Positions 1 to 29,113 of a DNA stretch of 29,113 nt are shown one piece after another. Each line of letters begins with the position of its first letter. Position 1 is the first letter of the stretch. The notes under the pieces are model-generated. The model was not told the DNA's origin. It ran no database searches and saw only the letters and a list, made by a program, of their open reading frames with translations. The position numbers were made by a program, and so were the translations under genes. Source of the DNA: a virus; the IMG/VR virus record IMGVR_UViG_3300042514_000507, positions 1-29,113 of that record, one strand, 5' to 3'.

Positions 1-143
1 CTTCTTGTGTTGTTCAACAAGCAATTGGTTATATCAAAGGTACATGTAACATGACACCAATGGTTAAACCAGATGCACCAGCCGCTTCTTTCTGTGCAGA
101 CCGTTTAAAGCGGATTCTTGCGGAACAAGAAATGGTTGCTTAA
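1..143 (+). CDS. C-terminal end of an unidentified protein
   Basis: An open frame runs from the window edge to a TAA at 141-143 and supplies the last 46 residues of a protein whose start lies outside the window. The visible tail ends in a charged helix-like segment (DRLKRILAEQEMVA) and contains three cysteines. I do not recognise the family. The first tRNA begins 7 bases after the stop, so this gene and the tRNA array are probably transcribed together. Confidence 0.55.
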   Translation, partial: SCVVQQAIGYIKGTCNMTPMVKPDAPAASFCADRLKRILAEQEMVA

Positions 144-149
144 TGTGAT

Positions 150-223
150 GCGGGTATGATGTAATGGTAGCTTGTGACCTTGCCAAGGTTAGCGTGAGAG
201 TTCGATTCTCTCTACCCGCTCCA
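150..223 (+). tRNA. tRNA-Gly (anticodon GCC)
   Basis: Full cloverleaf. The acceptor GCGGGTA pairs with TACCCGC, the D-loop is AATGGTA, and the anticodon loop TTGCCAA gives GCC. The T-loop is TTCGATT and CCA is encoded at 221-223. It is the first of ten tRNAs in the array. Confidence 0.93.
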
Positions 224-231
224 GTTTTTAT

Positions 232-306
232 GGAGAAATTAGTTTAGTGGTAAAACCGCGGGTTGTGATTCCGCTATCACGGGTTCGATTCCCGTACTTC
301 TCCCCA
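232..306 (+). tRNA. tRNA-His (anticodon GTG) with encoded G-1
   Basis: The anticodon loop TTGTGAT gives GTG. The acceptor only pairs well if the first base is taken as the extra G(-1) of tRNA-His, paired with C73; CCA then falls at 304-306. The T-arm CGGG-TTCGATT-CCCG is canonical. One mismatch is seen near the base of the acceptor stem. Confidence 0.92.
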
Positions 307-326
307 ATTTTTATTAAGGAAATTTT

Positions 327-566
327 ATGACGTATGTTCCATTGAATCGTAATGTAATTGTTGAACGAAAAGAACCAGAGAAAGTTTCTTCCGGTGGTAT
401 CATTCTACAAAGTTCTATTGAACCAGATCGTGCAATTGTAATTGCAACTGGTGATGAATCACTTTCAATTGGTGAAGAACTATTGATTAATTGGAACAAA
501 GCATATAAAATTGAAAAGGAAACATATCGTATTCACATTGATGATGTGATTGCGGTATTTGAATGA
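327..566 (+). CDS. Miniature GroES-like co-chaperonin (gp31-like role)
   Basis: The protein has 79 residues and the layout of the GroES/Cpn10 family. It begins with a beta-strand (YVPLNRNVIVERKE), followed by a mobile-loop segment SSGGIILQSS. That segment matches the GroES mobile loop, whose Gly-Gly-Ile-hydrophobic tip docks on GroEL. A Gly-containing barrel strand (AIVIATGDE) comes next. It is shorter than bacterial GroES (about 97 residues) and T4 gp31 (111). T4-like phages use such proteins with host GroEL to fold the major capsid protein; that role here is inferred. A Shine-Dalgarno AAGGA precedes the ATG. It sits between tRNA-His and tRNA-Val, and its stop codon directly abuts the first base of tRNA-Val. 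Confidence 0.8.
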   Translation: MTYVPLNRNVIVERKEPEKVSSGGIILQSSIEPDRAIVIATGDESLSIGEELLINWNKAYKIEKETYRIHIDDVIAVFE

Positions 567-641
567 GCCTTGTTAACTCAGCGGTAGAGTAACTCTTTTA
601 CACGGAGAAGGTCGGCGGTTCGATCCCGTCACAAGGTACCA
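567..641 (+). tRNA. tRNA-Val (anticodon TAC)
   Basis: Acceptor GCCTTGT pairs with ACAAGGT. The D-arm is ACTC/GAGT and the anticodon loop TTTACAC gives TAC. CCA is encoded at the 3' end. The first base follows the TGA stop of the GroES-like gene with no spacer, so RNase P cleavage would cut at the end of that gene's coding sequence. Confidence 0.9.
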
Positions 642-645
642 GTTT

Positions 646-721
646 GCCAACTTAGCTGATGTGGTCATAGCGGTGGTCTGAAGAACCATGGAAGGCGGTT
701 CGATTCCGTCAGTTGGTACCA
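646..721 (+). tRNA. tRNA-Phe (anticodon GAA)
   Basis: Acceptor GCCAACT pairs with AGTTGGT. The anticodon stem GTGGT/ACCAT encloses CTGAAGA, giving GAA. The T-loop is TTCGATT and CCA is encoded. Confidence 0.92.
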
Positions 722-725
722 ATTA

Positions 726-800
726 TGCTCTCATAGTATAGTGGCATTACACACCCTTGGTAAGGGTGAAACACAAGTTCAATTCTTGTTGGGAGCACCA
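726..800 (+). tRNA. tRNA-Thr (anticodon GGT)
   Basis: Acceptor TGCTCTC pairs with GGGAGCA. The anticodon stem CACCC/GGGTG encloses TTGGTAA, giving GGT. The T-loop is TTCAATT and CCA is encoded. Confidence 0.92.
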
Positions 801-807
801 ATTTTAT

Positions 808-884
808 GCCTCGGTGACGGAATCGGTATACGTGCCAGTCTCAAACACTGGATTTTGGGGGCTCGACTCCCCCCTGGGGCACCA
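808..884 (+). tRNA. tRNA-Leu (anticodon CAA), short variable arm
   Basis: Acceptor GCCTCGG pairs with CTGGGGC. The anticodon stem CCAGT/ACTGG encloses CTCAAAC, giving CAA. The D-arm has the class II (Leu-like) shape, but the variable region is only about six bases and the whole gene is 77 nt, shorter than a usual tRNA-Leu. The T-loop is CTCGACT, with C in place of T54. CCA is encoded. Confidence 0.85.
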
Positions 885-885
885 T

Positions 886-975
886 GGAAGATGCAGTAGG
901 ATGGTTCCTACGTCCGTTTGGAAAACGGAAGACTTGCCACCGCCGGTCGGGGTTCAATTCCTCCTTCTTCCTCCA
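886..975 (+). tRNA. tRNA-Ser (anticodon GGA)
   Basis: Acceptor GGAAGAT pairs with the 3' TTCTTCC region. The anticodon stem TCCGT/ACGGA encloses TTGGAAA, giving GGA. A long variable arm, as expected of tRNA-Ser, gives a 90-nt gene. The T-loop is TTCAATT and CCA is encoded. Confidence 0.92.
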
Positions 976-977
976 TC

Positions 978-1052
978 GTCCTTGTAGTTCAATGGATAGA
1001 ATACGTTCCTCCTAAGAATGGGATACAGGTTCGATTCCTGTCGAGGACACCA
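978..1052 (+). tRNA. tRNA-Arg (anticodon CCT)
   Basis: Acceptor GTCCTTG pairs with CGAGGAC. The anticodon stem CGTTC/GAATG encloses CTCCTAA, giving CCT. The T-arm is ACAGG-TTCGATT-CCTGT and CCA is encoded. It is the last complete tRNA before the Ro-like cassette. Confidence 0.92.
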
Positions 1053-1083
1053 TGTTGTTTTTAGGCAACAATGCAAAAAAGCC

Positions 1084-1112
1084 TTGCCAAGTTACACTTA
1101 ACGTGATATAAT
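1084..1112 (+). promoter_or_regulatory. Strong sigma70-type promoter with extended -10
   Basis: TTGCCA (1084-1089) and a perfect TATAAT (1107-1112) are separated by exactly 17 bases. TG at -15/-14 makes an extended -10 element. Transcription should start near 1119. A 9-bp inverted repeat (1106-1114 with 1123-1131) covers the -10 box and start point and could be an operator, or the stem-loop that accompanies many early promoters of T4-type phages. It drives the RNA and Ro-like region downstream. Confidence 0.65.
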
Positions 1113-1118
1113 CTTTAT

Positions 1119-1360
1119 ATGGAGATTATATAAGTTTTTTAGGATGGATTCAGCAAGTTTAAATTAACTTACTACAGAACCGTCTACAATGGAGGGACCA
1201 CCGCAAGGTGTATTTTCGTAGACTAGGGAATAAACCTCAATTAAATTTGACTCTGGAAAGACAGAAAGATGATGGTAATCCATCGGGGTTTGAGTGGTTC
1301 AATTGCACTCCTGTTAGAGTAAACAGAAAATTACAGAACGACCATCCTGTTATTTTTTTT
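1119..1360 (+). ncRNA. Candidate structured noncoding RNA, family unknown
   Basis: There is no convincing coding frame here, but consecutive local hairpins are visible. A GTCTAC/GTAGAC stem (1182-1187 with 1218-1223) encloses CACC-GCAA-GGTG, a GNRA-capped hairpin. GATGG-TAAT-CCATC lies at 1271-1284. A GAGTG/CACTC stem (1292-1310) has a TTCAATT, T-loop-like tip. CTGTT/AACAG lies at 1311-1326. The stretch begins at the predicted start of a strong promoter and ends in eight T residues (1353-1360) after a weak stem, so it could be an independent transcript of about 240 nt or the leader of the Y-like RNA and Ro-like gene. I do not recognise it as tmRNA, RNase P RNA or a group I intron core. Confidence 0.45.
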
Positions 1361-1476
1361 AGGTTAAGTTCCGCAAAACAAAATATGCAAATGAAAACTG
1401 AAAGACCGGTTCGATTCCGGACTCCCTTAGGGGTCTAGTGTAATGGTAGCACGTTGGTCCGCAAAAAGTTTAACCT
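1361..1476 (+). ncRNA. YrlA-like Y RNA: circularly permuted tRNA mimic
   Basis: The ends form a 10-bp basal stem (1361-1370 with 1467-1476, two wobble pairs). Inside, tRNA arms occur in permuted order. First is a T-arm: CCGG (1406-1409) and CCGG (1417-1420) around TTCGATT. Next is an acceptor-like stem (1421-1425 with 1430-1434) closed by a CTTA loop where the free CCA end should be. Last is a D-arm: GTGT (1438-1441) and GCAC (1449-1452) around AATGGTA. The GG of the D-loop and TTC.A of the T-loop needed for the tRNA elbow are present. Bacterial YrlA RNAs are described as tRNA mimics lacking a free CCA end, with the Ro-binding stem leaving where the anticodon stem would be; the order seen here matches that. 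A 9-nt direct repeat (TCCGCAAAA at 1370 and 1458) lies just inside the stem. The Ro-like gene starts 22 bases later. The alternative is two unrelated tRNA remnants. Confidence 0.6.
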
Positions 1477-1498
1477 GTTGATTGAAAAGGAGTTCATT

Positions 1499-2929
1499 AT
1501 GTCAACATTTGTCGAAGCTGTTAAGAACCAAGAAGCCCGTACCGAAAACGGTATGAAGGCTCGCAAGTCAACTGCCAATGCGGTGGTTGATTTGTTTTAC
1601 AATGCGGGTGCTTCCCGTGGAAAAGATATTAAGCCTGCATTTGCGGCTGCCTTGGCGGAGAACCGTGAATTGGCTCTCCGTGTTGCCGCATGGCTACGTG
1701 ATGCACGTGGTGGTGCTGGTGAACGTCAATTGTTCCGTGATATCCTAGTGTATCTGGAAAACACTGATACAGAAGCCGCTAAGGCTCTGTTGGCTAAAGT
1801 GCCAGAATTGGGTCGTTGGGATGATTTGTTTGTCTTCAAGACCAAAGCACTGAAAGAAGCCGCATACACTATTCTTGGTAACGCACTCCGTGAAAAGAAT
1901 GGTTTGGCGGCTAAGTGGACACCTCGCCAAGGTCCACTTGCGGCAGAAATCCGTACATTCTTCGGAATGTCACCAAAGTTCTACCGTAAGTCTTTGGTTG
2001 AAATGACCAAAGTTGTTGAAACAAACATGTGTGCAAAGGACTGGGATTCCATTAACTTCTCACATGTTCCTTCTGTGGCGGCTTCCCGTTACAAGAAGGC
2101 TTTCAACCGTAACTCTCCAGCTTATGCGGCTTACGTTGCAGAACTGATGAAGGATCCAAAGGATCGTTCCGTTGAAGTTAAGGTTAACGCATCTGCGGTA
2201 TTCCCATATGATGTGCTGAAGGGTCGTATCAACAGCTATGGTGTGAAGTTCGACAAGACCGAAATGGACTTGATTGAAGCACAATGGAACGCATTGCCTA
2301 ACTATGTTGGTGATGCAAACATTCTGCCTCTGGTTGACGTATCCGGTTCTATGACCTGCACCGCAGGCAAGACTGGTAAGTTGACCTGTTTGGAAGTTGC
2401 AGTCTCTCTGGGATTGTACCTTGCTGACAAGAACAAGGGTGCGTTCAAGGACACATTCTTGACCTTCTCTGGCAAGCCAGAATTGATGCACCTAAAGGGT
2501 GGTATCAACTCTAAGATTGACCAAATGGTTAAGTCCAACTGGGATATGAACACTGACCTGAACAAGGCCTTTGCGAAAATCCTAGACGTTGCTGTAAAAG
2601 GTAACGTAGCGAAAGAAGATATGCCTTCAATGGTGTTGATTCTGTCTGACATGCAATTTGACCAATGTGTCAAGCATGATGACTCTGCAATCGAAATGAT
2701 TGCACGTAAGTACGAAGCCGCAGGCTACATCCTTCCAAAGGTTGTATTCTGGAACTTGAACGCTTCATATGGCAATGCGCCTGTGAAGTTTGACAAGTCT
2801 GGTACTGCACTGGTGTCTGGTTTCTCTCCAGCCGTGGTTAAGCCACTCCTTGCTGGTGACCTAGAAACCTTCACACCAGAAACTGTGATGCTTAAGACCA
2901 TCATGGATGACCGTTACAAAGTGCTGTAA
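1499..2929 (+). CDS. Ro60-like RNA-binding protein (DUF2828/TROVE type, vWA domain)
   Basis: The protein has 476 residues, a size similar to Ro60/Rsr. Residues 1-270 are helical and include the signature LRDARGGAGERQLF and LGRWDDLF. A short AVFPYDVLKG segment precedes the vWA domain, where Ro60 has HPFHILIAL. The vWA MIDAS is complete: DVSGSM from D280, Thr352 in NTDLN, and Asp384 in LSDMQFD. The SDMQFD and PKVVFWNL motifs are typical of DUF2828 proteins. Ro proteins are rings that bind Y RNA on the outside and misfolded RNA ends in the cavity. That function is inferred here from the architecture and from the Y-like RNAs on both sides. ATG at 1499 is chosen because AAGGAG lies 6 bases upstream; the in-frame TTG at 1454 lies inside the upstream RNA. 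The gene looks more GC-rich than its neighbours (27 of 60 bases in a sampled stretch against 19 of 60 in a downstream gene). Confidence 0.8.
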   Translation: MSTFVEAVKNQEARTENGMKARKSTANAVVDLFYNAGASRGKDIKPAFAAALAENRELALRVAAWLRDARGGAGERQLFRDILVYLENTDTEAAKALLAKVPELGRWDDLFVFKTKALKEAAYTILGNALREKNGLAAKWTPRQGPLAAEIRTFFGMSPKFYRKSLVEMTKVVETNMCAKDWDSINFSHVPSVAASRYKKAFNRNSPAYAAYVAELMKDPKDRSVEVKVNASAVFPYDVLKGRINSYGVKFDKTEMDLIEAQWNALPNYVGDANILPLVDVSGSMTCTAGKTGKLTCLEVAVSLGLYLADKNKGAFKDTFLTFSGKPELMHLKGGINSKIDQMVKSNWDMNTDLNKAFAKILDVAVKGNVAKEDMPSMVLILSDMQFDQCVKHDDSAIEMIARKYEAAGYILPKVVFWNLNASYGNAPVKFDKSGTALVSGFSPAVVKPLLAGDLETFTPETVMLKTIMDDRYKVL

Positions 2930-2936
2930 CGGCTAT

Positions 2937-2960
2937 GGACACCGAAAGGTGTCCATTTTT
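2937..2960 (+). terminator. Rho-independent terminator of the Ro-like gene
   Basis: GGACACC-GAAA-GGTGTCC forms a 7-bp stem with a GNRA loop, followed by ATTTTT. It starts 7 bases after the stop codon. Its 3' half (TGTCC plus the T run) is also the outer part of the 19-bp stem of the following RNA, so the two folds exclude each other. Confidence 0.75.
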
Positions 2961-3042
2961 AACCACATACCCTACGCCCGATTAGTAAGGGAGATAGCGA
3001 CTAAACGCTGAAGAACGGTTCAAATGTGGTTAAAAATGGACA
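2950..3042 (+). ncRNA. Second Y-RNA-like candidate with a 19-bp end stem
   Basis: A perfect 19-bp inverted repeat (2950-2968 with 3024-3042) closes a 55-nt loop. In the loop are CCCT/AGGG (2970-2973 with 2988-2991), around a D-loop-like segment GATTAGTA, and TAGCG/CGCTG (2995-2999 with 3006-3010). GGTTCAA, a T-loop-like sequence, lies at 3018-3024. Arm order is that of a normal tRNA, with the long stem in the acceptor place and no CCA. Its 3' end lies one base before the first base of tRNA-Leu, so RNase P maturation of that tRNA would release it with an almost flush stem. Ends joined in a long stem plus a folded loop is the general plan of Y RNAs. A decayed tRNA or an attenuator are alternatives. 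Confidence 0.5.
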
Positions 3043-3043
3043 T

Positions 3044-3131
3044 GCGGGTATGGTGGAATGGTAGACACAGCGGGCTTAAAACCCGCCGCAATTTAAAAAG
3101 CGTGAGGGTTCGAATCCCTCTTCCCGCACCA
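3044..3131 (+). tRNA. tRNA-Leu (anticodon TAA)
   Basis: Acceptor GCGGGTA pairs with TTCCCGC, with one T-T mismatch. The anticodon stem GCGGG/CCCGC encloses CTTAAAA, giving TAA. A long variable arm and a T-arm GAGGG-TTCGAAT-CCCTC complete an 88-nt class II tRNA with encoded CCA. Confidence 0.93.
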
Positions 3132-3133
3132 AA

Positions 3134-3209
3134 TGCTCCGATAGCTTAATGGTAAAGCAGTGAACTCATAATTCATTGAGTCTAGGTTCAATTCCTAGTC
3201 GGAGCACCA
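3134..3209 (+). tRNA. tRNA-Met-type (anticodon CAT)
   Basis: Acceptor TGCTCCG pairs with CGGAGCA. The anticodon stem GTGAA/TTCAT encloses CTCATAA, giving CAT. The normal T1-A72 pair argues against an initiator tRNA. An elongator Met or a lysidine-modified Ile tRNA both remain possible. CCA is encoded and the gene ends two bases before the convergent minus-strand operon. Confidence 0.9.
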
Positions 3210-3211
3210 TT

Positions 3212-3706
3212 TTACTTACCACAACGAACTTGACTACAGTAAGTTATAAGTTCGTAAAGTCCCCAAAATGTGCCAATAAGAATAATAATAAGAAAAACGC
3301 TGGCAAAAATTATTTCCACCAATTCTTCATTTTTCTTTTTTCGTCTTTCTTGGGCTTCTTTTTCACGGCGTGCATCGTGTGCAGACTCTATATTCATTGC
3401 TGATGCACGTGCTTTTATTTTATTCCAAACATCTATCTTACCTGTTTGCATGAATAACAATTGCAATTGTCTTTCAAACTGTTCTGTTTGATGTAGCGCC
3501 ATTTCTATTTCAATTGCTGTAGCCATAGCAGATTTATTACCACTATTTTTAGCCGTCACCATAGCTTTTGATGCATTGTTTTTAGCATCGAAATATTTAC
3601 CTAAAACTGGACCCAATGATGAAACATCATCAACAGTTTTTGATACTTTTTTAATTAATGCAACAGCCGATTGTATACCGGCCAATGCGGTTATCGGGTC
3701 TATCAT
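3212..3706 (-). CDS. Unknown C-terminally anchored coiled-coil protein
   Basis: The protein has 164 residues and I do not recognise the family. It starts MIDPITALAGIQSAVALIKK, an amphipathic helix, and continues with Ala/Lys/Glu-rich helices (about 50-125). The segment before the membrane helix is very basic (RREKEAQERRKKKNEE). One transmembrane helix (EIIFASVFLIIILIGTFWGL, about 130-150) lies near the C-terminus. It is the last gene of the minus-strand operon. Its ATG overlaps the TAA of the preceding small gene by one base, which implies translational coupling. Its stop is only two bases from the end of the convergent tRNA-Met, with no terminator visible between. Confidence 0.7.
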   Translation of the reverse strand: MIDPITALAGIQSAVALIKKVSKTVDDVSSLGPVLGKYFDAKNNASKAMVTAKNSGNKSAMATAIEIEMALHQTEQFERQLQLLFMQTGKIDVWNKIKARASAMNIESAHDARREKEAQERRKKKNEELVEIIFASVFLIIILIGTFWGLYELITYCSQVRCGK

Positions 3707-3885
3707 TATTTGTTTCCTTTACATATATGTTTGTGTAGTCGTTTGGAACAATCTTCTTGACGCCATTCCAAACAAACAACCTTTCGATTGTACACATCAC
3801 CGGTCCATGTCCAACGGATACATTCATAACGTGCCGCTGATGATGGTATAATTACCATCAACAACAGTAGCACTAAGTATTTCAT
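3706..3885 (-). CDS. Small exported cysteine-containing protein (59 aa)
   Basis: A 59-residue reading frame fills the gap between its neighbours exactly. Its ATG overlaps the TGA of the upstream gene (ATGA) and its TAA overlaps the next ATG. The N-terminus MKYLVLLLLMVIIPSSAA is a clear signal peptide with a likely cut after SSAA. The mature part is about 40 residues, rich in Trp, Arg and Lys, with four cysteines (ECIRW, VVCLEW, EDCSK, HICKG) that could form two disulfides in the periplasm. No family is recognised. Tight coupling on both sides and the signal peptide make it a credible gene despite its length. Confidence 0.75.
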   Translation of the reverse strand: MKYLVLLLLMVIIPSSAARYECIRWTWTGDVYNRKVVCLEWRQEDCSKRLHKHICKGNK

Positions 3886-4502
3886 TTGCCGGCTAAAGGA
3901 TTGTCAATTGCTTTCTGTATCTTGTTGTCTACTTCTCTCTTGAGTGTTTCAACTTCTCGATTAATCTCTCTACGTGCGGAAGTAAACTCTGAGTTTATTT
4001 CTTTTCGAGTTTGTTCCATATCTTTTCGTATAGCGGCCGCCTCGGTTCTAGCACGTTCCAAATCTTCTCTCACCGTTTTACGCATATCACGCATTTCAGA
4101 TTCAGTTTCACGTTGAACATTTTTAACTGAACGTTCAACTTGTTCAGTCACAGATTCATTACGGCGGATATCATTCTTTAAATCATTTTTGATATCACGT
4201 GTATAGTCACTGGTCTTACCAGAATTTTCTTCAATGACGGCTAGACGCTTATCAAACTCCGACAAATCTGGTGCGGAGTATTCAGCAATCTTTTTCTTCA
4301 TGCTTTGATAGTCCTTATAGACCTCAAATGCACCATACAATCCACCTAATGTGGAACTTACAATAGTTGCGGCCACCATTAGTTTAGCTGGTGTAAATTC
4401 ATAGCCACCAATACTGATAACAGTATCTTTGCTGGCATACTTTTTCATTGCCGCTTCTGCTTCGTCAATCTTAGCGTTGACGTTTTTAATTTCTTCTGAC
4501 AT
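3882..4502 (-). CDS. Membrane-anchored long coiled-coil protein
   Basis: The protein has 206 residues. After a charged N-terminus there is a hydrophobic segment (KLMVAATIVSSTLGGLYGAF, about 39-58). A long, highly charged helix follows with repeated Arg/Glu heptads (about 75-200), such as TREINREVETLKREV-like stretches. This is a rod anchored in the membrane. Possible roles are a scaffold or a spanin-like or membrane-associated rod; none can be assigned from sequence. It overlaps the upstream gene by 17 bases and couples to the 59-residue gene by ATGA. Confidence 0.7.
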   Translation of the reverse strand: MSEEIKNVNAKIDEAEAAMKKYASKDTVISIGGYEFTPAKLMVAATIVSSTLGGLYGAFEVYKDYQSMKKKIAEYSAPDLSEFDKRLAVIEENSGKTSDYTRDIKNDLKNDIRRNESVTEQVERSVKNVQRETESEMRDMRKTVREDLERARTEAAAIRKDMEQTRKEINSEFTSARREINREVETLKREVDNKIQKAIDNPLAGK

Positions 4503-4719
4503 AGTTATTCCATCTTTGCTGTTTAGAAGTTTCTTTTTTCTGTTCGGCTAACATACGAAGCCACTCTTTTTTCACTTCCAAATCATGCTTCTTACGTTCT
4601 AATTCAGACATTGAATTGTCGTCATAGAAAATATAAAAAGATGCAATACCAATTCCAATACCTAAAATAAAATATGGTAACAAATCAAAAAACCAATTTA
4701 AATCGAGTGTGATAATCAT
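4486..4719 (-). CDS. Small membrane protein with charged C-terminal helix
   Basis: The protein has 77 residues. An N-terminal hydrophobic helix (WFFDLLPYFILGIGIGIASFYIF, about 9-31) is followed by an acidic turn and a Lys/Glu-rich helix (ELERKKHDLEVKKEWLRML). One membrane pass plus a cytoplasmic or periplasmic coil is likely. It couples by a 4-base overlap to the preceding secreted protein and overlaps the next coiled-coil gene by 17 bases. The family is not recognised. Confidence 0.65.
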   Translation of the reverse strand: MIITLDLNWFFDLLPYFILGIGIGIASFYIFYDDNSMSELERKKHDLEVKKEWLRMLAEQKKETSKQQRWNNYVRRN

Positions 4720-5126
4720 TTTTCAAACTTTAGTGCTTTTAAGTTATTTAATTCATTTTCCAATTTTTGAATTTCAATCCTCTTTTTAGTCAATTCAAGT
4801 TGATAAAGAATATTACAATCAACCCGTCCTTTTGGTGCACCAATTGGTATGGTTATTCTTCCATATACACCAACATCTTTTGCATTCTGATTCATTGAAT
4901 TTGATATAGTTGTTTGATACGGATTGGTGTTATTTCCTATAACACCAATAACTCCAAACTCTACGTTTGTACCCGAACCTATAGCCATAGAACAATCCAA
5001 TTCGCCTGACCTAAATCTATCCGATTGATAGCTACCAGGAGCACTAGGTAATGCTAAACTTAATGCTCCTTGAGCAAAACTGTTTTGTGTTACCAGTAAT
5101 ATAAGTAGACCAATCAAATATTTCAT
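4716..5126 (-). CDS. Exported protein with C-terminal helix
   Basis: The protein has 136 residues. The signal peptide MKYLIGLLILLVTQNSFAQ is followed by a Ser/Gly-rich region (SLALPSAPGSYQSDRFRSGE) and a beta-rich core (MAIGSGTNVEFGVIGVIGNN, VGVYGRITIPIG). A Lys/Glu/Leu helix ends the chain (ELTKKRIEIQKLENELNNL). Two cysteines (LDCSM and VDCNI) could form a disulfide. An exported, possibly outer-membrane-associated protein is inferred. Its start overlaps the stop of the chaperone-like gene by 4 bases. The specific family is unknown. Confidence 0.7.
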   Translation of the reverse strand: MKYLIGLLILLVTQNSFAQGALSLALPSAPGSYQSDRFRSGELDCSMAIGSGTNVEFGVIGVIGNNTNPYQTTISNSMNQNAKDVGVYGRITIPIGAPKGRVDCNILYQLELTKKRIEIQKLENELNNLKALKFEK

Positions 5127-5497
5127 TGTATCTTTGAGCAGATCCTAGAAGAAATTACAGTGCTCTGAGTGTTGTCTTTTTGTATTTTAGACTCAGAACA
5201 AATGTACTTGATTCTTTTCAAATCTTCTTTTTTAATGTAAATGATAACATCTTTAGTTTGAAGAAATTGTATTTTTACAATCTTGCTTTCTGTTGCATAT
5301 GGAAGTGGCTTCCAATCTGCATCATACACACTCAATTCATAATATTCTATCTCTTTTCTCTTATTAAAGAGTTGCATTTTTGTTTGTACAACACCTTCAA
5401 CAAAAGAAAGTTCAAACGTTGGATACGTTGGAAGGAATTGATGAGCATTTACATGCCCCGCAATTCCAATTAATAATATAAAAGCATAACGAAACAT
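5123..5497 (-). CDS. Exported protein resembling a fimbrial chaperone domain
   Basis: The protein has 124 residues with signal peptide MFRYAFILLIGIAGHVNAH. The mature part reads like one immunoglobulin-like domain of the PapD type. It has alternating beta-strands (TFELSFVEGVVQTKMQLFNK, YYELSVYDADWKPLP, KIVKIQFLQTKDVIIYIKK) and ends in a Cys pair (YICSE and RICSK). PapD chaperones have two such domains and about 220 residues, so this would be a single-domain version. The call rests on pattern only. It lies directly downstream of the pilin-like gene in the same operon, which fits a chaperone and substrate pairing but does not prove it. Confidence 0.55.
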   Translation of the reverse strand: MFRYAFILLIGIAGHVNAHQFLPTYPTFELSFVEGVVQTKMQLFNKRKEIEYYELSVYDADWKPLPYATESKIVKIQFLQTKDVIIYIKKEDLKRIKYICSESKIQKDNTQSTVISSRICSKIQ

Positions 5498-5503
5498 ATA
5501 ATT

Positions 5504-6001
5504 TTATATTGCAATACACTCTGCGTTTACAATAGCCTTATATGTTCCAGCTGGAAATGCTTTATTGTAGCCATATTCCGCTTTAGATTCTGCTTTAAAC
5601 CAAACTGTTCCAGGTACACTTAAAGTAATTTCGGTTGTATTGTTGTAAACAGTCCTGTTTGTGGAATATGCGGACATTGCGGCATCGGTTACTCTACTTA
5701 CGTCCACAGAACCAGTCCATCTAACACTATCTGTTAATGCAGGTGATGATGAGAACGAATTAGGTACTGTGATAACCGCCTTGTAGAAACCAGATTGGAG
5801 TACATCATATCTGATGATTGGTTGAACACCACCATCAGCAGTTGCTGTGCTTAAAACATCTGGTGATGGGTTACCGTAAACACCAGCGGTTTCTGTATAG
5901 ATTACGCATCTAGGTGTGATAGTGCCCGTAATTATAGCACTCTCAGTCATTCCTATTAATGGAGCCATTGCTAACCCAATTGCTATGATTTTTTTTATCA
6001 T
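5504..6001 (-). CDS. Exported pilin-like or coat-like beta protein
   Basis: The protein has 165 residues with signal peptide MIKKIIAIGLAMAPLIGMTESA. The mature chain is Ser/Thr/Val-rich and beta-stranded. It opens with ITGTITPRCVIY and closes with AGTYKAIVNAECIAI, so one Cys lies near each end, as in chaperone-usher pilins and spore-coat-U-like proteins. AAGGGA upstream of the ATG is a good ribosome binding site. The pilin-like call is by overall pattern, not by a recognised family signature. Neighbours are the chaperone-like protein and other exported proteins. Confidence 0.55.
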   Translation of the reverse strand: MIKKIIAIGLAMAPLIGMTESAIITGTITPRCVIYTETAGVYGNPSPDVLSTATADGGVQPIIRYDVLQSGFYKAVITVPNSFSSSPALTDSVRWTGSVDVSRVTDAAMSAYSTNRTVYNNTTEITLSVPGTVWFKAESKAEYGYNKAFPAGTYKAIVNAECIAI

Positions 6002-6018
6002 ATTTTTCCCTTTTTGTT

Positions 6019-6855
6019 TTACTTATTATACTGACTATCTACCATCGTATTATGCATTCTCTCTTGAGCCAATCCCAAACTTCTTCCACGCCTGTTATCA
6101 GGTAAATATTTTTCAGGATATTTTAATACATCTTTATATACACCACCTGGCATTGACACAGTATACAAATTATAACCAGGTATGTTGTTCATCATTTCAA
6201 ATTCTAAAAGTCGTTGAGCATCCTTTTCACTTATTAAAGTATTTTTAATTATTTTCTTAACAATTTCTTCTTTCTTCTTCTTTTCACTCATTTCAAATTG
6301 AACTTGCTTTTCCACTTCTTTATACACTTTATCCGCCAAAGTCTTCTTTATCAAATCATCATCCGTTGGATCAATAACTTCTTTGGCTACAGGAGGTACA
6401 TATCCAGGACACCTTGGATCAGTTTTAGTATTTGCACAAGTATCATACATATATTTATATTTTACTGATGCATTTTTAACCTCACCATTACCCTCCACGC
6501 TTATCTCGCCTGGTCCCCAATATGTACCAGGTATATTGACAACCGGAACTAACTTTGTTATACTATTTCCTCTCAGTCCGGACCAATCATCCCTGCTTCT
6601 GAAAATATATGAATCACTACGTGTGTCTTTGTTTTGTACATTCACTATCATATTGTCATTTTGTTTTTTTACAACAGTGTATTCATATGAAACCGCATTG
6701 ATTGTTAAACCGGTGTACTGTGGTATAATATTCGTCATAGTCCAATTTAAGGCATTAATAGCCGCATTTGAACTTATATCGTTTACTTTTTCAGAGTAAG
6801 AGTAGGAGCAATAAACTAAGGACGCCACCAATACCAAACAATGTCTTAGTTTCAT
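6019..6855 (-). CDS. Exported multi-part protein, family unknown
   Basis: The protein has 278 residues with an N-terminal signal peptide (MKLRHCLVLVASLVYCSYSYS). A globular beta-rich part (about 25-145) contains two cysteines (DTCANT and PRCPG) and ends at a Pro-rich linker (GYVPPVAKEVIDP). A long Lys/Glu helix follows (about 170-220), then a Gly/Pro-containing tail. The start is supported by AGGAG nine bases upstream. The gene begins inside the 3' end of the preceding gene, a 65-base overlap in which one frame encodes a signal peptide and the other a C-terminal membrane helix. Confidence 0.65.
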   Translation of the reverse strand: MKLRHCLVLVASLVYCSYSYSEKVNDISSNAAINALNWTMTNIIPQYTGLTINAVSYEYTVVKKQNDNMIVNVQNKDTRSDSYIFRSRDDWSGLRGNSITKLVPVVNIPGTYWGPGEISVEGNGEVKNASVKYKYMYDTCANTKTDPRCPGYVPPVAKEVIDPTDDDLIKKTLADKVYKEVEKQVQFEMSEKKKKEEIVKKIIKNTLISEKDAQRLLEFEMMNNIPGYNLYTVSMPGGVYKDVLKYPEKYLPDNRRGRSLGLAQERMHNTMVDSQYNK

Positions 6856-7321
6856 TACTCATTTCTCCTGATTTATTTTCTGTTCCGGGTTGTTTATCCG
6901 CATTTGTTTTCCAAAGTGCTTTAGCTTCTGCTCCAATCAGACCATCATATGGACAAGGAGTACCTGCCATCATCATAGCATCAAATACTCTTTTATCTTG
7001 ACATAAAGTGGATACAGCCGCAATCTTCATACCCATGTCATATAATGTTTTGGATAGCTTAAGTCTTTCACAATTCATATCACGTATAGTGGATCCTGCT
7101 GAAATACCCAGAATCTGTGTTTGAACTGCTCCTGCTACACCAACTGTACATAAATCAGTGTTTGAGTTGTTCATAGCTGGAATAATAGCCGATGAAGGTG
7201 GAGATTTTAGAGTCGTTGTGGAGTCTATCGTACTTTTAGTAGTGGAATCAGTGATTATGGTCTGTGCATTTACGGTGCCAAGATACATAAATGATAAAAC
7301 AATCAACACAAATTTTTTCAT
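6791..7321 (-). CDS. Exported protein with C-terminal membrane helix; first gene of the minus operon
   Basis: The protein has 176 residues. The signal peptide MKKFVLIVLSFMYLGTVNAQ is followed by a Thr/Ser-rich segment. A conserved-looking domain comes next with TDLCTVGVAGAVQTQILG, IRDMNCERLKLSKTLYDMG, AVSTLCQDKRVFDAMMMAG and TPCPYDG, four cysteines in all. A Glu/Lys linker leads to a C-terminal hydrophobic tail ending in seven leucines. I have an impression of similar proteins in other T4-like phages of aquatic bacteria but cannot name the function. GAGG upstream of the ATG supports the start. It heads the minus-strand operon, divergent from the replication block. Confidence 0.7.
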   Translation of the reverse strand: MKKFVLIVLSFMYLGTVNAQTIITDSTTKSTIDSTTTLKSPPSSAIIPAMNNSNTDLCTVGVAGAVQTQILGISAGSTIRDMNCERLKLSKTLYDMGMKIAAVSTLCQDKRVFDAMMMAGTPCPYDGLIGAEAKALWKTNADKQPGTENKSGEMSNETKTLFGIGGVLSLLLLLLL

Positions 7322-7337
7322 TTGTACCTCAATTCTG

Positions 7338-7366
7338 TTGTTTTCTTAAACGAAATATGATAAAAT
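7338..7366 (+). promoter_or_regulatory. Candidate sigma70-like promoter for the replication block
   Basis: TTGTTT and TAAAAT are separated by 17 bases, with TG in the extended -10 position. It lies in the 66-base divergent gap between the minus operon and the first plus-strand gene. The -35 match is weak; the extended -10 is the main support. I see no equally clear promoter facing the minus operon. Confidence 0.4.
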
Positions 7367-7387
7367 ATCTAATAACTTCTTATATTT

Positions 7388-7975
7388 ATGAATAAAGACT
7401 CTTTTATGATACCGAACCTTATGATTTTTGATAACTTCTATTCTAATGCTAAAGGAGTCAGAGATTACGCACTATCTTTACCTTTCACAATTTTCGGTAA
7501 TTATCCAGGTATTAGAACAGATATTATGCGGGGAGAGCATAACACTAACGCCAAAACGATGTTTGAAGATATTTTACGTAAGAAAATCACTTGGTGGCCA
7601 GAACAATACAATACAGCATTCCAGTACACAACTGCTAATGATAAAACATGGATACACCATGATCCTACGAATTGGGCGGCTGTTTTATACCTAACACCTG
7701 ATGCACCACTTGAAGCCGGAACTGCAATCTACCGGAATAAAGAGTCTAAGATTTCAATGTATGATCCGACAATACCATCAACGGAATACAACAACAATAC
7801 GGAAGAAATAACTAACATGGACAAATGGGAACCAATCGTTCAAGTGTCCAACATCTTCAATAGATTGGTAATGTATCGAGGTGAATATTACCACAGAAGT
7901 ATGTTGCCAGGGTTTGGTGATTCAGTGTATAATGGACGTTTATTCCAGACATTCTTTTTCAACACAGAGGTATAA
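7388..7975 (+). CDS. DUF6445-like putative 2OG-Fe(II) oxygenase
   Basis: The protein has 195 residues. The motif WIHHDPTNWAAVLYLTP (from W88) gives an HxD pair (His90, Asp92). YYHRS supplies a distal His169, and GRLFQTFFF a later Arg. That is the HxD...H...R arrangement of 2-oxoglutarate/iron dioxygenases. The family is common in T4-like aquatic phages; its substrate is not known to me. The start is taken as ATG 7388, though no clear Shine-Dalgarno is present and ATG 7406 is possible. It is followed two bases later by the Sm-like gene. Confidence 0.7.
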   Translation: MNKDSFMIPNLMIFDNFYSNAKGVRDYALSLPFTIFGNYPGIRTDIMRGEHNTNAKTMFEDILRKKITWWPEQYNTAFQYTTANDKTWIHHDPTNWAAVLYLTPDAPLEAGTAIYRNKESKISMYDPTIPSTEYNNNTEEITNMDKWEPIVQVSNIFNRLVMYRGEYYHRSMLPGFGDSVYNGRLFQTFFFNTEV

Positions 7976-7977
7976 TT

Positions 7978-8292
7978 ATGAATATTCAAGGTATTAAATT
8001 GGTAACAGGTGAGGAAATTATCGCTGATGTTTCTGTAAATCAACAAGGGCAATTGCAACTTAAAAATCCAGTACAGTTGCGTATGGTGCCACCAAAAGTT
8101 GCCGGTGCTTCACCTCAGATGGGTTTTGTTCCTTTCCCAGCTTTCTCTCAACAAAAACAAGGTGAAATTATTCTTGTAGAACCGCTACATGTAGTGTATA
8201 ATTACACACCAGCATCAGACATTTCGGACAACTACAATCAGATGTTTGGCTCTGGTATCATCACTCCACCAACTCAAATCATCACCGGTTAA
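7978..8292 (+). CDS. Small Sm-like (LSm) fold protein upstream of the polymerase
   Basis: The protein has 104 residues. The N-terminus GIKLVTGEEIIADV and the following LQLKNPVQLRMVPP resemble the Sm1 strands, a Gly-directed bend then an interaction strand. EIILVEPLHVVYNYTP could be the closing Sm2 strands. A long insert (about 40-65) and a Gly/Pro-rich tail are extra. This assignment is by pattern and is moderate at best. Its stop overlaps the ATG of the DNA polymerase gene (TAATG), which implies coupling. T4 keeps the translational repressor regA at this position, so an RNA-binding regulator is a reasonable guess. Confidence 0.5.
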   Translation: MNIQGIKLVTGEEIIADVSVNQQGQLQLKNPVQLRMVPPKVAGASPQMGFVPFPAFSQQKQGEIILVEPLHVVYNYTPASDISDNYNQMFGSGIITPPTQIITG

Positions 8293-10820
8293 TGGCTCTT
8301 TTCTATACAAACGTACAAGCTGTTGGTAGCAACATTCTTTATCGTGGCGTTACTGACGGTAAAAGAACAAAGCTAAAGATTCCATACCAGCCAACACTCT
8401 ATGAAAAGTCGAGCAAAGTTACAAATTACACATCACTAGATGGTGTGTATCTTCAACCACATAAATTTGGAACGATGCGTGATGCACGTGACTATCTACG
8501 CCAGTTCGAAGGTGTATCCGGTAAAACAATCTATGGTCAAAATCGTTTTGAATACGCATTCATAGGTGAACAGCACAAAGAAATGATTGATTGGGACTTT
8601 GATAAAGTCTCTATTGCAATTGTCGATATTGAGGTTGGTTCAGAGAACGGCTTCCCTGATCCATATCTGGCCAATGAACCAGTTACTGCTATTGCCCTCC
8701 GTTTTATCGGCGGGCATATGTTCGTTTTCGGCTGTGGTGATTATGAGGTCAAGGGTACTGAACGATACATGAAGTGCAAAGACGAATATCACTTGCTCAA
8801 GTTTTTTCTTAAACTCTGGCAAGAGAAATGTCCTGATGCTCTGACTGGCTGGAACACCAAGTTCTTTGACGTACCATATCTTGTGAATCGTATGCGTAAG
8901 GTTCTCGGTGAAGATGAGGCTAAGAAGTTGTCTCCGTGGAACATCATCTCTGAACGCCAAGCATTTGTTATGAACCGTAAAATGACGGTGTATGAACTTG
9001 TTGGTGTTGGTGACCTTGACTATCTTGAACTGTATAAATGGTATTCACCGAACGGCAAGTCACAAGAATCTTACCGTTTGGATGCAATCGCACAATTCGA
9101 ACTCGGTGAAGGTAAAATCTCATATGAAGAATATGAGAACCTGCACCAACTTTATAGGTTGAATTACCAACTCTTTATTGAATACAACATCAAAGACGTT
9201 GACTTGATTTTAAAACTAGAAGATAAACTCAAGTTGATTGAACTTGCACTTACTCTGGCTTATGATACGAAGACCAACTATGATGATGTTTTTGCACAGA
9301 CACGTATGTGGGATGCTCTGACTTACAACAACTTGATGAATCAGAATATTGTGGTTCCTCCACGTATTGTGAAAGAAAAGAGTGAAGCGTTTGAGGGTGC
9401 TTATGTTAAAGAACCCCAAGTTGGTCTTCACAATTGGGTTGCATCGTTTGACCTGAACTCATTGTATCCGCATTTGATGATGCAATACAATATCTCACCT
9501 GAAACTCTCATTGAGCCTGCAAATTACACACAAGAAATGCGTGACATTCTCTCGCAAGGTGTTTCCGTTGATAAACTTCTGAAAAAAGAAATTGACTTGT
9601 CTGCTCTCGAAAATGTAACAATCACTCCGAATGGTCAATTCTTCCGTACCGATATACAAGGCTTCTTACCTAAAATGATGGAAGATATGTATGAGGATCG
9701 TAAGAAGTTCAAAAAGATGATGATTCAAGCTAAGAAAGACTATGAGGCTGAAAAAGATGATACTAAGAAATATGACATTGAGAAACGTATCGCCAGATAC
9801 AACAACCTACAGTTGGCAAAAAAAGTATCCCTTAATAGTGCTTATGGTGCTTTGGGTTCCCAATATTTTCGGTTTTATGATTTACGTATGGCCTTGGGTG
9901 TCACCACTGCTGGCCAGTTTTCTATTCGTTGGATTGAAGCAAAGCTGAATCTGTATGTAAATAAAATTATGAAAACGGAGAATAAAGATTATGTCATTGC
10001 ATCGGATACTGACTCTATCTATCTCAACCTTGGACCTCTGGTTAAATCTGCGATGGGGGACAGAACTGTCGATATTGACAGGACGATATCCTTCATGGAT
10101 AAAATTTGTGAGGCTAAAATTGAGCCATACATTGACGCTTCTTATAACGAACTTGCTAATTATGTTAAAGCATATGCACAAAAGATGCAAATGAAACGTG
10201 AAGCGTTGGCCAATAAAGGTATCTGGACTGCAAAGAAACGTTACATCATGCACGTGTATAACAATGAAGGTGTTCAGTATACCGAACCAGACATGAAGGT
10301 CATGGGTCTTGAAATGATTAAGTCTTCCACTCCCACACCCGTGCGTGAGAAGATGAAACAAGCACTTCAGATTATGATGAAGGGTACCGAAGCTGACATG
10401 CACATATTCATCGATACTTTCCGAACTGAATTCAAGAAGCTGAATGTAGAAGATATTTCTTTTCCACGTGGCATCAATGGTCTGAAAGAGTACGGAAACA
10501 AGACTACCATATATTCAAAAGGTACACCAATCCACGTGAGAGGTGCATTGCTATATAATAAGTACCTTGAAGAAAAAGGCCTATCTAAGAAGTATCCGTT
10601 GATTCAAGAAGGTGAGAAGATTAAATTCACTTATCTAAAAACACCAAACATATTTAAAGAAAATGTAGTATCATTTCCAGGAAGATTACCTCCCGAATTT
10701 GGTCTTCAAGATTGCATCGACTACAACATGCAATTCGACAAAACATTTCTAGAGCCAATCAAAGTCATTCTTGATTGTATGGACTGGACAACGGAACGAA
10801 CAAACTCACTATTCGATTAA
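8292..10820 (+). CDS. 43: T4-like family B DNA polymerase (gp43)
   Basis: The protein has 842 residues, slightly shorter than T4 gp43 (898). It is the replicative polymerase with proofreading exonuclease. Exonuclease motif I is VDIEVGSENG (about residue 110), and motif II is LTGWNTKFFDVPYL. A YNIKDVDLI segment holds motif III. Polymerase motif A is FDLNSLYPHLM (about 386), motif B is KKVSLNSAYGALG (about 509), and motif C is ASDTDSIYL (about 569), so all catalytic aspartates are present. The gene starts at an ATG overlapping the Sm-like gene's stop. The recombinase gene follows after 10 bases. Confidence 0.97.
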   Translation: MALFYTNVQAVGSNILYRGVTDGKRTKLKIPYQPTLYEKSSKVTNYTSLDGVYLQPHKFGTMRDARDYLRQFEGVSGKTIYGQNRFEYAFIGEQHKEMIDWDFDKVSIAIVDIEVGSENGFPDPYLANEPVTAIALRFIGGHMFVFGCGDYEVKGTERYMKCKDEYHLLKFFLKLWQEKCPDALTGWNTKFFDVPYLVNRMRKVLGEDEAKKLSPWNIISERQAFVMNRKMTVYELVGVGDLDYLELYKWYSPNGKSQESYRLDAIAQFELGEGKISYEEYENLHQLYRLNYQLFIEYNIKDVDLILKLEDKLKLIELALTLAYDTKTNYDDVFAQTRMWDALTYNNLMNQNIVVPPRIVKEKSEAFEGAYVKEPQVGLHNWVASFDLNSLYPHLMMQYNISPETLIEPANYTQEMRDILSQGVSVDKLLKKEIDLSALENVTITPNGQFFRTDIQGFLPKMMEDMYEDRKKFKKMMIQAKKDYEAEKDDTKKYDIEKRIARYNNLQLAKKVSLNSAYGALGSQYFRFYDLRMALGVTTAGQFSIRWIEAKLNLYVNKIMKTENKDYVIASDTDSIYLNLGPLVKSAMGDRTVDIDRTISFMDKICEAKIEPYIDASYNELANYVKAYAQKMQMKREALANKGIWTAKKRYIMHVYNNEGVQYTEPDMKVMGLEMIKSSTPTPVREKMKQALQIMMKGTEADMHIFIDTFRTEFKKLNVEDISFPRGINGLKEYGNKTTIYSKGTPIHVRGALLYNKYLEEKGLSKKYPLIQEGEKIKFTYLKTPNIFKENVVSFPGRLPPEFGLQDCIDYNMQFDKTFLEPIKVILDCMDWTTERTNSLFD

Positions 10821-10830
10821 AGGAAAAATT

Positions 10831-11886
10831 ATGAGCATTTTGGACAAAATTAAAAAGAACAGTTCTATCAAAGACTCAGCCATTCTGGCAAAATCAAAAT
10901 TCTTTTTAGACAAAGATATGATTTCCACATCCGTACCGATTGTCAACGTTGCGTTGTCTGGTAAATTGGATGGTGGTTTAACACCAGGTCTTACAATGTG
11001 GGCCGGCCCATCAAAACACTTTAAGACTGCATTCTCACTATTGATGGCCAAATCTTACTTGGACAAATACCCCGATGCCGCACTTCTTTTTTATGATTCT
11101 GAATTTGGTACTCCGCAGAGTTATTTTGATAGTTTTGGTATTGACACCAATCGTGTTCTCCATACACCACTTACTGACATTGAACAATTGAAGTTTGATA
11201 TCATGCAACAGTTAACCAATCTTGAGAGAACAGACAAACTGATTATCATCATTGATTCAATTGGTAATCTTGCATCAAAGAAAGAAGTTGACGATGCACT
11301 TGAAGGTAAATCTGTTGCTGATATGTCACGTGCAAAACAAGTGAAGTCTTTGTTCCGTATGGTAACTCCACACTTGTCGCTCAAAGATATTCCGATGGTT
11401 GTTGTGAATCACACATACAAAGAACTTGGTTTGTATCCAAAGGATATTGTTGGTGGTGGCACAGGTTCTTACTATTCTGCCGATAACATCTTTATCATTG
11501 GTCGTCAGCAAGAAAAAGAAGGCACTGAGGTTGTCGGTTATAATTTTATTATTAACGTAGAAAAGAGTAGATATGTTAAAGAAAAATCTAAAATCCCTGT
11601 GTCTGTATCTTTTGACGGTGGCATTAGCCGTTGGTCAGGCTTACTTGATATTGCGCTGGAATCCGGACATGTCATCAAACCCTCAAACGGGTGGTATAGC
11701 AAAGTGGATGTATCCACCGGCGAAGTAGAAGAAAAGAAGTATCGTATCAAAGATACGGACACTAAAGACTTTTGGGCACCAATTCTAAAAACACAATCCT
11801 TCCAACAGTTCATTGAGAACAAATACCGTGTTGCGGCAGGAGAAATCATTCAAAAAGAAATTGAGGTAGAAGATGAACCAGTATAA
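10831..11886 (+). CDS. uvsX: UvsX-type RecA-like recombinase
   Basis: The protein has 351 residues. The Walker A motif GPSKHFKTAF (about residue 58) matches the T4 UvsX form GPSKSFKSNF. Walker B-like LIIIIDSIGNL and a VVVNHTY segment follow, as expected for the RecA core. UvsX forms filaments on single-stranded DNA for recombination-dependent replication and repair. ATG 10831 is chosen because AGGAAA lies just upstream; an in-frame ATG at 10771 would overlap the polymerase end heavily. It overlaps the next gene by 14 bases. Confidence 0.94.
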   Translation: MSILDKIKKNSSIKDSAILAKSKFFLDKDMISTSVPIVNVALSGKLDGGLTPGLTMWAGPSKHFKTAFSLLMAKSYLDKYPDAALLFYDSEFGTPQSYFDSFGIDTNRVLHTPLTDIEQLKFDIMQQLTNLERTDKLIIIIDSIGNLASKKEVDDALEGKSVADMSRAKQVKSLFRMVTPHLSLKDIPMVVVNHTYKELGLYPKDIVGGGTGSYYSADNIFIIGRQQEKEGTEVVGYNFIINVEKSRYVKEKSKIPVSVSFDGGISRWSGLLDIALESGHVIKPSNGWYSKVDVSTGEVEEKKYRIKDTDTKDFWAPILKTQSFQQFIENKYRVAAGEIIQKEIEVEDEPV

Positions 11887-12205
11887 AGAAGGTGTTGATT
11901 TTAACTATGTAATTCCCGAATCGGAAGAAACTACAGTCGGCATCAAACTGCTGTCGGGAAAATACATTGATACCGTTTATCAATATGGTAAAGTGAAATT
12001 TGAGGAGGAGAAAGATGGTGCCATCTATCTTCAATTCATGTATAATGTATTAGAGTCTCCGTTACAAAAAGAAGAACTTGAAACTGACATGAATTTCAAG
12101 AATCACATTGGTGATATTTTGGTTAGTATCATGTCACAGAATATAGATAAAGGAATTATTGATGAAGTTGGAACAGACTATTCTGAGGAACCTGATACAA
12201 AATGA
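11873..12205 (+). CDS. Small acidic protein between uvsX and the helicase
   Basis: The protein has 110 residues and is acidic (ESEETT, FEEEKDG, SEEPDTK). The start FNYVIPESEETTVGIKLLSGKYIDTVYQYGKV-type stretch suggests beta-strands, and YLQFMYNVLESPLQKEELE a helix. T4 has gene 40 (114 residues) in the same place, between uvsX and 41. The size and position agree, but I cannot see sequence similarity, so the function is left open. It overlaps uvsX by 14 bases and the helicase gene by 44 bases. Confidence 0.7.
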   Translation: MNQYKEGVDFNYVIPESEETTVGIKLLSGKYIDTVYQYGKVKFEEEKDGAIYLQFMYNVLESPLQKEELETDMNFKNHIGDILVSIMSQNIDKGIIDEVGTDYSEEPDTK

Positions 12206-13556
12206 AGACTATTTGCGGAAGGCTTTGCCCTTCCTCAAAGATGAATATTTCACAGATAGAAGTGAAAAGGTAATTTATGACGAAATCTTATCGTTTACAA
12301 ATGCTTACAATAGTACACCATCAGTTGAAGCGATTACATTGGCCATCAAAGAGAGGCGTAATCTCACAAATGAAGAAGTGGAGAAGTGCGAAACTTATCT
12401 ACAAGAAATTGAACAATCTTCAAAGACGGAACAAAAAACTGATAACAGTTGGCTCATCGACAAAACTGAAAAGTTCTGCCAGGAAAAAGCCATTTATAAT
12501 GCAGTCTTAAATTCCATTTCCATACTTGATGGTAAAGATAAGACCAATGACAAAGGTGTAATTCCTAAAATTCTATCCGATGCACTTGCAGTAAGTTTCG
12601 ATAACTCGGTTGGTCACGATTATTTGGAAGATTCCGATGGTCGTTATGAATTCTACCACAGAACAGAAGAACGAATTCCGTTCGACCTTGACTACTTCAA
12701 CAAAATCACGAAGGGTGGTCTACCTAAGAAAACCCTTAATATCGCCTTGGCTGGCACTGGTGTCGGTAAATCTCTTTTTATGTGTCATGTCGCCGCTGGT
12801 GCTATGTCACAAGGTAAGAACGTATTGTATATCACAATGGAAATGGCAGAAGAAAAGATTGCAGAACGTATTGATGCAAACTTACTGAACGTTTCTATTG
12901 ATGATTTGATTCAACTTCCTAAAGACCTGTACGATAAAAAGGTTAAGCGTGTCAAAGAGATGACCACAGGTAAATTAATTATTAAAGAATATCCAACAGC
13001 ATCTGCTTCAGCAACACATTTTAGAACCTTGTTAAATGAACTTAACCTTAAAAAATCTTTTGTACCTGATATTATCTTCATTGATTATCTTAATATTTGT
13101 TGTTCATCTAGGATTAAGGCAGGTGCAAACATCAACTCCTACACTTATGTTAAATCCATTGCAGAAGAATTGCGAGGACTTGCCGTTGAATTCGGAGTCC
13201 CAATTGTATCTGCTACACAAACAACACGGTCCGGTTTTACTTCATCCGACCCCGGACTCGAAGATACAAGTGAAAGTTTTGGTTTGCCAGCAACCGCAGA
13301 CTTGATGTTTGCTCTCATTTCTTCAGAAGAACTTGAAGCACTCGGTCAGATTATGGTGAAACAGTTGAAGAATAGATATTCTGATCCATCAAAATTCAAA
13401 AGATTCGTTCTCGGTGTTGACAGGTCTAAGATGAAACTGTATGATGTGGAACAGGATGCACAATCTGGTCTAGCTGATGCTGGACACAATCCAGTTGCAA
13501 AACCTCAACAGAATGGCAACTTCAAGAAGAAAGATTTCGGAGGATTTAAAGTATAA
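12162..13556 (+). CDS. 41: DnaB-type replicative helicase (gp41-like)
   Basis: The protein has 464 residues, close to T4 gp41 (475). The N-terminal DnaB-like helical domain (about 1-130) is followed by the RecA-type motor. Walker A is AGTGVGKSLF (about 195-204), Walker B is PDIIFIDYLNI, and SATQTTRSGF is the sensor region. It unwinds the duplex ahead of the polymerase on the lagging strand. ATG 12162 is preceded by AAGGA; a TTG three bases earlier is also in frame. It overlaps the preceding small gene in another frame. Confidence 0.95.
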   Translation: MKLEQTILRNLIQNEDYLRKALPFLKDEYFTDRSEKVIYDEILSFTNAYNSTPSVEAITLAIKERRNLTNEEVEKCETYLQEIEQSSKTEQKTDNSWLIDKTEKFCQEKAIYNAVLNSISILDGKDKTNDKGVIPKILSDALAVSFDNSVGHDYLEDSDGRYEFYHRTEERIPFDLDYFNKITKGGLPKKTLNIALAGTGVGKSLFMCHVAAGAMSQGKNVLYITMEMAEEKIAERIDANLLNVSIDDLIQLPKDLYDKKVKRVKEMTTGKLIIKEYPTASASATHFRTLLNELNLKKSFVPDIIFIDYLNICCSSRIKAGANINSYTYVKSIAEELRGLAVEFGVPIVSATQTTRSGFTSSDPGLEDTSESFGLPATADLMFALISSEELEALGQIMVKQLKNRYSDPSKFKRFVLGVDRSKMKLYDVEQDAQSGLADAGHNPVAKPQQNGNFKKKDFGGFKV

Positions 13557-13559
13557 ATA
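13552..13559 (+). promoter_or_regulatory. T4-type late promoter
   Basis: TATAAATA is an exact match to the T4 late promoter -10 box. It lies at the stop codon of the helicase gene and 23 bases before the next ATG, so its transcript would carry the GAGGGAG ribosome binding site. It separates the replication genes from the gene that follows. Confidence 0.6.
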
Positions 13560-13581
13560 CTTCCTTTTGAGGGAGTGTATT

Positions 13582-14394
13582 ATGGCCGCATCAGAAGGTG
13601 TAGATTTGGAATTTTGTATTGTAGAAAAGATACAAATTAGGAATAACAAAATAACCAAGTTTAGTAGAAATTATTCTGACAAAATCTTAAAGCAGGCTGA
13701 CCAATGTGTATCTCATGTTATGACTTTTGCAGGAAGAAATACTGTTGAGGCTTGGCACTCGGATGACAGAACAAGTCCGCTTGGATCTATCTCAGCTAAT
13801 CCTGAACCAAAGACTGATGTTGTTTTTAAGATAGGTAATAAATTGCACACAACTTCTATTAAGATGGCCGGTCCAGTTCAATTGGCCTCAGGTCAGGGAG
13901 CATCTACTGCTGAACTTTTTGAAGCCGCAGCCAAGCATATTCCTAATCGAACAAAAAGTAAAGTGTTGGAATCAATTATAACAGAATTGAGAACAATGCC
14001 TACCCGATTATTGTCAGAAAGTAATTTACCTAGAATTAAACAAGAGGCCTCTCCAAAGGTAATTTCCGAATTTATTAAAGAAGGTAAAATCATTAAAGAT
14101 AAGAACTACGAATACTGGTTAGCAAATAATAAGGCACGGCTAATGGAATCATTACTAAAGTTTATTGATGATGATGTAGATTTCACTACAGCATTATTAT
14201 ATGAATCTATGACAGGTGAACTGTCATTAAAAAAATATCCTGGAGCAGTAGCGGATAGTATATTAAGTCCAAAGGGATTTTATGAAATAGATGGTCGATA
14301 CGTGGATTCAATAAAAAATAAAGTAAAGTTTGATATTCGAGGAAAATCTAGGTCCGGAATTACAGGGCTTGCATTTCGAATAGATTTAAAATAA
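13582..14394 (+). CDS. Conserved-looking phage protein, possibly nuclease fold
   Basis: The protein has 270 residues. ATG 13582 is chosen because GAGGGAG precedes it. The central segment EPKTDVVFKIGNKLHTTSIK, followed by PVQLASGQGASTAELFEAA, has an acidic residue then a hydrophobic-x-Lys strand. That is the spacing of PD-(D/E)xK nucleases, but the second acidic residue is not evident, so this is a weak suggestion. The C-terminal half is helical. It is driven by a late promoter, unlike the upstream replication genes. Confidence 0.6.
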   Translation: MAASEGVDLEFCIVEKIQIRNNKITKFSRNYSDKILKQADQCVSHVMTFAGRNTVEAWHSDDRTSPLGSISANPEPKTDVVFKIGNKLHTTSIKMAGPVQLASGQGASTAELFEAAAKHIPNRTKSKVLESIITELRTMPTRLLSESNLPRIKQEASPKVISEFIKEGKIIKDKNYEYWLANNKARLMESLLKFIDDDVDFTTALLYESMTGELSLKKYPGAVADSILSPKGFYEIDGRYVDSIKNKVKFDIRGKSRSGITGLAFRIDLK

Positions 14395-14403
14395 TATAGA
14401 AAT

Positions 14404-14685
14404 ATGCCACTAGACAAAGACACACAAAAAATACTCAGTGAGTATGACGATGATTTTGATTTCGGCTTCACCGCTACCGATGAAGAAGAATATAATTCTC
14501 TCATTTCACAAAAACAAGATACTGTAGAACAATATAAGGCTAGACTAGCCGAAGCTGAAAAACTTATTATTCCTTTTTTGATGAAACTACTCAAAACTGC
14601 GGATCAACCAATCATTAAGTGGCCAAATCGTGGGCCTGTAATTGAAGCACAAATACAAAAGATATTGAAAGTAACAAGGAGTTAA
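14404..14685 (+). CDS. Small acidic conserved phage protein
   Basis: The protein has 93 residues. The acidic N-terminus (SEYDDDFDFGFTATDEEEY) leads into a helix (about 38-66). The end carries ADQPIIKWPNRGPVIEAQI, a segment I associate with small proteins of T4-like aquatic phages. The function is unknown. It lies 9 bases after the previous gene and 3 bases before the first glycosyltransferase gene. Confidence 0.65.
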   Translation: MPLDKDTQKILSEYDDDFDFGFTATDEEEYNSLISQKQDTVEQYKARLAEAEKLIIPFLMKLLKTADQPIIKWPNRGPVIEAQIQKILKVTRS

Positions 14686-14688
14686 ATT

Positions 14689-15417
14689 ATGAAACCACTG
14701 GTGACGGTGATTACCCCAACAACAGGTAGTCATCAATTATATAATGTATTGAAATCTGTAAACAATCAGACTTATTCGAATATAGAACATATTGTGGTAG
14801 CCGATGGTCCACAATATTCTAAAGCTACACAAGGTATGTTAGAAGGCTCACAGGCCCTACTGATTCAATTGCCTTACAATACAGGTCACAGTCAATATAA
14901 CGGACACCGAATTTATGGTGCAATGTCTTATATTGCTAACGGTGAGTATATTTGTTTCCTTGACCAGGACAATTGGTATGAAGACAATCATATCGAATCG
15001 CTTGTTGACGTTATTCAACAAGGAAACGATTGGGCATATTCTCTGAGGAAAATTGTATCTCAGGAAGGCACATACATATGTAACGATGATTGTGAATCTC
15101 TTGGTAAATGGGAATCTATATTGGATGACAATTTTATTGATGTGAATTGCTTTATGATTCCGAAGATGGCGGCAATTCATTTCTCTCCTTACTGGTATCG
15201 CCGTGCAAGGCACCCACAGGAGCAACCAGAAGTTGATAGAATTTTATCTCCATTTATGATGCAAAATTTACCAAAATTTGACACGAATGGTGAGTATACT
15301 GTAAACTACAGAGTAGCCAGTCGAGCAGATTCGGTACAAGATGTTTTCTTTATGAAAGGAAATGAAGCGATGAAACAAAGAATGAATGGAGAATACCCAT
15401 GGCGGAAAAAGACTTAA
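14689..15417 (+). CDS. Family 2 glycosyltransferase
   Basis: The protein has 242 residues and a GT-A fold. It opens VTVITPTTGSHQLYNVLKSV, followed by YSNIEHIVVADGP, which is the nucleotide-binding start of GT2 enzymes. CFLDQDNWYEDNH contains the DxD-type metal site (DQD). The C-terminal part has no membrane helix, so it should be a cytoplasmic sugar transferase. AAGGAG precedes the ATG. It is the first gene of a run of sugar genes and overlaps the next by 19 bases. Confidence 0.85.
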   Translation: MKPLVTVITPTTGSHQLYNVLKSVNNQTYSNIEHIVVADGPQYSKATQGMLEGSQALLIQLPYNTGHSQYNGHRIYGAMSYIANGEYICFLDQDNWYEDNHIESLVDVIQQGNDWAYSLRKIVSQEGTYICNDDCESLGKWESILDDNFIDVNCFMIPKMAAIHFSPYWYRRARHPQEQPEVDRILSPFMMQNLPKFDTNGEYTVNYRVASRADSVQDVFFMKGNEAMKQRMNGEYPWRKKT

Positions 15418-16283
15418 TCATTGGTGTATACACTAATTACAAATATGAAATATTAAAGCCCTGGATTCTATCAATAAAGGAATCCGGCTTTGATGGTGAT
15501 GTAGTTTTAGTTGCTGTTGATTCAGACGAAATTACAATAAAGCAAATTCAGGATGCTGGTGTCACAGTTGTTCGAGTAAAGAATGAACATAAGATGATGA
15601 TTCACATGTTGAGGTTCTTATACATCTATGATTATCTCAAACAGAATTCTGACTATCGATATGTTATCACTACAGATGTTCGTGATGTAATTTTTCAAAA
15701 GAATCCATCTGAATACATGCAAAAGATTTTTGGTAGTAGAGATTTTGGAATTATTGCACAATCTGAGGCTATTAAAATTAAAGATGAATCTTGGAACCGA
15801 AATAACATCATTAAGAATTTTGGTGAATATTTTTATAAAGATGTGTGCGAGAATGAAGTCTATAATGTTGGTATTTTAGCAGGCACATCCTTACACATTA
15901 AATCATTGTGTTTTGCTTTATATCAAATGTCGAGCAATCGTCCAGATTGGGTGGCGGATCAAGCCGCATACAACATGTTGCTTTCATATTTGCCATGGGA
16001 TAGTGAAACAGTATTTATGAAATTGAGTGATGCATGGGCAATTAACGCACACGTTACAAATAAACCAGACCAACTTAATGATTTCGGTCCGTTTCTTTTA
16101 GAAGAAAGGCCATACATGAAAGATGGTGTTGTTTACAATGCAGAAGGTAAAGACTTCGTTATCGTACATCAATATGATCGTGTTCCGGAATGGATGGAAT
16201 ATTATATGAAAAAATTCCAATTTTCTATTACTTCGGACACCAATACTGGCACATCGCCTAAATACTTCGTGTATAATACTTAA
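15399..16283 (+). CDS. Putative GT-A glycosyltransferase
   Basis: The protein has 294 residues. It has a Rossmann-like beginning (LIIGVYTNYKYEILKPW) and then YVITTDVRDVIFQKNP, a DxRD variant of the metal-binding DxD motif at the end of a hydrophobic strand. VADQAAYNMLL and IVHQYDR occupy the positions where GT-A enzymes bind acceptor and metal. No exact family is assigned. Its start lies within the 3' end of the family 2 gene, with GGAG upstream. Confidence 0.65.
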   Translation: MAEKDLIIGVYTNYKYEILKPWILSIKESGFDGDVVLVAVDSDEITIKQIQDAGVTVVRVKNEHKMMIHMLRFLYIYDYLKQNSDYRYVITTDVRDVIFQKNPSEYMQKIFGSRDFGIIAQSEAIKIKDESWNRNNIIKNFGEYFYKDVCENEVYNVGILAGTSLHIKSLCFALYQMSSNRPDWVADQAAYNMLLSYLPWDSETVFMKLSDAWAINAHVTNKPDQLNDFGPFLLEERPYMKDGVVYNAEGKDFVIVHQYDRVPEWMEYYMKKFQFSITSDTNTGTSPKYFVYNT

Positions 16284-16315
16284 ACTACATAATTTAATAA
16301 ATATGGGACTTTGAA

Positions 16316-17146
16316 ATGAGCAAAATTAGCATCGTTACTGCATTCTATGATATCGGCCGAGGTGATTGGTCAACAAGCAAAGAGAAAAATGGTGGACCAC
16401 TTCCACACTATCTTCAACGTTCAGTTGACAAATACATTGACCACTTCACACGTATGTGTGAGATTGATACTGAAATCATTGTATATACTTCACCTGACAT
16501 TGCGCCACGTTTAGCCGCAATTTCTCCAAATATTAAAGTAGTTGAATATGACTACTTCAATATTCACAAAGAACTCCGTGATAAGATTGAAGCAATTCAA
16601 ACATCACCTGAGTTTGTCAAAAAAATTAATCCCTATCAGGTTCGTAATCCAGAATATTGGTCGAAAGACTATGTTGGTGTTACATCACTCAAAGCATTCT
16701 ATGTTTCGGATGCATTTGAACGTGGTCTAATCACAAATGAGTTTGCCGCATGGGTTGACTTTGGTTATTGCCGTGATGATGAACATATTCCTACAAACAA
16801 AACATGGGAATATGATTTCACTCCAGGCTTGATGCATTATTTTAATTATCGTGATCCAGAATCTAGACAAGCAAAACAACAAGTTTCTCAGGCTGTACAG
16901 AATAATGTGGTGTTCATCATCGGCGGTGTATTCGTTGCACAAAAAGAACAATGGCAAGTTTTGTCTGTTGATATGAAAGAAGCACTCGACTATTTGATGA
17001 GCATTGGTCTTGTTGATGATGACCAAGGTCTGTTGCTAATGGCGTATTTTAAAAATCCCGATATGTATGAACTTCATAAGATGCCGCTTGATGCACCTAT
17101 TGAAGACGTTCGTTCCATTTTAAGAAAGTTTAATAAACATGAGTAA
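16316..17146 (+). CDS. HtrL/YibB-family protein, putative glycosyltransferase
   Basis: The protein has 276 residues. The start ISIVTAFYDIGRGDW is the hallmark of the HtrL/YibB (WlaTC-like) family. It is followed by HYLQRSVDKYIDHFTRM, then TEIIVYTSPD. AAWVDFGYCRDD carries the acidic cluster expected in a metal-dependent active site. Members occur in lipopolysaccharide and capsule loci, and sugar transfer is inferred. The gene overlaps the next by 8 bases. Confidence 0.8.
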   Translation: MSKISIVTAFYDIGRGDWSTSKEKNGGPLPHYLQRSVDKYIDHFTRMCEIDTEIIVYTSPDIAPRLAAISPNIKVVEYDYFNIHKELRDKIEAIQTSPEFVKKINPYQVRNPEYWSKDYVGVTSLKAFYVSDAFERGLITNEFAAWVDFGYCRDDEHIPTNKTWEYDFTPGLMHYFNYRDPESRQAKQQVSQAVQNNVVFIIGGVFVAQKEQWQVLSVDMKEALDYLMSIGLVDDDQGLLLMAYFKNPDMYELHKMPLDAPIEDVRSILRKFNKHE

Positions 17147-18521
17147 ATTAGTTATTTTTGACCTTGATGGAGTTTTGATTGATTCACGTGAACTTCATTA
17201 TGACGCCCTCAACGATGCACTAAGGAAAGTCGGTGAAGGATTTGTGATCACACGTGAGGAACATCTGAGTAAATACGATGGTCTGAATACGACTAAAAAA
17301 CTCAAGATGTTGACCGCACAAAAAGGTCTACCTATATCAGTATACGACCAAGTATGGAAAGATAAACAAGATGCAACATTTAATCTTGTTCGTGGCTTCT
17401 GTAAAGAATACTTGTTGCAGACTATCTTTCGTAAGATTAAAGCACGTGGTTACAAAATTGCTGTTGCATCAAACTCTATACGAGAAACTGTAAAATTATC
17501 TCTACTAAGTATTGGTGTAATGGACGAAGTTGACTACTATGTCAGTAATGAGGATGTATCTCGCACGAAGCCATATCCGGAAATGTACTGGAAATGCATG
17601 ACTGCACTGGATGCACTTCCTAAAAATACAATTATTGTAGAAGATAGTCACATTGGACGCCAAGGCGCATTGGACTCTGGAGCACACCTCCTTGCGGTCG
17701 AAAATGCGAAAGAAGTTAACTCTGAATATATGATGCAAAGGATTTATGACCTTATGAACACAATTGAAGGTACAAGCAAAAAGTCTCTACCATGGAGAGA
17801 CAAGAAATTGAACGTTTTGATTCCAATGGCTGGCGCAGGCTCACGTTTTGCACAGGCTGGTTACACTTTTCCTAAACCGTTGATCGAAGTTCGTGGCAAA
17901 CCCATGATTCAAGTCGTGGTTGAAAACCTGAACATCGAAGCAAACTATATTTTCTTGGTTCAGAGAGAACACTACGAAACCTACAATCTAAAATATCTGT
18001 TGAATCTGATTGCACCTGGATGCAAGATTGTGCAAGTCGATGGTATCACGGAAGGTGCCGCTTGCACCACATTATTGGCGAAAGAATATATCGACAATGA
18101 TGCACCTCTTGTTATGGCAAACTCAGACCAATTCGTTGAGTGGAACTCTAACGAATGCATGTACGCATTCTCAGCCGATTCTATCGATGGTGGTATTCTC
18201 ACATTCAAAGCAACACATCCAAAATGGTCATACGCAAAATTGAATGAAGATGGTTTTGTGTCCGAAGTTGCTGAGAAGAAAGTAATTTCTGATGAAGCAA
18301 CTGTTGGTATTTACTACTGGCGTCACGGTTCTGACTACGTTAAGTACGCTGAACAAATGATTGATAAAAACATTCGAACTAATGGTGAATTTTATACATG
18401 TCCAGTGTTCAATGAAGCTGTTGGTGATGGTAAAAAAGTCCGTGTTAAGAATATCGAAAAGATGTGGGGCATCGGTACACCTGAAGACCTTAATTACTTC
18501 TTAGACAATCATAAGGAATAA
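17139..18521 (+). CDS. HAD phosphatase fused to sugar nucleotidyltransferase
   Basis: The protein has 460 residues in two enzymes. Residues 1-205 are a HAD hydrolase: VIFDLDGVLIDS with the nucleophile Asp, VASNS, KPYPEMYW with the Lys, and VEDSHIGRQGA. Residues about 222-460 are a nucleotidyltransferase: LIPMAGAGSRF then FPKPLIEVRGKPM, with Gly-rich loop, Arg and Lys, and MANSDQF with the metal Asp. Such pairs prepare an activated sugar, by phosphate removal and nucleotide coupling. The sugar cannot be read from sequence. Confidence 0.85.
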   Translation: MSKLVIFDLDGVLIDSRELHYDALNDALRKVGEGFVITREEHLSKYDGLNTTKKLKMLTAQKGLPISVYDQVWKDKQDATFNLVRGFCKEYLLQTIFRKIKARGYKIAVASNSIRETVKLSLLSIGVMDEVDYYVSNEDVSRTKPYPEMYWKCMTALDALPKNTIIVEDSHIGRQGALDSGAHLLAVENAKEVNSEYMMQRIYDLMNTIEGTSKKSLPWRDKKLNVLIPMAGAGSRFAQAGYTFPKPLIEVRGKPMIQVVVENLNIEANYIFLVQREHYETYNLKYLLNLIAPGCKIVQVDGITEGAACTTLLAKEYIDNDAPLVMANSDQFVEWNSNECMYAFSADSIDGGILTFKATHPKWSYAKLNEDGFVSEVAEKKVISDEATVGIYYWRHGSDYVKYAEQMIDKNIRTNGEFYTCPVFNEAVGDGKKVRVKNIEKMWGIGTPEDLNYFLDNHKE

Positions 18522-18522
18522 A

Positions 18523-19203
18523 ATGTTTAAAGAGCTATTAAATTTAAAAGATGCACCCTTTCCTTTCGAGGTTGTTAGTAGCTATCCAAGTTCATTGAAG
18601 CAAAAAGCACACGATTTTCCCTGGAGTATTACACAGAAAGAATATGACTTTCTACATTCGATTATTGTTGATAACAATCTGAAGAATGGTATTGATCTTT
18701 GTACTGGATTTGGAATTAGTGCTTTATCTGCCGCAATGGCCATGAAGAAAACCGGTGGAAAATTGGTCACCATTGATGCTTATGTGGAAGAATATTTCAA
18801 CCACTTTACATACAAGTCAAAAAAGGTCGTTCACGATTCGGATGGCTATAGAAATATAATGTATCTTCGTGACAAATTTGATTTGCAAAATGAATTGATA
18901 GCTGAAGTTGGCTGGTCACCAGATGATGTTCCAACAATAATTGAACGAAATTTCAACACAGCAATTGATTTTGTTTTCATTGATGGTGGTCACACAGAAG
19001 ACCAATTATTTAAAGACATTTCTTGCATCTTGCCTTACACAAATGAAAATACGTTTTGGTTATTTCACGATTGTGTTGATGCATTATGGACCAAAAAAAT
19101 TCAAGATTTCTGCTTCGAGAAAATGAATTCTATATTGAAAATTCAATGTCCAGTATCGGAAGGTAATCACAACTTGGGACAATTATTTAAATTGAAAGGT
19201 TGA
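18523..19203 (+). CDS. Class I SAM-dependent methyltransferase (Methyltransf_24-like)
   Basis: The protein has 226 residues. SAM-binding motif I is GIDLCTGFGISALSAAMA and motif II is KLVTIDAY. FVFIDGGHTEDQLFKDI and FHDCVD give the later acidic and His positions typical of the Methyltransf_24 group found in sugar and capsule clusters. AAGGA precedes the ATG. The gene starts one base after the upstream stop. The methyl acceptor is probably a sugar, by context only. Confidence 0.8.
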   Translation: MFKELLNLKDAPFPFEVVSSYPSSLKQKAHDFPWSITQKEYDFLHSIIVDNNLKNGIDLCTGFGISALSAAMAMKKTGGKLVTIDAYVEEYFNHFTYKSKKVVHDSDGYRNIMYLRDKFDLQNELIAEVGWSPDDVPTIIERNFNTAIDFVFIDGGHTEDQLFKDISCILPYTNENTFWLFHDCVDALWTKKIQDFCFEKMNSILKIQCPVSEGNHNLGQLFKLKG

Positions 19204-19207
19204 TAAA

Positions 19208-19819
19208 ATGATTTTATTTGATGTTGGTGCTCACCATGGGCAAGATTCGTTGAACATAACACAACATAACCCAGATGTTATTTGTTATGCGTTTGAACCC
19301 ACGCCTGAACTTGCAAGACTTCTACGAATTGCCGCAGAAGCAAGAGGTATGAAAGATCGTTATCATGTTTATGAACATGCTATCTCCGATTTTGACGGAG
19401 AAGCAGATTTTTATATGGTACAAGGTGACACGGGTTCAGCCTCACTAAATGATTTTTCCGATAATTTATCCGAAACATGGCCGGGTCGCACAGACTTTGT
19501 TGTACGTGAATCCAAAAAGGTGGCCGTATATCGTCTTGATACTTGGTTGACAATCTTTGCACCTGAAATTACACAGATTGACCACCTGCACATTGATGCA
19601 CAAGGTTCAGACCTAGCCGTACTCAAAGGTCTCGGTGAAAAAATATCGATGGTGCAATCTGGTGTTGTTGAAGTTCCACAGGAGGATAAACTTAGACTAT
19701 ACAAAGGTCAACATACGAAACAAGAAGCACTTGACTTTTTGGAACAAAATGGATTTGTGATTGATAAAGTTACGTCACAAGTAAATGAAGAAAACTTATA
19801 TTTTGTGAGGAAAACATGA
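19208..19819 (+). CDS. FkbM-family methyltransferase
   Basis: The protein has 203 residues. FDVGAHHGQDSL is the FkbM form of SAM motif I. YAFEPTPELARLL is motif II, and HIDAQGSDLAVLKGL is the later FkbM signature (D-x-Q/E-G-x-[DE]). The C-terminal half matches the usual length of the family. Members often O-methylate sugars in surface polysaccharides. It couples to the next gene by ATGA. Confidence 0.87.
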   Translation: MILFDVGAHHGQDSLNITQHNPDVICYAFEPTPELARLLRIAAEARGMKDRYHVYEHAISDFDGEADFYMVQGDTGSASLNDFSDNLSETWPGRTDFVVRESKKVAVYRLDTWLTIFAPEITQIDHLHIDAQGSDLAVLKGLGEKISMVQSGVVEVPQEDKLRLYKGQHTKQEALDFLEQNGFVIDKVTSQVNEENLYFVRKT

Positions 19820-20529
19820 ACGTAGCAGTAGTATTAACAGGACACATGCGTTGTTGGGAACAAGTTTATCCCAATTTTAAAGAACATATTGTTGACAGAT
19901 ATAATCCTGATGTTTTCATACACACTTGGGGTGATGAAGCATATTGGGACCCACATAGCGAAGCTGGTATTGTTGATGATGCACCAATGATTGATAATGA
20001 AGCAATCATTCAAACATACAAACCCATCGATTTTGTTGTTGAAGATTATGAAGACCACAAAGAAGACTTTGCTAAACGTGCTGAGTTTTATAAAAACTTT
20101 TATCATGTACCCAAGAACATTGTTTCCATGTTGTACAAACTAGGCTCAGGTATGTTAATGCTTGAAGACCATATGTTTAAAACTGGTAAGCAATATGATT
20201 TAGTCATTCGTATGCGTCCAGATTTAACATTCAATGAACCTTTGCCGGAGTTCAATCCACAGAAATTCTACACACTTGGTTATAGAAACCATATGGGTCA
20301 GGGAACATCTGACATGATTCAAGTTGGTAATTTCTTCTCAATGTGTCTATTTTCAAAAGTGTTGCATTTCTTACCACAAGTTTATAATGAAACCGGTCTT
20401 TTGTGTCCACATGTTATCTCTGAACAATTCATTCGTAGGCTTGGATTACCATGGGAAGAATTTATGATTAACAAAACAATTATGCACACACCACTTGGTG
20501 AATACAAACATAAGAGTCTATATCAATGA
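19816..20529 (+). CDS. Putative glycosyltransferase, paralog of 20953-21678
   Basis: The protein has 237 residues. It begins VAVVLTGHMRCWEQVYPN, followed by YNPDVFIHTWGDE, and later has YDLVIRMRPDL, a basic-acidic motif at the end of a hydrophobic strand where GT-A enzymes carry DxD. HVISEQFIRRLGLPWE follows. The same blocks in the same order recur in the gene at 20953, so the two are paralogs flanking a phosphodiesterase-like gene. Transferase activity is inferred from context and fold pattern. Coupled on both sides by ATGA. Confidence 0.65.
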   Translation: MNVAVVLTGHMRCWEQVYPNFKEHIVDRYNPDVFIHTWGDEAYWDPHSEAGIVDDAPMIDNEAIIQTYKPIDFVVEDYEDHKEDFAKRAEFYKNFYHVPKNIVSMLYKLGSGMLMLEDHMFKTGKQYDLVIRMRPDLTFNEPLPEFNPQKFYTLGYRNHMGQGTSDMIQVGNFFSMCLFSKVLHFLPQVYNETGLLCPHVISEQFIRRLGLPWEEFMINKTIMHTPLGEYKHKSLYQ

Positions 20530-21005
20530 AAATGATTGCACATCGTGGACTCTTTCAGGGTCCGAATAAACAAAAAGAAAATCACCCGAGTCAAATCCTA
20601 TTGGCATTAGAAAAAGGATATGACTGTGAGATTGATGTTTGGTGGATAAAAGACCAGTGGTGGCTGGGGCATGATGAGCCACAATATATGGTCAAAGAAG
20701 AATTCATCGGCAAACAAGGCCTCTGGTTACATTGCAAAAACTTAGATGCACTTCATGAATTAATCACTAGACCGTTTAAATATGTTTATTTTTGGCACCA
20801 AGAAGATGATTTCACACTAACATCAAATGATGTTATTTGGACATATCCCGGAAAAAAATTAACAAGCAAATCAGTTGCGGTCATGCCTGAAAGGTGTCCT
20901 TCCTATTGGGAATATATAAAGGGTCGAAACCTTATTGGAGTCTGTACTGATTATGTCGAAAAATTCATCTCTGAAACTAGCACTGTGTCTGTCGGGACAA
21001 GCTAG
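20526..21005 (+). CDS. Short glycerophosphodiesterase-like protein
   Basis: The protein has 159 residues. The catalytic start of GDPD enzymes is intact: IAHRG with His6 and Arg7, CEIDVW with Glu35 and Asp37, and LGHDEP with His49. The ENHP segment at 18-21 is also typical. Full GDPD barrels have about 240 residues, so this one is shortened after the middle strands, although a late GVCTDY segment is present. It could hydrolyse glycerophosphodiesters of teichoic-like or lipid decorations, or have a changed role. It overlaps the next gene by 53 bases. Confidence 0.75.
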   Translation: MKMIAHRGLFQGPNKQKENHPSQILLALEKGYDCEIDVWWIKDQWWLGHDEPQYMVKEEFIGKQGLWLHCKNLDALHELITRPFKYVYFWHQEDDFTLTSNDVIWTYPGKKLTSKSVAVMPERCPSYWEYIKGRNLIGVCTDYVEKFISETSTVSVGTS

Positions 21006-21678
21006 AAGTTTATTTCAAGCAAAAAACTACATTAAGAGAAATCTTTTAGATATTTACAATGTAGATGTTTTCTGCCATACATGGAAACCACAGGGTGGTA
21101 TAATCCAGATGAAAATGTATGAAGATATAAATTTCATCTACGATCCAATATATCTGGCATACGATATGCCATTACCGGCAACAACAAACTCCGACATGTT
21201 TGTTCCGAATGCTTCACATCCAGCTAATTTCTGTACGTCAATGTTTTATTCAATTTATAAAGCAAACGACCTGAGAATTCGCCATCAAGTTTTAAATGAT
21301 GTAAAATATGACTTTGTTATACGAAGTAGGTTTGACCTAGCACTCAATAAAGTCATAGACTTTTCTTCTCTGGAAAAAGGCAAAGTGTATATATCGAAAG
21401 ACACTGATGGACCTAATCCATTATTGAATGACCAATTTGCCATTGCTGATCCAGACACAATGAATGTTTACGCTTCAACATATTTAAATTTGAGGCGCCT
21501 CGGTGTTCCTCTTTGTGGCCACGAAATGCTACATGAGCAACTACTAAGAAATTCTATACCAGTTGAACGTATTGATATTGACCACCCTTTTACGGATGGT
21601 AAATTTAACATTGGAAAGCATTCCTTGATTAGAGAAGATATGGATAAATGGGTAGATATTAAGATTTGGGGTTACTAA
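20953..21678 (+). CDS. Putative glycosyltransferase, second paralog
   Basis: The protein has 241 residues. Blocks LALCLSGQARSLFQA, YNVDVFCHTW, YDFVIRSRFDLAL and EMLHEQLLRNSIP align with those of the gene at 19816. ATG 20953 is chosen because it follows a GGAG; an in-frame TTG 18 bases earlier is possible. The start lies within the phosphodiesterase-like gene in another frame. It is the last gene of the sugar cassette. No terminator is seen after it, but a late-promoter-like box overlaps its end. Confidence 0.65.
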   Translation: MSKNSSLKLALCLSGQARSLFQAKNYIKRNLLDIYNVDVFCHTWKPQGGIIQMKMYEDINFIYDPIYLAYDMPLPATTNSDMFVPNASHPANFCTSMFYSIYKANDLRIRHQVLNDVKYDFVIRSRFDLALNKVIDFSSLEKGKVYISKDTDGPNPLLNDQFAIADPDTMNVYASTYLNLRRLGVPLCGHEMLHEQLLRNSIPVERIDIDHPFTDGKFNIGKHSLIREDMDKWVDIKIWGY

Positions 21679-21681
21679 ATA
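21674..21681 (+). promoter_or_regulatory. Possible late promoter for the head-protein block
   Basis: ACTAAATA resembles the late box (TATAAATA in T4, NATAAATA in cyanophages) with a C at the third base. It lies at the end of the sugar cassette, 34 bases before the next ATG, which has a GAGG ribosome binding site. The match is imperfect. Confidence 0.35.
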
Positions 21682-21715
21682 ATACATAGTCACAGCGTAC
21701 TACACCGAGGATTTA

Positions 21716-22912
21716 ATGCTATCTTTTTCCAAATTTTTAACAGAACAAGAAGACCCTGAAGAAGGGGCCAGCCGCCAGATTAAACATCTCACGCACGTGG
21801 AAGACCGCCCACTCCAGAACGGAGAGAAGGGAGCTAAACATGCTATTGCTTCACTTACGGCTGCCGCATCACATATACAGCAGGGTAAAAAATCCTCAGA
21901 ATTGACAACGAAATATGATGGTTCTCCCGCTATTGTGTATGGTCATCACCCAGAGACTGGTAAGTTTTTTGTAGCATCAAAATCTGCATTCAACAAAACA
22001 CCAAAGATTAATTACACACCTGCTGATATCGAGAAGAACCACGGACACGCACCCGGTTTAGTGAAGAAATTGGGAGATGCACTAAAGCATTTACCTAAAG
22101 TTGCACCAGAAAAGGGTGTATATCAGGGTGATATGATGTTCTCACACGAAGATAAAACATCCGCAAAAGGTGGTGGAACATCTTTTCACCCAAACCCATC
22201 AGGATTAACATATACAGCACATGGCACACATGAAACTGCTGTTAAGAAGGCTAAAATTGGTGTCGTCACACACCTCTCATATTCAGGTAAAGATTCCGGA
22301 AGTTTGAGTGCTTCACATGAAGTTGACCATGAAAACTTCAAACCACACTCCGATGTATTCTCGGTTGATCCTAGGATGGATACATCCAAGGTTCATTTTG
22401 GTCCTAAAGACAGAGCAGAATTCAATAAACATATTGCAGGCGCACAAGCTGTACATGACACACATGGTGATGACATGTACGCAGGAACATCAACACATCA
22501 TGGTGTTGGTGGCCACTTAGAAACTTATATGAACCACACTGTTCGTACAGGTGAGTCGCCAAACCATCAGAACTTTTCTAAATGGCTAGAAACTAAGAAA
22601 AACAAAGAAATCGACAAGCTGAAAGTTGAAAAGAACCGAACCGGTAAACAATCTGAACTGAAAGATGAGTTGGGTAAAGTTGACCGAAACCGAAAACACT
22701 ACAATAATTTGTTCAAAATGCACCAGCATTTGCAGAAAGCAAAAAACGTGCTCATTAATGTGATGAATCAACATCAGGAGTTCCAACATGAACATGGTGG
22801 TGAAGCGGCAAATCCAGAAGGTTACGTCTTCCACCACGGAAAAGAATCAGATAAATTTGTTAATCGTGCAGAATTTTCCCGCAGAAACTTTGCAGGAATC
22901 AGAAACATATGA
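21716..22912 (+). CDS. Ligase-superfamily-like phage protein (DUF6267 type), possibly packaged
   Basis: The protein has 398 residues. The N-terminus MLSFSKFLTE resembles the T4 capsid-targeting sequence MKTYQEFIAE, cut after the Glu by the prohead protease. The body has TTKYDGSPAIVYG, whose K66-x-D-G is the nucleotidyl-lysine motif I of DNA/RNA ligases and capping enzymes. FVASKSAFNK follows as a motif Ia-like segment. Near the end, NPEGYVFHH (Glu368) resembles motif IV, and DKFVNRAEF (Lys380) resembles motif V. Intervening His-rich helical inserts are long. The overall pattern fits the phage family I know as DUF6267. Catalysis is a hypothesis. It couples to the next gene by ATGA. Confidence 0.7.
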   Translation: MLSFSKFLTEQEDPEEGASRQIKHLTHVEDRPLQNGEKGAKHAIASLTAAASHIQQGKKSSELTTKYDGSPAIVYGHHPETGKFFVASKSAFNKTPKINYTPADIEKNHGHAPGLVKKLGDALKHLPKVAPEKGVYQGDMMFSHEDKTSAKGGGTSFHPNPSGLTYTAHGTHETAVKKAKIGVVTHLSYSGKDSGSLSASHEVDHENFKPHSDVFSVDPRMDTSKVHFGPKDRAEFNKHIAGAQAVHDTHGDDMYAGTSTHHGVGGHLETYMNHTVRTGESPNHQNFSKWLETKKNKEIDKLKVEKNRTGKQSELKDELGKVDRNRKHYNNLFKMHQHLQKAKNVLINVMNQHQEFQHEHGGEAANPEGYVFHHGKESDKFVNRAEFSRRNFAGIRNI

Positions 22913-24822
22913 AAAAGTTTTTACAAAAAATAGAAGAAGACATGCAAACAAACAAGCCTGTTGTTATGGCTTTTGGACGTATGAATCCACCAACTATTGG
23001 TCACGAAAAGTTGGTCAACCGTGTTCAAGAAATTGCACACGATTATAATGCACCCCACCATGTTATCATTTCACATTCTGTGGATGCTAAGAAGAATCCA
23101 TTAGATGTTAAACGTAAATTGTTACACGCAAAACGTTTCTTTCCTGGTGCTAACATCGAATCTTCCAGCAAAGAAATGCCAACGTTCTTGCAACATGCGG
23201 CACGACTACATGCTATGGGGCATGACCATTTAGTAATGGTTGCAGGCTCAGACCGTATTCCAGAATATGAAAAGAAACTTCACCAATACAATGGTGAAGA
23301 TCCCGGTAAACTATACAACTTCAAAAAGATTGAGGTAAAGTCTGCCGGTCACCGTGACCCAGATGCCGAGGGTGCAGAAGGTATGTCAGCATCGAAAATG
23401 CGTGAACATGCAAACAGTGGTGATTTTGCTTCTTTCCGTCAGGGTATTCCACCACACGTGCAAGAGAAACACGCCAAAGAATTATTCCGTGATGTTCGCA
23501 AAGGTATGGGTATACATGAAAGTGTGAATCATGGAATGTTCAAAGCCATTTTCATATCTGGTGGTCCAGGTTCAGGTAAAGATATTGTTATACGTGAAGC
23601 TATTGCTGAACAAAATGCAGTTGAAATTACTTCAACGACAGCAATATCAATTCTGAACGACAAACATAAACTATATGAGTTTTCACGTGACACCCGCCGT
23701 GAAGCAATCCGTCAGCGCCAGCCTCTGATTATTACAGGCACAACAAACGAACAGTATAATATTATTGCCATACGTGAAGAACTCGAAGAACTTGGTTACG
23801 AAACTATGATGGTTTTTGTTAACACTTCAAATGAATCATCTAGAAAGCGTAACGAGGGCCATGAAAGAATGATGGCTGAATCTGTTCGCCAAGAAAGATG
23901 GGAAGTAACACAACTTGTTGCAGAGAAATTCAATCAGGAATTCAGGAAGTATTTGGAGTTTGACAACTCTATTGACCTGAATGAAGCGAATGAAATTGAA
24001 ACGTCAGAGAAAGAAGAAGACATTTCTATCATATATGAAATGACTAACTGGTTCTTTGATACCCCCGTTGAGAATGAGATAGCCGAATCTTGGATGACAA
24101 GGCACAAAAAACACAACATCAATAAGATGTTCGAAAACTTTATAACAAAACCTACATTAGAAAAGGGATACAAAAAATATGTTTCAGAAACTAAAACAAA
24201 TAGCAAAGCTGTTCTTGCCGAAGAGCCAAGTTGCACCTGTGGAGACAAAGCCACATCCTCTGGACGGTCCGACCAAAAAAGCGGTTCTTACAAACGATAC
24301 AAACTTGCCGACAACATCTGTCCAAGTTGCGAACTTGTCAGAAGACAAGGTAAGCCAGACGACATTAAAGACGGAGGAATTACCTCAAACTCTAGCTACA
24401 CCTTCAGAACCTACGAAAGCAGTAGCCCAACCATCACCACCAAAGGTCCAGAAAGAGAAACCCGTTTCCAACAAGACAACGACAAACAAAAATCCAAGAG
24501 GCAGAAAACCTCAAACGCCGAAAGCGGGAAAGTAATCAAAACTTCTGGTGTAACTCCTGAGTATGATACACGTGGTTCCGGTACAGTTTATCCGATGGCT
24601 GGTCTTGGTCAAGTGACATATAGAGAACAGACTGAACATAAATATGATAGTACCGCAGAGGTGACACGCAAATCTTTCAATAAGTTTAGAAAAGAATCGA
24701 TTGATTCTCCTAGCACAGAAATGGGAGTCACCGGTGGCTATCATGGTCCATCGAATAAAGAACCAATGGATACTCTGAATAAGATACCCGTTAATCCTCC
24801 AACAAAGAAGAAAAAGAAATGA
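22909..24822 (+). CDS. Nucleotidyltransferase-kinase fusion resembling NadR, with disordered tail
   Basis: The protein has 637 residues. Residues 15-195 form a cytidylyltransferase-like fold: FGRMNPPTIGH with Thr29-x-Gly-His32 (the (H/T)xGH motif), and later SASKMREHA, matching the ISSTxxR motif. Residues about 215-375 are a P-loop kinase with GGPGSGKD at about 219-226. This order (NMN-adenylyltransferase-like then kinase) is that of NadR, which rebuilds NAD from nicotinamide riboside; the substrate is unproven here. The tail from about 400 is polar, contains Cys pairs (CTCG and CPSC), and ends PPTKKKKK. The N-terminus MKKFLQKIEE weakly resembles a capsid-targeting peptide. A second open frame overlaps the tail. 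Confidence 0.75.
   Translation: MKKFLQKIEEDMQTNKPVVMAFGRMNPPTIGHEKLVNRVQEIAHDYNAPHHVIISHSVDAKKNPLDVKRKLLHAKRFFPGANIESSSKEMPTFLQHAARLHAMGHDHLVMVAGSDRIPEYEKKLHQYNGEDPGKLYNFKKIEVKSAGHRDPDAEGAEGMSASKMREHANSGDFASFRQGIPPHVQEKHAKELFRDVRKGMGIHESVNHGMFKAIFISGGPGSGKDIVIREAIAEQNAVEITSTTAISILNDKHKLYEFSRDTRREAIRQRQPLIITGTTNEQYNIIAIREELEELGYETMMVFVNTSNESSRKRNEGHERMMAESVRQERWEVTQLVAEKFNQEFRKYLEFDNSIDLNEANEIETSEKEEDISIIYEMTNWFFDTPVENEIAESWMTRHKKHNINKMFENFITKPTLEKGYKKYVSETKTNSKAVLAEEPSCTCGDKATSSGRSDQKSGSYKRYKLADNICPSCELVRRQGKPDDIKDGGITSNSSYTFRTYESSSPTITTKGPERETRFQQDNDKQKSKRQKTSNAESGKVIKTSGVTPEYDTRGSGTVYPMAGLGQVTYREQTEHKYDSTAEVTRKSFNKFRKESIDSPSTEMGVTGGYHGPSNKEPMDTLNKIPVNPPTKKKKK
24179..24535 (+). CDS. Possible overlapping gene within the NadR-like tail
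   Basis: This is a 118-codon frame, shifted relative to the larger gene, with a GGGA-containing purine stretch about ten bases before the ATG. The product starts with an amphipathic helix (MFQKLKQIAKLFLPKSQ) and is otherwise rich in Pro, Lys and Thr (PSEPTKAVAQPSPPKVQKEK) and ends NPRGRKPQTPKAGK. Both frames read plausibly and the bases here differ from the surroundings (more C and A). It may be a real dual-coding gene, or chance openness in a low-complexity tail. No function is assigned. Confidence 0.35.
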   Translation: MFQKLKQIAKLFLPKSQVAPVETKPHPLDGPTKKAVLTNDTNLPTTSVQVANLSEDKVSQTTLKTEELPQTLATPSEPTKAVAQPSPPKVQKEKPVSNKTTTNKNPRGRKPQTPKAGK

Positions 24823-25112
24823 TAAGTTTTAAAAAATTTCTAGAAGAATCTGCCGCATGGAAACGCAAAGAAGGTAAAAACCCAGAAGGTGGTTTGAACC
24901 AGAAGGGTATTGCTTCTTATCGTAGAGAGAATCCGGGTTCGAAATTATCGATGGCTGTAACTACGCCACCTTCCAAATTAAAACCCGGAAGCAAAGCTGC
25001 CAATAGAAGAAAATCATTCTGTGCTAGAATGGGTGGAATGCCAGGTCCTATGAAGGATGAAAAGGGTAGACCAACCAGAAAAGCACTATCACTACGCAAA
25101 TGGAACTGCTAA
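24819..25112 (+). CDS. Small basic protein (DUF6321-like), likely virion-internal
   Basis: The protein has 97 residues and is strongly basic. The N-terminus MISFKKFLEES closely follows the capsid-targeting pattern (M-x-S-F-x-x-F-L-x-E), with a candidate protease cut after Glu9 or Glu10. The rest carries AAWKRKEGKNPEGGLNQKG, then ASYRRENPGSKL, RRKSFCARMGGMPGP and a final RKWNC. I associate this pattern with DUF6321 proteins of phages. Its charge suggests binding to packaged DNA. It couples to the preceding gene by ATGA. Confidence 0.75.
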   Translation: MISFKKFLEESAAWKRKEGKNPEGGLNQKGIASYRRENPGSKLSMAVTTPPSKLKPGSKAANRRKSFCARMGGMPGPMKDEKGRPTRKALSLRKWNC

Positions 25113-25128
25113 TTTAACGGAGACACAA

Positions 25129-26166
25129 ATGTTCAACAAAAACGTATTCACCCAAACCGATGTTGTTGCGGACCTCATCAAAGGTATCAACGAAGCCGAT
25201 TATAAGGCTAAGATGGAAGCACTAAAGGGTAATCAACACAAGATTGATAAAAATAAAAATAATAAGATCGATGCTCACGACTTCAAAATTCTTCGTGGTG
25301 AAAAGAAGCCAATGAAAGAAGAAAGTGTAGAAGAAGCGAACAATCCTTTCGACTATAAAAATTACAAGAGTCAGATTCCTACCAAACCGGGTGAAAAAGC
25401 TGGATTTGATTCTAAAAAAATCTCCACAGGAACTGTTTATAGCAGGAAACCTGTTAAAGATGATGAACCAGTGAAAAAAGAAGAAATTGATCCTGATAAA
25501 GTAACGACAGACACATTATCTGGCCGTGTTAAAGGTAAAACTTCTAATCCATTTGCTCCAAAGAAAGTGATGATAGACGTTGCAGGTAACGTTAAGGAAG
25601 AAATTGAGCAAGTTGATGAATTTGAATTTACTGCGGAAGATATCGAAAACTTTATGCAAACTGAAGAATATGAACAATTAGATGAACTGAGCAAAAACAC
25701 TCTTAAGCGTTACTCGGATGCTGCTAATAAAGATTTTTCTAAAAACTTTCAGCATGACCAAAACTTCACGGGTGTACATTCTGCTTTAAGAACAGCAATG
25801 GCAAAAACCAACTCTGGTGCGGGAGGTTTTGACCCATTAAAAGGTAGAAATAAAAATCCTTTACGTAAACATGATGCAGTACAAGCAGGTTTAAAGACAG
25901 CCGCTGATGCAGTGACCGCAGCTAGAGCGCCATTTAAACATAAGATGAAAGTTAGAAATCAAGGAATGCATCGTGCTGTTGCTCGTCTAAACAAAGAAGA
26001 AGTGGAGCAAATGGACGAACGCACTCTGTCCAAAGGAGAGACTGCTGAAAAAGAACGTATCGTTAAGGGTATGAAAAAATCTCTAGCAGGCTTCAAAGAG
26101 CGTTATGGCAAAGATGCTAAGTCTGTGATGTATGCAACAGCGACAAAGGCCGCTAAAAAGGACTAA
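25129..26166 (+). CDS. Modular virion-internal protein with EF-hand-like loop
   Basis: The protein has 345 residues. ATG 25129 follows ACGGAGA; an upstream in-frame ATG at 25057 lies inside the preceding gene. Residues about 43-57 read KIDKNKNNKIDAHDF, a calcium-binding EF-hand/dockerin-type loop with ligands at positions 1, 3, 5, 9 and 12. The chain then has the acidic motifs EEIEQVDEF, YEQLDELSKNTLKRY and EEVEQMDER, separated by basic helical stretches. It ends KSVMYATATKAAKK. Each motif contains hydrophobic-x-Glu, the consensus cut by the T4 gp21 prohead protease. I read it as a head-internal or core protein processed during maturation; this is inference. Confidence 0.65.
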   Translation: MFNKNVFTQTDVVADLIKGINEADYKAKMEALKGNQHKIDKNKNNKIDAHDFKILRGEKKPMKEESVEEANNPFDYKNYKSQIPTKPGEKAGFDSKKISTGTVYSRKPVKDDEPVKKEEIDPDKVTTDTLSGRVKGKTSNPFAPKKVMIDVAGNVKEEIEQVDEFEFTAEDIENFMQTEEYEQLDELSKNTLKRYSDAANKDFSKNFQHDQNFTGVHSALRTAMAKTNSGAGGFDPLKGRNKNPLRKHDAVQAGLKTAADAVTAARAPFKHKMKVRNQGMHRAVARLNKEEVEQMDERTLSKGETAEKERIVKGMKKSLAGFKERYGKDAKSVMYATATKAAKKD

Positions 26167-26169
26167 GCA

Positions 26170-28197
26170 ATGAGCAAAGCTGGTAAATTAGTCAAGGATA
26201 TGGTGAAGGCCAAGAAAGAGTCTGTTATGGGCAAACTTGGTGATTCACCATATGAGGATCCAATGGAGCCTTGGTCCGCAAAGTATGCACAACCTGTCAA
26301 AGAGGAAGCCCTAAATGAGGACGGCCTTTTGATGAAGTACATCCGTTCACTTGGATTCAATCCAGAGTTTATGTCTTTCGCACAGCGTTCTTCATATGCA
26401 CGTTCAAATGCATTCAAGCGTTACAAAACTGGTCATACTTTTGACCGTGAAAAACAGAACCTAAAAACAGAAGAAACTGAACAACTAGATGAAGCTGGTA
26501 CAGGTCTTCTAATGTCTTTCATTAAGTCAAAGGGTTTGAATCCTTTGACCATGGATGGAAATCAAAAGAAAGCATACGCACGTTCTTCAGAATTCAGAAT
26601 TTTCAAGATGCGTCACATGAAAGAAACCTCGGGTATGGGTGAACGTGGTGATGATTGGAATGAAGAAAAGAAACAAGTTAAAGAAGCGGTTGATGAAAAA
26701 GATACCGTAACAATGGACATTCCATTGCTAATTCGTGTTCTGGAGTATGCACGTGAAGATGCAAAGACCGATATGGATCTTCACAAAGTTGTGGAGAATC
26801 TAATCAATATGCGTGGTGAAGGTGCATTGTCTATGGACATGTACAATAAAATTGTTGCAATCAAAGAAGAAATTGAACGTATTGATGAATTGAAATCAAC
26901 TACACTCAAAAGTTACAAAACTGCCGCACACAAATCACTCGGTGCAAATGCGGTGTCCCGCCAAGCGGGTGAGATTAGCAGTAAAGAATATCATGCAACA
27001 GCCGACAAGCGTTCTAAGGGTATCAATCGTGCCGATGCGGATAAACGTTTGGGTACGTATGCCGATAAAACTCCTAAGAAGTTGGATATCAGCGCATATG
27101 GTAAACAGATTCAAAAACAATACCATTCAGAAGAAGTTGAACATATCGAGGAACTTTCTTCCGACCTTCTTGGTCGTTACAAGAAAGCCGCTGGTGCTCA
27201 AGCATCTGCCGCTGATAAAGCTGGTGATGTTGCAAAAGGTAACAAACGCTTTTCTGGTATAATGAAAGCTACTAGAAAACAGTTTGATAATGATGCTAAA
27301 AAAATCAACGAACTGAAAAATCAAAACGACAATGGAGAACTTGATAGTCACATCACACGTGAAGACTTGCGTAAGTGGTTCAGCAAGACTGATCCAGAAG
27401 GTGATTGGAAAAGAATCAATTCAAAAGGTGAGGTAGCAGGTCCGTGCGCCAGAGAACCAGGTGAACCAAAACCAAAATGCATGTCAAAAGAAAAACGCTC
27501 TGAACTCAGTAAGAGTGAACGTGCGGCCGCTGTTGCAACAAAGAGAAGACATGATCCAGTTGCAGACAGAGCAGGCAAGGGCGGTAAACCCGTCAATGTT
27601 TCGAATTACGGTAAAGGTAAACTCAGTGAAGAAGAAGTTGATGAAGCATGTTGGGACACTCACAAAAAAGTTGGAATGAAAATGAAGGGTGGAAAAATGG
27701 TACCCGATTGTGTACCTAAAAACGAAGAAGTTGAGCAAATCGATGAAAAGAATAAGCCAACAAATCCTTCACTTTGGTCGAGAGCAAAATCTCTGGCACG
27801 TTCCAAGTTTGATGTTTATCCTTCCGCATATGCAAACGGTTGGGCATCGAAATGGTATAAGTCAAAAGGTGGTGGTTGGAAGTCTGTCAAAGAAGATGTT
27901 GTGCAAGAGGGTATCGGTGGCATCGAAGATTCTCCAATGTCAGCTACAAACTCAGTAAAAGCAATGGAATCCGAACACCGTAAAAAGAACATGAAATCAG
28001 CACGTATCATTAAATCCATCTATAAAAAGAAGGGTAAAAATGAAAGCATGTATGATTGGGAAAAAACTGATAAGGGTGGTAAATTACCCACAGCCAAAAT
28101 TACATTACAGGGTGGCACTACTATGACAGGAAAGCCACGTGACACCGTTGAAATCGAGCCTGTTCTTAAGACCAGACCCAATTCACAGAAACAATAA
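26170..28197 (+). CDS. Large modular basic protein with DUF5872-like segments
   Basis: The protein has 675 residues. Order: a tandem 35-residue repeat (about 52-86 and 112-146, with YARS); motifs ETEQLDEAG, EEIERIDELKSTTLKSY and EEVEHIEELSSDLLGRY, each starting a helical basic module; a segment DLRKWFSKTDPEGDWKRI to PKCMSKEKRSELSKSER to GKPVNV (about 395-480); CWDTHKKVGMKMKGGKM with EEVEQIDE; and LWSRAKSLARSKFDVYPSAY with GWASKWYKSKGGGW. The WF...GDW and FDVYPSAYANGWASKWY segments are typical of DUF5872-like modules in phages. A DNA-binding, head-packaged mosaic protein is inferred. It follows its neighbour by three bases. Confidence 0.65.
   Translation: MSKAGKLVKDMVKAKKESVMGKLGDSPYEDPMEPWSAKYAQPVKEEALNEDGLLMKYIRSLGFNPEFMSFAQRSSYARSNAFKRYKTGHTFDREKQNLKTEETEQLDEAGTGLLMSFIKSKGLNPLTMDGNQKKAYARSSEFRIFKMRHMKETSGMGERGDDWNEEKKQVKEAVDEKDTVTMDIPLLIRVLEYAREDAKTDMDLHKVVENLINMRGEGALSMDMYNKIVAIKEEIERIDELKSTTLKSYKTAAHKSLGANAVSRQAGEISSKEYHATADKRSKGINRADADKRLGTYADKTPKKLDISAYGKQIQKQYHSEEVEHIEELSSDLLGRYKKAAGAQASAADKAGDVAKGNKRFSGIMKATRKQFDNDAKKINELKNQNDNGELDSHITREDLRKWFSKTDPEGDWKRINSKGEVAGPCAREPGEPKPKCMSKEKRSELSKSERAAAVATKRRHDPVADRAGKGGKPVNVSNYGKGKLSEEEVDEACWDTHKKVGMKMKGGKMVPDCVPKNEEVEQIDEKNKPTNPSLWSRAKSLARSKFDVYPSAYANGWASKWYKSKGGGWKSVKEDVVQEGIGGIEDSPMSATNSVKAMESEHRKKNMKSARIIKSIYKKKGKNESMYDWEKTDKGGKLPTAKITLQGGTTMTGKPRDTVEIEPVLKTRPNSQKQ
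26323..26607 (+). repeat. Internal duplication inside the large modular protein
   Basis: Two 35-codon copies (26323-26427 and 26503-26607) both read GLLM, then Ile, Ser, Gly, Asn-Pro, then YARS, Phe and a basic end. Copies start 180 bases apart, with an ETEQLDEAG motif just before the second. Confidence 0.7.
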
Positions 28198-28200
28198 ATA
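28193..28200 (+). promoter_or_regulatory. Late promoter for the structural protein gene
   Basis: AATAAATA fits the NATAAATA late consensus. It overlaps the stop codon of the preceding gene and lies 33 bases before the next ATG, which has AAGGAG at a good distance. Confidence 0.5.
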
Positions 28201-28232
28201 GTAAATAGAATTCTTTCAAGGAGAAATTAAAA

Positions 28233-28781
28233 ATGTCAACAGCTTTCTGGACAATGACCGATGCAAACACCGGCGTACCAATTTATGCAGGCACCGCTTT
28301 AAACTTAGCACCAACACGTGCAAATGCTAACGTAATTTTTGCTAACGCTAACGTAGCACAAGCATTTTCTGAGGCAGTTGGTGTTTACGGTGTCGATACA
28401 CAAGAAGCATCGAACACACAAGTAACACCTGCCGCAACAAAGATGGCACATGCTGGTTGGGTTCAAAGAACTGCCGGTATGGGACCTGTTATTTCTATCA
28501 GCGCAAACGCAGGTGCTTTTGGAACAAACAGTTCCGTAACGTTCTCTGGTGGTGGTACAGGTGCCACTGTAGCCACTGCAACAGTAGCCGTAAATACCAA
28601 TGGTTCGATTCGAGATATCACTATTAACACTGGCGGTTTATACCTCACTACACCTACAGCAGTTCCTACTTCTGGAAATGCCGCATTCACTGTAACAATG
28701 GGTGGTCGTGCTAATCGTACACAATATGAAACATTGGTTGCAGCCGGAAGTATGACCGGCAACGGCGCAGTTATTATTTAA
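28233..28781 (+). CDS. Putative virion structural protein
   Basis: The protein has 182 residues, rich in Ala, Gly, Thr, Asn and Val, with almost no Lys. The start FWTMTDANTGVPIYAGTALN and the segment TKMAHAGWVQRTAGMGPV are followed by a repetitive beta-strand region (SSVTFSGGGTGATVATATVA, GGLYLTTPTAVPTSG). This composition is typical of capsid-decorating or tail proteins made in large amounts. The family function is unknown to me. The gene has its own late promoter, a strong AAGGAG, and a terminator-like hairpin right after the stop. Confidence 0.65.
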   Translation: MSTAFWTMTDANTGVPIYAGTALNLAPTRANANVIFANANVAQAFSEAVGVYGVDTQEASNTQVTPAATKMAHAGWVQRTAGMGPVISISANAGAFGTNSSVTFSGGGTGATVATATVAVNTNGSIRDITINTGGLYLTTPTAVPTSGNAAFTVTMGGRANRTQYETLVAAGSMTGNGAVII

Positions 28782-28786
28782 TATTT

Positions 28787-28804
28787 GGGTGGCGTAAGTC
28801 ACCC
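28787..28804 (+). terminator. Terminator-like hairpin after the structural protein gene
   Basis: GGGTGGC-GTAA-GTCACCC is a 7-bp stem (one G-T pair) with a GNRA loop, 5 bases after the stop. The following ATTTAT is only moderately T-rich, so it may terminate partially or protect the mRNA 3' end. Confidence 0.6.
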
Positions 28805-28814
28805 ATTTATCATT

Positions 28815-29113
28815 ATGATTGATGATTTGACCGAAGATAATTTTATGATGTATGCCATGAAGGCATATAATTCACCACATTATGTCATGAGTGAATTTGA
28901 GGGAGATTTAAAACGCACGAAATATCTAAAAAGGCTTTTCAGGCGTTACAAAATTACAAAGTCCCTTAAAGAACGTTTAATATTAAATCATTTGATCTTA
29001 CTTTATAATGTATTTGGTGCAGAACCAGCAACACGGATATTGTTCTTTAGAATTGATGAAGTAGACTATGATGTTCTAAAAACATTTTTAATTTATCTAA
29101 ATTATATGCCAGA
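28815..29113 (+). CDS. Conserved T4-like phage protein (DUF7207-like), truncated by window edge
   Basis: The first 99 residues are visible, with no stop before the edge. The sequence reads MIDDLTEDNFMMYAMKAYNS, then FEGDLKRTKYLKRLFRRY, then LKERLILNHLILLYNVFG with ATRILFFRID, and LKTFLIYLNYMP. I recognise this block order from a small conserved protein of T4-like aquatic phages whose role is unknown. It is helical and lacks a signal peptide. ATG 28815 lies just after the terminator-like hairpin. Confidence 0.75.
   Translation, partial: MIDDLTEDNFMMYAMKAYNSPHYVMSEFEGDLKRTKYLKRLFRRYKITKSLKERLILNHLILLYNVFGAEPATRILFFRIDEVDYDVLKTFLIYLNYMP

What the first reader, a model, noticed from the sequence alone, without database searches (positions are those of the whole stretch)
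1361..3042. Phage Ro60-like ribonucleoprotein cassette with Y-RNA-like RNAs on both sides
A Ro60-like vWA protein sits inside a phage tRNA array, with a YrlA-like permuted tRNA mimic ending 22 bases upstream and a long-stem RNA starting 20 bases downstream. Ro proteins are known to work with Y RNAs that tether them to partners such as polynucleotide phosphorylase, and bacterial Ro genes usually sit beside Y RNA genes. Finding a DUF2828-type relative in the same arrangement would link that poorly known family to Ro biology and suggests the phage makes its own RNA-quality or RNA-degradation particle.
Basis: partly seen in the sequence, partly recalled or inferred. Interest (0 to 1): 0.9.

Follow-up and report, generated by a model that had tools for sequence, protein, structure and literature searches.

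The report
Phage Ro-like protein with tRNA-mimic RNAs
A family of bacterial viruses makes a protein shaped like the human Ro60 autoantigen together with strings of small RNAs that share one handle and often carry pieces of tRNA, such as anticodon loops, which suggests a viral protein-RNA particle that shows off, or baits with, tRNA parts.

Summary
Confirmed and extended. The 476-aa protein (1499-2926) is DUF2828/DUF7788 by Pfam and predicts at pLDDT 91 to a full-length Ro60 fold (Z 21.1 to Ro-RNA complex 1yvp, 411 residues, 4.0 A). The upstream RNA (1361-1477) is a permuted tRNA on a stem, as in YrlA; 21 of 23 consensus pairs show compensatory changes. A second RNA (1141-1349) shares its ends. 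Both belong to a modular RNA family I found described nowhere: 7-bp stem, CAGCAA, exchangeable body, stem', G ('chassis'). An element ends within 60 nt of the gene in 54 of 55 dereplicated close loci (shuffled 0.1). All 17 named DUF2828 phages examined have at least one candidate, weakest in KVP40 and Munch. Bodies include anticodon-like stem-loops (220 of 666 elements; shuffled 15), acceptor-less and permuted tRNAs, and unexplained folds; the chassis also sits inside whole tRNAs. Starting from the RNA, 18 of 21 long contigs tested encode the protein. The downstream long stem is real but lacks the chassis. Protein-RNA binding and function are unproven; a decoy/adaptor particle is my best guess. 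A Listeria phage paper and phage annotations had already hinted at Ro and Y RNAs.

The parts
1084..1112 (+). sigma70-type promoter candidate (TTGCCA-17-TATAAT) ahead of the RNA array and the gene
   Evidence: consensus scan, 11 of 12 matches; but 4 promoter-like sites found in the region vs 3.1 expected, so weak
1141..1349 (+). chassis RNA 1 (about 209 nt): 5' AGGATGGATTCAGCAA, 3' CCATCCTG, large unknown module
   Evidence: finder; fold z -3.2; relatives in L004, L005, L007, L008, L013, L021, L052, L065
1361..1477 (+). chassis RNA 2: permuted tRNA mimic (T arm - closed acceptor - D arm), YrlA-like
   Evidence: alignment A3 of 22 chosen examples incl. LeBron, FelixO1, S13; 21 of 23 pairs with double changes
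1499..2929 (+). Ro-like protein, 476 aa, DUF2828 + DUF7788, vWA with MIDAS motif DVSGSM
2936..2955 (+). terminator-like hairpin after the gene (TGGACACC-GAAA-GGTGTCCA, then T run)
   Evidence: fold -14.4 kcal/mol, z -5.5; not listed by the terminator scan
2949..3043 (+). long-stem RNA: 20-bp stem with a 55-nt insert; no chassis; inserts differ between relatives; its 5' arm overlaps the terminator-like hairpin
150..1052 (+). eight tRNA genes (with a GroES-like gene at 327-566) upstream of the cassette
3044..3209 (+). two tRNA genes (Leu, Met) downstream

Best explanation
A phage Ro ribonucleoprotein. The DUF2828 protein has the Ro60 fold; the chassis (7-bp stem, CAGCAA side, A-rich opposite side) is most likely its binding handle, and each RNA's body is an exchangeable module held outward. 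Many modules are tRNA parts (anticodon stem-loops, T/D-arm mimics, whole tRNAs); others are larger unknown folds. Most likely use: loaded Ro presents tRNA parts as baits or adaptors during infection, chiefly decoying host tRNA-cutting defences or recruiting tRNA-handling enzymes. Shown here: fold, RNA family, stem pairing, tRNA-like modules, co-occurrence. Inferred: binding (about 0.85), module-as-adaptor (about 0.7), decoy against anticodon nucleases (about 0.35-0.4).
For: Fold: Z 21.1 to 1yvp; best non-Ro row Z 11.3, vWA part only. Stem pairing: with the 3' end chosen by sequence alone, 241 of 339 unique pairs match at all five tested positions vs 24.8 after shuffling arms. Adjacency: 77 of 78 close loci, 54 of 55 after dereplication, 0.1 with shuffled flanks. 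Strand: in 10 DUF2828 phage genomes scanned whole, strict elements were 33 on the gene strand, 1 on the other. RNA-first: protein in 18 of 21 contigs >=68 kb tested (one, L415, was already known as a protein hit), vs 672 of 50,697 phage records (a different collection, with phages of all sizes). Modules: 220 of 666 elements hold a 5-bp stem with a 7-nt U33/R37 loop, T-loops excluded, vs 15.1 shuffled; anticodons UUU 38, UGU 36, UCU 20, GGA+UGA 28. Closed chassis inside CCA-ended tRNAs. Outside data: in Listeria phage CKA15 the homolog was detected in CsCl-purified particles and abundant non-coding RNAs are made within 2 kb upstream (PMC12282133).
Against: No binding or activity data. Of 348 elements <=80 nt, 202 show no anticodon-type loop by my rule, and the element set includes some chance hits in coding DNA. 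Larger modules are unexplained. The strict filter was set after seeing the data; per kilobase, its hits in the 10 genomes (34 in 1.79 Mb) are only about twice those in two controls without the protein (T4 0/2, T5 1/0), so the weight lies on strand, clustering and sequence, not on count; the T5 hit reads like chance. In KVP40 generic hits (16) do not exceed shuffles (17). In CKA15 the one abundant region whose place is given (26236-26727) has no chassis. Three RNA-bearing contigs of 68-122 kb showed no gene (possibly fragments). In Munch and OspM_OC the elements lie about 180 kb and 50 kb from the gene.
Confidence: 0.75

Rival explanations
1. RNA degradation or quality-control particle, as for D. 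radiodurans Rsr: the RNAs tether Ro to PNPase or another nuclease and the tRNA-like modules are binding sites for it.
For: Same fold as Rsr 2nvo (Z 12.4) and as Ro bound to misfolded RNA, 2i91 (Z 20.8); the authors of PMC12282133 propose it.
Against: Why tethers to one nuclease should imitate anticodon loops of many tRNAs, with bodies that differ even between close relatives, is not explained. Whether a nuclease gene is a constant neighbour was not tested.
Confidence: 0.25
2. The chassis is a processing or splicing signal: a mobile insertion or intron-like element in phage tRNA genes, recognised by an RNase or ligase; the Ro-like protein is incidental.
For: Taking the closed chassis out of the BUCT-ZZ01 genes by eye leaves an ordinary tRNA anticodon arm (sequence); many elements lie between tRNAs; RNA ligase genes lie near the gene in P100 and Munch.
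Against: Linear elements hold fragments that could never become tRNAs (lone anticodon loops); co-occurrence with the protein is strong.
Confidence: 0.08
3. Leader-type regulation: the array upstream of the gene controls expression of the Ro-like protein.
For: The last element ends 16-36 nt before the ATG in most close relatives.
Against: Many elements lie downstream or kilobases away among tRNAs (LeBron, S-CoN_Ph3, FelixO1, S13).
Confidence: 0.07

Closest known systems
Bacterial Ro (Rsr) with Y RNAs / YrlA (Rfam RF02553)
   Same: Ro fold; stem plus outward module; permuted tRNA module in one class, matched by RF02553 below its cut-off (L057 40.7 bits, L020 36 bits, gathering 69)
   Different: DUF2828, not TROVE, by sequence model; no CAGCAA in the RF02553 consensus shown; arrays of several RNAs; anticodon-loop modules; chassis inserted in tRNAs
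Mycobacteriophage 'Ro-like RNA binding protein' genes (LeBron etc.) and the Y RNAs that PMC12282133 says Chen 2014 found bioinformatically in mycobacteriophages (Chen 2014 itself not held)
   Same: same protein family; LeBron has three chassis RNAs, one a permuted tRNA
   Different: I cannot tell how much of the LeBron RNAs Chen 2014 covered; the common chassis, its spread over phages of many hosts and the anticodon modules I saw in no held paper
Listeria phage CKA15_055 and its abundant non-coding RNAs (PMC12282133)
   Same: homolog directly downstream of three chassis RNAs at 25289-25552; authors suggested Rsr plus Y RNAs
   Different: no motif or structure in the passages and sections I read; their mapped region 26236-26727 lacks the chassis
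Phage tRNAs that counter tRNA-cutting defences (PMC11555353, PMC13096335; search listing and abstract openings only)
   Same: phage tRNAs answering host tRNA cleavage
   Different: those are tRNAs; here tRNA parts on a shared handle

Membership tests
Ro60/TROVE family | Ro fold over the whole protein | tested here: met
   Z 21.1, 411 residues, 4.0 A to 1yvp, model range 9-457 of 476; the 13 Foldseek matches with E<=0.001 are Ro/TROVE entries
Ro60/TROVE family | match to the Pfam TROVE sequence model | tested here: not met
   only DUF7788, DUF2828 and a weak L-PSP match at E<=10; no PDB sequence match by phmmer
Ro60/TROVE family | vWA metal site residues (DxSxS, T, D; motif recalled) | tested here: met
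   D280 S282 S284 T352 D384 invariant in the 54 sequences of A2
Ro60/TROVE family | binding of Y RNA | not testable with these tools
   needs co-purification or gel shift
DUF2828/DUF7788 (phrog_850) | sequence profile match | tested here: met
YrlA (RF02553) | score above Rfam gathering cut-off | tested here: not met
   no YrlA match in the window; best relative 40.7 bits vs 69 (7 loci searched)
YrlA (RF02553) | T arm - acceptor - D arm in permuted order | tested here: met
   consensus structure of 22 chosen sequences
YrlA (RF02553) | outer (Ro-binding) stem like the YrlA consensus | tested here: inconclusive
   one relative (L020) aligned to RF02553: outer stem positions fall on other bases than the chassis, several non-standard pairs
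YrlA (RF02553) | gene beside a Ro gene | tested here: met
   54 of 55 dereplicated loci have a chassis RNA, of any module class, within 60 nt of the Ro-like gene

The most novel reading that the evidence does not exclude
Phages of hosts in several phyla share a counter-defence particle: a Ro-like protein loaded with a menu of chassis RNAs, each displaying a different tRNA part, that soaks up or misdirects host anticodon nucleases and other tRNA-targeting effectors; since the Listeria homolog was detected in purified particles, the loaded protein might even be injected with the DNA.
Probability: 0.35. Interest if true: 0.95.

Novelty: new variant of a known kind. Interest (0 to 1): 0.86.

Why it matters
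It ties a family that Pfam calls only DUF2828 to Ro biology by structure and gives it a candidate RNA partner list in well-known phages (FelixO1, P100, LeBron, KVP40). The chassis is not an Rfam family (some modules do match tRNA or, weakly, YrlA). An RNA family that displays anticodon loops and other tRNA parts makes two open questions directly testable: what phage Ro proteins do, and why phages keep so much tRNA-like RNA.

Tried and rejected
Single-sequence folding of 1361-1478 gave no signal (z 0.35); an alignment was needed. Distant blastn of the upstream RNAs found only short scraps in 8 phage records. The first element finder had an index error and reported zero everywhere; corrected. 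Finders that require a stem starting with A missed LeBron, and a narrower pattern gave nothing in KVP40; the generic finder was then used. In OspM_OC and Munch the first stretches fetched (31 kb) had no element; they appeared only when the whole genomes were scanned; DLP6 was scanned at 80-139 kb only. A tally of anticodon-like loops (250 of 666) included T-loops and was replaced by 220 of 666. The first structure model (36 close sequences, pLDDT 72.6) already had Ro entries as its top Foldseek rows and was superseded. T4 rnaD and the three T5 stable RNAs show no chassis by eye (T4 rnaC not read in full). Considered and dropped: Y RNA status for the downstream long stem. A whole-genome YrlA search among relatives could not run. 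Literature: ten searches showed no paper describing this chassis, but result lists were cut at 10-20 rows and only open-licence papers are held; Chen 2014 and two Sim/Wolin reviews are not held.

Full report
What is in the window. The window is one whole IMG/VR virus contig of 29,113 bases, T4-like by its DNA polymerase and DnaB-like helicase matches. Ten tRNAs lie at 150-1052 and 3044-3209, with a GroES-like gene at 327-566. Between them lie, in order: a promoter-like site (1084-1112; the number of such sites is not above chance), an RNA at 1141-1349, a second RNA at 1361-1477, the 476-residue gene (1499-2929), a terminator-like hairpin (2936-2955) and a long-stem RNA (2949-3043).

The protein. 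Pfam gives DUF7788 (7.5e-49) and DUF2828 (5.9e-21) and no TROVE match at E<=10; PHROGs gives phrog_850 'RNA-binding protein'. tblastn finds it in 672 of 50,697 phage records, among them Escherichia, Mycobacterium, Salmonella, Vibrio, Listeria, Staphylococcus, Campylobacter and Enterococcus phages. AlphaFold2 with 54 diverse sequences gives pLDDT 91.1, pTM 0.89. The 13 matches with E<=0.001 in PDB are Ro/TROVE structures. VIA-align gives Z 21.1 to Ro with RNA (1yvp, 411 residues, 4.0 A, 13% identity), 15.3 to a Thermus phage Ro60 (9l5y), 12.4 to D. radiodurans Rsr (2nvo); the best non-Ro row is 11.3 over the vWA part alone. So it has the Ro fold although the TROVE sequence model fails. Others have noted the link: a record note 'HHpred similar to 2NVO', mycobacteriophage annotations and the CKA15 paper.

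The RNA family. Reading the flanks of 80 related loci showed that both upstream RNAs share ends. A finder for the ends gave 158 forward, 3 reverse and 4.4 shuffled hits. The chassis is: 7-bp stem, three bases (often GUU or GUA), C-A/C-G-C-A-A, body, A-rich stretch, complementary stem, then G (base counts). Of the 81 close loci, 78 have at least 75 nt upstream; 77 of these have an element ending within 60 nt of the ATG (L062 does not) and 68 have two or more within 720 nt, ends binned. After dereplication by protein similarity it is 54 of 55, against 0.1 (maximum 1) when the upstream DNA is shuffled. The stem is a real pairing: choosing the 3' end by sequence only, 241 of 339 unique pairs match at five positions, against 24.8 after shuffling. 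Among 666 unique elements that start with A-A/G there are 97 different 7-nt arms; that set requires pairing and contains some chance hits.

Modules. (a) Anticodon stem-loops, for example CUUUUAA, CUUGUAA, CUUCUAA, CUGUAAA, CUGCAAA loops. In 185 short elements (a few of them plainly coding) 62 had a 7-nt loop on a stem of 5 bp or more, 53 with U33 and a purine at 37, against a shuffle mean of 0.7 and maximum 3. Over all 666 elements, 220 qualify with T-loops excluded, shuffles 15.1, maximum 25. (b) D arm, anticodon arm and T arm without an acceptor (L029, L036, L037, L066); one such stretch in L066 passes the Rfam tRNA cut-off (31.9 bits). (c) Permuted tRNAs as in the window; 22 examples picked by me, including LeBron, FelixO1 and S13, give 23 predicted pairs, 21 with double changes; Rfam YrlA sees relatives below its cut-off. 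(d) A 150-nt module (18 sequences, 13 of 25 predicted pairs with double changes), (e) the 209-nt module of the window's first RNA, and other large bodies, all unexplained. (f) The chassis closed by a short loop and inserted in tRNAs that end in CCA (L004, L005, L006, L007, L044, L051, L057, L066; S13; BUCT-ZZ01), annotated in S13 as tRNA-Ser and tRNA-OTHER and in Ci1 as a pseudo-tRNA.

Spread. Each of the 17 named DUF2828 phages I examined (KVP40, S13, DLP6, BUCT-ZZ01, FelixO1, P100, LeBron, OspM_OC, Ci1, Munch, CP30A, S-CoN_Ph3, EFDG1, BcoS-136, N3, LAh_9, cka15; 17 of 672 records) has at least one candidate element. They are beside the gene in P100, cka15, CP30A, S-CoN_Ph3, LAh_9 and LeBron, among tRNAs in FelixO1, S13 and BcoS-136, 9-17 kb away in DLP6, and about 50 and 180 kb away in OspM_OC and Munch. 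Generic finder hits versus shuffles for eight whole genomes: FelixO1 7/2, P100 5/2, LeBron 8/2, KVP40 16/17, S13 11/6, BUCT-ZZ01 8/2, two IMG/VR phages 14/4 and 17/2: KVP40 is no better than shuffled by count, though its best candidates lie on the gene strand within 15 kb. With a strict filter, set after seeing the data, ten genomes give 33 hits on the gene strand and 1 on the other; two controls without the protein give T4 0/2 and T5 1/0. Per kilobase that is only about a twofold difference, so I rest the case on strand, clustering by the gene or tRNAs, and motif.

From the RNA side. I tested 21; 18 encode the protein (13 of 16; 5 of 5). One of the 21 (L415, the contig of L104) was already a protein hit; the 4 not tested (contigs of L036, L064, L267, L282) were protein hits already. 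The three without a match may be fragments.

The downstream RNA. In 54 dereplicated loci with enough sequence, 46 have a stem of 11 bp or more and 35 one of 15 bp or more within reach of the stop codon; shuffled 11.3 and 0.3. Most of the long ones are of the type CATTTTGAARUAUAYU (43 of 79 loci hold the TTTTGAA/TTTTAAA core), with inserts of 3 to 93 nt; the window's own is a variant shared with L002-L004 and L027. Such stems are rare among the more distant of these loci (L062-L081), I did not look further, and there is no chassis. I regard it as a separate element.

Mechanism. Shown: Ro fold, a structured RNA family with one handle and exchangeable, often tRNA-derived bodies, co-occurrence with the protein. 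Inferred: the handle binds the protein. From established Ro biology (recalled), the Ro ring holds a Y RNA by a conserved stem and the rest of the RNA contacts partners. Here that would put anticodon loops and tRNA elbows on display. Exchange of modules between close relatives, siting in tRNA arrays and imitation of anticodon loops (UUU the commonest) fit an arms race with tRNA-cutting defences; the same anatomy would also suit adaptors that bring tRNA-handling enzymes to Ro. I give the decoy reading 0.35-0.4 and the degradation-particle reading 0.25.

Outside evidence. In Listeria phage CKA15 the homolog (CKA15_055, 20 peptides, 57% coverage) was detected in purified particles, though the authors caution that proteins from outside the structural module may not be true particle proteins, and three abundant non-coding regions lie within 2 kb upstream; they suggest Y RNAs, among other options (PMC12282133: passages, section 8, and part 1 of section 19). 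I find three chassis RNAs at 25289-25552 directly upstream of that gene, but the one region whose place the text gives (26236-26727) has no chassis, so I do not claim that their most abundant RNA is of this family.

Limits. The finders are heuristic; contigs are partly redundant; only two control phages were scanned; binding and function are untested.

Noticed in passing
window 2949-3043; downstream flanks of L002-L061: Long A/U-rich stem with swapped inserts between the gene's terminator-like hairpin and the next tRNA; a second modular RNA, no chassis.
   Followed up: partly
L163 4896-5138 (Cronobacter phage S13), L366 17012-17125 (Citrobacter Ci1), L165 near 4600-4850: tRNA genes interrupted in or near the anticodon arm by a closed chassis hairpin; annotated as tRNA-Ser, tRNA-OTHER or pseudo-tRNA in S13 and Ci1.
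   Followed up: partly
L556 2737-3228 (CKA15 26236-26727): One of the most abundant phage transcript regions of CKA15 per PMC12282133; it contains no chassis and is another non-coding RNA candidate.
   Followed up: no
alignment A4; window 1141-1349: 150-nt and 209-nt chassis modules with conserved blocks and no convincing Rfam match; unknown mimicry.
   Followed up: partly
window 327-566: GroES-like co-chaperonin gene between tRNA genes (phrog_3188, E 4.7e-8).
   Followed up: no
L162, about 50-100 bases upstream of the gene at 3001 (KVP40): A T-arm-like palindrome (GGGTTCAAATCC) sits in the promoter-like region just upstream of the Ro-like gene.
   Followed up: no
G029 114281-116802; Campylobacter phages (two places per record): Split, and apparently duplicated, copies of the Ro-like gene.
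   Followed up: no
PMC6333295 passage: A TROVE gene is present in 20 of 29 archaeal tRNA gene clusters, a parallel to the phage arrangement.
   Followed up: no
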